Below are positions 1 to 64,000 of a stretch of DNA of 64,000 nucleotides, piece by piece. Location of the stretch: contig JAPPFB010000003.1 of assembly GCA_028875225.1 (NCBI GenBank), positions 1-64,000 on the forward strand. Reading direction: 5' to 3'. Numbering within the stretch: position 1 is the stretch's first letter; each line of letters begins with the position of its first letter. The notes under the pieces are model-generated. The model had not been told where the DNA came from and ran no database searches. It worked only from the letters and a program-made list of their open reading frames with translations. A program made the translations under genes and the position numbers. This DNA is from Chloroflexota bacterium. GTDB lineage: Bacteria; Chloroflexota; Dehalococcoidia; Bin125.

Positions 1-1214
1 TCGTCTCGCGGAGGCGGGGGCGGGGCCTGCCGCAGCGGCAGGGCCGCGCGCCCGTCGGCCAGCGACTCGCGAATCGTGCGCTGGACGAGCGAGAACGCGG
101 CGTCCGGATCGCGCAGCTTGACCTCCGTTTTGGCCGGGTGCACGTTCACGTCGACGGCGTCGGGCGGCAGCCGCAGCCGGGCCACGACCAGCGGGAACGC
201 GCCCGCGTCCAGCCAGTCGCGATAGGCGTCCTGGACCGCGTAGGACAGACGCCGATCATGCACCGGCCGTCCGTTGACGAACAGCCGGATCCGCTCGCGC
301 GTGCGGCGCGCGTCGTCCGGCGCGCCGGCGATTCCGTCGAGGCTCAGATCGGCCCGCTCAGAACGCGCCTCGAACCAGATCCCGCGCTCGGCCGCGTCCT
401 GGCTGAAGACCGATGCCAGCGCCTCGCGCAGCGCCGCCTCGGGCAGCGCCGCGCCCTCGGCCACCTGCGGCCCGCGTGGCCCTTCCGACTCGTGCGACCC
501 GTGCGACTCGTGCGCCAGCGGCGTGCGTCCCTCGATTTGCAGCCGCAGCGACCGCTCGGGCCGGGCCAGCACCACGTCCGAGGCGGCGCGCACGAGCGCC
601 GCCCGCTCCGCCCGGGCCCCGGCCAGGAAGGCGCGGCGGGCCGGCTGGCCGGCGAACAGATCGAACACCTCGACCGACGTGCCGGTCGCCCGCGCCCCGG
701 GCCGCGGCCCCGACCTGACGCCGTGGGCAAACTCGATTAGGCTGGCCGCCGGATCGTCGGCGCAGCGCGTGGTCAGGCGCAGGCGGCCGGCGGCGGCCGC
801 AATTGCGGGCAGCGCCTCGCCCCGGAACCCGTAGCTCTCGAGCCGTCCCAGATCGTCCACCCGCGTCAGCTTCGACGTGGCATGGCGGCGGAAGGCCATC
901 AGCAGTTCGGGCGCGGGAATGCCCCGGCCGTCGTCGTGCACGGCGATCCGCCGGCGGCCCGCCTCGGCGATCTCGACCGAGATCCGCCCCGCCCCGGCGT
1001 CGAGCGCGTTCTCCAGCAGTTCCTTGAGCACCGCCGCCGGACGCTCGATCACCTCGCCCGCCGCGATCTGGGCCGCCACCCGTTCGGGCAACTCGCGGAT
1101 CGGGCGGCGCGCCGCCTCGTCCCCCGGTCGTCCCGCCGCCGCCGGCCCGTCATCCGTCAGGGCGCCCGACGCCATACCCGAGGTGGCGGCCGAGATCGCG
1201 CCCCGGGCGCTCAC
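1..1214 (-). CDS. mutL: DNA mismatch repair protein MutL (partial, C-terminus off the window)
   Basis: Reverse-strand translation gives the GHKL ATPase core of MutL in order: a segment reading RVAAQIAAGEVIERP followed by KELLENALDAGA (residues about 32-65, the ATP/Mg N-box), DDGRGI, the GFRGEAL motif (about residue 127), VNGRPV, and VDVNVHPAKTEVKLRD (about residues 354-369). MutL couples mismatch recognition by MutS to strand processing. The likely GTG start at 1214 overlaps the mutS stop (GTGA), so the two are translationally coupled; an in-frame ATG at 1175 is an alternative start. The first ~25 residues are a low-complexity Ala/Gly extension before the conserved core. The reading frame was checked at two distant motifs and stays open to the left edge, so the C-terminal dimerisation domain cannot be assessed. 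Confidence 0.95.
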   Translation of the reverse strand, partial: MSARGAISAATSGMASGALTDDGPAAAGRPGDEAARRPIRELPERVAAQIAAGEVIERPAAVLKELLENALDAGAGRISVEIAEAGRRRIAVHDDGRGIPAPELLMAFRRHATSKLTRVDDLGRLESYGFRGEALPAIAAAAGRLRLTTRCADDPAASLIEFAHGVRSGPRPGARATGTSVEVFDLFAGQPARRAFLAGARAERAALVRAASDVVLARPERSLRLQIEGRTPLAHESHGSHESEGPRGPQVAEGAALPEAALREALASVFSQDAAERGIWFEARSERADLSLDGIAGAPDDARRTRERIRLFVNGRPVHDRRLSYAVQDAYRDWLDAGAFPLVVARLRLPPDAVDVNVHPAKTEVKLRDPDAAFSLVQRTIRESLADGRAALPLRQAPPPPPRD

Positions 1215-4141
1215 GAGCCCGCCTCCGCCGTTCGCACCGGACGCTCCGGATGCTTCCCGCGCAGTTCGGCCCGGGCCTGCTCGCGCAGGGCGTAGAGCGC
1301 CGAGATCGCCTCCAGCGGGGTGATCCCGTCGACGTCGACATCGGCCTGTACTTCCTCCTGGGCTGGCGCGGCGGGCGCAAAAAACCCCCGGGGCGCCCCG
1401 CGCCCCCCCGCGGCGGGCGCCCCCCCCGGCCGCGCACGGCGCTCCAGCTGCTCCAGCAGCCGGCGCGCGCGCGCGACCACGGCGCCGGGCAGGCCCGCCT
1501 GGGCCGCGACCTGCACGCCGTAGGAGCGATCGGCGGCGCCGGCCGCCACCCGGTAGAGAAACTCGATCCGCCCGTCCGCCCGCTCCTCGACCTGCACGGC
1601 GGCGTTGGCCACCCGCGGCAGGCGCCCGGCCAGCGCCGTCAACTCGTGGAAGTGGGTCGCGAACAACGTCCGCGGCCCGCGCTCGGCGCGCATCGCCCCG
1701 CCCGCCGCCCGCCGCCCCGCCGGAGCGGTCGAACCCGCGGGATCCCCGGACCGACTTCTGGCGCGCCCCCCATCCGGCCCGTCCGCCAGTCCCCCGGCCA
1801 GGGCCTCGGCCACGGCCTGGGCGATCGCCAGCCCGTCCCAGGTCGAGGTGCCGCGTCCGATCTCGTCCAGCAGGATCAGCGACCGGTCCGTGGCCCCGTG
1901 CAGCAACCGCGCCGTCTCGAGCATCTCGACCATGAAGGTCGACCGGCCCCGGGCCAGCTCATCGTGCGCGCCTACGCGGGCGAAGATCCGGTCCACCAGA
2001 CCGACCCGCGCCCGCTCGGCCGGCACGAACGCTCCGGCTTGGGCCAGAATCACGATCAACGCCGTCTGGCGCAGGTAGGTCGACTTGCCGGCCATGTTCG
2101 GCCCCGTGACCAGCAGCAGCTGGGGCGCCTGGAGGCCGTCGTCGTCGAGCCGCAGGTCGTTGGGCACAAACGTGCCCTGGGCGGCCGAGGCCTCGACGAT
2201 CGGGTGGCGGCCGCCCGCAATATCCAGCGCGCCCGAGTGCTCCAGCAGCGGCCGCGACCAGGCCCGCTCGGCCGCCACCGCGGCCAGCGACACGGACGCG
2301 TCGAGCCGCGCCAGTCCGCCCGCCGTGCGGCGGATCGACTCCGCCTCCGCCAGCAGCGCGCGGCGCAGCCGCTCGACGCAGTCGCGCTCGGCCGCCGCCA
2401 GCCGCTCCTCGGCCGCCGTCAGTTCGGCTTCGATCCGGCGCAGCCCCGGTTCCGAGAAGCGCTCACGGTCGCGCAGCGATTGCCGCCGTTCCCAGGTCTC
2501 CGGCGCGCGCGCCGCCGCCGAGCGGGTCAGTTCGATCTGATATCCGAACGTCCGGTGAAAGCCAATCCGCAGCGAATCGATCCCGGACGCCTCGCGCAGG
2601 GCCCGCTCATGCGCCGCCAGGCGCTCGCGCGCGGCCGCGCTCGCCGCACGCGCGCGATCGACCTCGGCGTCGACGCCTGCCCGCACGACGCCGCTGCCGA
2701 ACTCCGCCGCCGGACGCTCCTCCAGGGCCGCCGCGATCCGCTCGGCCGCCTCAGGCGCGGGACCGAGCCGGTCGGCCAGCCGCGTCAGCGCCGGGCAGGC
2801 CGCAGCCGCGGTCGACTCCTCGATCATCTCGGCCAGTTCCGCGGCCCGGACCAGCCCGCGGGCCAGCGAGGCCAGCTCGGCCGGCGTCGCGACCCCCGAC
2901 GAGACGCGGCCGAACAGGCGCTCGAGATCGGCGCCGCCGCGCAGGCGCGCGGCCAGGCCGCGTCGCAGCGCCGGACGCCGGAGCAGCGCCTCGACCCGGT
3001 CCAGGCGGCGCTCGATCCGCTCGAGATCGAGCAGCGGCGCCGCCAGCGCCGCGCGCAGCCAGCGCCGGCCCGGGGCGGTCCCGCAGCGATCGATCACCTG
3101 CAGCAACGAGGGCGAATCGGTGTCCGAATCGTCCGCCCCGCCATGACCCGACGCACCCCGACGAGCCCAACCGCCGCCGGACACGCCCAGCGCGCGATCG
3201 GTGGCCCGATCCCACTGCAGATGCGCGTCGGCGTCGAACCAGCGAGGCGGGGACAGGTGCGGCAGCGCCTCCGCGTCCGCCTCATGTTCGGCCTCGTGGT
3301 CGGCCTCGTGGTCGGCGGCGCCGGCGGACTCGACAGTGGCCTCATCGGCGGGCTGGCTCCCGGGGAAGGCGTGGCGCAGGTAGCCGATCAGGGCGCCCAG
3401 CGCGCTCAGGGCCTCCGCGCCGCGCTCGCCGTCGAAGCCCAGCGCCGCCGGCGGCGCGCCGTACTGCGCCTCGAGCGCCCGGCCGGCCGTGTCGGCCTGA
3501 AACTCCGACTGCGGCCGGCGGGTGACCGACAGGTCGACCAGATCGACCAGATCGATCAGATTGATCGGGGGCGACTCGGCCTCGTCGCCGATCAGCAGCT
3601 CGCGCGCGCCCAGCCGCTCGAGCAGGTCGGCCGCGCGCCGCCAGAGCGCCGCCTCGTCATCAACGGAACCCGCCAGTTCGGCCACGTGACAGGCGCCGGT
3701 CGTGATGTCGGCCGCGGCCAGCCCCAGACGCAGGCGGCGCCGCTCGCGGCGCACGGCGAGCGCGGCGCAGGCCGAGGCCTGGCCGGCCTCGAGCAGGGCC
3801 GGTTCCAGCGCCGTGCCCGGCGAGACCACGCGCACGACGCCGCGCCGGACCAGCCCCCGCGCCGCTCCCGGCTGCTCCAGCTGTTCGCAGATCGCGACCC
3901 GATGGCCCTGCGCCACCAGTCGGGCCAGGTGCTGCTCGACCGAGCGCACCGGCACGCCGGCCAGGGGCGAACGCAGGCCGCCGCCCATCGGCTTCGAGGT
4001 CAGGGTGATGTCCAGCGCCTCGGAGACCAGCCGGGCGTCCTCGTCGAAGGTTTCGTAGAAGTCGCCCAGGCGAAACAACAGGATGGCGTCCGGATGGCGC
4101 GCCTTGAGATCGAGATACTGCCGACGGACCGGTGTGACCAT
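1211..4141 (-). CDS. mutS: DNA mismatch repair protein MutS
   Basis: This is the mismatch-sensing ATPase of 976 residues (the family is usually ~850-900). The N-terminal mismatch-binding domain carries the Phe-x-Glu site in FRLGDFYETF near residue 30. The C-terminal ABC-type ATPase has Walker A GPNMAGKST (about 680), the DEIGRGTS Walker B region (about 758) and THFHEL. The extra length comes from species-specific insertions: an acidic stretch of His-Glu-Ala-Asp repeats at about residues 274-290, a DLVDLVDL run near 195, and an Arg/Gly/Ala-rich insertion of about 45 residues (776-825) between the Walker B region and the THFHEL motif. The ATG at 4141 begins directly with the conserved domain. 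It is the first gene of a mutS-mutL operon. Confidence 0.97.
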   Translation of the reverse strand: MVTPVRRQYLDLKARHPDAILLFRLGDFYETFDEDARLVSEALDITLTSKPMGGGLRSPLAGVPVRSVEQHLARLVAQGHRVAICEQLEQPGAARGLVRRGVVRVVSPGTALEPALLEAGQASACAALAVRRERRRLRLGLAAADITTGACHVAELAGSVDDEAALWRRAADLLERLGARELLIGDEAESPPINLIDLVDLVDLSVTRRPQSEFQADTAGRALEAQYGAPPAALGFDGERGAEALSALGALIGYLRHAFPGSQPADEATVESAGAADHEADHEAEHEADAEALPHLSPPRWFDADAHLQWDRATDRALGVSGGGWARRGASGHGGADDSDTDSPSLLQVIDRCGTAPGRRWLRAALAAPLLDLERIERRLDRVEALLRRPALRRGLAARLRGGADLERLFGRVSSGVATPAELASLARGLVRAAELAEMIEESTAAAACPALTRLADRLGPAPEAAERIAAALEERPAAEFGSGVVRAGVDAEVDRARAASAAARERLAAHERALREASGIDSLRIGFHRTFGYQIELTRSAAARAPETWERRQSLRDRERFSEPGLRRIEAELTAAEERLAAAERDCVERLRRALLAEAESIRRTAGGLARLDASVSLAAVAAERAWSRPLLEHSGALDIAGGRHPIVEASAAQGTFVPNDLRLDDDGLQAPQLLLVTGPNMAGKSTYLRQTALIVILAQAGAFVPAERARVGLVDRIFARVGAHDELARGRSTFMVEMLETARLLHGATDRSLILLDEIGRGTSTWDGLAIAQAVAEALAGGLADGPDGGRARSRSGDPAGSTAPAGRRAAGGAMRAERGPRTLFATHFHELTALAGRLPRVANAAVQVEERADGRIEFLYRVAAGAADRSYGVQVAAQAGLPGAVVARARRLLEQLERRARPGGAPAAGGRGAPRGFFAPAAPAQEEVQADVDVDGITPLEAISALYALREQARAELRGKHPERPVRTAEAGS

Positions 4142-4151
4142 GCCGCTATCT

Positions 4152-4167
4152 TACACGCTTCCGTGTA
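4152..4167. promoter_or_regulatory. Inverted repeat just upstream of mutS
   Basis: TACACG-CTTC-CGTGTA is a perfect 6-bp inverted repeat with a 4-nt spacer, ending 11 bp before the mutS start codon in an AT-richer patch. It could be an operator overlapping the promoter or an mRNA hairpin near the start. No known regulator motif is recognised. Confidence 0.35.
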
Positions 4168-4331
4168 TCATCGTCGCCCGCTACAGGGCAACTGCTCAGG
4201 CAGTTTATCAATTGGGTATCGGATACGGAACCGCGTCAGTCCGGTTCGGACGAGGCGGCGCGCCGTCGTGGACAGTTGGTGGACAGCTGGGCAACAGCTG
4301 GCGGCAGGGCAGGCCGAGCGCTGGGAGCCGC

Positions 4332-6284
4332 TCAGACCACGGAGAGCGTCGCCAGGTACCGATCCTCAACCCGGATCGCCTCCGGCGCGATCTCGCGGCA
4401 AACGTCGCAATGGATGCAGTGCGGCTGATCGATCCGCCAGTCGCCCAGCGCCTCGGACCGCTCGGCGCCGTCCTCCCCCTCATCGGACTCGTCATCGGCC
4501 TCGACCGGCGCCCGTGCGATGCAGGCGGTCGGGCAGAGCGCCGCCGCCTCCTCCAGGCGCGGATCGCTCGGATCGACGATCAGGTAGCGGGTCAGTCCCG
4601 GCGCCACCCGGGCCGGATCGCGCTTCTCGGCGATGTGCGTGTCCAGCTCGTCGCGGAAGTAGTTGACCAGCCCCCGCACCGCATAGGGCGTGAACTGACC
4701 GTGCAGGCAGTTGGCGTTCTGCAGGGTCCGGTCGATCGCGCCGATCCGCGTCAGATCCTCCTCACGACCGTCGCCGTGCATGATCCGCTCGAGCACCTCG
4801 ACCAGGCGCTGCGAGCCGCCGTGACAGGTCGTGCAGCGCCCGCAGGATTCGTCCTCGCAGAACTCGGAGAAGTACTTGGTCAGGTCGACCGCCGAGGCGC
4901 GCTCGTCGAACAGGATCAGCCCGCCGGAGCCGAGCAGCACGCCGCGCTCGGTGAACGGCGGGCGCTCCAGCTTGAGCCCCAGGTCGGAAGCCGGCAAGAG
5001 CCCGCCCAGCGGGCCGCCCGGCTGGATCCCCTTGGGCCTGTGGCCGTCCGGCGGACCGCCGCCGCAGCCGAGCAGGAGTTCGTCCATGCCCATCCCGAAG
5101 GGCACCTCGAGAATGCCCGGTCGCTCGAGCGCGCCCGAGATCGAGAACATCTTGGTGCCCGGGTCCGATTCCGTCCCGTGCTCGCGGTACCAGTTCGCGC
5201 CGTGCTGCACGATCAGGGGCACGTTGGCGTAGGTCTCGGTGTTGTTGACGTTCGAGGGCTGATCGAACACCCCGCGCTGGGCGGGGAAGGGCGGACGGAT
5301 CTTGGGCATCCCGCGGATCCCCTCGACCGACGCGATCAGCCCGGTCTCCTCGCCGCAGACGTACGATCCGGCCCCGCGCGTGATCTCGAGGTCGAAGTCG
5401 AAGCCCGAGCCGAAGATGTCCCGGCCGAGCAGGCCGCGCGCGCGCGCCTGGTCGAGCGCCAGCTGCATCCGCTCGATCGACAGCGGATACTCGTCGCGGA
5501 TGTAGATGAAGCCGTAGTCCGAACCGGTCGCCCGGCCCGCGATCGCCATGCCCTCGATCACGAGATGCGGATCGGACTCCATCAGCACGCGGTTGACGAA
5601 CGCGCCCGGGTCGCCCTCGTCCGCGTTGCAGACCAGATACTTGGTCGGACCGGGCGCGCCCAGGAGGAACTTCCATTTCTGACCGGCGGGAAAGCCGCCG
5701 CCGCCGCGTCCGCCCACCCCGGCCGCCAGCACCAGGTCGCAGATCGCCATCGGATCCATGGTCACGGCCCGGTCCAGCGCCCCGTAGGCGCCCTCGGCGA
5801 TCGCTTCGTCGAGCGATTCCGGATCGATGATCCCCATCAGCCGCATCAGCCGCCGCTCCTGCGGACCCCAGAAGGGATGATCGGCCAGGGGCGGCACGCC
5901 CACGGTCGGCGTGCGCGCGCCGATCAGCCAGCGGGACGCATCCTCGGCCGGATTGTCGCCCAGCGCCGCGGCGAGGAACTCGGCCGCGTCCTCCGTTCTG
6001 ACCGGTCCGTAGACCACGGCGCCTCCGCCGGAGGCCGAGGCCGAGAGGTCGGGCCGTTCCACTTCGACCACCGGCTCGAGCCAGGACAGCCCCAGCGTGC
6101 CGACTCGCACCAACTCGACATCGTGTTGGGCCGCGAGCGGTTCGAGCGCCTCCCAGAGCCGATCGGCCTCGGCCGCGATCGATGATGTGGAGAGATCGAC
6201 CCGGACCAGCGGACGCTCGGGCGAGCGCCGCGCCGCCGCCGCCAGCTCCGCCGCTTCGCGCAGTTCGTCGTAGACGCTGCTCAT
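4332..6284 (-). CDS. NuoF-like NADH-dehydrogenase/diaphorase flavoprotein with C-terminal ferredoxin-like domain
   Basis: This 650-residue protein belongs to the NuoF/HndC/FdsB family: FMN- and NADH-binding, passing electrons through an N3-type [4Fe-4S] cluster. From the ATG at 6284, residues ~1-130 resemble the thioredoxin-like N-domain of HydB/FdsB but lack its cysteines. The glycine-rich NADH/FMN site GRGGGGFPAG is near 189. The cluster motif ESCGRCTTC is near 477, with a distal Cys in NANCLHG near 525. The C-terminus has CPTACI (about 584) followed after a 25-residue acidic insert by CIHCDVC (about 622). This gives four cysteines in the order seen in FixX/ETF-QO ferredoxin domains, not two classical clusters. 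The start overlaps the nuoE-like stop (TGATG). No NuoG, hydrogenase or formate dehydrogenase catalytic gene is adjacent, so the partner is unknown. Confidence 0.9.
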   Translation of the reverse strand: MSSVYDELREAAELAAAARRSPERPLVRVDLSTSSIAAEADRLWEALEPLAAQHDVELVRVGTLGLSWLEPVVEVERPDLSASASGGGAVVYGPVRTEDAAEFLAAALGDNPAEDASRWLIGARTPTVGVPPLADHPFWGPQERRLMRLMGIIDPESLDEAIAEGAYGALDRAVTMDPMAICDLVLAAGVGGRGGGGFPAGQKWKFLLGAPGPTKYLVCNADEGDPGAFVNRVLMESDPHLVIEGMAIAGRATGSDYGFIYIRDEYPLSIERMQLALDQARARGLLGRDIFGSGFDFDLEITRGAGSYVCGEETGLIASVEGIRGMPKIRPPFPAQRGVFDQPSNVNNTETYANVPLIVQHGANWYREHGTESDPGTKMFSISGALERPGILEVPFGMGMDELLLGCGGGPPDGHRPKGIQPGGPLGGLLPASDLGLKLERPPFTERGVLLGSGGLILFDERASAVDLTKYFSEFCEDESCGRCTTCHGGSQRLVEVLERIMHGDGREEDLTRIGAIDRTLQNANCLHGQFTPYAVRGLVNYFRDELDTHIAEKRDPARVAPGLTRYLIVDPSDPRLEEAAALCPTACIARAPVEADDESDEGEDGAERSEALGDWRIDQPHCIHCDVCREIAPEAIRVEDRYLATLSVV

Positions 6285-6847
6285 CAGTCCGCCCCATCCG
6301 CTTCGTGTTCGTGCTCCGAACCGTAGGTCGCCTCGGCGTCGACGAACGTGGCCGGCGCGATCTTGATCGGCCGCCGGGGCCACTCAATCACGTCCTCGCC
6401 CGCCTTCAGCCGGCGGGCCAGCTTGACCGAATCGACCATCGAGAGCGGCCCCACCACCCGACCGTTGACCCAGACCATCGGCGCCTGCTCGCAGGTGCCG
6501 TTGCACTGACCCAGCCACAACCCCAGCTCGTCGTCGGCCGTGTTCTCGCCCAGCCGACAGCCGAACTCGGCCTCGAAGATGCGCCGCACGCGGTCGCCGC
6601 CGACCACCCGGCAGGAGGGACCCGAACACCAGGTGACCAGCGTCCTCGGGGGCGGCGAGTGCCGAAACTCCGCGTAGAACGTGGCCGGACCGTAGACCTG
6701 CGCCTCCGACACCCGCAGATGCCGCGCGATCAGCCGGATTGCATCGCGCGAGATCCAGCCCAACTCCTCCTGGGCCAGGTGCAGCGCGCGCAGCATCTCA
6801 CCCTGCGCTCGCGGCAGTTGCTGAAGCAGCCCGGCAAACCGTTCCAT
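6284..6847 (-). CDS. NuoE-like [2Fe-2S] thioredoxin-fold subunit
   Basis: This 187-residue protein of the NuoE/HndA/FdsG family would bind a [2Fe-2S] cluster and pair with the NuoF-like subunit. The four ligands are visible as C-x4-C (CSGPSC, about residue 74) and C-x3-C (CNGTC, about 115). The N-terminal helical part contains the typical LGWIS and VYGPATFYAEF segments. The ATG at 6847 is preceded by GGAGCAGGG. The stop is fused to the start of the downstream flavoprotein gene. The C-terminal ~30 residues are an acidic tail. The pair is a soluble NADH diaphorase module, not a full complex I. Confidence 0.93.
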   Translation of the reverse strand: MERFAGLLQQLPRAQGEMLRALHLAQEELGWISRDAIRLIARHLRVSEAQVYGPATFYAEFRHSPPPRTLVTWCSGPSCRVVGGDRVRRIFEAEFGCRLGENTADDELGLWLGQCNGTCEQAPMVWVNGRVVGPLSMVDSVKLARRLKAGEDVIEWPRRPIKIAPATFVDAEATYGSEHEHEADGAD

Positions 6848-6940
6848 CCCTGCTCCCGTCCCCCGCTAGACCGTGACGCACGCTCCCCGCATGCTATCCG
6901 CGCCCCCGATAGCGGACAACCTGCGGCGCCCAAACAGGTT

Positions 6941-6973
6941 CCCGTCATACCCGCGCTTGTCGCGGGTATCTCA
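6941..6973. repeat. Palindromic repeat, family B (minus orientation)
   Basis: The copy reads CCCGTCATACCCGCG-CTTGT-CGCGGGTATCTC, an imperfect palindrome centred on CCCGCG/CGCGGG with flanking ATAC/GTAT. The same element recurs at 7061, 20891, 21001, 40803, 42416 and 42482. It lies between genes, in the 250-bp gap upstream of the nuoE-like gene. Confidence 0.8.
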
Positions 6974-7060
6974 CCTTGGTCCCGACGACTCATGTCGGCC
7001 GTGCGAGGCGAACAGGGCCGGACCAATCGGCGGCGGTCGAGATGAGACTCTGACCGCTTC

Positions 7061-7091
7061 GAGATTCCCCCGGCCACCGCCGGAATGACGG
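7061..7091. repeat. Palindromic repeat, family B (degenerate copy)
   Basis: GAGATTCCCCCGGCC followed by ACCGCCGGAATGACG retains the GAGATTCCC...GGAATGACG ends of the family. It lies between the nuoEF-like genes and the lactonase gene. Confidence 0.65.
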
Positions 7092-7098
7092 TGTCGCT

Positions 7099-8019
7099 TC
7101 AGGCGTTGTAGTGCAGCCGCAGACCCGGACGCGGCCAGCGACAGGAAATCAACCGACCCGTCGTCGACAGCGTGATGTACGCGGTCTGCATGTCCGACCC
7201 GCCGAAGCAGATGTTGGTCGTCAGCGGATCGTCGCCGACCGCCACATGCTCGACCTCGCCCGTATCGGGATCGATCACGGTCACCCCGCCGGGACCGATC
7301 GTGGCCACGCAGACCTTGCCCGACTCCTCGACCGCGAGCGAGTCGAACAGCGTGTAGCCGCCGGCGTTGGCGATGAACGAGTGGAAGCCGGCCGCCGCGT
7401 GGTCCGAGGCCAGCACGCCCGGATCCGCGATCTCCCAGCCGAACAGCCGGCCGGTCGGCGTCTCGGCGACGTAGACATGCGTGTCGTTCGGCGCGAGTCC
7501 CACCCCGTTGGCCCCGCCGGGAATCGGGAAGACGGCGCGGGAGATATGACCGCCGTCAGTGGTCGCGTAGTAGAGCGCGCCCAGGTCGCGGTCGTACTCG
7601 CGGTTCTTGCCCAGATCGGAAAACCAGAAGCCCCCCGACGCGTCGAAGACGATGTCGTTGGGTCCCTTGAGCGGCGCCCCGTCGCACTCGGTGTAGACCG
7701 TCTCGACCGCGCCGGTCTCGATGTTGACCCGCTGGATCGAGCCCGACGTGTAGTCGCGCGCCTGTCCGGCCGGCAACAGCCGGCCGCCCGAGCGATCCCA
7801 CTCGAAGCCGCCGTTGTTGGTGATCCAGACGTGTCCGTCCGGACCGACCGCCGCCCCGTTGGGGCCGCCGCCGGTCTCGGCGACCACCTCCACCCGACCG
7901 TCGGGCGTCACACGCGAAAGCGTCCCGCGCGCGATCTCGGTCAGCAGCACCGATCCGTCATCCATCGCGATCGGCCCCTCGGGAAACTCCAGCCCCGAGG
8001 CCAGCTCCACGAAATCCAT
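7099..8019 (-). CDS. SMP-30/gluconolactonase/LRE family protein
   Basis: A 306-residue six-bladed beta-propeller lactonase-like protein. Family hallmarks are LEFPEGP near residue 10 (with the metal-binding Glu), GGGPNGAAVGPDG (about 50), GPNDIVFD (about 120), and GANGVGLAPN followed by VAETPT (about 170-190). These proteins hydrolyse sugar lactones or related esters using a divalent metal. The ATG at 8019 was chosen because it is preceded by AGAAGAGATTG; a TTG one codon upstream is the only other candidate. The substrate is unknown. It has no operon partner closer than the next small gene upstream. Confidence 0.88.
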   Translation of the reverse strand: MDFVELASGLEFPEGPIAMDDGSVLLTEIARGTLSRVTPDGRVEVVAETGGGPNGAAVGPDGHVWITNNGGFEWDRSGGRLLPAGQARDYTSGSIQRVNIETGAVETVYTECDGAPLKGPNDIVFDASGGFWFSDLGKNREYDRDLGALYYATTDGGHISRAVFPIPGGANGVGLAPNDTHVYVAETPTGRLFGWEIADPGVLASDHAAAGFHSFIANAGGYTLFDSLAVEESGKVCVATIGPGGVTVIDPDTGEVEHVAVGDDPLTTNICFGGSDMQTAYITLSTTGRLISCRWPRPGLRLHYNA

Positions 8020-8076
8020 CAATCTCTTCTTTCCAGAAGGCTGCTGTCTGCCTCGATCCTAATCGCTGTCCAGTCG

Positions 8077-8487
8077 TTATCTGGTCGCTCCCTGGTCGTT
8101 CGAAGCGGCCAGGGTCTGCAGATAGTAGGTGCGCCGATCGCGCGGACCGATGATGTGGTCGATCCGCAGCGCCAGCTGCGCCTCGTGCGGCATCCGCAGC
8201 ACGACCTGTGGGTTGGTCCGCAGCAGTGGCTCCAGCGCGCCCGCCGGCTCCACCTGGCTGACCTCGACCGCGTAGGTGTCCTCCGGCAGCGAGGCCGGAC
8301 GCGGCCTGACCAGCGCTCGCGCCAGCAGCGCGCCCGACGGCGTCAGGATCGAGCAGGCGACCGCCTGGACGCGCTGGCCGTACTCCTGGTCTGGGGCCCG
8401 CCCATGCGTCGCCTCGGCGCCGGCCCGCTCCGGATTGACCAGCAGGGAATGCGCCGCCGCCGGCGACGCCACCGATGTCGTAACCAT
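8077..8487 (-). CDS. Hypothetical protein
   Basis: A 136-residue open frame without a family I recognise. The central part, from about residue 35, alternates hydrophobic and charged residues in a beta-rich pattern (for example VQAVACSILTPSG). It ends in HIIGPRDRRTYYLQTL, which loosely recalls small phage head-tail adaptor proteins, but the likeness is weak. The ATG at 8487 is the most plausible start; the frame is open 39 nt further upstream. It is codirectional with the lactonase gene, 57 bp upstream of it, so they may be cotranscribed. Confidence 0.45.
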   Translation of the reverse strand: MVTTSVASPAAAHSLLVNPERAGAEATHGRAPDQEYGQRVQAVACSILTPSGALLARALVRPRPASLPEDTYAVEVSQVEPAGALEPLLRTNPQVVLRMPHEAQLALRIDHIIGPRDRRTYYLQTLAASNDQGATR

Positions 8488-8699
8488 CACACCCTCACTC
8501 GGGAAGCCCACCCGTCCAACCACCACTACCGCTTTAGCAAGAAGCTCGCCGTTCCGTCAAGTAACTGGCCCGTCTCGCCGCGCCCCCGGTCGGCGCGTCC
8601 CCGGTCGGCGCGCCAGGCAGAGCCTCCGCGACGGGTCCGGAGTCGGTTCGCCTTGTATCCTGCCTGCGGAATCAACGTCTTCGAGAAAGGACCCCAACC

Positions 8700-9647
8700 A
8701 TGGGTGATCGACTTGATGGCCGCGTCGCCATCGTGACCGGCGCCGGACGCGGCATTGGCCGCGGACACGCCCTGCTGCTCGCGTCCGAGGGCGCGCGGGT
8801 CGTGGTCAACGACTACGGCGGCTCCCAGGGCGGCGAACTCGACGGCGAGGCCGGCCCCGCCGATGAGGTCGTGACCGCGATCAAGGACGCCGGCGGCGAC
8901 GCCGTCGCCAACTACGACTCCGTCGCCGACATGGCCGCCGGCGAGCGTATGGTCCAGCAGGCGCTCGATGCCTTCGGCCGGCTCGACATCCTGATCAACA
9001 ACGCCGGCATCCTTCGCGACCGGATGGTCTTCAACATGACCGAAGAGGAATGGGACGTCGTCGTCGACGTTCACCTCAAGGGACACTTCACCGTCACCAA
9101 GTACGCCTCGCAGGTCTTTCGCCAGCAGCGCTCGGGACGGATCGTCAACACCTCATCCGAGTCCGGACTGGGCAACATGGGCCAGGCCAACTATGCCGCC
9201 GCCAAGGAGGGCATCGTCGGCCTGACCCGCACCCTCGCCCGCGACCTCGGTCGCTACGGCGTCACCGCCAACGCGATCCGGCCGCGAGCCGGGACGCGCC
9301 TGACCCTGACCGAAGAACTGGCCGAGGCCCAGCGACGCGCCCGCGAAGCGGGACTGGCCGCCGGCGACGCCGGCGACATCGACTTCGGCGCCGACCGCGA
9401 GGCGATGATGGCGCCCGAGAACGTCTCCCCGTTCGTCGTCTGGCTCTGCACCGACGCCGCCGCCAACATCAACGGCCGCGACTTCCTCGTCTGGGGCAAC
9501 GAGGTCGGCATGTACAACCTGCCCACCGTCGAGGCCGCCGTCTACGCCTCCGGCACCAGCTTCAGCCTGGACGAACTCGACCGAGTCGCAGCCCAGTCCT
9601 ACCTCGGCTCCCAGAAGAACCCCTGGCCCGCCCAGGCCCCACGATAG
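8700..9647 (+). CDS. Short-chain dehydrogenase/reductase (3-hydroxyacyl-CoA dehydrogenase-like)
   Basis: A 315-residue classical SDR. It has the NAD(P)-binding TGAGRGIGRG near residue 14, NNAGI near 100, and the Ser-Tyr-Lys site with Tyr165 and Lys169 in the AQANYAAAKEG-type region (here GQANYAAAKEG). The VVVNDYGGSQGG segment after beta-2 is typical of the (3R)-hydroxyacyl-CoA dehydrogenase branch (MFE-2-like), which suggests an acyl-CoA substrate. The ATG at 8700 follows GAAAGGACC. A C-terminal extension of about 50 residues follows the usual SDR end. A dienelactone hydrolase gene lies 130 bp downstream across a repeat. Confidence 0.92.
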   Translation: MGDRLDGRVAIVTGAGRGIGRGHALLLASEGARVVVNDYGGSQGGELDGEAGPADEVVTAIKDAGGDAVANYDSVADMAAGERMVQQALDAFGRLDILINNAGILRDRMVFNMTEEEWDVVVDVHLKGHFTVTKYASQVFRQQRSGRIVNTSSESGLGNMGQANYAAAKEGIVGLTRTLARDLGRYGVTANAIRPRAGTRLTLTEELAEAQRRAREAGLAAGDAGDIDFGADREAMMAPENVSPFVVWLCTDAAANINGRDFLVWGNEVGMYNLPTVEAAVYASGTSFSLDELDRVAAQSYLGSQKNPWPAQAPR

Positions 9648-9698
9648 GCCTGCCCAAGCCCCCGCTAGGCCGGCCCAGGTGCCGCCCCAGCTTCTTTT

Positions 9699-9750
9699 CT
9701 CCCCCGCGGAGCGGGGGAGATGTCCCGGAGGGACAGAGGGGGTCCCCTCG
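9699..9750. repeat. Palindromic repeat, family A (variant with TGTCCC stem)
   Basis: CTCCCCCGCGGAGCGGGGGA followed by GATGTCCCGGAGGGACAGAGGGGG: two adjacent stem-loops. It is related to the copy inside the CoA-transferase gene at 18587, and sits between the SDR and dienelactone hydrolase genes. Confidence 0.75.
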
Positions 9751-9778
9751 TCCCGCATTTCAGTTGAAGGAACATCAA

Positions 9779-10474
9779 ATGGCAATCCTCGCCCACGAAA
9801 CCATCGAATTCTCCGCCAACGGAGGCACCGCCTCCGGCTACCTGGCCAAACCCGTCGAAGGCGGACCCTATCCCGGCGTCGTCGTGATCCAGGAGTGGTG
9901 GGGACTCAACCCCAACATCTGCGACATCGCCAACCGGATCGCTGCCGAGGGCTATGTCGCGCTCGCGCCCGACCTCTTCCATGGCGCCGTGACGGCCGAG
10001 CCGGACGAGGCGCAGAAGCTGATGATGACGCTGCAGGAGCCCAACGCGCTGGTCGACATGTCCGGCGCCGTTTCGGCGCTGCAGGCGCGCGACGATGTCC
10101 GCTCCGACCGGATCGGCGTGACCGGGTTCTGCCTCGGCGGCGGCATGTCGCTGCTGCTGGCCATGAACAACCCGGCCGTCACCGCCGCGGCGCCCTTCTA
10201 CGGCGTGCCCGGCGCCGGCATGGGCGACGCCGGGCAGATTCAGGGCGCCGTGATGGGCTTCTTCGCCGGCCGCGACGAGTGGATCAACGCCGAGGTCGTC
10301 GAGGGCATCCAGTCCGCTCTCAACGACGCCGGCGTGCGCAACCAGGTCCACATGTACCCGGACTCCGACCACGGCTTCTTCAACGACACCTCCCCCGAGG
10401 TCCACGATCCCGAAGCCGCCGCCGACGCCTGGGACAAGCTCAAAGCCTTCTTCGCCGCCGAACTCCAGGCATGA
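9779..10474 (+). CDS. Dienelactone hydrolase family protein
   Basis: A 231-residue alpha/beta-hydrolase of the dienelactone hydrolase family. The Cys nucleophile is in GFCLGGG (Cys118), the acid in the FFAGRDEW region and the His in DSDHGFF near the C-terminus, matching the Cys-Asp-His triad. The ATG at 9779 starts the conserved N-terminal strand, preceded by TTGAAGGAACATCAA; the long upstream open frame is the out-of-frame shadow of the SDR gene. In other bacteria such enzymes open cyclic enol-lactones in aromatic degradation; the substrate here is unknown. Confidence 0.93.
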   Translation: MAILAHETIEFSANGGTASGYLAKPVEGGPYPGVVVIQEWWGLNPNICDIANRIAAEGYVALAPDLFHGAVTAEPDEAQKLMMTLQEPNALVDMSGAVSALQARDDVRSDRIGVTGFCLGGGMSLLLAMNNPAVTAAAPFYGVPGAGMGDAGQIQGAVMGFFAGRDEWINAEVVEGIQSALNDAGVRNQVHMYPDSDHGFFNDTSPEVHDPEAAADAWDKLKAFFAAELQA

Positions 10475-10478
10475 CCAG

Positions 10479-10523
10479 GAGCTCCCCCTCCGGGGGAGCT
10501 GTCACGAAGTGACTGAGGGGGCC
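10479..10523. repeat. Palindromic repeat, family A
   Basis: AGCTCCCCCTCCGGGGGAGCT, then GTCACGAAGTGAC, then TGAGGGGGC. This is the canonical form of the most frequent repeat in the window: a strong first hairpin plus a second short hairpin. It starts 5 bp after the dienelactone hydrolase stop and may act as its terminator. Confidence 0.85.
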
Positions 10524-10540
10524 CGCCCCCTTCGACACGA

Positions 10541-10568
10541 AAGTGCCCCCTCAAATGAGGGGGCACTT
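10541..10568. terminator. Hairpin between convergent genes
   Basis: AAGTGCCCCCTC-AAAT-GAGGGGGCACTT is a perfect 12-bp stem with a 4-nt loop. It lies between the convergent dienelactone hydrolase and membrane-protein genes. It lacks a clear T-run, so its role as a bidirectional terminator is inferred from position and stem strength. Confidence 0.5.
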
Positions 10569-10595
10569 GCTGTTGCGCGCAATGACTGTGTGGTC

Positions 10596-10925
10596 TTACA
10601 ACTCCAGCATCCCCGACTCGGCCTCGTCCTCAACCTCGGACTCCTTGTCCGCACCCAGACCGACCCCGATGTAGACGAAGCCGCCCGCCGCCAGGCCGAT
10701 GAACAGCCCCGCCCCGATGATGATCCAGAGCAGCCAGGCGTCGAATCCACCGTCGGCCGACGACAGGTGCTGATTGCCCGCGCCCAGGTTGATCATGATC
10801 GCGTGCACGGCGATCGCCAGGATGTTGCCGACGATTAGCCCCGGCAACAGCAGCGCCATCTGGATCGGAATTGGCGCATCCTTGAGCCACTGCGGCATCA
10901 TGAAGGAGGGAACCAGAGGCGGCAT
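10596..10925 (-). CDS. Small two-helix membrane protein, hypothetical
   Basis: A 109-residue protein with two clear transmembrane segments (about residues 20-42 and 62-86), joined by a short polar loop and followed by an acidic C-terminal tail. The ATG at 10925 is chosen because GAAGGG lies about 9 nt upstream; another ATG pair follows at residues 9-10. No family recognised. It stands alone and convergent with the dienelactone hydrolase gene. Confidence 0.6.
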   Translation of the reverse strand: MPPLVPSFMMPQWLKDAPIPIQMALLLPGLIVGNILAIAVHAIMINLGAGNQHLSSADGGFDAWLLWIIIGAGLFIGLAAGGFVYIGVGLGADKESEVEDEAESGMLEL

Positions 10926-11049
10926 CGCATCAACCCTTCGCTCGTCGCGCCCGGCATGCTGTCGACCGGCTGTCACAAGTATCGCCCCGCAACCCGCTCT
11001 CGTCTAGGCCTTCGCCTCCGGAACACCCCAGCCCTCGCCCTCCGATCCG

Positions 11050-11190
11050 ACGCCCCGCGCCCCTTCCGATGCCCCGAGCCCTTCCAATGCCCCGCACCAA
11101 CTCCGATGCCCTGCGCCCTTCCAATGCCCTTCACCAACTCCGATGCCCGGCTCCAACTCCGATGCCCCGCACTTGATGCGGGGCCCAGCC
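11050..11190. repeat. Degenerate tandem array ending in a family D palindrome
   Basis: Within the gene-free stretch 10926-11251, about six imperfect units of the type CTTCCGATGCCCCGCACCAA run head to tail, alternating CCGATG and CCAATG. The last unit, at 11161-11190, is a full family D palindrome (CCCCGCACTTGATGCGGGG). It looks like expansion of the leading half of that palindrome. The rest of the stretch shows no gene. Confidence 0.7.
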
Positions 11191-11251
11191 GCCCCGAACC
11201 AATCGCGCTACCATCAGAACATACGTCCTCTACAAGCAGAACGCGCGAGCC

Positions 11252-11599
11252 ATGCCCAACCCCTACCACCTCAAAGCCCGCATCGACCGCCTCTGGCGGC
11301 ACGCCAACTCCGACGCCCCGGCCTACCGACGCCTCAAGTCCCTCGACGCCGTCGTCCGCGAACTCTTCGCCCCGAACGATCGCGCCCGCCAAAACCACCA
11401 GCTCTACCTTGCCACTGACCCCTACGACGTCGCCCGACACCACCTCCGAGACCTCTACGACCACGCCTCCCCTGCTTGGGAAGGCCCTGCCCTCGTAACC
11501 ACAGAAGTCGCCCCCGCAACCACAGAAGTCGCCCCCGCGCAGGCGGGGGCCGCGCCGCTCGATGACGAATCCTCCGACGAGGACGACGATCCCTTGTAA
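11252..11599 (+). CDS. Hypothetical protein with repeat-derived tail
   Basis: A 115-residue frame. Residues 1-75 are rich in His, Arg, Asp and Tyr and look like a small helical protein (a LKARIDRLWRHA-type start). I do not recognise the family. Residues ~82-100 read TTEVAPATTEVAPAQAGAAP and are encoded by a duplicated 21-bp unit plus a GC-rich hairpin (11497-11550), that is, by repeat DNA. The end is a run of acidic residues. The upstream sequence GCGAGCC is a poor ribosome site, so the start is uncertain. Confidence 0.4.
   Translation: MPNPYHLKARIDRLWRHANSDAPAYRRLKSLDAVVRELFAPNDRARQNHQLYLATDPYDVARHHLRDLYDHASPAWEGPALVTTEVAPATTEVAPAQAGAAPLDDESSDEDDDPL
11497..11550. repeat. Tandem duplication plus hairpin inside a small ORF
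   Basis: AACCACAGAAGTCGCCCCCGC occurs twice head to tail (11497 and 11518), followed by CCCCCGC-GCAG-GCGGGGG. It resembles the GCAGGCGGGG elements at 27461-27535. It encodes the tail of the overlapping small protein. Confidence 0.65.
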
Positions 11600-11745
11600 C
11601 TGCAGGCAACGGCCTATCCGCCTTTGTTGCCACCGGTTTTTTTCTTTTTCGCGGATCACCCGCTCCCGGCCCCGCCATGCCCGCTCTCGCCCGAGTCCGT
11701 GCGGATCAATGCCCCCATAGAGAAATCGCGGATACGATAACGCGT

Positions 11746-13659
11746 ATGTCAACGAGCACACCCGCCGCTCACTGGACCAGATTGCCCCGCCGGCGGCTCT
11801 CCCGCCGCTCCCTGCTCGGCGCTTCGGCTCGCGCCGGAGTCGGCGTCGTTGGACTCGCCCTGGTCGGCTGCTCCGACGACGAGCCCGAACCGCAGGAGCG
11901 CCAGCAGCAGGCGATGTCTCAGCAGGATGAGCCGCCGGAGCCGCCCGAGGTTCAAGAACAGTCCAGCCAACAGCAATCTCAAACGACTGAACAGCAGGCC
12001 GCTCAGGCCATGCCGCCGAGCGGACCGCTCCAAGGCGGCATCATCCGCAGCTGGCTGCCGACCGAGCGGCATGACCGCTGGGATCCGCACCGCTCCCGCT
12101 TCCGCCACACCCAGGCCGCCCACAGCCTGATGTACAACCGTCTCATCCGGCCGGCCGCGGCGTCCTCGGGCGATCTCGAGGCCGACCTCTGCGCCCTGCC
12201 CGAATTGCCCGACCAGACGACTTACGTCTTCACGGTCGATCCAGGCGCCGTCTTCTGGGACCACGAGCCGGCCAACGGCCGCGCCTTCACCGCCGAGGAC
12301 ATCCGCTGGAACATCGAGCGCCAGCAGACCGCGGTTGACGCGAGCGGCCTCCCCGACCCGCACTTCTTCCGCCGCAACGCCTACGACCGAACGGCCTCCG
12401 CCGAGACCACCTCGGACCAATCGATCACGCTGACGACCGCCGAACCCGACGCCGCCTATCTCGCCTCCGTCCACGCTTCGCCCTTCGCCTGGATGACCAG
12501 TCCCGAGGCCGCCGAGCAGTTCGGAGACGCCTGGCGCGACGACCCCTCCGACGTCTTCCTCAACAGCGGCACGGGTCCCTACACGCCGCTGCTCTACAAC
12601 GGCTTCGAGTTGACGCTGGCCCGCTCCGGCAACTGGTGGCGAGACGATTCCGCCTGGGCCGAAGGCGTCACCTTCACCTCGGGCGACGCCAACAACATCG
12701 TCAGCCTCTACGGCGCCGCCGCCGTCGATCGCGCCGACTATCCGCTCTCAAATGAGTCGGTCGAAGCGCTGCGCGAGCAGTATCCCGACCATCCCACCTA
12801 CGAACTGCCGCTCGCGGCGCCGGTCGAACTGCTGCTGCCGCTCTCGGCCGACCCCGAGTCCCCGCTCGCCGATCCCCGAATCTTGCGAGCCGTCGGCATC
12901 GCCATCGATCGTCCCAGGCTCATTGAGCGCCTCTACAGCGGCCATGCCCGCGCCTCCGGACCGCTGCCCTGGTATCTGGACGGCTGGGCGCTCAGCGGGC
13001 AGGCTCTTGCCGCACATCCCGGCTACCACAGCGATCGCGATGCCGACCTGGCCGAGATCGCGCAACTGCTCAGCGCCGCCGGCGCGACCGCGGGATCCGT
13101 TCCGCTGCCGCTGGTCGTCGCCGACATCTTCGAGGGCTTCTTCCCCGGCTCGGGCGAGGCGCTCCGCGCAATGATCGCCGATGGCACGGGACTCGAAGTC
13201 GAACTGGAGAACCGCCCCTTCGCCGAATCGATCGATCAGCTTCGCTCAGGCGAGCGCTTCTGCTTCCTCGGCTGGGGCGCCGTGCCGCAGGGCGCCGATC
13301 CAACCGACGACTGGCGCCGAACCCTGCGCACGGACGGCGACGGTCACTGGAGCGACGACGCCAGCGCCGAGCTCGACGCCCTGATCGATGACATGTCGAC
13401 CACCTTCGACCTCGCCGCCCGCCAGCAGCTTGCCCACCAGGTTCAGGAACTGCTGCTCAGCGGCGACGCCCACCAGTGGCGAATCCCGCTGCTCAACGGC
13501 ATCCAGCTCGGCCTGCACCAACCCTGGCTGCACCCCGACCCGCGCCTCTTCGACTACGCCTGGTCGACCGACCACCTCAGCACCTCATGGCTCGACACCA
13601 GCCTCGACACCTACCCCACCGGCCGAGAACTCCCGCCGCCCGAAGAAGAAACCAGCTAG
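11746..13659 (+). CDS. ABC-transporter solute-binding lipoprotein, family 5 (peptide/nickel type)
   Basis: A 637-residue extracytoplasmic binding protein of the SBP_bac_5 (DppA/OppA-like) class. The N-terminus has a twin-arginine-like RRSLLG (Arg20-Arg21), a hydrophobic stretch, and a lipobox LVGC with Cys42 as the lipidated residue. A Gln/Glu-rich linker (about 50-86) precedes the mature domain. The RPAAASSGDLEADL and FTAEDIRWNIERQ segments fit the family. The ATG at 11746 was preferred over an ORF start 69 nt upstream because it directly precedes the signal peptide. No permease or ATPase gene is adjacent, so its transporter must be encoded elsewhere. Confidence 0.85.
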   Translation: MSTSTPAAHWTRLPRRRLSRRSLLGASARAGVGVVGLALVGCSDDEPEPQERQQQAMSQQDEPPEPPEVQEQSSQQQSQTTEQQAAQAMPPSGPLQGGIIRSWLPTERHDRWDPHRSRFRHTQAAHSLMYNRLIRPAAASSGDLEADLCALPELPDQTTYVFTVDPGAVFWDHEPANGRAFTAEDIRWNIERQQTAVDASGLPDPHFFRRNAYDRTASAETTSDQSITLTTAEPDAAYLASVHASPFAWMTSPEAAEQFGDAWRDDPSDVFLNSGTGPYTPLLYNGFELTLARSGNWWRDDSAWAEGVTFTSGDANNIVSLYGAAAVDRADYPLSNESVEALREQYPDHPTYELPLAAPVELLLPLSADPESPLADPRILRAVGIAIDRPRLIERLYSGHARASGPLPWYLDGWALSGQALAAHPGYHSDRDADLAEIAQLLSAAGATAGSVPLPLVVADIFEGFFPGSGEALRAMIADGTGLEVELENRPFAESIDQLRSGERFCFLGWGAVPQGADPTDDWRRTLRTDGDGHWSDDASAELDALIDDMSTTFDLAARQQLAHQVQELLLSGDAHQWRIPLLNGIQLGLHQPWLHPDPRLFDYAWSTDHLSTSWLDTSLDTYPTGRELPPPEEETS

Positions 13660-13664
13660 CAAAG

Positions 13665-13711
13665 AACTCCCCCAGAGGGGGAGCTGCCGCGTAGCGGCTG
13701 AGGGAGCCCGC
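13665..13711. repeat. Palindromic repeat, family A
   Basis: GAACTCCCCCAGAGGGGGAG followed by CTGCCGCGTAGCGGCTGAGG. It lies directly after the solute-binding protein stop and before the convergent HAD gene, so it may terminate both. Confidence 0.8.
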
Positions 13712-13730
13712 CCGTCGCGTGGCCGAAGCC

Positions 13731-14138
13731 CTAGGCCCAGCGCCGCCGGTGCTCCCGCTCGTACTCCAAGATCCGCCGGTACACGCGGACCATCTCCCGA
13801 TCCCGCGCCAGCGGCTCGCGCGGCGGCTTGATCACCGCGCCGCCCAGCGCCTCCACAATCTCGCGATGGTCGTCGATGATGAAGTCGGGCACGATGTCGG
13901 TGAACAGGTGCAGGCGCTGCCGGTACTGGAAGATCGGCTTGCCCATGATTCCGGCCAGCAGCGGCCAGAGGTCGTGCTTGTCCGCCACCTCGCGCCGCGC
14001 CCCGTAGCCCGACCACATGTACACGTGATGCCCGCGCTCCTGCAGCCGCTCCAGCACCTCCCGCGCGTACGGCCGCAGGTGCAGGTTCCAGGAGACCAGG
14101 CACCCGTCGACGTCGAAGAAGATATTCAGCGGCCGCAC
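13731..14138 (-). CDS. HAD-superfamily hydrolase-like protein
   Basis: The 135-residue frame from the GTG at 14138 begins with motif I, FFDVDGCLV (D-x-D), and continues with VYMWSGYG (motif II-like) and IIDDHREI. It is short for a HAD phosphatase and lacks an obvious cap, similar to polynucleotide-phosphatase-like HAD domains. The GTG start has GGTAGG upstream and does not overlap the divergent neighbour; an ATG at 14171 would overlap it by 13 bp. The substrate cannot be inferred. Confidence 0.75.
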   Translation of the reverse strand: MRPLNIFFDVDGCLVSWNLHLRPYAREVLERLQERGHHVYMWSGYGARREVADKHDLWPLLAGIMGKPIFQYRQRLHLFTDIVPDFIIDDHREIVEALGGAVIKPPREPLARDREMVRVYRRILEYEREHRRRWA

Positions 14139-14158
14139 GAACGTTAGCCTACCGCCAA

Positions 14159-14470
14159 ATGTCGCAGGCAACTCAGACCGCCCAGCCGCTCTGCCCGCAT
14201 CTCGACGAGGCCAATCCCGGCCGTCACTTCCAGATGAAGAGCGGCCGCGAATGCTGGCGCTGCGCCTTCCGCAACCGGGGCATGCTGCGCCGCTCCATCA
14301 TCACCTCAGCCGTCGTCGGCACCATCCTCGTCGCAATCAACCAGGGAACCGTAATCGTCGCCGGAGACGGCACCGCCGAACTCGCCTGGAAGATCCCCCT
14401 CACCTACTGCGTCCCCTTCCTCGTCGCCAGTTGGGGCGCCCTCGGCAACGCCTACGTGCGCCGCGTCTGA
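14159..14470 (+). CDS. NrtS-like small membrane protein with N-terminal Cys/His motif
   Basis: A 103-residue protein. Residues ~1-40 contain CPH...H...CWRC, a possible small zinc site. Residues ~44-103 hold two membrane segments with VGTILVAINQG and LTYCVPFLVASWGA, which closely match my memory of the NrtS nitrate/nitrite transporter family. The ATG at 14159 lies only about 20 bp from the divergent HAD gene, so both transcripts would be nearly leaderless. NrtS assignment is by recalled motif only, and the Cys/His extension is unusual for it. Confidence 0.6.
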   Translation: MSQATQTAQPLCPHLDEANPGRHFQMKSGRECWRCAFRNRGMLRRSIITSAVVGTILVAINQGTVIVAGDGTAELAWKIPLTYCVPFLVASWGALGNAYVRRV

Positions 14471-14602
14471 CTACTTCTTTCGAGGCGCCGGCGGACGGGA
14501 CCGCTTGTCATACCTACCCTTGGAGTCTCGTCCGACGAGACGAGGATCGTTTCTCCCATCTCGATTGGTGTCTTGGGGTTCGCGCTTCCGTGGACTGGCC
14601 AT
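14471..14602 (-). CDS. Tiny basic protein downstream of the methyltransferase-HNH gene
   Basis: A 43-residue, very basic frame (many Arg, Lys and Asp-Gly) starting at the ATG at 14602. A strong ribosome site, AGGAAGGAGG, lies 7 nt upstream, which is the best reason to call it. It lies 63 bp downstream of the methyltransferase gene on the same strand and shares its lower-GC composition. Its stop abuts the convergent nrtS-like gene. No family recognised. Confidence 0.5.
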   Translation of the reverse strand: MASPRKREPQDTNRDGRNDPRLVGRDSKGRYDKRSRPPAPRKK

Positions 14603-14665
14603 AATGGCCTCCTTCCTGCGCTTATGGTACGAGGAACCGTCGGCAAAGTCCAATATACGTTCTAC

Positions 14666-16108
14666 CTACCGTCTTATGCCCTGCGCCGTCAGTTTCGCAA
14701 CCAGCTCCTCCTGCGTCCCGACGCCCTTTGTGGAGTTACATGCGCCGCATAGCAGTTGCAGATTCTCGAAGTGATCCGTGCCACCGCGCGACCGAGGGAC
14801 GATGTGATCGACGGTCATGTTCCTGAACGGGAAGAGGGCAAGGCAGCCGTTGCAGTTGCCCTCCTGCTGGCCGTACAAGACGTGTCGATTTGTTGCTGAG
14901 GCGGGAGGAGGGACCGGGCCCAGATCGGTTCTCTGGGGAATGTCGGTTCTGTGCGTTCCCGTGAAGAAGAGTCCGAGTTCATCTTTGAGGCGCTGGACCA
15001 CCAAAGCGGCTGCGCGAGGGGCGATGTCGATTCCGACCCATTGTCGCTCGAGATCTTCGGCCGCCACGCAAGCTGTAGCGCAACCGCAGAACGGGTCAAG
15101 CACCACATCCCCTGGATCAGATGACGCGGCAATGAGTCTTTGCAGAAGATCCACGGGTTTCTGAGTCGGGTAGCCAACATCCTCGTGGCCAGTCACGCGA
15201 AAGATGTCGATGACGAGGTCTCCGACGTGAACCCCTTCGCGCATTGAGAGGTAACTCTTGTACCGAGGAACACCTTTGCTGGACCAGTGGATCAGTCCGG
15301 CTTCATCCAGCGCTTCGCATTTCTCAATCTGGCCAAGCTTTTCGTAGTCGCCCGGCAAGAGGCGTTGCGCGTCTGGCGGAAACTTCTCGCGGCGTGGCGG
15401 TGCCCAAGCGCGCCCTACCGACGGCAAGACGCCTTTGAATTCACCGTAAGCCTCAGAGCCTCCAGGTCGCCCACCCGTCAGCGGTTGTGTGTTGTATCTG
15501 CCAAGGTCATCTTCGTAGCGGAACGATTCCAAGTACTTCTCGCTGAACTCGACGTACTGCTGATTCCAGGTCGAGTCCTTGCTCATGCGGTAATACAGAA
15601 TGCGGTCGGAGTTCCTAGCGTACTTGCGGATGCTCAAGGCCTTGCTCGATTGGCGCTGCCAAGTGATTGCGTTGCAGAAGGCGTCCTGCCCAAAGACCGC
15701 ATCCATCGTCAGCCTTAGGTACGCATCCGCGTAGTCGTCGCAATGGAGGTAAATGCTGCCCGTCGGTTTCAGCAGGCGGCGCATCTCTAAGAGTCGCACG
15801 GACATCATCACCAGGTACGCCTTCATGCTGTCACCATGAGCTGCGCCGGCCGCTTCGATCACTTGGTAAAGATCGGGTTCCACATCTGCGATCTCGCCAT
15901 GCCAAGCGAGGTCCACATCCTCAAGTGTCCAGATGTCCTTGAAGTGCGCCCCTTCTGCTGGACTCCCTATTGGAGCTTCATAATCTTGGTCCGAGTTGAA
16001 TGGTGGATCGAGATAGATCAGGTCCACCGACGCGGAGTTCATCCCCCGCATGATGTCGAGGTTGTCACCAGTCCAGATTGTCTGGTTGGCCCAGTTCGGC
16101 TCCGACAC
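14666..16108 (-). CDS. DNA methyltransferase (beta-class N4-cytosine/N6-adenine) fused to HNH endonuclease domain
   Basis: A 480-residue protein. Residues ~10-390 are a DNA amino-methyltransferase with catalytic DPPF at 34-37 and the AdoMet-binding DPFCGCATA near 337, the beta-class order. Residues ~410-470 are an HNH nuclease: C-x2-C near 418, VDHIVPRSRGG near 431, a conserved Asn, and C-x2-C (CGACN) near 456. It could be a single-chain restriction-modification enzyme, or a methyltransferase with an accessory nuclease. The GTG start at 16108 has AAGGAG upstream and follows the acyl-CoA dehydrogenase stop by 9 bp. Base composition is visibly less GC-rich than the flanks, suggesting transfer. 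Confidence 0.9.
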   Translation of the reverse strand: MSEPNWANQTIWTGDNLDIMRGMNSASVDLIYLDPPFNSDQDYEAPIGSPAEGAHFKDIWTLEDVDLAWHGEIADVEPDLYQVIEAAGAAHGDSMKAYLVMMSVRLLEMRRLLKPTGSIYLHCDDYADAYLRLTMDAVFGQDAFCNAITWQRQSSKALSIRKYARNSDRILYYRMSKDSTWNQQYVEFSEKYLESFRYEDDLGRYNTQPLTGGRPGGSEAYGEFKGVLPSVGRAWAPPRREKFPPDAQRLLPGDYEKLGQIEKCEALDEAGLIHWSSKGVPRYKSYLSMREGVHVGDLVIDIFRVTGHEDVGYPTQKPVDLLQRLIAASSDPGDVVLDPFCGCATACVAAEDLERQWVGIDIAPRAAALVVQRLKDELGLFFTGTHRTDIPQRTDLGPVPPPASATNRHVLYGQQEGNCNGCLALFPFRNMTVDHIVPRSRGGTDHFENLQLLCGACNSTKGVGTQEELVAKLTAQGIRR

Positions 16109-16117
16109 CGGCGCTCC

Positions 16118-17302
16118 TTACCGCGGCAGACCCAGACCTCGTGTCGCGATGATGTTTCGCATGATCTCCGACGTGCCGGCGGCGATCGTCAATGGCACGG
16201 AGTTCAGGTACTCGTCCGGCATCCGGCCGTGCAGCGGGGCGTGGGCCTGCTCGCCCGAGAGCGCGCCGCCGAGGCCGAACATGTTGATCATGCCGGCCAG
16301 GCGCTGATTGATCATCGTGCCGTAGAGCTTCGACATCGAGGCCTCGTGGTTCGGGACCAGGCCCTGCGACTGCATCCAGGCGACGCGGTAGGCGAGCCAG
16401 CGGCCGACGGTGAATTCGATGTTCAGATCGGCCAGCCGGTGCCGGATGCGCGGGTCCTCGTCCGGACGCCGACCGTCCGGGCCGGGCTGGCTGGCCAGAT
16501 TTGTCAGCTCGCCCAGCAGCCGTACGCCCGAGACGACCCGCGAGATGCCCGAACGCTCGAAGTCGAGCGTCGTGGTGGCCACATACCAGCCGCGATTCTC
16601 CTCGCCGACCATGTTCCTGGCCGGCACGCGGACGTCCTCGAAGAAGACCTCGTTGAAGTGGTGCCGGTTGGCCATGTTGACCAGCGGACGCACGGTGATC
16701 CCCGGCGTCTTCATGTCGACCAGGAAGAAGGAGATGCCGCGATGCTTCGGCGCGTCGGGCTCGGTCCGCGCGAGCATGAAGATGTAGTCGGCGTGCTGCG
16801 CGCCCGAGGTCCAGATCTTCTGGCCGTTGATGATGTAGTCGTCGCCGTCCCGCTGCGCCCGCGTCTGCAGCGAGGCCAGGTCGGAGCCCGAGCCCGGTTC
16901 GGAGAAGCCCTGGCACCACTGGATGTCGGCCGAGCGGATGCGCGGCAGGAAATACTCCTTCTGCTCGTCCGAGCCGTACATGATCACGGTCGGCCCGACC
17001 CGGTCGACGCCCTGGTTGTAGACCGGCGCGCGATGGTGCGCCATGGTCTCGTTGAACATCGCCTGGCGGATCGGCCCCGCGCCCGCGCCGCCGTGCTCTT
17101 GCGGCCAGCCCAGCGTCAGCCAACCGCGCTCGGCCAGCGCCCGGTGAAATCCCCGTGTGAACTCCCAGCGCTCCCGATTCGCCGCCCCATCCTCGGCCGG
17201 CCCCTCCGACAGATCGGCCCAACCCGGCGGCAGTTGCTCACCGAGGAAGTCCAGCACTTCCTCCCGAAACGCCACGTCCTCAGCCGAGAATTTGAAGTCC
17301 AT
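16118..17302 (-). CDS. Acyl-CoA dehydrogenase family protein
   Basis: A 394-residue flavoprotein of the FadE class oxidising acyl-CoA at the alpha-beta bond. Visible are CQGFSEPGSGSDLASLQT (the FAD/substrate loop), INGQKIWTSGA, and the C-terminal AAGTSEIMRNIIATRGLGL. At the position where medium-chain enzymes carry the catalytic Glu, this one has Ala (AAGT), as in several actinobacterial FadE branches whose base lies elsewhere. The ATG at 17302 fits the conserved N-terminus MDFKFSAED. It is divergent from the CoA-transferase gene across a 207-bp repeat-bearing gap. Confidence 0.95.
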   Translation of the reverse strand: MDFKFSAEDVAFREEVLDFLGEQLPPGWADLSEGPAEDGAANRERWEFTRGFHRALAERGWLTLGWPQEHGGAGAGPIRQAMFNETMAHHRAPVYNQGVDRVGPTVIMYGSDEQKEYFLPRIRSADIQWCQGFSEPGSGSDLASLQTRAQRDGDDYIINGQKIWTSGAQHADYIFMLARTEPDAPKHRGISFFLVDMKTPGITVRPLVNMANRHHFNEVFFEDVRVPARNMVGEENRGWYVATTTLDFERSGISRVVSGVRLLGELTNLASQPGPDGRRPDEDPRIRHRLADLNIEFTVGRWLAYRVAWMQSQGLVPNHEASMSKLYGTMINQRLAGMINMFGLGGALSGEQAHAPLHGRMPDEYLNSVPLTIAAGTSEIMRNIIATRGLGLPR

Positions 17303-17378
17303 CGGAACGCTCCCACCTCGATTGCCTCGTCATCCCAGATTAACAGAGGCAATCCTCAGTCCCTGCTCACTCCGGTCC

Positions 17379-17468
17379 CCTCTCCCCGCGGGAGAGGGTG
17401 AGGGTGAGGGCCCTGCGAGTACCGCTAGGGGACCCTCACCCCAGCCCTCTCCCAGAGGGAGAGGGAGT
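17379..17468. repeat. Two inverted copies of repeat family C
   Basis: CCCTCTCCCCGCGGGAGAGGG followed by TGAGGGTGAGGG, then after about 25 bp CCCTCACCCCAGCCCTCTCC and CAGAGGGAGAGGG. A third copy is at 42001. It fills most of the gap between the divergent acyl-CoA dehydrogenase and CoA-transferase genes, leaving little room for two promoters. Confidence 0.8.
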
Positions 17469-17509
17469 CGGACGCGGAGCCGCCGAAACTGGCCACTACA
17501 ATCTCAGCC

Positions 17510-19852
17510 ATGCCCGACAGCCGACGAGGTCCTCTCGCCAACGTCCGAGTCATCGACCTCACCGACGACCGCGCGATCTACGCGGGCAAACTGCTCGCCG
17601 ATCTCGGGGCGCACGTGTCCAGGATTGAGTCTGCCGGCGGCGACCCGCTCCGGCAACGGGCTCCGTTCCACGACAACGGCGCATCGCTCTGGCACGCGTT
17701 CTTCGCCAGCTCTCGGCAGTTCCGAACCGAGGAGCCTGACGGGGTCGCCAGGCTCGCAGAGTCCGCGGACGTCATTCTCGACTGCGATCGCCTGGACGAC
17801 CCCGAAGCGCTGTTGGAAGCCAATCCCCGACTTGTCATCGTCGACGTCACCTCCTTCGGTCGCTCCGGTCCCTGGCGCGACTACGCGGCGCCAGGACTCA
17901 TCGCCGAGGCGCTGGGCGGCGTTGCGGCCACGTCCGGCGACGTCGACACGCCCCCGCTCAAGCTCTACGGCGACCAGTACGCCTTTGTCGCCGGGACCTA
18001 CGCCGCGATCGGCGCGTTGGCGGCGCTGCGGCACGCGCGCGAGATGGGTGAGGGCCAGATCGTCCGGCTCAGCGTCCACGAGGCGCTGGGCACGATCCTC
18101 GAGCACGTGCTGATGTGGGCCTGGCACCACGAGCAGGTGCCCTTCGCCGACGGCCCGGTGCTGCCGCGCCGCGGCTCGCTGCACTGGTCCAACGCCTATG
18201 TCGTGATGCAGGCCCTGGGCGGCTCGATCATGATCACGCCGACGCCCGACTTCTCCCGCCAGGTCGCCTGGCTGGTCGAGGAGGGGCTCGGTATGGAGCT
18301 GCTGGACGAACGCTTCAGCGACCCGGCCAATGTGGCCGAGATGATCCAGCTCACGATGCAGACGTTGCGTGACTGGGTGAGCGGCAAGGAGGTCGAATCC
18401 TTCTTCCACGAAGCCCAGGCCCGGCATCATCCCTACGGCTGGGTGATGACGACGCCAGAGGTCGCCGCCAACCCGCAGCTCGAAGCGCGAAGCTGGTGGA
18501 CTCCGTACCCCGTCGGCGACGCCACCGTCCCGGGCCCCGGCGCGCCGTATCACTTCTCGGAGACTCCGTGGAAGATTGCCAATTCTGATTCTCCTCCCGC
18601 GGAGCGGGGGGAGATGTCCCGAAGGGACAGAGGGAGGCTCCCCCACAGCGGCCGGGCGACCACCGGTCCACTCGAAGGCATCCGCATCCTCGACTTCACC
18701 CACGTCCTCGCCGGCCCCTTCGCCACCCGCGTCCTCGGCGACATGGGCGCAGACGTCGTCAAGATCATGTCCGAGACACGGGTCTCGTTGGCCGGCGGGC
18801 CCGACAGTCCGTATCACGCCCTCTGGAACCGCAACAAACGGGTCCTCCAGCTCGACCTCGCCCGCGACGAGGCGCGCGAGATTGCCCGCGACCTAGCGCT
18901 TCAGGCAGATGTGGTGATCGACAACTTCTCCGTCGGCGTGCTTGACCGCTGGGGCATCGGCTACGACGCCGTCAGCCCCGACAATCCCGGCGTGGTCTAC
19001 ATCGGCATGTCGGGCATGGGCACGACGGGGCCGTGGTCGAACTACGTCACCTACGCGCCGACCGTCCACGCGCTAGCCGGCCTGACCTACCTGACCGGCG
19101 TAGCGGGACGCAACGACATCGGCATCGGCTTCAGCTACAACGACCACATGGCCGGGCTGCACGGCGCGGTCGCGGTGCTCGCCGCGCTCGAGGCCCGTCG
19201 CTCGATGGGCCAGGGCCAACGGATCGACATGAGCCAGTTCGAGGTCGGCGTCAACTTCTCCGGTCCCGCACTGCTCGACTGGTTCGCCAACGGCGTCGCC
19301 GCAGGTCCCGTCGGCAACGACCCACCCTGGGAGTCGTGGACGCCGCACGCGATCTATCGCTGTCGCGGCGAGGACCAGTGGTGCGCAATCGCGGTCGTCG
19401 ACGACGACCAGTGGGCATCGTTATGTCGGCTGATGAACGCCGATGATTGGCTCGACGACGCGTCCCTGGCCACAGCCGAGGCCCGCAACGCGCGGCGAGC
19501 GGAGATCGACGCCAGAATCGGCGAGTGGACGCGAACCCAGGACCGCTACGAGCTGATGCATCGCTGCCAGACGGCCGGCGTCCCCGCCGGCGTCGTCCAG
19601 ACCGGCCTCGACCTCACCCAGCACGATCTGCAGCTGGCCCACGCGGAGATGTACTTCGACTTCGACGATCCGCATCCGATCATCGGCCCGCTCAAGGTCG
19701 ACCGCCTCCCGCTCCAATTCGAGCGCACGCCGGCGACGGTCTACAACCGGTCGGAGGTTTTCGGCGAGTCCAACGTGTCGGTCGCCGCGGATTGGCTGGG
19801 TATGCCGGCGGAGGATGTGGCGCGGCTGGAGGCGGACGGGATCATCGAGTAG
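17510..19852 (+). CDS. Double-domain CaiB/BaiF (family III) CoA-transferase
   Basis: A 780-residue protein with two complete class III CoA-transferase units. Unit 1 (about 1-355) starts GPLANVRVIDLTD and has YGDQYAFVAGTYAA. Unit 2 (about 384-780) starts GPLEGIRILDFTHVLAGPFA and has SYNDHMAGLHGA; the Asp in each of these segments is at the family's catalytic position. Such enzymes move CoA between acyl groups. The linker (about residues 359-382) is encoded by a family A repeat (18587-18640) without breaking the frame, which suggests fusion of two tandem genes through repeat DNA. It is divergent from the acyl-CoA dehydrogenase gene, a sensible functional neighbour. Confidence 0.92.
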   Translation: MPDSRRGPLANVRVIDLTDDRAIYAGKLLADLGAHVSRIESAGGDPLRQRAPFHDNGASLWHAFFASSRQFRTEEPDGVARLAESADVILDCDRLDDPEALLEANPRLVIVDVTSFGRSGPWRDYAAPGLIAEALGGVAATSGDVDTPPLKLYGDQYAFVAGTYAAIGALAALRHAREMGEGQIVRLSVHEALGTILEHVLMWAWHHEQVPFADGPVLPRRGSLHWSNAYVVMQALGGSIMITPTPDFSRQVAWLVEEGLGMELLDERFSDPANVAEMIQLTMQTLRDWVSGKEVESFFHEAQARHHPYGWVMTTPEVAANPQLEARSWWTPYPVGDATVPGPGAPYHFSETPWKIANSDSPPAERGEMSRRDRGRLPHSGRATTGPLEGIRILDFTHVLAGPFATRVLGDMGADVVKIMSETRVSLAGGPDSPYHALWNRNKRVLQLDLARDEAREIARDLALQADVVIDNFSVGVLDRWGIGYDAVSPDNPGVVYIGMSGMGTTGPWSNYVTYAPTVHALAGLTYLTGVAGRNDIGIGFSYNDHMAGLHGAVAVLAALEARRSMGQGQRIDMSQFEVGVNFSGPALLDWFANGVAAGPVGNDPPWESWTPHAIYRCRGEDQWCAIAVVDDDQWASLCRLMNADDWLDDASLATAEARNARRAEIDARIGEWTRTQDRYELMHRCQTAGVPAGVVQTGLDLTQHDLQLAHAEMYFDFDDPHPIIGPLKVDRLPLQFERTPATVYNRSEVFGESNVSVAADWLGMPAEDVARLEADGIIE
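18587..18640. repeat. Palindromic repeat, family A variant, inside coding sequence
   Basis: TCTCCTCCCGCGGAGCGGGG followed by GGAGATGTCCCGAAGGGACAGAGGGAGG. It is nearly the same element as the intergenic copy at 9699, but here it is read through in frame between the two CoA-transferase units as a Ser/Pro/Arg-rich linker. Confidence 0.85.
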
Positions 19853-20344
19853 CTTCGCTGTTTCTCTCCTGTTCCAGGTTCTCGGGCGCTGGTTTTCAGG
19901 TGTTCGGAGATCCTTTTTCAGGGGTGGCAAATCCCATGATCTCCAGTGCTTTACGGGGTTTCCTGTTTCAGGTCTTTCAGCTTTTTTCATGTCTCTTCGG
20001 GTTGTTTCGGTGTCCCGGAGGAGCAGGAAGCCGTTCGCGAGCGTTCGCCTCTGTTCGGCTGCGTTCGATCGGATCGTCGAGCTGACAGTCGGTGCGTTTA
20101 GATGGGTGAGGGTTGGCATGAGGCTGCGCTTTCGAGATCTATATGTCGAATGGATTATCCAAATGTATGGCAGTGCGGACTCGATGAAGACGGAGAGCAC
20201 TGTTGGATGTAGTGGCGTTGGCACATTGCCAGCAGACCGCCTGCGCAGTCGAGTGGGTCGGCGGGCTAGCCCTGAGGGTTGCCCCTACATCAGATGTCGC
20301 GCAGATTCCTAACGTAGGGGCGACTCTTGAGGTCACCCGTTGAG
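19853..20344. other. Gene-free, T-rich stretch with unusual composition and a family F inverted pair
   Basis: This 492-bp gap has no convincing gene. From 19856 to 20085 the plus strand is rich in TTTC, TGTTTC and GTTCGC words, unlike the flanking GC-rich coding DNA, and contains the near repeats AGCGTTCGCCTCTGTTCGGC and GCTGCGTTCGATCGG. At 20269-20288 and 20313-20337 lie inverted copies of a GTAGGGGCGACTCTTGAGGTCACC-like element. Frames open here look like chance frames over repeat DNA. Confidence 0.6.
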
Positions 20345-20818
20345 CTACCTCTCCCAGAGACTGTCGCTGACCTCGCTGATGAGTTTGACGGTACCCCTGT
20401 AGCCGTAGATGCCGAGATCCTCAAGCTCCTGTTGTGCGAATTCGATGCCATCATCAACCCATGAAACACTCCTCCGATGGGGGAGACCACCAATCGCCAT
20501 CGCCTCGAAGTAGGCAGGGGAGTCATTAGCGATGCCATGCATCAGCACCCTCCTATTGCGAGTCGGCGTCAGAATGTGGTCGTCGTGCTCGATCTCGAAC
20601 AGAAATGCCTCGACTTGATTCACGATTCTGGAAATGGTGGGCTGATGTGATTTGTCCGGGTTCGCCTCCCGATAGGCAATCTCGATTTCCTCATGCGGCA
20701 CGAACCCGGTCAGATTCTTCTGAAGGTTGTATCCGACTCCGATGTACCCAGCGTTCTTGAAGTCATCAAGCCAAGACACGTTCGAGCCGCCAGCCCTCAC
20801 TAGCCAGACCCTTGGCAT
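20345..20818 (-). CDS. Orphan restriction-sensor-like domain (Mrr-associated N-terminal domain type)
   Basis: A 157-residue protein opening MPRVWLVRAGG. The pattern (a short strand, then DDFKNAGYIGVGYNL, EEIEIAYREANPDK, ISRIVNQVEAFLFEI, and a C-terminal region with RRSVSWVDD and YGYRGTVKLI) matches what I recall of the N-terminal module of Mrr-like restriction proteins. There it precedes the nuclease; here the nuclease domain is absent and the protein ends naturally. It could be a stand-alone DNA-modification sensor or a remnant. Codon use is less GC-rich than the neighbours. No ribosome site is obvious. Confidence 0.6.
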   Translation of the reverse strand: MPRVWLVRAGGSNVSWLDDFKNAGYIGVGYNLQKNLTGFVPHEEIEIAYREANPDKSHQPTISRIVNQVEAFLFEIEHDDHILTPTRNRRVLMHGIANDSPAYFEAMAIGGLPHRRSVSWVDDGIEFAQQELEDLGIYGYRGTVKLISEVSDSLWER

Positions 20819-20890
20819 AAGTCAGTCCTCCCCTACTGCCATGTCAGCGTAGCCTGTGACCGAGTCGCGGGAGGTTGTGCTCGAATCCTC

Positions 20891-20921
20891 GAGATTCCCG
20901 CGGCAAGCGCGGGAATGACGG
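20891..20921. repeat. Palindromic repeat, family B
   Basis: GAGATTCCCGCGGCAAGCGC followed by GGGAATGACGG. It forms a near-identical direct pair with the copy at 21001, 80 bp downstream. The gene-free stretch 20819-21119 consists largely of this pair plus the family A copy at 21069. Confidence 0.85.
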
Positions 20922-21000
20922 GGGTGGAGGGGCGGCTCTCCCGCCCGCGCACCCTCTAGAGAAGGGCAGGGAGTGCGGAAGCGTCGGTGCTCGATTTGGC

Positions 21001-21031
21001 GACATTCCCGCGGCAAGCGCGGGAATGACGG
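21001..21031. repeat. Palindromic repeat, family B (second direct copy)
   Basis: GACATTCCCGCGGCAAGCGC followed by GGGAATGACGG, differing from the 20891 copy at only one or two bases. Confidence 0.85.
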
Positions 21032-21068
21032 GGGTGGGCGCCGGCGCGACGGTGACATGAGGCGGCGG

Positions 21069-21112
21069 GCCCCCTCAGTCACTTCGTGACAGCTCCCCCG
21101 GAGGGGGAGCTC
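21069..21112. repeat. Palindromic repeat, family A (reverse orientation)
   Basis: GCCCCCTCAGTCACTTCGTG followed by ACAGCTCCCCCGGAGGGGGA and GCT. It lies 7 bp downstream of the ThDP-enzyme stop, a terminator-like position. Confidence 0.85.
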
Positions 21113-21119
21113 TTGTTGC

Positions 21120-22766
21120 CTAGCGGAACACCGAGTAGTCGATCTCCTTTGACGTGATCACTTCGATCAGGGCCGGCTGGCCGTCTTCGGTGGCTCGGAT
21201 GCCTCGCTTGAAGGCTTCCTTGAGGTCGGCGGGGGACTCGACTCGCTCTCCGTAGCCTCCGAAGGCCTTGGCCATGTCGGCGTAGTGACCGGAGATGTCG
21301 GTGGCTCGGTACTTCTCGGTGGCGGTCTTCATGATTGGCAGCTCGATCGCCATCGAGAAGTTGTTGAGCAGCACGCTGAGGATGGGGATGTTCTCGCGCA
21401 CGGCGGTCTCGAAGTCCATGCCGGTCATGCCGATCGCGGCGTCGCCCCAGACGTTGAGGCAGGTCTTCTCGGGGTCCGAGACCTTGGCGCCCATCGCGTA
21501 GCCGAGACCAGTGCCCAGCTGGGTCGTCTTGCCCCAGCCGATGTAGCTCAGCGGCGTCGTCGAGTTCCAGAAGGGCGACATCTGGTCGCGCGGCGAACCG
21601 GCGTCGTGGGTGGCGACGACGTTGTCGATCCCGACCGTCTCGTCCAGCGTCGCGTGCAGATCGCGCAGCGCGCGGTAGGGATTGACGGGCGTGTCGTTGG
21701 AGTCGGTCTTGTGCGCCCAGTCCTTGCGCCAGCCGCCGTTGACTTCGGCGATCTTTGCCGCAATGGCGTCGGCGCGGCCTCGCGGACCGGAGATCAGTTC
21801 GCGCACCTCGCCGATGATCGCGTCCAGCACCAGCGCGGCGTCGCCGACGACGCCCTCAGAAATCTCGACCTCATTGTTGAAGTCCTCGGGGTCGAGGGTC
21901 GAGTGGATGTAGTACGGACCCTTGGGCATCTGCAGGCCGAAACCGGTCTTGGCGAACGAGCAGCCGATGCCGAAGACCACGTCGGCGTCGCGCAGGAACT
22001 CGTGCACGGCCTTGGGGAAGGCGCGGCCGCCGGACCCGAGCGAGAGTGGATGCGTCTCGGGGAAGGCGCTCTTGCCCTGCAGCGAGGTCGTGACCGGCGC
22101 TTCGAGCAACTCGGCCAGCTCCTTAAGCTGGTCCCAGGCCTTGGCGTAGTGGACGCCCTGGCCCGCGTAGATGACGGGGCGCTCGGCGTTGACCAGCGTC
22201 TGGGCCGCCTTGCGGGCGTCGGCCGGATCCGGACCGGAGCGGTAAGCCGGGGTCGGCGTATAGTTGATTGGTTCCTCGATCTCGGCGCCCCAGAGGTCGC
22301 CGGGGATCTCCAGCACGACCGGTCGCTGGCGGCCGTTCTTGGCGTGGGTGAACGCGCGGCGGACGGCGTTGGCCAGGTCGTTGGCGTCGGTCAGCTGCTC
22401 GGTCCACTTGCTCACGTGCTGGAAGTTGACCAGACCGGAGAAGTTGGGGGCGACGTTGGTCTGCGCCCGCGCGTAGCCGCCGGGAATCGCGACCATCGGC
22501 GCCGACTCCGACCAGGCCTGAGCCAGACCGCCGAACGAGTTCTCCGAACCGGGACCGTTCTGGGTCAGATAGACGGCCACCCGGTCGCCCGAGTTCATCC
22601 GCGCGAAGGCGTCGGCGATGTGGATGCCGGTGCGCTCCTGGCGCACGATGATCGTGCGGATATCGGCCTCGGCCGCCGCCTCGAAGATCGGATTGACGGG
22701 ATAACCGACGACGAAGTCGACCCCTTCCCGCTTCAACATCTCGGCAATCGCGTTTGCGGTTCTCAT
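21120..22766 (-). CDS. Thiamine-diphosphate-dependent enzyme (acetolactate synthase-like)
   Basis: A 548-residue protein with the three-domain ThDP fold (PYR, central, PP). The activating Glu sits in RQERTGIHIADAFAR near residue 45, and the ThDP/Mg motif is WGDAAIGM...LNN near 440-470, with GDA replacing the usual GDG. It resembles acetolactate-synthase-like decarboxylases of unassigned function (IlvB, oxalyl-CoA and sulfopyruvate decarboxylase relatives). The ATG at 22766 is chosen because AAGGAG lies 8 nt upstream; an ORF start 21 nt earlier lacks that spacing. The amidase gene lies 84 bp upstream on the same strand, separated by a family A repeat. Confidence 0.85.
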   Translation of the reverse strand: MRTANAIAEMLKREGVDFVVGYPVNPIFEAAAEADIRTIIVRQERTGIHIADAFARMNSGDRVAVYLTQNGPGSENSFGGLAQAWSESAPMVAIPGGYARAQTNVAPNFSGLVNFQHVSKWTEQLTDANDLANAVRRAFTHAKNGRQRPVVLEIPGDLWGAEIEEPINYTPTPAYRSGPDPADARKAAQTLVNAERPVIYAGQGVHYAKAWDQLKELAELLEAPVTTSLQGKSAFPETHPLSLGSGGRAFPKAVHEFLRDADVVFGIGCSFAKTGFGLQMPKGPYYIHSTLDPEDFNNEVEISEGVVGDAALVLDAIIGEVRELISGPRGRADAIAAKIAEVNGGWRKDWAHKTDSNDTPVNPYRALRDLHATLDETVGIDNVVATHDAGSPRDQMSPFWNSTTPLSYIGWGKTTQLGTGLGYAMGAKVSDPEKTCLNVWGDAAIGMTGMDFETAVRENIPILSVLLNNFSMAIELPIMKTATEKYRATDISGHYADMAKAFGGYGERVESPADLKEAFKRGIRATEDGQPALIEVITSKEIDYSVFR

Positions 22767-22787
22767 CTCAAGGCTCCTTGGTTCCAA

Positions 22788-22832
22788 GAGCTCCCCCTCC
22801 GGGGGAGCTGCCGCGAAGCGGCTGAGGGGGCC
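22788..22832. repeat. Palindromic repeat, family A
   Basis: GAGCTCCCCCTCCGGGGGAG followed by CTGCCGCGAAGCGGCTGAGG and GGGCC, between the amidase stop and the ThDP-enzyme start. Confidence 0.85.
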
Positions 22833-22850
22833 TCCCTCTGTGGTCGTGTG

Positions 22851-24278
22851 CTAGTCGGAGTGTACGGGAGGCTTCCGACCCGCCCACGGCTGCGCCTGTT
22901 CGAGCGCCGACCCGATCCGAATCAGCGACGCCTCGTCGCCGTAGGGGGCGACGAAGTGGGCGCCAATTGGCAGGCCGTCCTCGTTCCAGTAGAGCGGGAT
23001 CGAGGCGGCGGGATTGCCGGCGGAGTTGAAGGTCGATGTGTACGCCACGGTGTAGGCGACGTCCTCGCCCTGGGCGCGCATGTCGTCGCGGTCGAGGTTG
23101 AGGTGGCCCAGCGGGAAGGGCGGCATCGCCATCGTCGGCGTGAGCATCAGATCATAGCCGGTGAAGAAGCCGGCGACGAGCCTGCCGATCGCGTGGACGG
23201 CTCGCGTGGCGCGAATGTAGTCGGCGGCGCTGGGCTGATCCGAGGTGATCATCTGCCAGGTGATCGGCTCGACGTCTTCGGGATTGGGTTCGCGTCCGAG
23301 CTGGGCCGCGCGGTCCTGCACGGCGACCAGCGTGCTGGGGCGAACGACATTCCAGAGGGCGATGCGCAGTTCCTCGGGAATCTCCAGCTCCGCTTCCTCG
23401 ACCTCCAGCCCGAGTTGCCGGCAGAGATCGGCAGCGTGATCGACGGCTGCGACGCAGTCGGGGTGCGTCTCGACGCCGTTGAAGGCGGTGGTAATGACGC
23501 CGACGCGCAGATTGCCCGGGTCCCGTCCCACCTCGTCGAGCCAGGGGCGCTCCGGCGGCGGAGCGTAGTACGGGGCGCCGAGGTCGGGACCTGCCGTGGC
23601 GTCGAGCAGCGCGGCCGAGTCGCGGACGCTGCGGGAGACGGCGTGGATCGTCGACTGTCCGGCCCAGCCCTCGCCGACGTCCGGTCCGGCAGGGGTGCGA
23701 GCGCGCGTCGGCTTGAGGCCGAACAGGCCGCAGCAGGATGCGGGGATGCGGATGCTGCCGCCGCCGTCCGAGGCGTTGGCGACTGGCAGGATGCCGGCCG
23801 CAACCGCTGCCGCTGCGCCGCCCGAGGAGCCTCCGGCCGTGTGATCGAGGTTCCAGGGGTTGCGAGTCTTGCCGTGGACGATGGACTCGGTCGTGGCGGT
23901 GATCCCGAATTCGGGCGATGTCGATCGACCGAAAATCGAGAGACCGGCGGCCTTGTAGCGCGTCGTCATCTCGTGGTCATGGTCCGGGACGTAGTCGGCG
24001 AAGATGCGCGAGCCGTTGCTCATCGGCTGACCGGCGTAGAGCAGGTAGAGGTCTTTGAGCAGGAAGGGCACGCCGGTGAAAGGACCGTCGGGCAGACCCG
24101 CGTATGCCCGCTGCCGCGCCTCGTCGTAGTAGGGATAGACGACCGCATTGATCTGCGGATTAACCCGCTCCGCTCGCTCGATCGCCTCCTCGAGCAACTC
24201 GATCGCCGATACCTCTTTGTCGGCGACCATCCGCGCCAGTTCCAACCCATCAAAATCCGAGTAGCCCTGAATTGCCAT
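22851..24278 (-). CDS. Amidase signature family hydrolase
   Basis: A 475-residue amidase-signature enzyme. The Ser-cisSer-Lys triad is visible: Lys in FLLKDL near residue 74, the cis-Ser in [15 protein letters not shown] near 150, and the nucleophile in [11 protein letters not shown] near 173. It cleaves an amide or carbamoyl bond of unknown substrate. The ATG at 24278 stands only 27 bp from the divergent rph start. It may form a unit with the downstream ThDP enzyme. Confidence 0.93.
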
Positions 24279-24305
24279 CTGTCGTTCCTCTCCTAAGCTC
24301 TACGC

Positions 24306-25013
24306 ATGGTACGCATCGACGGACGCCGGCCCAACGAGTTACGTCCGCTCAGCTTCGAACTCGACGTGCAGAAGCACGCCGACGGCTCCTGCATCGTCTC
24401 ACTCGGCGATACGCGAGTCCTCTGCGCGGTCACGGTCGAGGAACAGGTCCCGCGCTGGATGCGCGGTTCCGGTCGCGGCTGGCTGACCGCCGAGTACAAC
24501 ATGCTGCCTGCGGCCACCAACACCCGCTCCAACCGCGAGCGCGTGCTCTCGGCCGGCCGGACCAAGGAAATTCAGCGCCTGATCGGACGTAGCCTGCGCG
24601 CAGCGGTGGACCTCGAGTCCCTGGGCGAGCGAACCTTCAACGTCGATTGCGACGTGCTCGACGCCGACGGCGGCACGCGAACCGCCGCCATCACCGGCGC
24701 CTACGTCGCCGTCAACCAGGCCGTTGGCAAGCTCGCCTACGACCAATCGCCCATCACCTCCGCCGTCGCCGCCGTCAGCGTCGGCGTCATCGACGGCGAA
24801 GTCCTCGTCGACCTCAACTACGCCGAAGACTCCACCGCCGACGTCGACTGCAACATCGTCGGCCTGGCCTCGGGCGGCCTAGTCGAGGTCCAGGGCACGG
24901 CCGAGGGTCAATCATTCAGTGCGGAACAACTCACTCAAATGGTCACCGCCGCGCAATCGGTGCTTGAGGAAATCTTTGCCGTCCAGGTGTCCGCTTTGTC
25001 CGCACATCGATAG
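24306..25013 (+). CDS. rph: Ribonuclease PH
   Basis: A 235-residue phosphorolytic 3'-5' exoribonuclease that trims tRNA 3' ends. Family signatures are RIDGRRPNELRP at the start, GDTRVLCAVTVEE, GWLTAEYNMLP, TRSNRE, EIQRLIGRSLRA, the catalytic-site region DCDVLDADGGTRTA, and DLNYAEDSTADVDCN. Length is normal. The start codon is nearly adjacent to the divergent amidase gene, implying a leaderless or very short 5' end. Confidence 0.97.
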   Translation: MVRIDGRRPNELRPLSFELDVQKHADGSCIVSLGDTRVLCAVTVEEQVPRWMRGSGRGWLTAEYNMLPAATNTRSNRERVLSAGRTKEIQRLIGRSLRAAVDLESLGERTFNVDCDVLDADGGTRTAAITGAYVAVNQAVGKLAYDQSPITSAVAAVSVGVIDGEVLVDLNYAEDSTADVDCNIVGLASGGLVEVQGTAEGQSFSAEQLTQMVTAAQSVLEEIFAVQVSALSAHR

Positions 25014-25023
25014 TCAACGTTTC

Positions 25024-25200
25024 CGATGCCCCGCGCTCGACGCGGGGCCCAGACCTCAGCCGTCCAGGCGGGCATGCTGTGCGCGCTCACCTCGAACGTC
25101 AATCGGAGAGCACACGAGCACGACGCCAACGCGTTGAGGCGCGCCGTTCCGCCAATCAAACTGCGTGCACTGGGCCCCGCGTCGAGCGCGGGGCATCGGA
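25024..25200. repeat. Inverted pair of family D palindromes flanking 115 bp
   Basis: CGATGCCCCGCGCTCGACGC followed by GGGGCCCAGA at 25024-25053, and its reverse complement TGGGCCCCGCGTCGAGCGCG followed by GGGCATCGGA at 25169-25200. The two can pair into a long cruciform. The 115 bp between shows no convincing gene. The layout recalls a composite non-autonomous (MITE-like) unit, and lies between the convergent rph and HIT-protein genes. Confidence 0.75.
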
Positions 25201-25211
25201 AGTGGAATCAC

Positions 25212-26078
25212 CTAGAAATAGTCCGCGTACAAACCCAGGTGACTGCCGCCGACCAGCAGCACATGCGCCGGACCGAACTCCTCATCGGATTGCTGACCGG
25301 GGAAGTTGCTCATCACCCGGAATCCGCCCGGCGACGCTTCAGCCCCGTACTCAACCACATCGGCGCCGAGCTGCCCGACGTCCTCCCACATCGCCCACTG
25401 AGAGATCGGCTCTTTTGGCACCGCCAGCAGCGCCATCTTCGGCAATGAACGATTCGGCGAAGTAAACCCGACCGAGACCGTCACCTGCCACAGGTTCGAG
25501 CGCCCCGCCTCCAGCGTCGGCAGCGCGTCGTAGAAGATCGTCGAGTCCGTCTCGTGTACGATCGACGACCCATTCTTCGTCACCGCCTCGAGCCATGGCT
25601 CGCCGGTCGGCGACCAGCGCGAGCGATCGAGTTCCTTCGCGGCATGGACCTGCAGGTGCGCGTGCGGCTGCGACTGTTCGCCCATCGAGCCGAAGTTGCA
25701 GAACACGCGGAAGCCTGCCGGCGCTCGCTCGGCATTGCGATCACTCAGCCACTCGACCGTCTGCAAACCGTGATCCCGCGCTGTCGCCCCGACTTCGCCC
25801 AGGTCCGACCACAGTTCGCTTTGCTGCGAGTAGAACGGGATCACCGACTCCGAATGTTCCTGCGGGATCACCAGCGAGGTCAGATCGAAGAACAGGAACT
25901 GGTTCTCGAACACGAACACGTCGGGCCGATCCTCAGACCACGGCGCCGACGGGTCTCCTCGGCGCGAGTCGGTAAACCGCCGCTCGCCGTCGCGAAAGAA
26001 CAGCGCCGACTCCGAGCCGTCCGCGATCCCGCAAAACACGCAAAATCGCGTCGCGCCCTGCCCCGGCTTGTTCGGCAT
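25212..26078 (-). CDS. Tandem HIT-like protein (second domain degenerate)
   Basis: A 288-residue protein related to HIT/GalT-like nucleotide transferases and hydrolases. Near residue 12 it has CVFCG, the C-x2-C start typical of zinc-bearing HIT proteins. The first half ends with QPHAHLQVH, an intact His-triad. The second half repeats the GFRV..N.. framework but ends PAHVLLVGG, with only one His, so that active site is lost. The ATG at 26078 was chosen because the ORF upstream lacks conserved sequence. The role is unknown. Confidence 0.75.
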   Translation of the reverse strand: MPNKPGQGATRFCVFCGIADGSESALFFRDGERRFTDSRRGDPSAPWSEDRPDVFVFENQFLFFDLTSLVIPQEHSESVIPFYSQQSELWSDLGEVGATARDHGLQTVEWLSDRNAERAPAGFRVFCNFGSMGEQSQPHAHLQVHAAKELDRSRWSPTGEPWLEAVTKNGSSIVHETDSTIFYDALPTLEAGRSNLWQVTVSVGFTSPNRSLPKMALLAVPKEPISQWAMWEDVGQLGADVVEYGAEASPGGFRVMSNFPGQQSDEEFGPAHVLLVGGSHLGLYADYF

Positions 26079-26194
26079 GCGCCTCAGCGTCGCACCAATC
26101 CCCCGACCGCGCAAACCCGTGAGATACGATCTTCCCAGTCCCCGCTTCACGCGGGAACCCGCTCGATCCCCTGCCGAACAAGGACCCCCACCTA

Positions 26195-27412
26195 ATGGTC
26201 AACGTCCAACCCTTCCGAGGCCTGCGCTACGACCCCGACGTCGTCGGCGACTGGGGCGCCGTCCTCGGCCCGCCGTACGACATCGTCGACGCCGCCCAGA
26301 CCGCGGCGCTCAAGGCCTCGAGCCCGTACCAGATCGCCCACATCGAGACTGCCGCAGGCGATGACATCGCCGCCGCCGCACAGATACTTCGCGACTGGCG
26401 TTCGATCGGCGCAATCGTCCGGGATGACGCGCCATCCTACTACCTGCACGAGCACCATTTCGCCGACGGCCCCGATCGCCAGGTCCGCCGGGCCATCTTT
26501 GGCGCGGTCGAACTCAGGCCCTGGGGCGACGGCGTCATGGCCCACGAACGCACCATGCCCGGACCCAGAGCGACCCGTACCGCGCTGCGCTCGGTCGTCG
26601 GAGCCGACGTCTCGCCACTGATGGCATTCGCGCCCGACGCCGACGGCGCACTGGCCGAGATGATCGATATCGCCTTCCAGCTCCCGCTGCTCTACGAGGG
26701 CGCGGATCCAGCCGGCGACGTCCACACCCTGCGCCGCATCGACGGCGCCAACACGGTCATGCGGATCAGCGACGCCTTCGCCCACGACACGATCTACATG
26801 GCCGATGGGCACCACCGCTACGAGTCGGCGCTTGCCTCCATCGACGATCGTCCCGCCTCGCGACGCGTGCTGATGGGCGTCGCCTGCGCCGGCGATCCGG
26901 CGCTGGTCGTCGGCGCGACCCACCGCGTGGTGCACGCCGACGTCCCCGCCAGCCTGGTGGCCCAGCTTGGCCGGAGCTTCAGCGTCAGCGAGTCGGATTC
27001 GGCCGATATCGCCGCACGCCTGCCCGACGGCAGCTCATCCATCGGACTCGTCACCAATGGTGGAGCATGGCTGCTCGAACCGACCGACGCCGCAGCCCGC
27101 GCCATGCCAGACGACGTCCCCGACGCCTGGCGCAATCTCGCCCCGGCCGTGCTCCAGCACGTCATCCTCGAACCGCTGCTCGGTATCGACGCCGACGCGC
27201 TCGCCGGCGGCCGGGCCGTCAGCTACACCCACCACCTCGACGAGCTGCTCCAGGCAATCTCCAGCGGAACCGCCAACGCCGCCTTTGTCCTCCCTGCCCC
27301 CACGCTCCAGGACGTGATCGACACCGCCGACGCCGGCAGCTTCATGCCCCAGAAAAGCACCTACTTCGTTCCCAAACTCCCCACCGGCCTCGTCCTCCAC
27401 GCCCTGGACTGA
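26195..27412 (+). CDS. DUF1015 family protein
   Basis: A 405-residue protein with the hallmarks of DUF1015: PFRGLRYDP at the start, GPPYDIVD near 28, the HERTMPGP region near 117, and DGHHRYESAL near 205. Function is not established; in other bacteria the family is often seen beside serine-biosynthesis genes, and here it is convergent with serA. The ATG at 26195 follows AAGGACCCCCACCTA. Length is typical. Confidence 0.9.
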   Translation: MVNVQPFRGLRYDPDVVGDWGAVLGPPYDIVDAAQTAALKASSPYQIAHIETAAGDDIAAAAQILRDWRSIGAIVRDDAPSYYLHEHHFADGPDRQVRRAIFGAVELRPWGDGVMAHERTMPGPRATRTALRSVVGADVSPLMAFAPDADGALAEMIDIAFQLPLLYEGADPAGDVHTLRRIDGANTVMRISDAFAHDTIYMADGHHRYESALASIDDRPASRRVLMGVACAGDPALVVGATHRVVHADVPASLVAQLGRSFSVSESDSADIAARLPDGSSSIGLVTNGGAWLLEPTDAAARAMPDDVPDAWRNLAPAVLQHVILEPLLGIDADALAGGRAVSYTHHLDELLQAISSGTANAAFVLPAPTLQDVIDTADAGSFMPQKSTYFVPKLPTGLVLHALD

Positions 27413-27460
27413 GCGAGGGCTCACTCTACCTCTGGAAACTCGTGCATAAGCCAACCAAAG

Positions 27461-27535
27461 TCGGCCCCGTGCAGGCGGGGCCATCGCTGCCTACCTGGTC
27501 TGAGAGCCCCCGCCTTCGCGGGGGCGACTTAGTGT
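27461..27535. repeat. Paired GC-rich hairpins, family E
   Basis: GTCGGCCCCGTGCAGGCGGG followed by GCC, and 26 bp later GAGCCCCCGCCTTCGCGGGG followed by GCGACTT: two stem-loops between the convergent DUF1015 and serA genes. They share core words with the element at 11497. They may serve as a bidirectional terminator. Confidence 0.65.
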
Positions 27536-27573
27536 AGGGATTTCGTCCATTTCTCCTGTGGGGATGCTGCCTC

Positions 27574-29184
27574 CTACATTTGCGCCTGCGACACGTCCTC
27601 GACCCCGTCGATCGCGTTGATCACCCCAACCTCCTCCAGCGACAGCGCCCGCGAGATCGTCAGCGCCATCAGCGACATCTCCGACGGGTCGTCCGAGCTG
27701 AAGCCCACGTCCATCGCCGCGATGTTGACTTCGAGCCGGCCTAGCGCCATCCCCACTTCACCGATTCGGCCGGGTCGATCTTCGTTGCGCAGCACGAGCA
27801 GGTGCAGGTGATCCGGCGCCTCGCCGGGGCGCGTGTGCGGACTCCTGATATGCACGTAGAAGCCGTTGATCTCCACCACCGCCGGCCGCCCGTGTTCGAG
27901 CGTGCCCATCAGCGAGGTCTGCCCGGCGGACGTTCGCAGTTCCACCGTGATCGACGACGTGTACGGCTCGGCGTCCGGCGACTTGCGCTCCACAATGCGC
28001 CAGCCGCGATGCGCAATCACGTTGTTGATGTTGACCAGATTGACGTGCTCGTCCGAGATCGGCGCCAGCAGACCCGCCACCACCGACGCCTTGAGTGGCG
28101 TCACGTCATGGTTGGCGATCTCGCCCTGGTAGCGAATGATGATGTCGCGCCACTGGCCCGAGGCCAGCTGGGTCGCCAGCCGTCCGCACATCTCCGCCAC
28201 CGAGAGATACGGCCCGACCGCCTCGAGCGACTCCGGATCGATCAAGGGCGCGTTCACCGCCGCCTGCGACGGCTGGCCGCGCAGGACCTTCAGCGTCTCC
28301 GTGGCGATATCGACCGCCACCCGCTCCTGCGCCTCCTGCGTCGACGCCCCCAGGTGCGGCGTCGCCAGCACGCGCGGATGCGCCACCAGCGGATTCTCGT
28401 GGGCGGGTTCGACTGCGAACACGTCCAATGCCGCGCCGCCCAGCCGGCCCGAATCCAGCGCCGAGGACAGCGCCGCTTCATCGATCAGCCGGCCGCGCGC
28501 GGTGTTGACCAGCAGTGCGCCAGGTTTGATCTGCTCAAATTCGTTCGGACCCAACAGCGGCGGCGCGTCCGGCGAGGCGGACGAGTGCAGGGTGATGACA
28601 TCCGATTGCGCGAGCAAGTCGCTCAACTCCACCAACTCCACCCCGACGCTGCGCGCCCGCTCCTCCGACACGAACGGGTCGAACGCAATCGTCCGCATCT
28701 CCATCGCCTGCAGCCGCCGCGCCACCGCCGCGCCGACCAGCCCCAGCCCGACAATTCCTGCGGTCTTGCCGCGCAACTCGGCTCCGACGAAGTCCGAGCG
28801 ATTCCACTCGCCCGACTTCAGCGACGCGTTCGCCTCGGGCAAATGACGCGACAGCGACAGCAGCAGCGCGATCGCCAGTTCGGCGGCCGAGACGGTGTTC
28901 CCGCCCGCCGCATTGAGCACGATGATCCCGCGCTCCGACGCCGCATCGAGGTCGATGTTGTCCACCCCGGCCCCGGCCCGGCCGATCACGCGCAGCTTCG
29001 GAGCCGATTCGATCAGTTCCCGGTCAACCCGAGTTCCGCTGCGAACGATCAGTCCCTGGCAACCAGCAATCGCTGCCACCAATTCGTCCCGCGACAGTCC
29101 CTCCCGAGCATCCACCTCCGCATCCCCGCGCAGGATCGCCAAGCCCTCCTCCGCCAGCGACTCACTGACCAGAATTCGGTTCAT
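27574..29184 (-). CDS. serA: D-3-phosphoglycerate dehydrogenase
   Basis: A 536-residue long-form SerA, the first enzyme of serine synthesis. The NAD site GLGLVG is near residue 147. The catalytic Arg is in NTARGRLID (about 230), the Glu in VFAVEP (about 259) and the His in PHLGAST (about 278). A substrate-binding ASB-type domain follows (about 315-455), then a C-terminal ACT domain beginning LLVLRNEDRPGRIGEVG, the likely serine-feedback site. The start MNRILVSE at 29184 is canonical. An aminotransferase gene lies just upstream on the same strand across a family A repeat. Confidence 0.96.
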   Translation of the reverse strand: MNRILVSESLAEEGLAILRGDAEVDAREGLSRDELVAAIAGCQGLIVRSGTRVDRELIESAPKLRVIGRAGAGVDNIDLDAASERGIIVLNAAGGNTVSAAELAIALLLSLSRHLPEANASLKSGEWNRSDFVGAELRGKTAGIVGLGLVGAAVARRLQAMEMRTIAFDPFVSEERARSVGVELVELSDLLAQSDVITLHSSASPDAPPLLGPNEFEQIKPGALLVNTARGRLIDEAALSSALDSGRLGGAALDVFAVEPAHENPLVAHPRVLATPHLGASTQEAQERVAVDIATETLKVLRGQPSQAAVNAPLIDPESLEAVGPYLSVAEMCGRLATQLASGQWRDIIIRYQGEIANHDVTPLKASVVAGLLAPISDEHVNLVNINNVIAHRGWRIVERKSPDAEPYTSSITVELRTSAGQTSLMGTLEHGRPAVVEINGFYVHIRSPHTRPGEAPDHLHLLVLRNEDRPGRIGEVGMALGRLEVNIAAMDVGFSSDDPSEMSLMALTISRALSLEEVGVINAIDGVEDVSQAQM

Positions 29185-29198
29185 AGCGGCACGCCCAG

Positions 29199-29243
29199 GA
29201 GCTCCCCCTCTGGGGGAGCTGTCGCGAAGCGACTGAGGGGGCC
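29199..29243. repeat. Palindromic repeat, family A
   Basis: AGCTCCCCCTCTGGGGGAGC followed by TGTCGCGAAGCGACTGAGGG and GGCC, between the aminotransferase stop and the serA start. Confidence 0.85.
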
Positions 29244-29256
29244 GCCCATATGCCTG

Positions 29257-30381
29257 TTACCCGTCAATCCCCGGAATCACCGCGCCCTCCGCTGCCGAGA
29301 ACCCCTCCGCCACGAGCGCCTGTTGCAGCGCCGAGAAGCAGGCCGCGAACTCGCCCTCGTCCAGGTAGCCCAGGTGACCGATCCGCCAGATCGACGCCGC
29401 CAGCTTGCCCTGACCGCCGGCGATCACGACGTCATGGTCCTCCCGCAGCCGCTTCGTCACTGCTGAGCCGGTCATGCCCTCGGGCACCTTGATCGCGGTC
29501 ACGGTGTCCGACGCGTACCGCTCATCGGCCAACAGCTCCAGGCCCAGCGCCTTGGCCGCCGAGCGCGTCCACGAGGCAAAGCGGTGGTGCCGCGCGTAGA
29601 TCGCCTCAGGACCCTCGGCAATCAGCATCGGCAGCGCCGCGTCCATGGCGTACATCGTCGGCAGCGCCGGCGTCCACGGCGGCTGACCGCGCTCGGCGTA
29701 TTCGTGATGCGTGGTCAGGTCGAAGTAGAAGCTGGGCATCGTCGACGTCTTCGCCGCCGCCCAGCCGCGCTCCGACAACGCCGCCATTGCCAGTCCGGGC
29801 GGCGACAGCCAGCCCTTCTGCGACGCCGTCACCACCGCATCCAGCCCCCAGTCGTCCATCCGCATTTCAATCGAGCCCAGCGACGACACCGCATCGACAA
29901 TGATCAGCGGATCCGCCACCTCGCGCACGGCCGCCGCAATCTTGCCGATCGAATTGGTCACGCCGGTCGAGGTCTCGTTGTGCGTGATCAACAGCGCGTC
30001 GTATTCGTCCTGCTGGATTAGTTCGGCGACCAGCTCCGGCGTCGCCGCCTCGCCCCACTCGATGTCGGAGCGCGTCACGTCCGCCCCGTACCGCTCCGCA
30101 ATTGTCCCGAACCGATCTCCGAACGAGCCCACCGTCACGCACAATGCCTTGTCGCCCACCGAGAGCGTGTTGACGATCGCGGCCTCCATCGCACCCGTGC
30201 CCGACGCGGTGATCAGCAGGATCTCCTGGTCGGTGCCGAAAAATGGCTGGATGCCCGCCGTCAGTCGTTCCTGCAGCTCGGCGAACTCAGGTCCGCGGTG
30301 GTTGATCATCTCGCCGGCAGCGGCCGCAAGGACGTCGGGCGGACAGGGCGTCGGACCGGGAATGCGCAGATTCGTGGACAT
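29257..30381 (-). CDS. Class V aminotransferase (serine-pyruvate/alanine-glyoxylate type)
   Basis: A 374-residue PLP enzyme. It opens NLRIPGPTPCPPDVL, has ITASGTGAMEAA (phosphate-binding region), THNETSTGV, DAVSSLGS, and the PLP lysine in TASQKGWLSPPG near residue 195. It resembles serine-glyoxylate/alanine-glyoxylate aminotransferases. Its position with serA suggests it may supply the aminotransferase step of serine synthesis, as in some other lineages, or recycle glyoxylate. The ATG at 30381 is the start of homology; the open frame upstream is the antisense of the selA leader. Confidence 0.92.
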   Translation of the reverse strand: MSTNLRIPGPTPCPPDVLAAAAGEMINHRGPEFAELQERLTAGIQPFFGTDQEILLITASGTGAMEAAIVNTLSVGDKALCVTVGSFGDRFGTIAERYGADVTRSDIEWGEAATPELVAELIQQDEYDALLITHNETSTGVTNSIGKIAAAVREVADPLIIVDAVSSLGSIEMRMDDWGLDAVVTASQKGWLSPPGLAMAALSERGWAAAKTSTMPSFYFDLTTHHEYAERGQPPWTPALPTMYAMDAALPMLIAEGPEAIYARHHRFASWTRSAAKALGLELLADERYASDTVTAIKVPEGMTGSAVTKRLREDHDVVIAGGQGKLAASIWRIGHLGYLDEGEFAACFSALQQALVAEGFSAAEGAVIPGIDG

Positions 30382-30502
30382 TGCTAACTCACACCGTTCT
30401 TTACGATGAATGGAGTCACTGGATCGTCCAGTGTCTTTGGAGCGCCCAAACACTGAGCGGTTCGTCGCTGGTCGAATCGTATCAGCGCGACCCACGTGGA
30501 CC

Positions 30503-31915
30503 ATGTCGAACCCATCCAACCATCCCGCAGATCTGTCGCACAAACTGCGCTCCTTGCCCAGCGTCGACCGCGTGCTCTCGGAGCCCGCCCTCACGGCTGT
30601 GCTGGAGCAATGGCCCAGACCGCAGGTCGTCGAGGCCGTCCGCGCCGAGCTGGACAGCGCCCGCGCCCTGCTTGGCGCCGGCAACGGCGCCGATGCCGCA
30701 TTCGCCCCGGCCGACATCGCCGAGTCGGCCGGACACGCCCTCAGTGTGCAGCTGCAGCCGTCCCTGCGCCGAGTGATCAACGCCACGGGCGTCGTCATTC
30801 ACACCAATCTGGGACGAGCCCCCGCCTCCGACGCCGCGGCCCGGGCCATGTCCGAAGCCGCAGCCGGATACTCGAACCTCGAGTACGATCTCGACGCCGG
30901 CGAACGCGGCTCGCGCGCCAAGCACCTCGAGTCCTTGCTCCAGGCGCTGACCGGCGCCGAAGCCGGCATCGCCGTCAACAACAACGCTGCCGCGCTCTAT
31001 CTCGTCATGGCCGCGTCGTGCAGTAGACGTGAGGTGATCGTCTCCCGAGGCCAGGCGGTCGAGATCGGGGGCGGCTTCCGTATCCCCGATGTCCTCCGCG
31101 ACGCCGGCGCCACGCTGGTCGAGGTCGGCACCACCAACCGCACCCGAGCCGCCGACTATGCCGCGGTCTTGCACAGAGATACGGCGGCCATTCTGCGAGT
31201 CCACTCCTCCAACTTCCGCATCGTCGGTTTCACCGAGGAACCGTCGCTGGCCGAGCTTCGCAACGTTGCCGACCGCAACACGAGGGGACTGCCGACACTG
31301 CTGATCGACGACGTCGGCAGCGGATGCCTGCTCGACACCCGACAGTTCGGACTCGCCTACGAACCACGACCACAGGACAGCATCGAAGCCGGCGCCGACC
31401 TCGTTCTGTTCAGCGGCGACAAGCTGCTCGGCGGACCCCAGGCCGGCCTGATCATCGGCAAGCAAGCCGCGGTCAACCGCCTTCGTTCCCATCCCCTGAT
31501 GCGCGTTCTGCGACCCGACAAAGCCGCCATCGCCGGACTCAGCGCCACCCTCCAGCACTATCTCCTGGGAGATGCCGTCGAAACCGTCCCCATCTGGCGC
31601 ATGATCGCTGCCGAACCCGACCAACTCCGGCAGCGCGCCGAACAATGGCGCTCCGCCGTCGGCGCCGGCGACGTCGAACCCGCCGACTCCGCCATTGGCG
31701 GCGGCTCGCTGCCCGCCGAATCTCGCCCAACGTTCGTCTGGACATTCCCGCACTCGCATCCCACCGACGCCGCCCGCCAGCTCCGCAATCGACCAGTCCC
31801 GATCATCGTTCGCGTCGAACGCGACCGCCTGATCCTCGATCCGCGCACCGTGCTGCCCGGCGAGGACGCCGAAGTCATCGCCGCCCTCAGGCAACTGGTC
31901 GGCGGCGACGCGTGA
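30503..31915 (+). CDS. selA: L-seryl-tRNA(Sec) selenium transferase
   Basis: A 470-residue PLP enzyme converting Ser-tRNA(Sec) to Sec-tRNA(Sec). Signatures are LRRVINATGVVIHTNLGRAP near 90, YSNLEYDLDAGERGSR, NNNAAALYL, and the PLP lysine Lys307 in FSGDKLLGGPQAG, then HPLMRVLRPDK. The ATG at 30503 was chosen over an in-frame GTG/ATG 93 nt upstream because homology begins there. It shows that the organism makes selenocysteine, and so bears on the two TGA-containing genes at 39.6-40.6 kb. selB, selD and tRNA-Sec are not in the window. Confidence 0.96.
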   Translation: MSNPSNHPADLSHKLRSLPSVDRVLSEPALTAVLEQWPRPQVVEAVRAELDSARALLGAGNGADAAFAPADIAESAGHALSVQLQPSLRRVINATGVVIHTNLGRAPASDAAARAMSEAAAGYSNLEYDLDAGERGSRAKHLESLLQALTGAEAGIAVNNNAAALYLVMAASCSRREVIVSRGQAVEIGGGFRIPDVLRDAGATLVEVGTTNRTRAADYAAVLHRDTAAILRVHSSNFRIVGFTEEPSLAELRNVADRNTRGLPTLLIDDVGSGCLLDTRQFGLAYEPRPQDSIEAGADLVLFSGDKLLGGPQAGLIIGKQAAVNRLRSHPLMRVLRPDKAAIAGLSATLQHYLLGDAVETVPIWRMIAAEPDQLRQRAEQWRSAVGAGDVEPADSAIGGGSLPAESRPTFVWTFPHSHPTDAARQLRNRPVPIIVRVERDRLILDPRTVLPGEDAEVIAALRQLVGGDA

Positions 31916-32712
31916 TCGTGCTCGGCGCGGTCCTCCCGCATCCGCCCATCCTCCTGCCCCAGATCGCGCAGGGACGCGAAGCCCACGTACAGGCAACCCT
32001 GCACGCATACGAAACCGTCGCGGTTCGCTTACGAGAACTCGACGTCCAACGACTCCTCCTGATCTCCACCCACGGAATCGTCACCCTCAACCGATTCCAC
32101 ACGCTCGGCGCCGACCTCTCCGGCAACTTCGAGCGCTTCGGCCATCCCGGTCTCACATTCGAGCACCCAATCGACCAGGAGATCGCGCAACGCCTCGTCG
32201 CCGCGGCCGAGTCTGCCGACCTCCCGCTCACGCGGACCACGATCTGGGAACAGTCCGACCACTCGGTCGGCGTGCCGATCACCCTGCTCGGAGACGCCCT
32301 GCCGCCCGCAATCGGCGTCGTCAGCACCAGCTTCCGTTCACCCGCCGACCACTACCGGCTGGGCCAGACCATCGGCCACGCCCTCTCCGAGTTGTCAGAG
32401 CCTACCGCCATCATCGCCTCCGGCGACGCCGTCCACCGCCTCAACGATGACTCGCCCCGTGGAGCACATCCCCAGGGAGAAGAAGTCCAGCAGACCTACG
32501 AAACCGCCCTCAGCAACTGGGATCACGAGACGTTGATCACCCTGGACGAATCCCTCCGTCGCGAAGTTGACGAATCCGTCATCTCGCCGACACTCATCCT
32601 GATGGGAGCCTTACAGGAGTTGGACCCAATCCCACGTATCCTGTGTTCAGAGCATCCCTGGGGCGTCGGTTATGTCACCGCGTTGGTGGATACGACCCCG
32701 GGAACCCACTGA
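31912..32712 (+). CDS. LigB-type extradiol-dioxygenase-fold protein (AmmeMemoRadiSam protein A-like N-domain)
   Basis: A 266-residue protein of the class III extradiol dioxygenase (LigB) fold. It has LGAVLPHPPILLPQIAQG at the start, ISTHG near 58, EQSDHSVGVPI near 112, ASGDAVHRL near 175 and GVGYVTALV at the end. These match the LigB domain that in other bacteria is fused to an AMMECR1 domain; that second domain is absent here. The GTG start overlaps the selA stop (GTGA), so it is translationally coupled to selA, and its stop is 2 bp before mutS2. The function of this family is not established. Confidence 0.8.
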   Translation: MIVLGAVLPHPPILLPQIAQGREAHVQATLHAYETVAVRLRELDVQRLLLISTHGIVTLNRFHTLGADLSGNFERFGHPGLTFEHPIDQEIAQRLVAAAESADLPLTRTTIWEQSDHSVGVPITLLGDALPPAIGVVSTSFRSPADHYRLGQTIGHALSELSEPTAIIASGDAVHRLNDDSPRGAHPQGEEVQQTYETALSNWDHETLITLDESLRREVDESVISPTLILMGALQELDPIPRILCSEHPWGVGYVTALVDTTPGTH

Positions 32713-32714
32713 TC

Positions 32715-35135
32715 ATGGACGCCAAGAGCATCGCCGTCCTCGAGTTCCCCAAGATCATCGAGCGCCTCGCCGACCTCTGCGGATCGCCCGGCGGCCGCGA
32801 CCTCGCCCTCAAACTCACCCCGTCATCCGACCTCGAAGAGGTCCGCCGGCGACTCGCCGCCACCGCCGAGGCCCGCGCCCTCTCGAGGCTCAAGCCCCAC
32901 TTCCACATGGGACAGGCCCCCGAGATCGAAGGGTCGCTCCTCGCTGCCTCCCGCTCCGCCGTGCTGCCGACCGGCGACATCCTCGAGGTCGCCATCCTTT
33001 TGCGCACCGCGCGACACTCCCGCAACCAGATCGCGCCGCTCTCCCGCGAACTGCCGCAGCTGGCCCGCATCGCCCATCGCATCGCCGACTTCTCCCCGCT
33101 GATCCGCGAGATCGAAGCCACCATCGACGAGCGTGGCGAAGTCCCCGACCACGCCAGCCCTGCTCTCGCGGAAGCCCGCGACCAGGTCCGCACCGTCCAG
33201 GACCGACTCGAACGACAGCTCGAGCGCACCCTCCGACACGCCGTCTCCGAAGGCGTCGCCCAGGAGTCGCTGATCACCGAGCGCGACGGCCGCTACGTCA
33301 TCCCGATCAAGGCGGAACTGCGCGGCCAGATGCCCTCCGTCGTCCACGACGTCTCCGCCTCAGGCGCGACCCTGTTTGTTGAGCCGCTCGCCGTCGTCGA
33401 ACTGGGTAACCGACTCCGCGAAGCCCGCCGCGAGGAGCAGCGCGAGGTCGAACGCATCCTCCGCGCCCTCTGCACTGCCATCGGCGAGGAAGCCGGCGCC
33501 ATCCGAGCCGCCATTCGCTGCCTCTCGCAGATCGATCTCGCCCAGGCCAAGGCCCGCCTCGCCGCAGAACTCGACGCGCCCCTGCCCGCCGAAGACGACC
33601 ACCTGAACTGGGTCGGCGGACCCGGGACCGACCTCATCCTCCACTCCGCGCGCCATCCGCTGCTCACCGGCGACGTCGTCCCCATCTCCACCGCGCTCGG
33701 CGCCGACGTCCGCTGCGTCCTGATCACCGGACCCAACACCGGCGGTAAGACCGTCGCCCTCAAGACGGTCGGACTGCTCTGCCTCATGGCCCAGGCCGGA
33801 CTGCCAGTGCCCGCCGAGACGGGCACCCAAATCCCCGTATTCGACAACGTCTTCGCCGACATCGGCGACGAGCAGTCAATCGAGCAATCCCTCTCCACCT
33901 TTTCCGCCCACATGACCAACATCGTCCGCATCATCGAGTCCGCCGGCCCGCAAACCCTCGTCTTGCTCGACGAACTCGGCGCCGGCACCGACCCCGGCGA
34001 AGGGGCGTCGCTGGCCCGCTCCCTGCTGCAGGAACTGCTCGAACTTGACAGCATGGTTGTCGCCACCACCCACCACGGCGAGCTCAAGGTCTTCGCCCAC
34101 GCCACCGACGGGATCGTCAACGCCTCGGCCGAATTCGACGCCGTCTCGCTCCAGCCGACCTACCGACTGCTGATGGGCACGCCCGGACGCTCCAACGCCC
34201 TCGCCATCGCCCAGCGGCTCGGCATGCCCGAGCGAGTCCTCGATCGCGCCCGACAGTCCGCTCCGTCCGAGACGGCCTCGATGGAACAGCTGCTCGGCGA
34301 ACTGCAACAGGAACGCGACGCCATCGCCGACCAGGTCCGCGCCGAACGCATCGCCCGAGAGGAAGCCGAGGAGATCCGCGCCAGCCTGGCCGAGCGACGC
34401 GACGCCATCGAGGCCGAACGGGACGCCGTCCTCGCTCGCGCCGAGCGCGCCATGGAGGACGAACTGGCCGTCTTCCGCAGAAACATCCGCGCCGGACTCA
34501 AAGAGCTCGACAAGCAGCACACCCGCGAACAGGCCGAAACGCTGGCCGAACGCCGAGCCGACGACAGCCGCGAGCGCCTGCAATCCGTCCGTCGCGAGCG
34601 AGCCAATCGCCGCCGGCGAACCCCAACCGTCCGCGAAGACGCTCAGTTCCAGCCCGATCAACTCGCCGCAGGCGATTTCATCTACCTCCGAGGTCTCCCG
34701 GAACCCGGCGAGGTCCTCACCCCGATCGAGGACGGCGCGCTCGACGTCCAGCTCGGAGCCCTCCGTACTCGCGTCCGCGTGGAACAGATCGAACGTCTCG
34801 CGCCGCCGGGCGCCAGAACTTCGTCCGACGACCGCCCTCTTCGCGGTATGCACGCCACCGTCGGAAACATGCCCAGACCACCGGTCGACCCCGGCTCCAA
34901 AATCGATCTCCGCGGACGCGTCACCGACGAAGCCCTGCCCATGGTCGACTCTTTCCTTGACGTCGCTTACCGCGCTGGACAGAACCGGCTCGAAGTCGTC
35001 CACGGCAAAGGCACCGGCGCCCTCCGCCGCGCCGTCCGCGAGATGCTGCGCAAGCACCCACTGGTGACCAGCTTCGAGAGCGCGCAGCCGAGGCAGGGCG
35101 GCGACGGCGTCACCATCGTCACGCTCGTCGGCTGA
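32715..35135 (+). CDS. mutS2: Endonuclease MutS2
   Basis: An 806-residue MutS2. The protein lacks the MutS mismatch domain and starts with the clamp/core region (VLEFPKIIERLADLCGS). The ATPase has GPNTGGKTVALKTVG near 338 and DELGAGTDPGEGASLA near 420. A charged coiled coil spans about 520-640. The C-terminal Smr nuclease domain starts IDLRG near 733 and contains HGKGTGALR near 763. Bacterial MutS2 acts on recombination intermediates and on collided ribosomes. The ATG at 32715 is 2 bp after the previous stop, so it belongs to the selA operon. Confidence 0.96.
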   Translation: MDAKSIAVLEFPKIIERLADLCGSPGGRDLALKLTPSSDLEEVRRRLAATAEARALSRLKPHFHMGQAPEIEGSLLAASRSAVLPTGDILEVAILLRTARHSRNQIAPLSRELPQLARIAHRIADFSPLIREIEATIDERGEVPDHASPALAEARDQVRTVQDRLERQLERTLRHAVSEGVAQESLITERDGRYVIPIKAELRGQMPSVVHDVSASGATLFVEPLAVVELGNRLREARREEQREVERILRALCTAIGEEAGAIRAAIRCLSQIDLAQAKARLAAELDAPLPAEDDHLNWVGGPGTDLILHSARHPLLTGDVVPISTALGADVRCVLITGPNTGGKTVALKTVGLLCLMAQAGLPVPAETGTQIPVFDNVFADIGDEQSIEQSLSTFSAHMTNIVRIIESAGPQTLVLLDELGAGTDPGEGASLARSLLQELLELDSMVVATTHHGELKVFAHATDGIVNASAEFDAVSLQPTYRLLMGTPGRSNALAIAQRLGMPERVLDRARQSAPSETASMEQLLGELQQERDAIADQVRAERIAREEAEEIRASLAERRDAIEAERDAVLARAERAMEDELAVFRRNIRAGLKELDKQHTREQAETLAERRADDSRERLQSVRRERANRRRRTPTVREDAQFQPDQLAAGDFIYLRGLPEPGEVLTPIEDGALDVQLGALRTRVRVEQIERLAPPGARTSSDDRPLRGMHATVGNMPRPPVDPGSKIDLRGRVTDEALPMVDSFLDVAYRAGQNRLEVVHGKGTGALRRAVREMLRKHPLVTSFESAQPRQGGDGVTIVTLVG

Positions 35136-35160
35136 ACTCCACTCGATAACCTGAGACATC

Positions 35161-35790
35161 ATGGTCCTGCGACGCATCGCCGAAGCCATCGACCGACGGC
35201 CCAACACCTACCGCATCCGCCGCAGCATCCTGCAAATCGCCGCCGAAGACTTCACCACCCAGCTGCCCAGGAAAAAGGGCCGCTCCGGCAACTGGGGCGT
35301 CAGCGGCTGGGACCTCTCCAACCTCGCCCATCCCGCGTTCTGGAGCATGGCCCTGCTCAGCCAGCGCCGCCAGCGCTTCGCCATGACCCTCATCGGACAG
35401 GTCCATCAGGATCAGGCCGCCGTCCAGCCATACGTCCAGGAGAAACGCGCCACCGAACAGGTGCTCCACGGCCTCCAGGGCGTCGATCCCGACTCCCTCG
35501 TCGGCTTCGTCGACGCCGCGGTGATGATGTTCCAGCCGCCCGGATCGAGCGGCGCCCCGTTGATCCCCCACGACCAGGCCACCGAAATCCTCCGCCTCGC
35601 CCTCCTCCGAGGCGCCATGGTCGGCGAACTCCGCCCCGACGAAGTCCGCGCCGCCTGGAACCAGGCCCATCCCGACCAGCTCAACCAGCACGGCGAGGAA
35701 GTCGCCTGGAAAAAAGCCCAGGGCCGAGCCGAAATGCTCCTCGAATCCTGGACCCAAACCCGCCGAGGCCAGGGCCGCCGCCTCATCTAA
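35161..35790 (+). CDS. Hypothetical protein
   Basis: A 209-residue protein starting at the ATG at 35161, 25 bp after mutS2 and probably in its operon. It is rich in Arg and Gln. A WDLSNLAHPAFWSMALLSQRRQ stretch near 50 and a predicted helical C-terminal half are visible, with no signal peptide, membrane segment or Cys motif. No family recognised. Confidence 0.65.
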   Translation: MVLRRIAEAIDRRPNTYRIRRSILQIAAEDFTTQLPRKKGRSGNWGVSGWDLSNLAHPAFWSMALLSQRRQRFAMTLIGQVHQDQAAVQPYVQEKRATEQVLHGLQGVDPDSLVGFVDAAVMMFQPPGSSGAPLIPHDQATEILRLALLRGAMVGELRPDEVRAAWNQAHPDQLNQHGEEVAWKKAQGRAEMLLESWTQTRRGQGRRLI

Positions 35791-35823
35791 CTCCTCCAAC
35801 CCCCTCTCCCCCTCCACCCCCTT

Positions 35824-35855
35824 CCGATGCCCCGCACTTGATGCGGGGCCCAGAC
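35824..35855. repeat. Palindromic repeat, family D
   Basis: CCGATGCCCCGCACTTGATG followed by CGGGGCCCAGAC, identical in its core to 11161-11190. It lies in the 212-bp gap 35791-36002. The same gap has an AT-rich patch at 35946-35965 (ACATGTTCCTATATGTTT), the likely promoter or operator of the next gene. Confidence 0.8.
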
Positions 35856-36002
35856 CACCCAACATCGCAAACGCCAAAGCGTCACCCCCGCCTCAGCCAA
35901 CCGCCACCCGCCTCCTAAACCATCGCCGACGCAACTCTCCAAAGAACACATGTTCCTATATGTTTGAGCAAAAGCCGCACCACTAGAGGAAAGACGCCCC
36001 CA

Positions 36003-36845
36003 ATGAACCCCGCCCAACGAGCCAAACGCCTCCGAGCCCACAGCCTCCGCTGCCAGGGACTCACCTACCGACAGATCGGCCAGCGCATGAACTGCGCCCA
36101 CTCTACGGCCGCTCAATACGTCCGCGACTTCGAAACCAACCGCCCCGAGATCACCGAGTCCCTCGCCGCCGACCTCCTCGTCCACTCCGTCGCCGCCCTC
36201 CAGGACCCCGATCCCGACCTGCACCAACAGCAGATCACCGCCGCCCGAGAACTCCGCCTCCTCGTCAACTCCCTCGACCAGGTCGCCGACCGCCGCCAGA
36301 AACGCCAACGCCGGGTCGCGATGGAAGAGGAAGCCGACGCCCTCAAGAACCTCGAAGCCCTCGAAGAGCTCTACATGGCCATGCACGAGAACGGCATCGA
36401 CGACCTCACTCCATACCTCACCGACCCTGAAGCCTTCCGCACCGAACACTTCCGACAACCCCTTCCCCAGAACCCTTCCCAGACCTCCCCCTCTGGGGGA
36501 GGTGCCCCGAAGGGGCGGAGGGGGCCCACAGCCACAACCGCGAAAGCCACTCCATCCCCGACCACCCCCGTCCAACCACAACCCAAACCCGACCACCAAC
36601 CGACCAAATCCGCACAGAATCGTCCAACATCGAACAAATCCGAACGCAAATCACCCAAACGTCCGCCAGTACAGGCCGCGCCGAGACCAAAACGAAAGAA
36701 ACCCCGGCCCAACTCCCGCACTCAGCAGCGATCCCAGCCTCAGTTCCCAATCCCCGAGCCGTTGCCGCCTCCAAACAACCGCCGCGAGCTATCGCCCGAC
36801 GACCCCCTCGTCCGCAGACTCTTCGCTGACTGGAATCGGACCTGA
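36003..36845 (+). CDS. HTH protein with repeat-bearing Pro-rich tail (terminase small-subunit-like start)
   Basis: A 280-residue protein. Residues ~15-45 (LRCQGLTYRQIGQRMNCAHS and onward) form a sigma-70 region 4/terminase-type helix-turn-helix. Residues ~50-155 are helical and acidic. From ~158 the tail becomes Pro/Thr/Lys/Gln-rich, and its first part is encoded by a family A repeat at 36483-36527. The ATG at 36003 is chosen; an upstream TTG at 35964 is possible. It may be a DNA-binding regulator. The last 20 residues (LSPDDPLVRRLFADWNRT) look structured again, so the tail is probably genuinely translated. Confidence 0.6.
   Translation: MNPAQRAKRLRAHSLRCQGLTYRQIGQRMNCAHSTAAQYVRDFETNRPEITESLAADLLVHSVAALQDPDPDLHQQQITAARELRLLVNSLDQVADRRQKRQRRVAMEEEADALKNLEALEELYMAMHENGIDDLTPYLTDPEAFRTEHFRQPLPQNPSQTSPSGGGAPKGRRGPTATTAKATPSPTTPVQPQPKPDHQPTKSAQNRPTSNKSERKSPKRPPVQAAPRPKRKKPRPNSRTQQRSQPQFPIPEPLPPPNNRRELSPDDPLVRRLFADWNRT
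36483..36527. repeat. Palindromic repeat, family A, inside coding sequence
   Basis: ACCTCCCCCTCTGGGGGAGG followed by TGCCCCGAAGGGGCGGAGGG and GGCC, read in frame as a Ser/Gly/Pro/Arg segment of the HTH protein tail. It is the second coding-region copy in the window. Confidence 0.85.
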
Positions 36846-36868
36846 CCCTCCCCGGCTACCCTCGACAC

Positions 36869-38191
36869 ATGGCACGCATGACCAGGCGCAGTCCGCAATC
36901 CGACCCCGACATGCTCGGCTCGCGCGGCATGTTCGACGACGCCCAGGCCGTCGACCGCTCGGCTCCGCTCGCGGCGCGAATGCGTCCGCGCAATCTCGAC
37001 GAAATCGTCGGCCAGACCCAGCTGGTCGGACCCGACGCACCGCTGCGCCGCGCCATCGAGTCCGACTCACCGCCGTCCTGCATCCTCTGGGGACCGCCCG
37101 GCAGCGGCAAGACCTCGATCGCCCGCGTGATCGCGCGCGTCACCAACGCCCGCTTTGCCACCCTCTCGGCCGTCTCCAGCGGCGTCGCCGACCTGCGCAA
37201 GGTCATCGCCTCGGCCGAGACCGGACGACGCGACGGTCTCGCCCGCACGATCCTCTTCATCGACGAGATTCACCGCTTCAACAAGTCCCAGCAGGACGCG
37301 CTGCTCCACGCCGTCGAAGACGGCGCCGTCACCCTGATCGGCGCGACGACGGAGAATCCTTCCTTTGAAGTCGTCGCCCCATTGCTCAGCCGCGCCCGCG
37401 TGTTCAAGCTCGAACCACTCGAACACGAGGACGTCAAGTCGCTCCTGATCCGCGCCCTCAACGACACTGATCGCGGACTGGCGCCAGGTGCGCCGCCAGT
37501 CGGACCGGAGGCGCTGGAGGCCCTCGCCACCTACGGCGCCGGCGACGCCAGAGTCGCCCTCAACGCGCTGGAGGCCGCCGTCCGCGACGCCCGATCCCGC
37601 AACGGCGTCGTCAACCTGGAGACGGTGGAGTCGGTCGCCCAGCGCGCGCTGCCCTACGACAAGGGCGGCGACGCCCACTTCGACACGATCTCCGCCTTCA
37701 TCAAGTCCGTCCGCGGCTCCGACCCTGACGCCGCCGTCTACTGGCTCGCCCGCATGCTCGAGGCCGGCGAAGACCCGATGTTCGTCGCCCGCCGCATCGT
37801 CATCCTCGCCGCCGAGGACATCGGCCTGGCCGACCCCCAGGCGCTCTCCGTCGCCGTCGCCGCGCAGCAGGCCACCCACCTGATTGGCATGCCCGAGTGC
37901 ACCCTCGTCCTGTCCGAGGCGGCCATCTACCTCGCCCGGGCGCCCAAGAGCAACTCCGCCATGAGAGCCTACGGCGCAGCCGCCTCAGCCGTGCGCCAGC
38001 ACGGCGCGCTCTCCGTTCCGCTCCACCTGCGCAATGCCGCCACCGGTCTGATGGCCGCCCACGGCTACGGCCGCGGCTACCAGTACGCCCACGACCACGA
38101 AGGCGGCGTCGCCCCCGACCAGCAACATCTGCCCGACGAACTCACTGGCGCCAACTTCTACGACCCAGGCGAGAGGGACGTCACCCCGTGA
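36869..38191 (+). CDS. rarA: Replication-associated recombination protein A (RarA/MgsA AAA ATPase)
   Basis: A 440-residue AAA+ ATPase related to clamp loaders and Mgs1/WRNIP1, acting at stalled forks. Features are [17 protein letters not shown] near 35, Walker [10 protein letters not shown] near 75, Walker [20 protein letters not shown] near 128, sensor 1 [11 protein letters not shown], and the C-terminal tetramerisation part with [20 protein letters not shown] and [11 protein letters not shown]. Length and order are normal. The stop overlaps the next small gene (GTGA). Confidence 0.97.
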
Positions 38192-38529
38192 AACCTCGCG
38201 AGTCCTTCGACGGAGTCACCGCCGATGCGATCAGCGCCATCGCGGCGCTCTTCGATTGCAATGCAGAACATCAGGAGTTTGCGTTACCAAACGACGATCA
38301 GGGCGTGTGGCAGGTCCACTACCGAGCCGAGACCGGCAACATCCGCGTCCTCCTCTGGCCCGCCATCAACCGCATCGACGTCACCGTCGGACCGCACATG
38401 TGGGTCGTCAAGGGAGTCCGGAAACTCGAAGTCATCCAGGATCTCGAGTTCATCGCCCGCTTCCCGGACGACGGAGTCCTCACCGTCGCCCGCAACGGCC
38501 AGGTCGTGTTGACGACTCCCAATGGCTAG
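38188..38529 (+). CDS. Small hypothetical protein coupled to rarA
   Basis: A 113-residue protein from the GTG at 38188, overlapping the rarA stop by 4 nt, so translation is probably coupled. The sequence alternates short beta strands (VWQVHYRAETGNIRVLLWP, IDVTVGPHMWVVKGV, VLTVARNGQVVLTTPNG) and looks like a compact beta-rich fold. No family recognised. It ends 4 bp from the convergent operon of the selenoprotein genes. Confidence 0.65.
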   Translation: MKPRESFDGVTADAISAIAALFDCNAEHQEFALPNDDQGVWQVHYRAETGNIRVLLWPAINRIDVTVGPHMWVVKGVRKLEVIQDLEFIARFPDDGVLTVARNGQVVLTTPNG

Positions 38530-38533
38530 AGCG

Positions 38534-39604
38534 CTAAACGGGGGGCAGTCCGGGCAGCTCGCAGGAGAAGTCGAACTCGACCGGGGCATGCACGGGATGC
38601 GTCGATCCGGCCAGGCCCCCGCTGAACACCGCCGAGTACATGCCGCTGCCGCCGGCCACGATCAGCACGATGTCTTCCGGCCCGCGCAGCGCCGGAAGAT
38701 CGCCGCCACCGTCCGGGATCCGTCGCTTCGTCGCCCAGCCTCGCATGGTGGCGCTGGGAGTCACGGCCCGCCTGGTCAGTTCGTCGAGGACGTCGTCACG
38801 GCCCAGTCCGGCCGAGGCCAGAACGCCGGCGTGGACCGGATTCAAGGCGACGATCACGGGGCCCTTCCCGATCTGCGTGTTGTTCGCCCCGGGGATGGCG
38901 ATGGCGCCGGCGACCACGCGAAGGATGCGCTCATGGGCCTCGGGATCGTCGTCGTTGGTCTGCATCATCACCGAGTGCGGCGCGTCGACGCCGACCAGCG
39001 TGACGGCGGACTGCTCGGCCTCATAGCCGAAGGACGTGTGCAACGGCGGGAACGGGCTCCCCTCTTCGTCTTCGGCAAGACAGCAGGTGAACTTGCCCGG
39101 CTGTCCCAGCGCCGCCATGTCGCCGTGACCCGGCCGGGCCCCGCCGATATTCATCAGGCACAGCCGCAGCGCGCGGCCAATGCTGGCGTTGGCGCGGTGG
39201 CCGGGACCCAGCGCGCCCCAACCCGACGCAATCGGCCCGCAGACCTCCCGCGCCGGGCCGTTGACGATGATCACCGGCCCCATCCCGTGGGTCGTCGACT
39301 GCATGTTGTCAATGTCGAACTCGGGATCGCCAACGGCCCGCACGGCGGCCAGCACGACGGGGAAGTGCTCCGGCCGGCAACCGGCCATGACGGCGTTGAT
39401 TGCGATCTTCTCGACCGTCGCTTCACCGGGTCCAATCTGGCCGACGATGATGTCCGGCTCGAGTTCCACCCCCGCCAGCATGGACTCCACCCGAGCCTCG
39501 GTCGGGATTATGACCGGCAGGCCGTCAGTCCATTCGCGCAGGTGAAAGAGCTCGAGCGCCGACGCCTCGTCCGGGGCCTGGTGGCGCGTGGCCCGCAGCT
39601 TCAC
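38534..39604 (-). CDS. Conserved protein coupled to the UGSC-type selenoprotein
   Basis: A 356-residue protein from a GTG at 39604 that overlaps the stop of the UGSC-type gene (GTGA). Strongly patterned segments include ATVEKIAINAVMAGCRPEHF near 62, IVNGPAREVCGP near 112, GPGHRANASIGRALRLCLMN near 133 and KFTCCLAEDEEGSPFPP near 170. They imply a conserved, Cys-bearing enzyme-like fold. I recall similar proteins next to UGSC-type proteins but cannot name a function. Coupling indicates the two products act together, plausibly as a complex. Confidence 0.7.
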   Translation of the reverse strand: MKLRATRHQAPDEASALELFHLREWTDGLPVIIPTEARVESMLAGVELEPDIIVGQIGPGEATVEKIAINAVMAGCRPEHFPVVLAAVRAVGDPEFDIDNMQSTTHGMGPVIIVNGPAREVCGPIASGWGALGPGHRANASIGRALRLCLMNIGGARPGHGDMAALGQPGKFTCCLAEDEEGSPFPPLHTSFGYEAEQSAVTLVGVDAPHSVMMQTNDDDPEAHERILRVVAGAIAIPGANNTQIGKGPVIVALNPVHAGVLASAGLGRDDVLDELTRRAVTPSATMRGWATKRRIPDGGGDLPALRGPEDIVLIVAGGSGMYSAVFSGGLAGSTHPVHAPVEFDFSCELPGLPPV

Positions 39605-40131
39605 AGCCGGCGTCCCTCGATCAACTCGATGATGCCCGGCGCCGCCTCGCGGGCCACCCGGGCCAGATTCTCGTCTCCGGTGCCGGAGCAGGGATGCGGC
39701 AGGACACAGCGTGGAATCGCCGGCATGCCCACGGCCTCGGCGGTGAAGGCGGCCAGTTCGACGAACGCCTCGGTCACGATGGCCACGGCCGGCAGTCCGG
39801 CCCTGGCGAAGATCGCTCCGTCACGCACGGTGCCGGACGTGCATCCGCCTCAATGCCCCCAGGCCGCAAGCACGACGTCGCATTCCTCGGTGATCGCCGC
39901 GACCTGTTCGTCGGTCACCGGTGCGACGTTGGGTTTCTGGTAGTGGCGGAACGTTGCCCGAGGCATCGCCGACGCGAGCTCCGACTCCAGCTTGTGCATG
40001 AACTCCGTGCCGTCGGGGAACGCGTTCGAGACGAGGCCGACGACAATCGGGCCACTCGTGTCGGCAAAGAGTTCGTACGATTCAATCTCCACGCCGCCCT
40101 CGGCGGTGGGATCGAGGAAGGTAACAGGCAT
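39601..40131 (-). CDS. UGSC-type selenoprotein, Sec at in-frame TGA (39850-39852)
   Basis: A 176-residue protein if the TGA at codon 94 is read as selenocysteine. Residues 1-93 end CDVVLAAWGH; then U94-G-G-C97-TSGTVRDGAIFARAGLPAVAI follows in the same frame to the stop at 39601. The U-G-(S/G)-C followed by TS..VRDG..F...G.P matches the UGSC (seleno)protein family. Conventional calling gives two fragments (39850-40131 and 39601-39828), neither with a complete motif. The ATG at 40131 has AGGAG 7 nt upstream. A 7-bp hairpin follows the TGA. The gene is 21 bp after the Sec-containing AhpD-like gene and coupled to the downstream partner. Function is unknown; U-x2-C implies thiol/selenol redox chemistry. 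Confidence 0.85.
39823..39844 (-). promoter_or_regulatory. Candidate SECIS hairpin of the UGSC-type gene
   Basis: On the minus strand, 5 nt after the TGA, ATGCACG-TCCGGCAC-CGTGCGT can form a 7-bp stem (one U-G wobble) with an 8-nt loop containing GG. The UGA-to-loop distance (12 nt) is a little short compared with the bacterial consensus, so this element is less certain than the one in the neighbouring gene. Confidence 0.5.
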
Positions 40132-40152
40132 GATCCGACTCCTGTCGCGAGG

Positions 40153-40638
40153 CTAGGGGATTTCCGTCGGGCATTCGCGATGAATGCCCAGTACCGCCAA
40201 CTGCCGGCCACCGCCAACGAAACAGGCGACGCAGGTGGAGAGATCAAGGATCTCGTCGTCAGCGAACAACGACCGTAGGCCGACCCAGTAGTCGTCGTCC
40301 ATCGACGAGTGGTCGTAACAGAAGCGCTCCGCGAAATCGATCGCGGCGCGTTCCCGATCGGTGTAGAGCGGGCTCTCGCGATAGTCCGAGACCTGCGTGT
40401 ATTCCTGTTCAGTCAGGCCGTTCTGCATCGCCGATGCAGAGCGAGTCGCCAGTCAAACCGAGCATTCATTGATCTCGGCGATGCGCATGCGGACGAGCTC
40501 TCGCTCACGGACGGGCAGTTGGCTGTGTTCGATGACCGCGCGCGACAGCGCTGACATCGCCGCGCCGAGTTCGGGTCGGGACTGGAACAGTCGAGTACTC
40601 TCTTCGCCGTTACCCGGGGCGATATCGATTCGTGCCAT
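40153..40638 (-). CDS. Carboxymuconolactone decarboxylase/AhpD-like selenoprotein, Sec at in-frame TGA (40453-40455)
   Basis: A 161-residue protein if the TGA at codon 62 is Sec. The N-part ends RELVRMRIAEINECSV, then U62-LATRSASAMQNGLTEQEY continues in frame to 40153. In the family the motif is E-x2-C-x2-C; here it is C59-S-V-U62, so Sec replaces the resolving or attacking Cys. The flanking pattern (RIAE.N.C..C...R....GL.E) and the later ERAAIDFAERFCYD helix are typical of the AhpD-like peroxidase/reductase fold. Start ATG at 40638 has AAGGAG upstream. A near-ideal SECIS hairpin follows the TGA. It is the first gene of a three-gene operon with the UGSC-type selenoprotein. Confidence 0.88.
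40422..40440 (-). promoter_or_regulatory. SECIS hairpin of the AhpD-like selenoprotein gene
   Basis: On the minus strand, 12 nt after the TGA, TCTGCATC-GGC-GATGCAGA is a perfect 8-bp stem with a 3-nt GGC loop. The loop begins 20 nt after the UGA. Bacterial SECIS elements are hairpins in the coding sequence right after the UGA with a small G-containing apical loop about 16-37 nt away, so this fits well. Confidence 0.8.
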
Positions 40639-40802
40639 GGTGTGCTCCTTGGGGTGGAATCGATGCTAGCCGTGGTGCATCAAGGTCACAAGGTGAGGTG
40701 CGCGTCGGGCGTTTTGCGCCAGTGATTGAGCAGCGGGGGGGGGCGGGACAGGTATGCAAGCGTTTTGGGTTTGCTGCGGTCGGCGTCTGTGCTGCAAGCG
40801 GC

Positions 40803-40832
40803 GAGATACCCGCGGCAAGCGCGGGTATGACG
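40803..40832. repeat. Palindromic repeat, family B
   Basis: GAGATACCCGCGGCAAGCGC followed by GGGTATGACG. It lies in the 211-bp gap between the SDR gene and the selenoprotein operon, directly after the SDR stop, so the operon promoter must lie in the remaining ~160 bp. Confidence 0.85.
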
Positions 40833-40849
40833 GTGCTTGTTTAGGAACT

Positions 40850-41626
40850 CTAGTTCGCGCGGGTGCCGCCGTCGACGTTGTAGATTCCGCCCGTGATGTA
40901 GGAGGCGTCGTCGCTGGCGAGAAAGGCGACCATCGCCGCGATCTCCTCGGCCTCGCCGTAGCGTCTCATCGGCGTTGATGCGGACAGGCTGCGGTGGACG
41001 GCCTCCGGGTCGTCCGGATTGACGCCCCGTTCCATCGCGCGCATCATGCGCGTCTCGATCGGTCCCGGGCAGATGGCGTTGACGCGGATGCCATCGTCGA
41101 CCAGGGCGATTGCGGCCGATTTGGTCAGCCCCACGACCGCGCTCTTGCTGGCCCCGTACGCGGCAGCCGAGGCGGTCGCCTGGAGCCCGGCGACCGAGGC
41201 CGTGTTGATGATCGCGCCGCGACCCGCTGCCTGCATTATGCGTCCGACGGCCTGCAGGCCGAGAAAGACGCCCTTGACGTTGACCGCGAAGACGCGGTCG
41301 AACTCGTCCTCCGGATAGTCCAGCAGCGATCCGACCCAGCCCTCGATCCCGGCATTGTTGAAGAACACATCGATCTGTCCGAAATGGTCGAGCGCCGCCT
41401 GGACGTAGCCGTCAACCTCGCCGGCCACGGTGACGTCAGCTTCACAGGTCGCAATCTCACCGCCGGCACGTCGCACCGCGGCCACGGTCTCGTCGAGATC
41501 CGAGTTGGGCAGGTCGACGGCCAGGATCCGGGCGCCCTCCGAGGCAAACCGGACGGCGGTCGCTCGGCCAATGCCGCCGGCCGCTCCGGTGATCACCACG
41601 ACCTTGCCTGCGAACCGGTCCGTCAT
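40850..41626 (-). CDS. Short-chain dehydrogenase/reductase
   Basis: A 258-residue classical SDR. It has TGAAGGIGRA near residue 13, the DLPNSD segment after beta-2 (an Asp that favours NAD), NNAGIEG near 88, Ser in INTASVAG, and Tyr-x3-Lys in AAYGASKSAVVG. The C-terminus GGIYNVDGGTRAN is typical. The ATG at 41626 is preferred over one two codons upstream because GGGAGG then has a normal spacing. The substrate is unknown. Confidence 0.94.
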   Translation of the reverse strand: MTDRFAGKVVVITGAAGGIGRATAVRFASEGARILAVDLPNSDLDETVAAVRRAGGEIATCEADVTVAGEVDGYVQAALDHFGQIDVFFNNAGIEGWVGSLLDYPEDEFDRVFAVNVKGVFLGLQAVGRIMQAAGRGAIINTASVAGLQATASAAAYGASKSAVVGLTKSAAIALVDDGIRVNAICPGPIETRMMRAMERGVNPDDPEAVHRSLSASTPMRRYGEAEEIAAMVAFLASDDASYITGGIYNVDGGTRAN

Positions 41627-41771
41627 CCCCATCCTCCCTCTTCATTCAGGTTCCTGCGCCAGTCTGCGACCACCGGGGTCAGTCTATGGAGATCCAATCG
41701 CAGGTTTCACCCTTGGACCGCGCTCTAGACTGGGCACTCCGAAGGCGTCGGGGATGGAGAGATGTTCGAGG

Positions 41772-41984
41772 ATGGGCTTCTCCACGCACCCTCAGTTTCT
41801 CAACGACCACCTGCCCGAGGCGGAGTGCGGCGGCTGCCTGTCGTCGTTTCCCCGGGCGTGCCGCTGCGGCGGTCAGATCCACGCGGAACGCGGCGACGAG
41901 AGCGAAGCCGGAGATATCTGGCTCAAGCGTTGGTGTTCGGACTGCGGCATCGACTGGGACGAGCCGATTCGGGCGAAGACGTAG
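41772..41984 (+). CDS. Small Cys-rich, zinc-ribbon-like protein
   Basis: A 70-residue frame with ECGGC near 23, ACRCGG near 33 and CSDCG near 57, arranged like a small zinc ribbon or rubredoxin-like knuckle pair. An in-frame ATG at 41754 is an equally possible start; neither has a strong ribosome site. It is isolated between the SDR and HAD genes. I do not recognise the family. Confidence 0.45.
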   Translation: MGFSTHPQFLNDHLPEAECGGCLSSFPRACRCGGQIHAERGDESEAGDIWLKRWCSDCGIDWDEPIRAKT

Positions 41985-42000
41985 ACGACAGGGTCTGCAG

Positions 42001-42036
42001 GCCCTCACCCCAGCCCTCTCCCAGAGGGAGAGGGGG
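42001..42036. repeat. Repeat, family C
   Basis: CCCTCACCCCAGCCCTCTCC followed by CAGAGGGAGAGGGGGT, the same element as at 17429. It lies between two convergent small genes. Confidence 0.8.
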
Positions 42037-42390
42037 TCAGCGTTCCGGCTGGAAGTGGGGATGCGCCACGGCTTCGTCGGGCCAGAGGAAATCAAACCCG
42101 GCCTTGAGCGCGTACTGGCGATCGAGGTCCTCGCGGTCGCCGATGTGCAGATACACATCCGCCTCGAACTGAGCCTTCACGTCGGGCAGCATGTGCTTGC
42201 CCACGACGAAGTCGACCTCGATCTCATGGTCGGCCCAGAGCGCCCGCTGGCTGCTCAGCGTGCGGTCGGAACAGCTGCCGATCAGGAAGTCCTTGTCGCG
42301 CACCAGGCGCACCATGTCCATCGTCAGCGGGCCGGGCGGATCGCCGACCTCCAGCGTGCCGTCAATGTCAAAGCTGATCAGAATTGTCAC
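42037..42390 (-). CDS. Small HAD-like protein
   Basis: A 117-residue frame from the GTG at 42390. It begins ILISFDIDGTLEVG (motif I, D-x-D-G-T) and has IGSCSDR (motif II region) and YLHIGDREDLD (motif IV). It is a minimal, capless HAD fold similar in size to the one at 13731. Probable hydrolase or phosphatase; the substrate is unknown. Confidence 0.7.
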   Translation of the reverse strand: MTILISFDIDGTLEVGDPPGPLTMDMVRLVRDKDFLIGSCSDRTLSSQRALWADHEIEVDFVVGKHMLPDVKAQFEADVYLHIGDREDLDRQYALKAGFDFLWPDEAVAHPHFQPER

Positions 42391-42415
42391 GGGCGACTCT
42401 CCTCGCTCAACGCTT

Positions 42416-42511
42416 CGTCATGGCCGCGCTTGCCGCGGCAATCTCGCAATCATGGGTGCTGACGTCCGTGCTGGACGCGGCGAGATACCCGCAACGAGCG
42501 CGGGTATGACG
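42416..42511. repeat. Inverted pair of family B palindromes
   Basis: CGTCATGGCCGCGCTTGCCG followed by CGGCAATCTCG at 42416-42446, and the opposite-facing GAGATACCCGCAACGAGCGC followed by GGGTATGACG at 42482-42511, with 35 bp between. This is another inverted two-copy unit, located between the thiolase and HAD genes. Confidence 0.75.
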
Positions 42512-42548
42512 GAGTCTCTTGTATCCCTTCGGCCCATGTGAACAGGCC

Positions 42549-43871
42549 CTAGTCGGGGCTGGCGCTCCAGACGGTGTAGTTGCCTCCGAGCGGCATCGGT
42601 CCGCCTGAGACCCCTACTTCCGGCTTAACGCCGGTGACCTGCCGCGCGCCGGCTCGGCCCTGGAGTTGCTGGATGCAATCGGTGTGCATCCAGACACGGC
42701 TGCGGCCGCTGCCCACGTTGCCTCCGCTGGGCGAGACCGGGTTCGGCCCGTCGATGCTGATGTCGGTCTGGTAGAAGTCGAGCGCCTCGCCGAACTTGAT
42801 CCCGCGATAGCCCAGCCCTTCCAGGTGGAACTGATGGAAGAGCGAAAAGCCGTCGTACATGTTCTCAAAGGAGAGGTCTTCGGCGGTGATCCCGGCGCCC
42901 TCGTAGATCTTGCGGCCGGTGCGCGCCGTGTCGGCTTCCACCTCATCCAGCGTGGGCACGAGGCTACGGGGCCGCGTATTGCTGGAGGCGTGATTGAGGA
43001 TGTAGACCGGTTTCTGCTGCATGTCCTGTGCGCGCTCGGCGGTGGAGAACAGGTATGCGCCCGACATCATGATCGGAATGTCGTTGTCGAACAGGTTGGC
43101 CGGCTTCGCGATCCAGCGCGAGGCGAGGTAGTCCTCGGGCCCCAGTTCCTCGGGCCGATGCTGGGCCCAGTAGCCCTCGGGGAACCTGAGTCCGTTGCGG
43201 CGCGAATTCTCCATGAACGGCGCCATCATGTCGTGGTGCTTGCCGTACTTGCGGCAATACTCGGCAAACTGCAGCGCCGTGCTGTATGAGGCGGGACCGC
43301 CCCACAGCTGCGTGATCGCCGGGGTCCCGGGCAGGGCATTGCCGGCGTTGGCCCCGCCCTGGTAGTAGCGCCCCTCGAAATTGTGCCAGCTCTTGACGAC
43401 GAGACAGGTGTGCGTCAGACCGTCGCCCACAGCCTGGGCCGTGACGTTGAGCGCATTCGACATGCAGCCCGGCCCGTACATCGTGAACTGGACGTTGGTC
43501 AGTTCGGGCATGTTCGCCAGCAGCCACTCGGCGCTGAGCTTGGCGATCCCATCGAGCGGGTCGTCGGTCTGATTGAAGCTCTGGATGACGTCCATCGGCA
43601 GCGACTTGCCCGCTTCCCAGAAGGCGCCGGTCGTCGTCACGGGCACAACCACCAGGCCGTCAATCTGGTCGGGCGCGACGCCGGCGTCGGCGATCGCCTT
43701 GCGCAGCGCGTCAATCGTGATCGCGCCGACGCAGGTCTCAGGCCGGCCGTCCCAGCGCCGGGCCGTCGGCGCATGGCCGACGCCGACCGCGGCGACCTTG
43801 CCCCGGTGTTCCCAGATGCCTAGCCCTTCGTCGTTGCGATACATGGCGTCGGGTGCGGTTGGTGTAGTCAT
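42549..43871 (-). CDS. Thiolase-like protein (SCP2-thiolase type)
   Basis: A 440-residue thiolase-fold protein. It has the nucleophile-region YGPGCMSNALNV with Cys near 135, NMYDGFSLFHQFHLEGLGY in the second half, and the GGNVGSGRSRVWMHTDCIQQL C-terminal segment where thiolases carry their His/Cys loop. It belongs to the acetyl-CoA acetyltransferase-like group that works with a small Zn-ribbon/OB-fold partner, and that partner is the next gene upstream (43913-44326). The ATG at 43871 opens MTTPTAPDAM. It may act in steroid or lipid side-chain cleavage, but the substrate is unproven. Confidence 0.85.
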   Translation of the reverse strand: MTTPTAPDAMYRNDEGLGIWEHRGKVAAVGVGHAPTARRWDGRPETCVGAITIDALRKAIADAGVAPDQIDGLVVVPVTTTGAFWEAGKSLPMDVIQSFNQTDDPLDGIAKLSAEWLLANMPELTNVQFTMYGPGCMSNALNVTAQAVGDGLTHTCLVVKSWHNFEGRYYQGGANAGNALPGTPAITQLWGGPASYSTALQFAEYCRKYGKHHDMMAPFMENSRRNGLRFPEGYWAQHRPEELGPEDYLASRWIAKPANLFDNDIPIMMSGAYLFSTAERAQDMQQKPVYILNHASSNTRPRSLVPTLDEVEADTARTGRKIYEGAGITAEDLSFENMYDGFSLFHQFHLEGLGYRGIKFGEALDFYQTDISIDGPNPVSPSGGNVGSGRSRVWMHTDCIQQLQGRAGARQVTGVKPEVGVSGGPMPLGGNYTVWSASPD

Positions 43872-43912
43872 TCATGTACTCCAAGCCAAGCAGGCTGTCA
43901 GATGGTCCGGGA

Positions 43913-44326
43913 TCAGCCGTCGATTACTCGCCACTCGGGCACGAGCTGACCGTTGGCCGAGGGCTCGAACATCACTTCGACGGCCGCGCCGACTGGCACG
44001 TCGTCAACCGGCACGCCGGGCAGGTGCGAGTACATCTGGACTCCCGGATCGTCGTCCAGCATGATCACCGCGAGATTGAACGGCTGATCCTCCTGGAGCA
44101 GGCGGACCGGACAGTCGTGCACGACGCCGTAGTTATAGATTCTGCCGCGTCCGCTGACCTGTTTCCATTCGAGGTTCCCGCCGTCGTCGCAATCGCGGCA
44201 GGTGGCAGACGGGGGATGTTGCAGTCGGTCACAGTCGACGCAGTTCTGGATGACGAGGCGTTGTTCGTTCGCCGCATCCCAGAAGGGTTGAGTCAGTTCA
44301 TCCGGCTCGACGCCTTGCTTGGCCAT
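43913..44326 (-). CDS. Zn-ribbon/OB-fold (DUF35-type) partner of the thiolase
   Basis: A 137-residue protein. It has the DUF35 rubredoxin-like zinc ribbon C-x2-C (NCVDC, about 29) and C-x2-C (CRDC, about 43), followed by an OB fold (GRGRIYNYGVVH, FNLAVIMLDD). The N-terminal TQPFWDAANEQRLVIQ is characteristic. These proteins bind acyl-CoA and form complexes with thiolases. Same strand, 41 bp upstream of the thiolase gene. Confidence 0.92.
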   Translation of the reverse strand: MAKQGVEPDELTQPFWDAANEQRLVIQNCVDCDRLQHPPSATCRDCDDGGNLEWKQVSGRGRIYNYGVVHDCPVRLLQEDQPFNLAVIMLDDDPGVQMYSHLPGVPVDDVPVGAAVEVMFEPSANGQLVPEWRVIDG

Positions 44327-44558
44327 CGCTGCCCCCTGTCACACTGGTATCGGCCGCACAACTCGTCCGCCCGCGGCCTTGTAGCAGAATATAGACAGCG
44401 CCGCATCAGGGAGCGATGAGACGACTCGCATGCAGGTGACGCTTCCTTCGCTGCCGATCGCGATGAACCAGCGCCGCTCGCGACTGCGCCGGAACAGTAC
44501 GCTACCCGCGGCCATGCCGTCGGCTTCTGAGGCGGCAACACATCGACTCTGAGCATCA

Positions 44559-45620
44559 ATGAGGCCGCAGACCATCTCCCGCGTTATTCGCCAGGCGCTC
44601 ACGTTGCTGATCGCACCGGTCCTGGCTCTGATGCCACAGCGGGTCAGCCTGCGCCTGTTGGAGCGCGCGGTGATCCGTAATCAGGCACGTGACGCGCTGG
44701 CGGATCTGCCGGACGGCATTCATGTCCTGCTGTGCGGGGCCGGCGGCCCGCTGCCCGACATCAATCGCTCGGGGCCATGCGTCGCCGTGCAAGCGGGTCG
44801 ACACCTCTACGTGATTGACGCCGGAACCAACGGTGCGCGCAATCTGGGACGATTCGGGGTCAGCGTCGGCCGAGTCGAGGCGCTGCTTCTGACCCACGCG
44901 CATTCCGATCACATTGACGGCCTGGGTGAACTCGGCGTCCTGCGCTGGGTCACCAGCGGCAGCGAGCAGCCGTTGCCCGTCCATGGTCCGTCAGTGGTTG
45001 AAGATGTCGTGACGGGGTTCAATCGAGCCTACGCAGCCGACGCCGCCTATCGAACTGCGCATCATGGAACTGAGATCGCGCCACCGAACGGTTGTGGACT
45101 GAACGCGACGCCGTTCTCAATGCCAGAAGATAGCGAGCTTCAACTCGTGCTCGAGAACGACGACGGCGTTCGAATCAGCGCGTTCAGCGTGTCGCATGCG
45201 CCGGTCTGTGAGGCGGTTGGCTATCGCATCGACTATCGAGGACGCGCGATCGTCGTGAGCGGCGACACCGCCTACTCCGAGAATCTTGTGAGGCAGGCGC
45301 AGGGCGTCGATCTGCTCGTCCATGACGCCCTCGCGAACAGCATGACCGAGCGGATCGCGACCGCGGCCGAGTCGACCGGTAACACTCGCGCGGCCAGGAT
45401 CATGCGCGACGTCCCGTCATATCACGCGACTCCGGTGCAAGCTGCCCGCGCTGCTGCGGAAGCCGGCGCCCGGCAGTTGCTGCTCTATCACATCGTTCCG
45501 GCGTTACCCAGCGCGGCGTTCGAGAGAGTCTTTCTCGACGGCGTCCGCAACGTCTACGACGGCCAGGTCACCCTGGGTCGAGACGGAACGCTCATCTCCC
45601 TACCTGCAGATCAAGGCTGA
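44559..45620 (+). CDS. Metallo-beta-lactamase fold hydrolase with N-terminal membrane anchor
   Basis: A 353-residue protein. Residues ~9-25 form a hydrophobic anchor or signal segment. The MBL metal site is THAHSDHIDGL near 111. Later metal ligands lie in FSVSHAP, VVSGDTAY (Asp) and LLYHIVP. The layout is RNase Z/arylsulfatase-like. The ATG at 44559 is preceded by about 230 bp (44327-44558) of DNA in which I see no convincing gene. Confidence 0.87.
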   Translation: MRPQTISRVIRQALTLLIAPVLALMPQRVSLRLLERAVIRNQARDALADLPDGIHVLLCGAGGPLPDINRSGPCVAVQAGRHLYVIDAGTNGARNLGRFGVSVGRVEALLLTHAHSDHIDGLGELGVLRWVTSGSEQPLPVHGPSVVEDVVTGFNRAYAADAAYRTAHHGTEIAPPNGCGLNATPFSMPEDSELQLVLENDDGVRISAFSVSHAPVCEAVGYRIDYRGRAIVVSGDTAYSENLVRQAQGVDLLVHDALANSMTERIATAAESTGNTRAARIMRDVPSYHATPVQAARAAAEAGARQLLLYHIVPALPSAAFERVFLDGVRNVYDGQVTLGRDGTLISLPADQG

Positions 45621-45740
45621 CCGAGCCCTTGCGTTCGAATCGGCCGGTCGGAGTATGAATCGACAACCGGTTCATCCAGGCCAGACGATGGAATGCCCCG
45701 CTATGCTCCGCCGTGAGCGAGACGGGAACGGGAGTGCGGC

Positions 45741-46787
45741 ATGAGCCAGATCGCGGCGGTGCAGACTTCCCTCGTCGACTCAACGCTCCTGTCGCAGACG
45801 TTCGTCACCGTGACCGACAGCGATGGGCGCAGCGGCGTCGGCGAGACCTGGTGGGGCATTCCCAATCCGGAGCGGCCCAGTGCCGGCGCGCTGCCGATCG
45901 CTTCGGTGGTCGACAATCTGCTGGCGCCGAGAGTGATCGGTCGTGAAGCCGGCGAGATCGGTCGGCTCTGGTTCGAGCTCTGGGACTGGGGTTACCGCTA
46001 CGCCGACCAGGGCATTTTTCCGATGGCGCTGTCCGGTCTGGACATTGCGCTCTGGGACCTGTTGGGCAAGACGCTGGACACATCCGTGCTGCAGCTGCTC
46101 GGGGGCCCGCGACACGACGCCGTGCCCGCCTACGCCAGTCTGCCGCCGCTGCGCGATCCCGAGCTGGTAGTCAGCGAGACGCAACGCGCGGTCGACGCGG
46201 GGATCGGCGCGGTCAAACTGCACGAGGTGACGATTGACCACGTCGAACGGCTACGTCGCCGCTTCGGCGAGGGACTGGCGATCATGGTCGACGTGAACGG
46301 GCACTTCGACCCCATCGAGGCGATTGCCTTCGGCCGCCAACTCGCTGACCTCGGCGCGACCTGGTTCGAAGAGCCGGTGCGTCCAATGCGCGATCATCAG
46401 GCGATGCTGCGAATCAAGCGCGAAGCCGGCGTCGATATCGCCGCCGGCGAGAACGAATACACACTCGAGAACTTCGAGCGGCTGCTGCGGTCTGAGGCGA
46501 TCACGTACCTGCAGCCCGAGGTGACGAAGATCGGCGGTATCACGGCAGCCCAGCGAGTGGCCACGCTGGCCGAGCTGCACAACGTCGCGCTCAGTCCCCA
46601 CAACTTTCGACCGGGACCATCGCTGTACGCGTCATTGGCCTATGGGTTCGCCTCATCGGCGACACGCTGGTTCGAGATTCCCTGGGTTCCCGACGACCGT
46701 CGCTTCGCCTCGGAATCACCGCTGCCTCTTCTGGAAGACGGACACGTGCTCGCACCCCACGGCCCGGGACTGGAGATTGCGAGCTGA
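45741..46787 (+). CDS. Enolase-superfamily protein (mandelate racemase/muconate lactonizing type)
   Basis: A 348-residue enzyme. The capping domain begins with residues for VTVTDSDGRSGVGETWWG. In the barrel, the K-x-H base is in AVKLHEV near 156. Metal ligands are Asp in MVDVNGH (about 184), Glu in WFEEPV (about 209) and Glu in AAGENEY (about 235), and a His base is in LSPHNFRPG (about 287). These enzymes abstract a proton alpha to a carboxylate; whether it is a dehydratase, racemase or lyase cannot be told. The ATG at 45741 follows GGGAGTGCGGC. Confidence 0.92.
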   Translation: MSQIAAVQTSLVDSTLLSQTFVTVTDSDGRSGVGETWWGIPNPERPSAGALPIASVVDNLLAPRVIGREAGEIGRLWFELWDWGYRYADQGIFPMALSGLDIALWDLLGKTLDTSVLQLLGGPRHDAVPAYASLPPLRDPELVVSETQRAVDAGIGAVKLHEVTIDHVERLRRRFGEGLAIMVDVNGHFDPIEAIAFGRQLADLGATWFEEPVRPMRDHQAMLRIKREAGVDIAAGENEYTLENFERLLRSEAITYLQPEVTKIGGITAAQRVATLAELHNVALSPHNFRPGPSLYASLAYGFASSATRWFEIPWVPDDRRFASESPLPLLEDGHVLAPHGPGLEIAS

Positions 46788-46994
46788 ACGCATCGGGCAC
46801 GTGACGTGAGCAGAGCGTTGTCGCGGGGTTGTAGGGGGAAGGTGCGCCGCCGTGAGCGAGCTCGATACTCGGGTCAACTGTCAGCGTTGCTGCAGTGCGA
46901 AGACGCAGGCGATGACCACCTCGATTTGATAGTTTTGTGATGTACTGATTCGAGATATGAGCGATCGCTTACAGATGTGGTTCTGGAGGATCCA

Positions 46995-48173
46995 ATGTCT
47001 GGACAATCCTGGAAGTTCGTCCTCACAGTCGTGGTCGGATTGCTGCTGACTCCATTGGCACTGGCCTGCGGCGGCGGAGATGATGATGAACCATTCCGAA
47101 TCGGCGTCATGGAGTCGGCGACCGGCCCCGGCGAGACCTACGGCACCGTTGCGATCCAGGCCAAGCAGATGGCCGTTGAAGAGATCAACGCCGCCGGCGG
47201 AATCAATGGCCGCATGATTGAACTGATCGTTGAGGACTCCAAGTGCAGCGCGCAGGACGCCATCACCGCCTACAACAAGCTGACCGACGTGGACGGCGTC
47301 AAGATCATTCTCGGTACCTCATGCAGCGGCGCGATGCTGGGCGCCGCGCCGCTGGCCGAGAGGGATGGCGTCGTGATGTTCTCGGGCCTGGCAACCAACC
47401 CGGACATCGCCGAAGCCGGTGACTACATCTTCCGCACCTCGCTGAATGACGCGCAACTCGGCGTCGACACGGGCAACCTGCTCTGGGCCGACGGGATCCG
47501 CACGCTGGCGACCATCTCGGAGTCGACCGACTATGCCGAGGGCGTGCGCCGGACGACGGTCGAACAGTTTGAGAACCGAGGAGGAGAAGTCGTAGGCGAG
47601 GAACGCTACGCCTCCGACGCGACCGACTTCCGCACGCCATTGACCAAGCTGCTCAACGCCGAGCCGGACGCGTTGCACATCGCCGCGCAGTCGGAGTTCA
47701 CGGGCGGCACGATTGTGAAGCAGGTCCGAGAGCTTGGCTACGACGGACCGATCTACTCCGAAATTGTGCCGATCGGCACGACCGCCCTGGAGATCGCGGG
47801 CGACGCGGCAACCGGGCTGAAAGCGGTGATCACCGACATCGACCCGGCCAACGACAAGGGCCAGGATGTGTTGAGCAACTTCCGGGAGAAGTACGGCTAC
47901 GTGACGCTGCCCTGGTATCTCGGCTCGGCCTACGACGATGTCTACATCACGGCCGAGTGCCTGAAACAGACCAACGACGATCAGGACGCCGACGGGTTCC
48001 GCGACTGCCTCTACGAGATCACCTGGAGCGGCGCCATTGGCGACAACTACAGCTTCGATGAGCGCGGCGAAGTGGTCGGGTTGACCAACGTGGTCGTCGA
48101 GGTCCTGCCGCTGTCCGAACGCAACGAGGACAACAACGGCTACCGGGTCCTCGGTCCGGCGCCCAGCAGCTAG
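46995..48173 (+). CDS. ABC-transporter substrate-binding lipoprotein, branched-chain amino acid (LivK) type
   Basis: A 392-residue periplasmic-type binding protein. The signal peptide ends in lipobox LALAC with Cys25, followed by GGGDDDE. The mature part opens FRIGVMESATGPGETYG and has EEINAAGGINGR, VEDSKCSAQDAITAYNKL and GTSCSGAMLGAAPLAER, the Peripla_BP_6 pattern. The ATG at 46995 has GGAGGA 4-5 nt upstream. It is the first gene of a five-gene liv operon; the 207-bp gap before it (46788-46994) is AT-richer near 46925-46960 and probably holds the promoter. The ligand may be an aromatic or other small acid, not only Leu/Ile/Val. Confidence 0.93.
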   Translation: MSGQSWKFVLTVVVGLLLTPLALACGGGDDDEPFRIGVMESATGPGETYGTVAIQAKQMAVEEINAAGGINGRMIELIVEDSKCSAQDAITAYNKLTDVDGVKIILGTSCSGAMLGAAPLAERDGVVMFSGLATNPDIAEAGDYIFRTSLNDAQLGVDTGNLLWADGIRTLATISESTDYAEGVRRTTVEQFENRGGEVVGEERYASDATDFRTPLTKLLNAEPDALHIAAQSEFTGGTIVKQVRELGYDGPIYSEIVPIGTTALEIAGDAATGLKAVITDIDPANDKGQDVLSNFREKYGYVTLPWYLGSAYDDVYITAECLKQTNDDQDADGFRDCLYEITWSGAIGDNYSFDERGEVVGLTNVVVEVLPLSERNEDNNGYRVLGPAPSS

Positions 48174-48217
48174 GCCGGGCAGATTCGAGACCTTCTCCAG
48201 GCAGCTAGCATCGGACC

Positions 48218-49594
48218 GTGAGCGCCTGGTCCGGCCGTCTTGACCTGAGCCAGTTCGCGGAGCGCCCGCGCGATCTGCTGGCGCTTCTGCTCGCGCTGGC
48301 GGTCGCGGGTTACATCGCCTGGGCGATCAGCCAGTCGCCGCAGCAGGCCCTGCAATTCACCTTCAACGGCCTCTCGGTCGGCGCGATCTATGCGCTGCTC
48401 GCGATTGGCTTCACGCTGGTTTACAGCACGGTCTGGTTCTTCGACCTGTACTACGGCGCGGCGGCCGCCATCGGCGCGTACGGGATCTTCTACCTGCGCT
48501 CAGGCGAGGCGCTGGGCGGGCTGTACGAGGTCAACGATCCGGCGGTCAACGTCGTGTTCGCCCTGGTCACGGCGGGCGTCGCGTTCTGGGCCCTGCGGGA
48601 GTTCTACGGCCGCCGATTGCGTGAACGATTCGGATCCGGATCCGCGCTCGGCGTCGAGGCTCTGGTCGCGGGCGGTCTGGGCGCCTACATGGGCGTGGTA
48701 CTCGCCTGGCCCAACGACCTCAACGTGCTCTTCGCTCCGGCGATCGGTCTGGCCGCCGCTGTCGTGTTCCCCTGGATTCTTGGCCGTGCGGCAGCGCGCA
48801 TCGCTCCACGGGCAAATCAGTCCGGAGTTTCGTTCGTCACCGCAATCACCGGCGCGGCTATCGGCGTGGTCTGTAGCGTCGCGCTGGCTCAGGCCGGCGG
48901 CTCAAAGCTCTATCTGAGCTGGGTCGTGTCCTGCCTGCTCGCCGGAATGGTCGGCCTGGCCTTCTATCGAGGTCTGTACGTGCAAATCATCCGGCGCACG
49001 CACTCGCGTCTGATCATGCTGGTCGCTTCGCTGGGCGTGCTGCTCGCGTTGACGGCCCTCACGATCATCGTCTTCGAGAGCGCCCCGCGGCCGCTGCCGG
49101 ACGTCTTCGGCAGCACACCCTGGCAGGTCGGCGGCGCGACAATCAAGGGATTCAACGTCTTCGCGATTGGAGTCTCGATCGCCGCATTCGTTGGGCTGTT
49201 GCTCTTGCTGAAAAAGACCGCGTTCGGCAAGTCGGTGCGAGCGATCGGCGACGACGAAGAGGTCGCGAAAGTCGTCGGGATCAACACGACGCTGGTGATC
49301 GCGATCGTGGTCTTCATCGGCGCGGTTTTCGCGGCGCTGGCCGGCGTGCTCAATGGCCACGACACGGCGATCCAGCCGCGCATGGGATTGATCATGCTGT
49401 TGAAGGGCTGGATCGCTTCCGTCGTGGGCGGAATCGGCAACCTCTACGGCGCGATTGTGGGAGGATTTGCGCTCGGTCTGATTGAGCAGTTCGGCATCTG
49501 GAACCTGGCCGGGGAGTGGAAAGACGTGGTCTCGTTTGTGGTACTGATTCTCTTCCTCTCGTTCTGGCCCAACGGACTGTTGCCGAGGAGGTAG
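48218..49594 (+). CDS. livH: Branched-chain amino acid-type ABC permease (LivH), enlarged
   Basis: A 458-residue LivH-class permease from the GTG at 48218. Family segments are GLSVGAIYALLAIGFTLVYS near 50, the LIMLVASLGVLLAL segment near 265, FGKSVRAIGDDEEVAKVVGIN near 335 (the ATPase-coupling loop) and LNGHDTAIQPRMGLIMLLKGW near 385. Typical LivH proteins are ~290-310 residues. Here an insertion of about 140 residues (about 95-232) with some four extra hydrophobic segments separates the first membrane helices from the rest. Confidence 0.92.
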   Translation: MSAWSGRLDLSQFAERPRDLLALLLALAVAGYIAWAISQSPQQALQFTFNGLSVGAIYALLAIGFTLVYSTVWFFDLYYGAAAAIGAYGIFYLRSGEALGGLYEVNDPAVNVVFALVTAGVAFWALREFYGRRLRERFGSGSALGVEALVAGGLGAYMGVVLAWPNDLNVLFAPAIGLAAAVVFPWILGRAAARIAPRANQSGVSFVTAITGAAIGVVCSVALAQAGGSKLYLSWVVSCLLAGMVGLAFYRGLYVQIIRRTHSRLIMLVASLGVLLALTALTIIVFESAPRPLPDVFGSTPWQVGGATIKGFNVFAIGVSIAAFVGLLLLLKKTAFGKSVRAIGDDEEVAKVVGINTTLVIAIVVFIGAVFAALAGVLNGHDTAIQPRMGLIMLLKGWIASVVGGIGNLYGAIVGGFALGLIEQFGIWNLAGEWKDVVSFVVLILFLSFWPNGLLPRR

Positions 49595-49598
49595 CTGG

Positions 49599-50642
49599 AT
49601 GTCGCAGCTGTCCGAATCGATACGAGGACTGGGAGCGTCCGGCCCTCTGCGGCGCATGCCGCGCGCGAATGTCGAGCGCATCGCGACGGTCGTGGTGCTC
49701 GGCTGGGCGATGGGGTTCATGCTCTGGCAGGGCGCCGGATTCACGATCACCCTGACCACCATTTTCGCCATCTGGGCGATCCTGGCCGTCAGTCTCAATC
49801 TCGTCGTCGGATTCACGGGATTACTGTCAGTCGGACACATCGGATTCTTCGGGATTGGCGCGTACACGATGGCGATCCTGGCGTCGGACGCCTCCTACGA
49901 TCAGCTTCGCACCGAATCGATTCCCACCCCCGACTGGCCCTTCTTCGCCGCGCTGCCGATCTGCATCGCGCTGGCAGGACTGGTCGCGCTGGGCGTCGGC
50001 ATCGTGTTCAATCGCTTCCGCGACGACATCTTCGTGCTGGTCTCCTTCGGCTTCGCGATCATTGCGTTCAGCTTCTTCCTCAATCTGCGCGAGCTGACCC
50101 GAGGCGCATTCGGAATCCACGAGATTCCGCGTCCCGCGTTTGGGAGCTGGGCGCTCGACGGCGAGGTCGAGTTCCTCGTCTTCGCGTTGATCTGCCTGGC
50201 ACTGGTGGTCCTGATCTGCTGGTTGATCGTGACCTCGTCGTTTGGCCGCGTGCTCACGGCGATTCGTGAGGATGAAGAGGCCATTGCCGTCTTCGGCTAT
50301 CGGGTTACGCACTTCAAGCTGGCCGTCTGGGTGCTGTCGGCGATGATGGCCGGCCTCGCCGGCGCGCTGCTGGCGAGTTGGACCAGCTTTATCGATCCCA
50401 ACTCGTTCATCCTGCTCGAATCGATGCTGCTCATCGCGATCGTGATCCTCGGCGGCCTGGCGACGATCTGGGGCTCGTTGTTGGGCGCGATGGCCTTTGT
50501 CCTGCTCGAAGAGGGCATGCGGTTCCTGCCCTTCCTGCCGCCCGAGTTCGTTGGCCAGGCGCGCCAGGTCGTGCTCGGCGTACTGTTGGTGGTGTTGATG
50601 CTCTTCCGTCCGCAGGGACTGGTCGGGAGGTACAGGTTGTGA
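49599..50642 (+). CDS. livM: Branched-chain amino acid-type ABC permease (LivM)
   Basis: A 347-residue permease with about nine membrane segments. It has LNLVVGFTGLLSVGHIGFFGIGAY near 65, FRDDIFVLVSFGFAIIAF near 142, the coupling loop FGRVLTAIREDEEAIAVFGY near 220, and ILGGLATIWGSLLGA near 285. The start is 4 bp after livH and the stop overlaps livG. Normal length, in contrast to its LivH partner. Confidence 0.95.
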   Translation: MSQLSESIRGLGASGPLRRMPRANVERIATVVVLGWAMGFMLWQGAGFTITLTTIFAIWAILAVSLNLVVGFTGLLSVGHIGFFGIGAYTMAILASDASYDQLRTESIPTPDWPFFAALPICIALAGLVALGVGIVFNRFRDDIFVLVSFGFAIIAFSFFLNLRELTRGAFGIHEIPRPAFGSWALDGEVEFLVFALICLALVVLICWLIVTSSFGRVLTAIREDEEAIAVFGYRVTHFKLAVWVLSAMMAGLAGALLASWTSFIDPNSFILLESMLLIAIVILGGLATIWGSLLGAMAFVLLEEGMRFLPFLPPEFVGQARQVVLGVLLVVLMLFRPQGLVGRYRL

Positions 50643-51385
50643 CCGAATCGTCAGCAGCCGTGATTCACACGATCGACCTTTCCAAGCACTTCGGCGCCGT
50701 GCGGGCGGTCGACGAGTTGACGGTGGCGATCCCGAAGACCGGCATCACGAGCATCGTGGGACCGAATGGCTCCGGGAAATCAACGCTCGTCAATCTGCTC
50801 AGCGGCACCCTGCCGCTCGATGGCGGGATCGTGATCATCGACGGAGTCGGACTGAGATTGGTCAAGGCGCACGAGTCGCCTCAGCACGGCATTACCCGGA
50901 CGTTTCAGGAGGTGCGTCTCTTCGAGCAAATCAGCGCCTGGGACAACATCATGGTCGTGCTGACCGAGCGCCGGCTGATTCCGTCCCTCTTTGAACGCGT
51001 GAAACCCGCCCACCGGGAGACGGCCGAGCGCGTGTTGCGGGAAGTCGGCATGTGGGAGAAGCGCGACGCGATGGCCGGAGAGTTGTCCTACGGACAGCGC
51101 AAGCTGCTCGAAATCGGCCGGGCGATGGCGATGAACGCGCAGACCTATCTGTTCGATGAACCGTTCGCCGGCCTGTTTCCACAGATGCTGGAACGAGTCA
51201 AGGAGATCGTGGTCAGGATGCGCGATCAGGGACACACGTTGATCTTCATCTCGCACAACATGGACATCGTCCGCGAACTGCCCGACCACCTGATTGTGCT
51301 CGATAGCGGCAAGCTGCTGACTGAAGGGGAAGTCCACGATGTCCTGAGCCGCGCAGAAGTGATCGAGGCCTACCTCGGAGAATGA
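50639..51385 (+). CDS. livG: Branched-chain amino acid-type ABC ATP-binding protein (LivG)
   Basis: A 248-residue ATPase from the GTG at 50639, overlapping the livM stop (GTGA). Walker A GPNGSGKST is near 41, the Q-loop is in TRFQEVRLF-type sequence (TRTFQEVRLFEQ), the signature is LSYGQRKLLEIGRAM near 145, Walker B is TYLFDEPFAGL near 168, and the switch His is in ISHNMD. The signature reads LSYGQ in place of LSGGQ, as is usual in LivG proteins. Confidence 0.95.
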   Translation: MTESSAAVIHTIDLSKHFGAVRAVDELTVAIPKTGITSIVGPNGSGKSTLVNLLSGTLPLDGGIVIIDGVGLRLVKAHESPQHGITRTFQEVRLFEQISAWDNIMVVLTERRLIPSLFERVKPAHRETAERVLREVGMWEKRDAMAGELSYGQRKLLEIGRAMAMNAQTYLFDEPFAGLFPQMLERVKEIVVRMRDQGHTLIFISHNMDIVRELPDHLIVLDSGKLLTEGEVHDVLSRAEVIEAYLGE

Positions 51386-51392
51386 AGCCGGC

Positions 51393-52157
51393 ATGAACGC
51401 GTCGAGCGACGTTTCACTGGAACTGACCGACATCGCCGTCCACTACGGCGCGGTACGCGCGCTCGACGGCGTGTCGCTGGGAGTCAGCCAGGGCGAGGCG
51501 GTCGCCGTGATGGGCCCGAACGGAGCGGGTAAATCGACCGTGCTCAAGGCGATCATGGGACTGGCGCCGGTCGTTGCCGGCGAAGTCCATTGGCGCGGCC
51601 GCAGGCTCGAAGCTGAGACCCACGAAATCGTCAAGGAAGGCATCTGCTTCGTGCCCCAGGGCCGACGCGTGTTCACCCATCTGTCGATTGAGGAGAACCT
51701 CGAGATGGGCTGTCTCTACCTCGCAGACGAGGTGGAGAAGCGACGACGGTTGGAATCGGTCGTCGAGCTCTTTCCGATCCTGCATGGCAAGCGTCGGGAC
51801 ATGGCCAGCCAGATGTCCGGCGGGCAGCAGCAGATGCTCGCCATCGGCAGAGGGTTGATGGGCAATCCCGACCTGCTGTTGCTCGACGAGCCGACGCTGG
51901 GGCTTGCTCCAATCGTCGTCGGAGAGGTGTTCGAGAAGGTACGTGAGATCAGCGATCGGCTCGAAACAACGATCCTGATCGTCGAGCACAACATCAAGGG
52001 AGTGCTCGAGATCGTCGATCGGGGGTACGTGCTCGACAAGGGCCGCATCGTCCATGAAGGGACGCCCGACTCTATCCGTGAAACGAACATCCTGACCGAC
52101 GTGTTTCTCGGCCGCGTCAATCCCGAACAGTACGAAGGCGAGATTGGTCAGCTATAG
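51393..52157 (+). CDS. livF: Branched-chain amino acid-type ABC ATP-binding protein (LivF)
   Basis: A 254-residue ATPase. It has HYGAVRALDGVSLGV, Walker A GPNGAGKST near 42, the FVPQGRRVFTHLSIEENLEMG Q-loop region (typical of LivF), signature MSGGQQQMLAIGRGLM near 145, Walker B LLLLDEPTLGL near 165 and VEHNIKGVLEI. It is the last gene of the liv operon; its start lies 7 bp after livG. Confidence 0.95.
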   Translation: MNASSDVSLELTDIAVHYGAVRALDGVSLGVSQGEAVAVMGPNGAGKSTVLKAIMGLAPVVAGEVHWRGRRLEAETHEIVKEGICFVPQGRRVFTHLSIEENLEMGCLYLADEVEKRRRLESVVELFPILHGKRRDMASQMSGGQQQMLAIGRGLMGNPDLLLLDEPTLGLAPIVVGEVFEKVREISDRLETTILIVEHNIKGVLEIVDRGYVLDKGRIVHEGTPDSIRETNILTDVFLGRVNPEQYEGEIGQL

Positions 52158-52238
52158 GGCTCAGGCCGCTGGTTCTCGGCCGCCACTATGATTTCCAGCG
52201 AGCCTGCCAGCATTCGGCTCGTTGAGGAGGCGGATCAC

Positions 52239-52943
52239 ATGGCTGACAGTTCTCTGGCCCGCGTCACGCATCTGACCTTCGACATCTTTGGGACGGTCCT
52301 CGATCTGAACGGCAGCCTGGCGCCTCCGGCGGGCGAGTTCCTGGCGGCGCACGGCTCGGAGATGACTGGCGAGGCATTCTATGCGGAGTGGCGCGCCCGA
52401 CAGCGGATTGAGCAGTACCAGGACAACCTGCTGATGCTGGGGCACAGCGGCTACCTCGAGACCTGCCGCCGGGCGTTTGTTTACTGCCTCAAGCACCACA
52501 ATGTCAGCTACACCGATGAAGCCGTCGCTGACTTCATGCAGGTCTAGAAGCGCTTGCAACCGTATGACGATGCTCTTGAGGGTCTGCGGGCGCTCGGAGA
52601 GCGCTATCGGTTGGTCGCCCTGTCCAACGGTGAGCAGTGGTACCTGGAAGAGCTGCTTGGCAACAATGTCCCTATTGCATTCGACGCCATCATCTCGGTG
52701 GACCAGGTTGGCGCGTTCAAGCCGTCGCCAGGGATCTACCGCAAAGCGATTCAGCGTCTTGGTTGCGAACCAGGCGAGATCATGATGGTTGCGGCGCATT
52801 CCTTCGACATCCTGGGCGCGCAGGCGTGCGGATTCAGGGCGGCGTATGTGAATCGCTATCGGCTGCCGACCGAGGTCTCGAAGTACCAGCCCGACATCAT
52901 CGTCAATGACTTTGTCGAGCTTGCTGACCGGTTGCTGGAGTAG
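52239..52943 (+). pseudogene. Haloacid dehalogenase type II-like gene interrupted by an amber codon
   Basis: The 5' part (start ATG 52239, with GAGGAGG upstream) has FDIFGTVLDLNG (motif I). After the in-frame TAG at 52545-52547 the same frame continues with KRLQPYDDALEGL, VALSNG (motif II), KPSPGIYRKA (motif III Lys) and VAAHSFDILGAQACG. The whole would be about 234 residues with one stop, typical of L-2-haloacid dehalogenase-like proteins. It is TAG, not TGA, so selenocysteine is not an explanation, and nothing like a SECIS is needed. Most simply a recent nonsense mutation, since the rest is intact. Confidence 0.8.
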
Positions 52944-53037
52944 CGCCTCCATCGATCAAGACAACCCGGATTGGCGTTCAAGTTCCTATCCTGAACTGAG
53001 TTTGAGACCGAACCGGGTCGGAGCCAGGAGATGGATC

Positions 53038-53445
53038 ATGAGTGAAACGCAACCAACCGATCGGGGTCGTGTAGACGCTGGCGGCATCTCGTTCGCCATG
53101 CGCTACCGCGACGACATCGCCGGCGACGAGGGACTGTGCATCGAAGTCCGTGCCGACGTCGAGGGTCATGACACCGAGTTGCTTCGCTTCGATTGTTTCC
53201 GCGTCGCGCCGCACTATCACTACGGCCCTGAGGCAGACGATGAGCGGCTAATGCTGGACCTGACCGCGGCGGGCGATTCACTCGACTGGACCCTGAATGT
53301 CTTTGAGCGGGGCCGCCTGAGGTCAATGATCGAGCGCGCCGGCTACGAGTCTGTCGCCACGGGGCTCAACGAGCATGATGTCGCCGAGGCCATGCCGCTC
53401 GTCGTCAGTACTGCGCGCGGGATCGTGGAGGGACGACAGGCCTAG
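53038..53445 (+). CDS. Uncharacterised conserved-looking protein
   Basis: A 135-residue protein from the ATG at 53038, with AGGAG 8 nt upstream. It reads as a small acidic alpha/beta domain: GGISFAMRYRDDIAGDEGLC, FDCFRVAPHYHYGPEADDE, then DSLDWTLNVFERGRL and an end rich in helices. The HYHYGPE segment suggests a metal or substrate site. No family is confidently recognised. It is convergent with, and overlaps by 4 bp, the ASCH-domain gene. Confidence 0.65.
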   Translation: MSETQPTDRGRVDAGGISFAMRYRDDIAGDEGLCIEVRADVEGHDTELLRFDCFRVAPHYHYGPEADDERLMLDLTAAGDSLDWTLNVFERGRLRSMIERAGYESVATGLNEHDVAEAMPLVVSTARGIVEGRQA

Positions 53446-54062
53446 TCGCTCGACGGCGCAGACTGCAACGCGTCGAGCACGACGCGGCCCCTAGGCGACA
53501 ATTCGTACCCAACTTCGAGGCTGATGGTCAGGCCGAGCGCTTTCAGCTTGCGCACGTCGGTCTTGAACTTCTGGGTCTCTCGGCCCTGGGCAGCGGCCAG
53601 CTCGGCCGCCCGACGACCGGGGGTTGCGGAGATCGCCTCGAGCGTCGTTCGCGTCCAGGGTCCATGCCGGGCGCGAGCGTCCATCTTCGCCAGCCGGGCA
53701 GTGATGGTTGTCAGTTCCCCGGAGTCGAGAACCGCCTCGGCCGCAAGGATCGAGCGAGGATCCGGTTGCTCGCCGAGGCACTTGAAGTCGACGCGATACA
53801 GCGGCGCATTTGGATCGGCATTCTTACGCTGATTACTGTGAATCGCCTCGAGGGCTGCTGCCGGCGAATCGTGGCCGGCGGCGCGAGCGTCGGCGACCGA
53901 GATTTCGGAGGCTTCGATCTGATCGACCGCCGTCACTTCGATCACGATTTCACCGAGCCGGTAGCGGCCGCCGACCCTGGCTTGTGGGCTGCGCCAGCGT
54001 CGGAATGTCGTCGTGATTCTGCCGTTGGCGATGGCTTCCCGATCGCGAACTCGAAACTGCAT
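53442..54062 (-). CDS. ASCH-domain protein with C-terminal winged-helix-like region
   Basis: A 206-residue protein. Residues ~1-105 resemble the ASCH (PUA-like, RNA-binding) domain: MQFRVRDREAIANGRITTTFRRW, VGGRYRLGEIVIEVTAVDQI, and YRVDFKCLGE. Residues ~115-200 look like a DNA-binding winged helix with TPGRRAAELAAAQGRE and LKALGLTISLEVGYELSPRG. It could couple an RNA or nucleotide signal to DNA binding. The ATG at 54062 is 57 bp from the upstream hydrolase gene on the same strand. Confidence 0.7.
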   Translation of the reverse strand: MQFRVRDREAIANGRITTTFRRWRSPQARVGGRYRLGEIVIEVTAVDQIEASEISVADARAAGHDSPAAALEAIHSNQRKNADPNAPLYRVDFKCLGEQPDPRSILAAEAVLDSGELTTITARLAKMDARARHGPWTRTTLEAISATPGRRAAELAAAQGRETQKFKTDVRKLKALGLTISLEVGYELSPRGRVVLDALQSAPSSD

Positions 54063-54119
54063 GGCGTCATCACTCTCCTTGCGACGGGGATTGCACCAAC
54101 AGGATCGATGCCATTGGGC

Positions 54120-54887
54120 TCACAGTCCCGTCTCTTCGACCCATTTGATGACTTCCTGGGCGAAGCGTTCGCCTTGCTCTGCGACGACAAAGTGGCCGGC
54201 CTGCTCGATGTACACCAGCGTTGAGTCCGGGATGGATCTGTGCAAGTCCTCGGCGTGTTCGGGATGGCCGACCAGGTCGTCGGCGCCGTAGAGCAACAGG
54301 GTGAGACACTCGAATCGTCCCCAGTACGAATCGACGGGGCTGCGCTCCATTGCCCCCGTGACGACGCTGCGGTCGACAGAGGTGTCCCGAACGAGTTGGA
54401 ACAGCCAATCGGCCCGTTCAGGATTGCGGGCGCTGAATCCCGGCGCGCAATAGGCCCGTTCGAAGCGTCGGCTCCACTCGTCCGCATCCAGGACGTACAG
54501 CGAGCGCATGTCCTCAGGGCCGGCCAGCGGCGGAAACTTGCCTCCGCCCGATCCGATCACGACGCCGGCAACGTCGAAGTCACGCGCCATCACCTGCGCC
54601 GCGCGTGCGCCCCAGGCGTGACCGATCAGGATCAGACGTCCGGTACAACTGCGTTCGGCGAGTCCCATCGCAGCCTGCCCGAGTTGCTCGAACGAATAGG
54701 GAGCATCAGGTGACGGGCTCCAGCCAACGCCAGGGACGTCGAAGCGGATCACACGGCCCGCGCCGAGCAGACCCGGAACCACATGATTCCAGGTGTGCAG
54801 ACTCTGTCCTGCGCCGTTCAGCAGGAGGAACGTGCGCTCGCCGTTGCCTTCGACCACGGTGTGGATGGAGTTGAGATCGATTGTCAT
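54120..54887 (-). CDS. Alpha/beta-hydrolase fold protein with missing nucleophile
   Basis: A 255-residue protein of the alpha/beta-hydrolase superfamily: LLLNGAGQSLHTWNHVVPGL (oxyanion region), FDVPGVGWS, YGADDLVG (acid) and QAGHFVV (His). The nucleophile elbow reads GHAWGARA: the expected Ser or Asp is Ala (codon GCC). The protein would then lack normal hydrolase activity, or use another mechanism. Otherwise the frame and length are normal. The ATG at 54887 is followed by the expected first strand. Confidence 0.85.
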   Translation of the reverse strand: MTIDLNSIHTVVEGNGERTFLLLNGAGQSLHTWNHVVPGLLGAGRVIRFDVPGVGWSPSPDAPYSFEQLGQAAMGLAERSCTGRLILIGHAWGARAAQVMARDFDVAGVVIGSGGGKFPPLAGPEDMRSLYVLDADEWSRRFERAYCAPGFSARNPERADWLFQLVRDTSVDRSVVTGAMERSPVDSYWGRFECLTLLLYGADDLVGHPEHAEDLHRSIPDSTLVYIEQAGHFVVAEQGERFAQEVIKWVEETGL

Positions 54888-54995
54888 GTGGCGGAGCCGG
54901 TTCCAGTCGTCAACATAGCCGGTGACCGCAGCCTATCCGTTGCCGACGGATTCGGCGCGGTTTAGCCTCGTTGTAGCGGAGCGAAGGAGCGAGCG

Positions 54996-56621
54996 ATGAC
55001 GGATCAGGATCAACCACAGCACGAGGCGATCATCATCGGCGCCGGCGTCGCCGGCATCTACCAGATGTACAAGCTGCAGGAACTGGGCATCGACGCGACG
55101 GTCCTGGAAACCGCCGACGGTCCCGGCGGCACGTGGTACTGGAATCGCTATCCCGGCGCCCGTTTCGACTCCGAGAGCTACACCTACGGGTACTCGTTCT
55201 CGCAGGAACTGCTTGATGAATGGGACTGGAGCGAGCATTTCGCCGGTCAGCCGGAGACGCTGCGCTACCTCAACCATGTCGTCGACAAGTTCGATCTGCG
55301 CCAGCACATGCAGTTCGGGTGCAGGGTGCAGGGCGCGTCGTTCGATGACGACACCGCACTCTGGACGGTCCGGCTGGAGGACGGACGCGAGCTGACCTGC
55401 CGCTTCCTGCTGACGGCGATCGGGATGCTCTCGGCTGCGACGTTGCCGCGGATCGAGGGCGTCGACAGCTTTGAGGGAGACGCCTGGCACACCTACTACT
55501 GGCCGCACGAGTCGGTCGATCTCGCCGGTAAGCGCGTGGCCGTGATTGGAACCGGCGCAACAGGCGTCCAGGTGATCGCCGAGATCGCCGACAAGGTCGG
55601 GGAGCTGACCGTCTTCCAGCGGCGTCCCAACTGGTGCGCTCCCCTGCACAACGACCGCATCGACGAGCAGACCCAGGCCGAAATCCACGCGACCTACGAC
55701 GAAATCTTCGAACTCTGCCGGCAGACGCCGGGCGGCTTCATCCACGCGCCCGACCAGCGCAAATTCCGAGACGTGCCCGAGGAAGAGCGCCTGGCGCTCT
55801 GGCAGCAGCTCTACGAGACGCCCGGCTTCAGCAAGTGGATGAGCAATTTCATCGATGTCGGGATCGACCCCGAAGCAAACGCGGGTTACTCGGAGTTCAT
55901 CGCAGACAAGATCCGCGCGCGGGTGCATGATCCGATCACGGCAGAGAAGTTGATTCCCAAGGACCACGGTTTCGGCACTCGTCGAGTGCCGCTTGAGACG
56001 AAGTACTACGAGGCCTACAACCGCGACAACGTGCATCTGATCGACATCAACGAAACGCCAATCGAGCGGATCACGCCGAACGGCATTCGGACCTCCTATC
56101 GGGAGTTTGAGTTCGACCTGATCATTTACGCGACGGGCTTCGACGCGATCACCGGCGCGTTTGATCGCATCAACTTCACCGGCACGGGCGGACTGCCGCT
56201 GCGTGACAAATGGGCGCAGAGCCCGGACACCCTGCTCGGCATGCAGACGTCCGGTTTTCCGAATCTGCTAATGCTCAGCGGTCCTCAGGGCGGATCCGTG
56301 TCGACCAACTATCCGCGCGGCATCGAGACCTCGGTGGACTGGATCTCGGATCTGCTCGGCTACATGCGCGACCACGGGTATCACCGGGTCGAGGCGCAGG
56401 CCGAAGCCGAGCAGGAGTGGCGGCAGCACGTCCAGGAGATGTACCAGTTCCAGTTGATGAGCAAAATCAAGAGCTGGTTCACCGGATACAACTCCAACGT
56501 GGACGGCCACGGCAAGCACGACCATCAGCGCTACATGATCTACCCCGGTGGCGCGCCGCGATACCGCGAGCGGCTGGCGGAGGTCGCCGCCAACGGCTAT
56601 CAGGGGTTCAGCCTGTCCTGA
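54996..56621 (+). CDS. Flavin-dependent monooxygenase, Baeyer-Villiger type
   Basis: A 541-residue class B flavoprotein. FAD site GAGVAGIYQMYKL is near residue 16, GGTWYWNRYPGARFDSES near 45. The Baeyer-Villiger fingerprint FEGDAWHTYYWP starts at Phe160 (F-x-G-x3-H-x3-W-P). The NADPH site is GTGATGVQVI near 188, and YATGFDAITGAF is near 375. These enzymes insert oxygen next to a ketone to form esters or lactones. The ATG at 54996 has GAAGGAGCGAGCG upstream. The downstream MMPL, P450 and Rieske genes fit oxidation of a hydrophobic substrate. Confidence 0.94.
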   Translation: MTDQDQPQHEAIIIGAGVAGIYQMYKLQELGIDATVLETADGPGGTWYWNRYPGARFDSESYTYGYSFSQELLDEWDWSEHFAGQPETLRYLNHVVDKFDLRQHMQFGCRVQGASFDDDTALWTVRLEDGRELTCRFLLTAIGMLSAATLPRIEGVDSFEGDAWHTYYWPHESVDLAGKRVAVIGTGATGVQVIAEIADKVGELTVFQRRPNWCAPLHNDRIDEQTQAEIHATYDEIFELCRQTPGGFIHAPDQRKFRDVPEEERLALWQQLYETPGFSKWMSNFIDVGIDPEANAGYSEFIADKIRARVHDPITAEKLIPKDHGFGTRRVPLETKYYEAYNRDNVHLIDINETPIERITPNGIRTSYREFEFDLIIYATGFDAITGAFDRINFTGTGGLPLRDKWAQSPDTLLGMQTSGFPNLLMLSGPQGGSVSTNYPRGIETSVDWISDLLGYMRDHGYHRVEAQAEAEQEWRQHVQEMYQFQLMSKIKSWFTGYNSNVDGHGKHDHQRYMIYPGGAPRYRERLAEVAANGYQGFSLS

Positions 56622-56673
56622 GACGCAGGCGCTGTTTGCGACTCGAAGCGGCGCTCCTATCCTGTTGCTCAAC

Positions 56674-59157
56674 ATGAATGACATTCTTGGCAACCTGAGC
56701 CGGCTGGTCACCGCTCGACCCTGGGTCACTATCGGGGTGTTGCTGCTGATCACCGTGATCCTCGCCGCCGGCGCGGATCGTCGGGTGCCGATCGTGGACG
56801 GCACCGACCTGGCGTTGCTGCCGCAGGATGGTCCGATCGTCGCGGCGATTGGAGAAATCAACGAACACTTCGAGGCCTCCGGCGATGTGCGACTGGTCAC
56901 GCTTGTGTTCAGGGGAGAATCCCTGACACCCGAGGGGCTCGCTCAGATGAGCGCGCTGCTTGGTGGAATCGCCTCCGATCCCGATGTCGCGATGTTGCTG
57001 ACGCCCACGGATGCGATCATCTCGCCGGCTCAACTGATTCAGGCTGCGCTGGGCGTGGAGAACTTCGATGCCGTCTCGCAGGCGGAAATCGATGCCGTCG
57101 GCGCAGCTCCGGAGTTCGCGCCAATCATCGATGCGTTCACGGGAACGGACGTCGACGGTACAGCCGTCGCGATCGCGACCGTTCGATTGCGCAATACCCA
57201 GGACGAGCGCGTCGGCGACGCCGAACGCCGAATCGCTGAGATGGCCACGAGCGATGAGGGACCGCTCCAGGTCAGCAGCGTGTCGCCGATCGTCGTTGAG
57301 GACGAGTACAAACAAGCGACCGAGGACGGCATGGCGCCGCTGATCGGCGTGGCGCTGCTACTGATCGCCGTCCTGATTCTGTTGTTCCTGCGAACGCTGT
57401 CGGACCTCGTGCTCGCGTTGGTGGGGCTGCTGTTGTCGATCATCTGGGTGGTCGGGCTGGAGGGATGGCTCGGCCCGGGCGCGCTCGGCGTGATTGGCCC
57501 ACCGAACGCGCTCACGGCGCTGGTGCCGATCATCATCATCGGCCTCACGGTCGACTATGCCATTCAGGTCGTGTCGAACTACCGGGAGCAGCGGGCCACC
57601 GGAGTGCCGGTGCTCGAAGCAGTGCGCTCGGGAATGCGGCATGTGGTGATACCGCTGCTGCTCGCCGCGGTCACGACGATGGTCAGCCTGTTGGCCAACC
57701 TCTTCTCTCCGGTGGAGATCGTGGGCGACTTCGGCGTGGTCGCCGCCTTTGGGGTCGGCATGAGCCTGTTCGTGATGCTCACGCTGGTTCCGGCGGGCCG
57801 CGCCATCATTGACGGCCGTCGAGAATCCAGGGGCACGTTGCCTCCGCAACGCCTGATCGCGCAGGCGATCCCCGGCGTTGCGCGAGCGGCCGAGGTATTG
57901 GGCGCCAACGTGGCGCTCAGACCCGCTCCATTCCTTCTCGTGGTCCTGGCGGTGACCATCGGTTTCGGCGTGGCGGCGTCTGACCTTGAGTCGGAATTCA
58001 GTATTCGCGATATCCTCCCGCGCGGTGGCACGGTGCTGGAGGACTGGGACACGCTCGACGCGGCGATCGGAGGACCGGCGGAGGTGACCTCCGTGCTGAT
58101 CAAGGCCGAGGCCACGGAGACCAGAACGCTGCTCAATCTGCGCGACCTGGCCGCCGTGTTTGAGGACGACGGCAGCCGCCCGGCGTTTGCGGCAGGCCCG
58201 CTTCAGACCTCCTACGAGCTGATCGTTCGCGACTGGGTTATGGACAGCGGAGATCCTGCCGACAACTACGACCCGGAACTGGCGGCGATGTTCCGCGAAG
58301 CATCGGCCGGACTGGAGCTGGATCCGGCGTTGATGCAAGAGATTCTCAACCGGCTCGAAACCCTGGAACCGGCGCTCTCGCATGCCCTGGTCAACAATCC
58401 CGATGGACTCGATACGATCCTGGTGCAGTTCCCCACGATGTCGGGTGATTCGGTCGGCGCGCGGCAGGTGCAACCGGAACTGGAAGCGCTCTGGGTCGGT
58501 ACGGACGAAGCGATCACTGCGACTTCCGAAGGAATTATCGGAGTAACGATCACCGACTCCATCACTGATCGCCAGACGGAGGCGATCAGCATCACGATTG
58601 CGGCGGCGCTAGGCATTCTGGCGATCTTCTTCTGGGCGACTCATCGCCAGCCTGTGCTGGCAGTGATCGCCGTGGTGCCGATCATCTTCGTCCTGATCTG
58701 GGTCCTGGGAACGATGGCGCTGCTCGGCATTCCCTACTCGCTGGTCACGTCGATCATCACGGCTCTGTCGATCGGCATTGGCGTCGACTACACCATCCAT
58801 CTGATCCATCGTTATCGGGAAGAATTCACGCGCTTACGCGATCCGGAGCAGGCGGCGATTCGCACCCTGGCCACGACCGGCTCGGCGCTGCTTGGATCGG
58901 CGTTGACGACGGCGCTCGGTCTTGGAGTGCTAATCGCCTCGCCGCTGCTGGCGTCGCAGCAGTTCGGGATCACCGCCGCGATTACGATCGCCTACTCGTT
59001 GATCGTCTCAATTCTCGTCGTGCCGCCAACGATGACCGTCTGGGGCGCATTCCAGAACATGCGGCTGCGATCAGCGATGCAGCGAATGTGGGATGACCTG
59101 GACGAGGCGATCGACGAAACGCAGGAGCGACACGAACGGGAATCGAACCCGTCTTGA
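56674..59157 (+). CDS. MMPL/RND-family transporter
   Basis: An 827-residue protein with two repeats of one plus five membrane helices. TM1 lies at ~15-34 (PWVTIGVLLLITVIL), a soluble domain at ~50-215, TM2-6 at ~220-385 containing VDYAIQVVSNYREQ (the proton-relay-like GLTVDY segment), a second TM at ~425, a second soluble domain at ~455-640, and TMs at ~645-790 with GIGVDYTIHLIHRYREE. This is the MMPL/hopanoid-transporter HpnN-like architecture. The ATG at 56674 starts the conserved N-terminus. The C-terminal tail RHERESNPS is encoded antisense to a tRNA T-arm-like sequence. Likely exports or moves a lipid. Confidence 0.9.
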   Translation: MNDILGNLSRLVTARPWVTIGVLLLITVILAAGADRRVPIVDGTDLALLPQDGPIVAAIGEINEHFEASGDVRLVTLVFRGESLTPEGLAQMSALLGGIASDPDVAMLLTPTDAIISPAQLIQAALGVENFDAVSQAEIDAVGAAPEFAPIIDAFTGTDVDGTAVAIATVRLRNTQDERVGDAERRIAEMATSDEGPLQVSSVSPIVVEDEYKQATEDGMAPLIGVALLLIAVLILLFLRTLSDLVLALVGLLLSIIWVVGLEGWLGPGALGVIGPPNALTALVPIIIIGLTVDYAIQVVSNYREQRATGVPVLEAVRSGMRHVVIPLLLAAVTTMVSLLANLFSPVEIVGDFGVVAAFGVGMSLFVMLTLVPAGRAIIDGRRESRGTLPPQRLIAQAIPGVARAAEVLGANVALRPAPFLLVVLAVTIGFGVAASDLESEFSIRDILPRGGTVLEDWDTLDAAIGGPAEVTSVLIKAEATETRTLLNLRDLAAVFEDDGSRPAFAAGPLQTSYELIVRDWVMDSGDPADNYDPELAAMFREASAGLELDPALMQEILNRLETLEPALSHALVNNPDGLDTILVQFPTMSGDSVGARQVQPELEALWVGTDEAITATSEGIIGVTITDSITDRQTEAISITIAAALGILAIFFWATHRQPVLAVIAVVPIIFVLIWVLGTMALLGIPYSLVTSIITALSIGIGVDYTIHLIHRYREEFTRLRDPEQAAIRTLATTGSALLGSALTTALGLGVLIASPLLASQQFGITAAITIAYSLIVSILVVPPTMTVWGAFQNMRLRSAMQRMWDDLDEAIDETQERHERESNPS
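59136..59152 (-). other. tRNA T-arm-like sequence at the MMPL gene end
   Basis: The minus strand reads ACGGG-TTCGATT-CCCGT, a perfect T-stem with the canonical TTCRANY loop. I could not find a matching acceptor 5' strand or D/anticodon arms upstream, so it is not called a tRNA. It may be a tRNA 3' remnant left by integration or decay. The overlapping coding sequence explains the RESNPS tail seen on proteins that run into tRNA genes. Confidence 0.35.
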
Positions 59158-59178
59158 TCCCCCCTGAGACTCGGACGA

Positions 59179-61257
59179 CTAGTGCAGGACGGGGCAGCCC
59201 ATGGCTGCTGCCGAACCGGTCGGCGCATCGCCGGTCGGGATTTCGTGACGTTGACGGGCGATGTGGAACTTCACCTTGTTGCTGATCGTCAGGGACGGGA
59301 AGGGGCTGATCCGCAACTTGGCATCGGTCGGCCGGACTTCCATGTCGTAGTAGTACGCGACCATCAGCAGGTTGACCGCCATCTGCAGTTCCACCCAACG
59401 ATTGCCGAGGCAGGTGTGGGTACCGAGTCCGAATGGCGCATAACCGAGGGTGCGATTCTCCTCCCGACCCGGCAGGTATCGATCGATATCGAACGTGTGT
59501 GGGTCGGGGAAGACGTCGCTCATGTAATGCGCGGCGGTCTGTACGATCAGCACCCGAGCGCTCAACGGCAGCTCGTAGTTGCCGACGACACAGCTGTTCA
59601 TCACGTTGCGCAGCGAGCCGGGAACCACCGGGTACATTCGCAGGCATTCCATGACGAAGCGGCGGGTGACGTCGATTTCGGGACCCTGGAACACTTCGGC
59701 ATCAGGATCGCCGTCGGCGAAGATTGCGTCAGCCTCGGCCTGGATTCTCTGGTAGAGGTCCGGCTGTGAGGCCATCGCGTAGAGCGCAAACCCGAGCGTG
59801 TCGCCCAGGTACATGCTGGCCAGGAGCGGGGCGGAGAGCGCGAACTTGAGACTCGACTCGGGCAGCAGCTGTGGATCGTTCGCATGCAGGCTGAGCAAGT
59901 CGTCGACGATATCGCGTGGCGTATCCACCCGCTGAGCCGGGGTATGGGCGCGCTGCACCCGTTCAAGCATTGCCTCGATGCTCTTGGCGCGTTGCCGGAT
60001 GGCCGGTGTTCGCAGCAAGAACTTGGGCATCAGCTTGGCAACACGAGTGTTGAGCGCTCGTTCTTTGTAGGCGATCAAGTCCTCGATGATGTCCTGCGAA
60101 TCGACGCTGGCGAGGACGGGCGAGATCTGCGCGTTGGTCAGCAGCCGCGACATCGTCTTCGCGGGCATCGCGTCTCCGACGTTCCATTCGGCAATGTGCG
60201 ACCGCATCAGGCGATAGAGGTCCTCTAGCTGGCTCTCAAGTCGAGCCCGAGACAAGCCGGGCTGCATCGCCTTGCGCATGCGGAAATGATCGGAGCTGTC
60301 CAACGACGGGAGGATCCCGTGGGCGCCGTATTCCTCCTCAAGGTCATTGAGATACTTGGTTGAGGTCAGGAAACGCCTGCTCTCCCGCTGAGCCCAGCGA
60401 TTGGCCTCCAGGCCGGCCAGGAGGATCGTCGGCTCCTGGAACGGTGGGGCCAACTGGAAGACCGGACCGTACTCTTCGGCGAGGCTCGCGAACAGTGCGG
60501 GGATGTTGCCGGTTCGGGCATGCGGATTGAACAACAGGCGTAACAGGCTGACCTTCGGGATCGACCTCGTCAGTGCCGACTGTCGGACCAGCGGGCTGGT
60601 CAGATTCAGGGAAACGGCGTCGGAGATTGACCGGCCCAGCAGGTCGAGATGGGCGACGAACTCGACTCGTTCCTCATCCTTGGGTTCGAGCTGGAAAATG
60701 AAACGCAGCACATCACAGGTGTTAAGCAGCGAGATCAGGATTGCGTCCCGCGGGTCGGGAATCTCATCTTCGAAGATGACCCGCGCGATGCGCGACCTGA
60801 CGAATCCAGCAGCCGAGATCATCCCAGTCTCGCCGACCTGATCGGCTTGCCAGGCTGAGTGCGTCAGCGTCCAGAACTCGCCCTCGTGGTGTTGCAGGAT
60901 GTCCATCTCCGCGAGGCGATCGAGGGCAACGTCGATGAAGGTGTCGGCCCGAGGCGCGAGGATCTCGACCCAGTACTGGGCGTCGTGCTGCTCCGACTCG
61001 GCCACGATCGCCTCCAGGATCGGGTCCAATGCGGCGTGACCCGTCGGCGTCGAGTCGAGCAGTTGCAGGGAATCCATGTCGGTATCGATGCGGCCGATCA
61101 GTGACAGCTCTGCCAGCCCCGCGCCGACCATGGCGCAGTTCAGGTTCCAGCCGCGCACCTGGCGAAAATAGCCGCTCTCTTCATTGAGCAGCATCAGGAC
61201 CAGTTCCTGGGGCAAGGTCAGTTGCTGCGCCGGCGCGTCAGCAGTCCTCAGCGTCAT
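59179..61257 (-). CDS. GPP34-like domain fused to cytochrome P450
   Basis: A 692-residue protein. Residues ~12-225 look like a GPP34 (GOLPH3/Vps74-type, phosphoinositide-binding) domain: LTLPQELVLMLLNEESG, MVGAGLAELSLIGRI, PTGHAALDPILEAI and RLAEMDILQH. Residues ~235-692 are a cytochrome P450 with ECLR (Glu536-x2-Arg539) and the heme-thiolate motif FGLGTHTCLG (Cys616). The I-helix reads ASMYLGDTLG, without the usual Ala-Gly-x-x-Thr spacing being clear. The GPP34 part may dock the P450 to a membrane lipid surface. Start ATG at 61257. It is divergent from the Rieske gene and convergent with the MMPL gene. Confidence 0.88.
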   Translation of the reverse strand: MTLRTADAPAQQLTLPQELVLMLLNEESGYFRQVRGWNLNCAMVGAGLAELSLIGRIDTDMDSLQLLDSTPTGHAALDPILEAIVAESEQHDAQYWVEILAPRADTFIDVALDRLAEMDILQHHEGEFWTLTHSAWQADQVGETGMISAAGFVRSRIARVIFEDEIPDPRDAILISLLNTCDVLRFIFQLEPKDEERVEFVAHLDLLGRSISDAVSLNLTSPLVRQSALTRSIPKVSLLRLLFNPHARTGNIPALFASLAEEYGPVFQLAPPFQEPTILLAGLEANRWAQRESRRFLTSTKYLNDLEEEYGAHGILPSLDSSDHFRMRKAMQPGLSRARLESQLEDLYRLMRSHIAEWNVGDAMPAKTMSRLLTNAQISPVLASVDSQDIIEDLIAYKERALNTRVAKLMPKFLLRTPAIRQRAKSIEAMLERVQRAHTPAQRVDTPRDIVDDLLSLHANDPQLLPESSLKFALSAPLLASMYLGDTLGFALYAMASQPDLYQRIQAEADAIFADGDPDAEVFQGPEIDVTRRFVMECLRMYPVVPGSLRNVMNSCVVGNYELPLSARVLIVQTAAHYMSDVFPDPHTFDIDRYLPGREENRTLGYAPFGLGTHTCLGNRWVELQMAVNLLMVAYYYDMEVRPTDAKLRISPFPSLTISNKVKFHIARQRHEIPTGDAPTGSAAAMGCPVLH

Positions 61258-61492
61258 CGTTCACGCCCCTTACATACCCTGGCGCACGCCCTCGATATGT
61301 CTCGACGTGCTCCTACCCAGATCGTCGTCACTATATGACAACTGCAGCCAGGCGTTCTGAAACACGCCCTTTGAGCACGTACATAATCCCGATCATGCCA
61401 CACTGAATGGGCCACCCGTTAACGTTTCTTACAGGGAACCTGCCCGGCAGGGACGTGATTCGTTCAGGGCGGCGAGACGAGGAAGACCGACG
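61258..61492. promoter_or_regulatory. Divergent promoter region, P450 and Rieske genes
   Basis: This 235-bp gap contains AT-richer patches at about 61330-61340 (CACTATATGACAAC) and 61380-61392 (GTACATAATCCC) that are the likeliest promoter sites for the two divergent genes. I see no hairpin repeat or gene in it. Confidence 0.35.
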
Positions 61493-62572
61493 ATGGCTGC
61501 CCCGCAACAGTATGCAGTCGATTCGGATCCGCCCTCCCCGTTTCCCGAGGGCTGGTACTTCCTGGCCACCAGCCGGCAGGTGCGCAAGGCCGAACTCCTG
61601 CAGCTGACCTGGATGGGCGAGGACATCGTTGTCTGGTACGACGATGATGGGCGAGTGTGCGTCGCGGAAGCGTACTGTCCGCATCTGGGCTCATACCTGG
61701 GGCCGGACGCCGGCGGCCGGTTGTGCGATGGCCGGCTGGTCTGTCCCTTCCACGGATTCGAGTTCGATGCGTCCGGGCAGTGCGTGGCGACCCCGTTCGC
61801 CCCGCCGCCTCGATCGGCGCGGCTCAGGACATTCGAAACGCAAGAGATCTGCGGCATGATCTTCGCCTGGTGGGGCCTGGGCGGACGGGAGCCGCAATGG
61901 CGCCTCCCTGCAGAGGAGCCGGATCAGGCCGGCTGGAGCAACATCGAGATCAGAACCCTGCGATTTCCCGGCCACCCGCAGGAGACCTCGGAGAACTCCG
62001 TTGACCTGGCCCACCTGCAGTACGTCCATGGATACGACGACGTCAACGGCGATTACCCCATCGTGGTCGACGGTCCGTACATGGAAAGCCGCTTCGACTT
62101 CAAGAGCCGGCGCAAGATCGCCAGGATCCTGAACGTCGAGGTCGACGTCAGCGCCCGCGCCCAGATCTACGGACTGGGCTATTCCTGCGTTGAGGTGCGA
62201 GAGCACGGCGTCGGGATGGATGTCCGCCTCTGGATTCTCGCGACTCCGATCGACGGCGAGTTGATCGACCTCTCCATCGTCAACCAGGTCAAGGAAATCC
62301 GCAGCCCAAACAACAGCGGCCGCGCGCTCCGATTGCTCCCAACCAGGTGGCGGGCGCCGCTGGCCAATCGATTCGTGATCAACATGCAACGCACCGACGT
62401 CCTCCAGGATGTCGTGATCTGGAGCCGAAAGCGGCACCGCCGTCGCCCCCGGCTGTGCCGCTCCGACGGCGAAATCATGTCGTTCCGCGCCTACTGCAGC
62501 CAGTTCTATTCCCAGCAGGAAGAGGTCCTCCAACTGCCCCGGGAGCCGGTCAGATCCGCCGAGCTGGCATGA
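61493..62572 (+). CDS. Rieske non-heme iron oxygenase (KshA/VanA-like)
   Basis: A 359-residue oxygenase. The Rieske [2Fe-2S] ligands are Cys62-x-His64 (CPHLG) and Cys84-x2-His87 (CPFHG). The mononuclear iron site is in ENSVDLAHLQYVHG with His174 and His179, and bridging Asp171. The opening PFPEGWYFLATS is typical of the 3-ketosteroid 9-alpha-hydroxylase/related group. It needs a reductase, not encoded here. The ATG at 61493 follows GGAAGACCGACG. It overlaps the next gene by 4 nt. Confidence 0.93.
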   Translation: MAAPQQYAVDSDPPSPFPEGWYFLATSRQVRKAELLQLTWMGEDIVVWYDDDGRVCVAEAYCPHLGSYLGPDAGGRLCDGRLVCPFHGFEFDASGQCVATPFAPPPRSARLRTFETQEICGMIFAWWGLGGREPQWRLPAEEPDQAGWSNIEIRTLRFPGHPQETSENSVDLAHLQYVHGYDDVNGDYPIVVDGPYMESRFDFKSRRKIARILNVEVDVSARAQIYGLGYSCVEVREHGVGMDVRLWILATPIDGELIDLSIVNQVKEIRSPNNSGRALRLLPTRWRAPLANRFVINMQRTDVLQDVVIWSRKRHRRRPRLCRSDGEIMSFRAYCSQFYSQQEEVLQLPREPVRSAELA

Positions 62573-63939
62573 CTACGAGCTCGCCTCGGCGCGTGGCCGT
62601 GATCGGTGGCGGGATCTCGGGCCTCGGCGCCGCCTGGGCGCTCAACCGCGAACCGGACCGCTTCGACGTGCGGCTCTTCGAAGCCAACGATCAGCTGGGC
62701 GGCAACGCCGTCACCGCCGACATGCCGCAGGCGGACGGCAGCTCGATCCCCTTCGATATCTCCGTGACGGCCTGCATTCCTTCGGTCTACCACCACATCG
62801 TCCTGTTGATGCAACAGTTCGGGATCGAGTTGCTCGAGACGCGGTTCAGCTACAGCGTCAAGTACCGCGGACAGGTGTACGCCCACGACTTCGACTCCGA
62901 TATCCGCGCGGAACTGGGCGAAGAGATCGCGCGCTTCCAGCGCCTGCTCAAGCTGTTGCACCGCTTCGGCTGGTTGACCCGGTCCCGATCCAAGCTGCTC
63001 AACGCGCTCAACCCGTTCAACTACATCAGCATGGGTTCCGTGCTCAACGCCGGCGGATTCTCAGGCGATTTCCGCTACAAGGTGCTCAAGCCCATGTTCG
63101 TCAACTTCCTGATGGCGACCAACGTCTTCGACATGCCCGCCGCGCTGTTCTCTAGATACCTCGAGTTCTTCGACATCGAGTCGGCCACTCCCATGCAGAC
63201 CTGGGATCAGGGCACCCGCCGAATCTACGAGTGCCTCTCCGCCGACTTTCGGGAGCAAATCTATCTCGGACGACCAGTACGAAAGGTGTACCGGCGAGCC
63301 TCTGAGGTCGTCGTCGAGGACGAAGCCGGTGTCCAGGAGTCATTTGACGAGGTGATCTTCGCCTGCAACGCCAATCAGACCCTGATGATGCTCGACCGGC
63401 CCAATCTGCTTGAACGCTACGTCCTCTCCTCAATCCGATACGAGAGTGAACTGCACAACCACGCGATCGTCCACTCCGACGAGTCCGTTCTGCCCGATAG
63501 CGACGTGCAGGCGCTGACCACGCGAAGCAATCACATCGAGCAATACGGCGCGAGACCCGACAACTACGAGATCACCTACATCATGCACAACCAGCAACCC
63601 TGGGCCAACATCTCCGACAGGCCCTGCCTCGTGACCTACAACCCGATCACGCCGATCGACCAGGACAAGATCATCGCACGGCGATGGTTCCAGCACGTGG
63701 TGCACGACGTCAAACACGTGGTACTGCTGGTCAACCTGTTCCGCTTCATCCAGGGCAACCGGCGAACCTGGCATTGCGGCGCCCACACGCTGATCAACAG
63801 CCAGGAGACCTGTTTCGTCACCGGCCTCGCAGCCGCCCGCCAGCTCGGAGCCGAATACCCCTTCGACGACCCTGAGGCGCGACGCTGGTTCAATCACTAC
63901 GGCAGCCTGATGTACGGATCGGGCTTCAAATCGGCGTAG
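62569..63939 (+). CDS. FAD-dependent oxidoreductase (amine oxidase-like)
   Basis: A 456-residue flavoprotein from the ATG at 62569, overlapping the Rieske stop (ATGA). The N-terminal dinucleotide fold is VAVIGGGISGLGAAWAL near 9, followed by LFEANDQLGGNAVTA. The later part has SSIRYESELHNHAIVHSDES and ends with CFVTGLAAARQLGAEYPF, the FAD-contacting segment. It resembles the NAD(P)-binding/amine-oxidase proteins often found in lipid-modification clusters. It is coupled to the Rieske oxygenase and probably acts on the same pathway. The remaining 63940-64000 holds no gene. Confidence 0.88.
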   Translation: MTTSSPRRVAVIGGGISGLGAAWALNREPDRFDVRLFEANDQLGGNAVTADMPQADGSSIPFDISVTACIPSVYHHIVLLMQQFGIELLETRFSYSVKYRGQVYAHDFDSDIRAELGEEIARFQRLLKLLHRFGWLTRSRSKLLNALNPFNYISMGSVLNAGGFSGDFRYKVLKPMFVNFLMATNVFDMPAALFSRYLEFFDIESATPMQTWDQGTRRIYECLSADFREQIYLGRPVRKVYRRASEVVVEDEAGVQESFDEVIFACNANQTLMMLDRPNLLERYVLSSIRYESELHNHAIVHSDESVLPDSDVQALTTRSNHIEQYGARPDNYEITYIMHNQQPWANISDRPCLVTYNPITPIDQDKIIARRWFQHVVHDVKHVVLLVNLFRFIQGNRRTWHCGAHTLINSQETCFVTGLAAARQLGAEYPFDDPEARRWFNHYGSLMYGSGFKSA

Positions 63940-64000
63940 CGTCATTAGCGTCAACAGCCGAACGCAGTCACGATTCCCGTTCGTTCAGCGAATCAGCGTG

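Follow-up and report, generated by a model that had tools for sequence, protein, structure and literature searches.

A selenocysteine-containing UGSC-family protein and its partner protein P in a Dehalococcoidia genome

The UGSC family of selenoproteins (PF24696, NF041046) is known from marine metagenomes; a survey of these proposes a thioredoxin-like fold for it and describes a conserved domain, 'Unknown_1', that is fused to UGSC (PMC2398784). A second group of selenoproteins relevant here is selenoprotein B of glycine, betaine, sarcosine and D-proline reductase (GrdB/PrdB; PF07355, TIGR01917 and TIGR01918), whose partner is the Gly_reductase proprotein (PF09338). Among bacteria, a review of 2026 gives a Methylomirabilota MAG as having the largest selenoproteome, with 63 genes, and the Olavius Delta 1 symbiont has 57 (PMC13188914).

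Here we report a UGSC locus in a 64,000-nucleotide stretch of DNA (the window; positions 1 to 64,000 of contig JAPPFB010000003.1, assembly GCA_028875225.1) from a Chloroflexota bacterium of the class Dehalococcoidia. Taken alone, the locus adds one more member to an established family. Its interest lies in the partner protein, in a possible kinship with selenoprotein B and in a record expansion of the family in a relative.

A UGSC-family gene with an in-frame TGA

The UGSC gene was placed at its correct span by the initial annotation, which left the strand unstated; it lies on the minus strand, with its ATG at 40131, an in-frame TGA at codon 94 and a TGA stop at 39603-39601 (Table 1). The read-through protein contains AAWGH-U-GGCTSGTVRDG exactly as annotated and matches PF24696 with 141.9 bits (gathering threshold 25) at model positions 3-170, that is, over 168 of the 172 positions, in agreement with the proposed membership of the UGSC family. 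The two fragments that had been joined across the TGA into one 176-residue protein also match contiguous parts of the model separately, the upstream half at positions 3-92 (43 bits) and the downstream half at positions 101-170 (63 bits on its own). A chance joining is thus excluded, and the part downstream of the TGA is related to the family.

Table 1 Features of the UGSC locus and of the window
Feature	Position	Strand	Basis
selA (selenocysteine synthase), within the window	30773..31852	+	PF03841, 416 bits
Partner protein P gene, 356 aa	38534..39604	-	Adjacency, fusion, co-occurrence
UGSC-family selenoprotein gene, 176 aa including Sec94	39601..40131	-	Translation with TGA as U; PF24696; conserved in L084 and L091
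SECIS hairpin, UCCG-G-CAC-(CGUGC)-GUG-A-CGGA	39817..39837	-	Silent-site invariance, compensatory change
7-bp hairpin of the initial annotation (39844-39838 / 39829-39823)	39823..39844	-	Present in the window, not conserved
TGA read as selenocysteine (U94), U-G-G-C motif	39850..39852	-	Homologue alignment; Cys homologues have TGC
CMD/AhpD-like selenoprotein gene, 161 aa, CSVU motif, TGA 40455-40453	40153..40638	-	PF02627, 55 bits
SDR oxidoreductase gene, neighbour	40850..41632	-	Orthologue adjoins UGSC in L084

As in the family at large, the match runs along the whole length, selenocysteine (Sec) stands in a UxxC motif and Cys homologues are rare. The window protein and its two congeners differ in having UGGC instead of UGSC, and the window protein scores 104.3 bits against the NF041046 equivalog, below the curated cut-off of 125, which places it in the same family, outside the equivalog core. 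The Gly in place of Ser, presented in the initial annotation as a departure from the family, is indeed there, but it is a minor and recurrent change and not a distinctive one, with UGGC, UGAC and UGTC all recurring among relatives. The subgroup of the window protein, 'xYGHUGSCTSGTVRDG', also includes proteins of Acidimicrobiia and Pseudomonadales. In the active-site motif U94-G95-G96-C97, position 94 (solely Sec or Cys), Gly95 and Cys97 are invariant among 71 aligned homologues. The Cys forms are encoded by TGC, one of the two codons considered beforehand, as seen in Cryobacterium (L111), Natrialba asiatica (L137), a Sphingomonas MAG (L149) and Mycobacterium gordonae (L171).

In any single genome, an in-frame TGA would look identical if the gene were a pseudogene or a sequencing or assembly error, in which a TGC or TGT had become TGA and only a 93-aa fragment were made. 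However, the TGA is common to two congeners (L084 and L091, both UGGC), which also keep the downstream frame, and to nearly all homologues across phyla. Between the congeners, dN downstream of the TGA is 0.03-0.04 and dS 0.39-0.71, giving a dN/dS of ~0.04-0.09, and the upstream part is as constrained (about 0.05 on both sides). Silent sites are frozen within the hairpin described below, and the window genome (3.2 Mb, 96% complete) encodes the full Sec machinery: a tRNA-Sec with anticodon TCA, SelB, SelA and SelD. The conservation of the TGA and the dN/dS values rule out a pseudogene or an assembly error, to which we give practically no credence, and the original argument that the interrupted genes are very unlikely to be chance mutations is upheld by these observations. 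Together, the sequence comparisons make it virtually certain that the locus encodes a genuine Sec protein of the UGSC family. The window genome has four UGSC genes with exactly one TGA in each, and its SelD gene has an in-frame TGA of its own (G000:C23:272746-273687).

UGA94 is most probably translated as Sec with the help of a SECIS element directly downstream. The hairpin lies within the first ~40 nt after the UGA, as is characteristic of bacterial SECIS elements, and has 4+3 bp, a G/A mismatch and an apical loop ~20 nt past the UGA. The 27 Sec-coding homologues of the window subgroup that were compared come from Dehalococcoidia, Acidimicrobiia, Gammaproteobacteria and elsewhere. Their codons +5 to +10 past the TGA are free of synonymous variation, while other degenerate positions of the same sequences have a mean codon entropy of 1.59 bits and a lowest value of 0.54. 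The frozen segment, CCGGCACCGTGCGTGACGG, corresponds to the fold UCCG-G-CAC-(CGUGC)-GUG-A-CGG(A). Three sequences of the window subfamily carry a compensatory change from C-G to U-A in the stem, and in the Cys homologue of Cryobacterium (TGC) the segment is altered and the CAC/GUG pairing is gone. In the other large UGSC subgroup, the corresponding position is occupied by a 7-bp stem with a GUN loop; 84% of its cells are paired, compared with at most 49% when the stem is slid; none of 1000 shuffles reaches 84% (129 distinct sequences). The 7-bp hairpin first reported after the TGA is present in the window without being conserved, its first (outer) pair being lost in 26 of the 27 relatives and its last (inner) pair in 24, and the SECIS is the other hairpin listed in Table 1.

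The UGSC gene had been described as the second selenoprotein gene of an operon. A CMD/AhpD-like CxxU selenoprotein gene just upstream is supported, but it is no fixed part of the UGSC unit and is absent from most relatives. Among the loci examined, it was found upstream of UGSC only in the window and in L091, with its TGA conserved; L084 has a C-terminal remnant comprising the last ~13 codons (VLGAHRQCPTEIP-stop, 6902-6943).

The partner protein P

The functional partner of UGSC is the next gene downstream, which encodes a protein that we call P and which the initial annotation overlooked. The GTG start of P overlaps the UGSC stop (GTGA). Of 148 genomes of the class, 45 have UGSC, 45 have P and 44 have both (Fisher P 2e-35), so that 146 of the 148 have both or neither; the two exceptions are weak matches. 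Conversely, 80 P loci in named genomes of the GTDB collection were chosen regardless of UGSC; it was present at 73, and several of the others are cut by contig ends. The two proteins are also found naturally fused, either as UGSC-P or as P-UGSC, and the structure predicted for a natural fusion has a pTM of 0.90. Because of this co-occurrence, adjacency and fusion in both orders, P belongs to the same functional unit as UGSC, and by these comparative data it is very probably an obligate partner. We hold the identity of UGSC and its partnership with P, taken jointly and with the chemistry set aside, with good confidence.

P matched no family in Pfam or NCBIfam. Sequence and fold searches of the PDB, in which structures matching the UGSC domain took up the list and P was hardly covered, returned no relative of P and no chemical clue. 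The P family is large and widespread, with at least 586 matching stretches in the GTDB collection. Like P, 'Unknown_1' of the marine survey is a conserved domain fused to UGSC (PMC2398784), and the two are probably the same.

The genes around UGSC loci are catabolic, including those for CoA-transferase III, SDR, acyl-CoA dehydrogenase and nitrile hydratase; they vary, and no single catabolic neighbour is conserved across the loci.

Two further P loci deserve mention. Bacillus dakarensis, a named isolate and thus a handy laboratory source, encodes a UGSC-P fusion with an extra C-terminal segment containing CLDC (L147:3371-5383). A contig labelled Klebsiella pneumoniae (L116) carries a UGSC-P pair that is nearest to the aquatic subgroup and is probably a mislabelled MAG.

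Fold, relation to selenoprotein B and a possible mechanism

The window UGSC protein is predicted to consist of five alternating beta-alpha units (pLDDT 93.5), with Sec94 at the N-terminus of a helix (residues 95-110). Its fold neighbours in the PDB are flavodoxin-like, receiver and lumazine-synthase-like proteins at Z ~9-11. Since several fold types match at this level, only the common arrangement can be claimed: UGSC is predicted to have a flavodoxin/Rossmann-like fold and not a thioredoxin-like one. The alternating beta/alpha order of the five strands, which comes from a model and not from a solved structure, does not conform to a thioredoxin fold.

These predictions bear on the proposal of 2008 that UGSC is a thioredoxin-type general thiol-disulphide oxidoreductase, for which P would be a redox client or an unrelated operon mate. 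The UxxC motif, the thioredoxin-like fold put forward in the metagenome paper (PMC2398784) and the AhpD-like CxxU selenoprotein next door are all in keeping with it. However, the confident model and its flavodoxin- and receiver-type neighbours speak against such a fold, P is obligate and fused to UGSC, and the sequence kinship points to selenoprotein B. We therefore regard a thioredoxin-type function as unlikely.

The evidence for that kinship is as follows. An alignment of UGSC with GrdB/PrdB-type sequences of the class in hhalign gave a probability of 91.9 and an E-value of 6.9e-7, with Sec on Sec, and 15 of 71 UGSC proteins matched TIGR01917 (gly_red_sel_B; best E 2.4e-6). UGSC and GrdB/PrdB have the same Sec-centred C-terminal region, with the pattern 'DxVxxxxxUGxxT......E..GIP', but only ~70 columns are common to both, and UGSC is without the N-terminal region of GrdB. 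The window protein has no match to PF07355 (GRDB) even at E 10. As to the partner, P takes the place that Gly_reductase has in glycine and proline reductase, and it is unrelated both to PF09338 and to the N-terminal part of GrdB; PF09338, the Gly_reductase/PrdA-type subunit, has no match in the window genome. UGSC thus appears to be remotely homologous to selenoprotein B in its Sec domain; that it is a reduced form of this domain is a reading that we hold tentatively, at somewhat short of an even chance. Such kinship, with no PF07355 match in the protein and none to PF09338 in the genome, would mean that UGSC is likely to work like selenoprotein B without being a member of that family.

Small GrdB/PrdB-like proteins that match the C-terminal part of PF07355 are common in Dehalococcoidia (L184-L191). 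Those that we read through, at L184-L188 and L190-L192, have an in-frame TGA and a U-x-x-C motif. Five GrdB/PrdB-like loci are present in the window genome, including G000 C29:373-765, C27:9240-13206 and C17:205576-205935; the read-through covers the loci of other genomes.

We then propose a mechanistic model for UGSC and P. UGSC would be one half of a two-component enzyme, with the product of the overlapping P gene as the other half, and the UGSC domain would derive its kinship from the Sec domain of GrdB/PrdB, of which it would be a reduced version. The selenolate of Sec94, capping the N-terminus of its helix beside the invariant Gly95 and Cys97, may attack a substrate bound to P at one of its carbon-heteroatom bonds. 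The product would be released by reduction, leaving a selenenyl-sulphide between Sec94 and Cys97, which a thiol donor would then reset; in the window genome, the CxxU AhpD-like selenoprotein encoded next to UGSC could serve as this donor. Large sets of paralogues with sequence-diverged P halves would represent many substrate specificities served by one chemistry, and the varying catabolic neighbours fit a substrate range provided by diversified P halves. Argued by analogy, this selenoprotein-B-type chemistry is possible, though we place it slightly below an even bet.

A different role, in metal or selenium handling, would have Sec94, Cys97 and the conserved Lys66, Asp104 and His146 bind a soft metal or carry selenium or sulphur. 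The conserved Cys and His residues would suit it, and other selenoproteins of unknown function have been proposed as metal ligands (PMC13188914). The neighbours are catabolic, however, and not related to transport or metal resistance, and at least 146 diverged copies in one genome (see below) fit substrate diversification better, which makes such a role improbable.

The broader reading, in which UGSC and P constitute a widespread new class of two-component selenoenzymes with selenoprotein-B-type chemistry and well over 100 paralogues per genome in some groundwater Dehalococcoidia, seems to us evenly balanced between right and wrong. With P, the natural fusions and the kinship to selenoprotein B, there is now a definite two-domain protein that can be expressed and assayed, and the kinship renders an old orphan family testable.

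Paralogue expansion in a groundwater relative

Chloroflexi bacterium NC_groundwater_644_Ag_B-0.1um_60_123 (JACPQD01, G027), which probably belongs to the Dehalococcoidia like the window genome, encodes no fewer than 146 UGSC genes with a TGA, mostly as UGSC-P fusions (e.g. L210-L227). Of its 208 candidates 150 were scored; all 150 exceed the UGSC profile cut-off, and 146 have an in-frame TGA. The assembly has an estimated contamination of 7%. In 360 kb sampled from this assembly there are 69 UGSC domains, 57 of them fused to P; the motif is UG-x-C throughout, x standing for S, G, T, A, N, D or L. A mixture of strains is ruled out as the source of the expansion, as nearest paralogues in this sample have a median identity of 70%, with no pair at 95% or above.

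General reassignment of TGA is likewise ruled out: these 69 UGSC domains carry TGA at the motif, and the 67 P domains of the same 360 kb (21,697 codons) contain none. The genome encodes SelB; a search of the assembly for tRNA-Sec found none, and the assembly may therefore lack it.

The UGSC set of JACPQD01 is more than twice the largest bacterial selenoprotein set that we found reported (63). The Methylomirabilota MAG and Olavius Delta 1 are likewise rich in selenoproteins (PMC13188914), whereas in JACPQD01 at least 146 come from a single family. If true, one cell would insert Sec at no fewer than 146 different genes of one family, and the known ceiling of the bacterial selenoproteome would be lifted from 63 to at least 146. 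Standard gene calling cuts such genes at the TGA and can thus hide a major enzyme family. For SAR202 bacteria of the same class, the main text of a previous study makes no mention of selenium or UGSC and describes expansions of other catabolic enzymes, with up to 114 flavin monooxygenases (PMC6946804).
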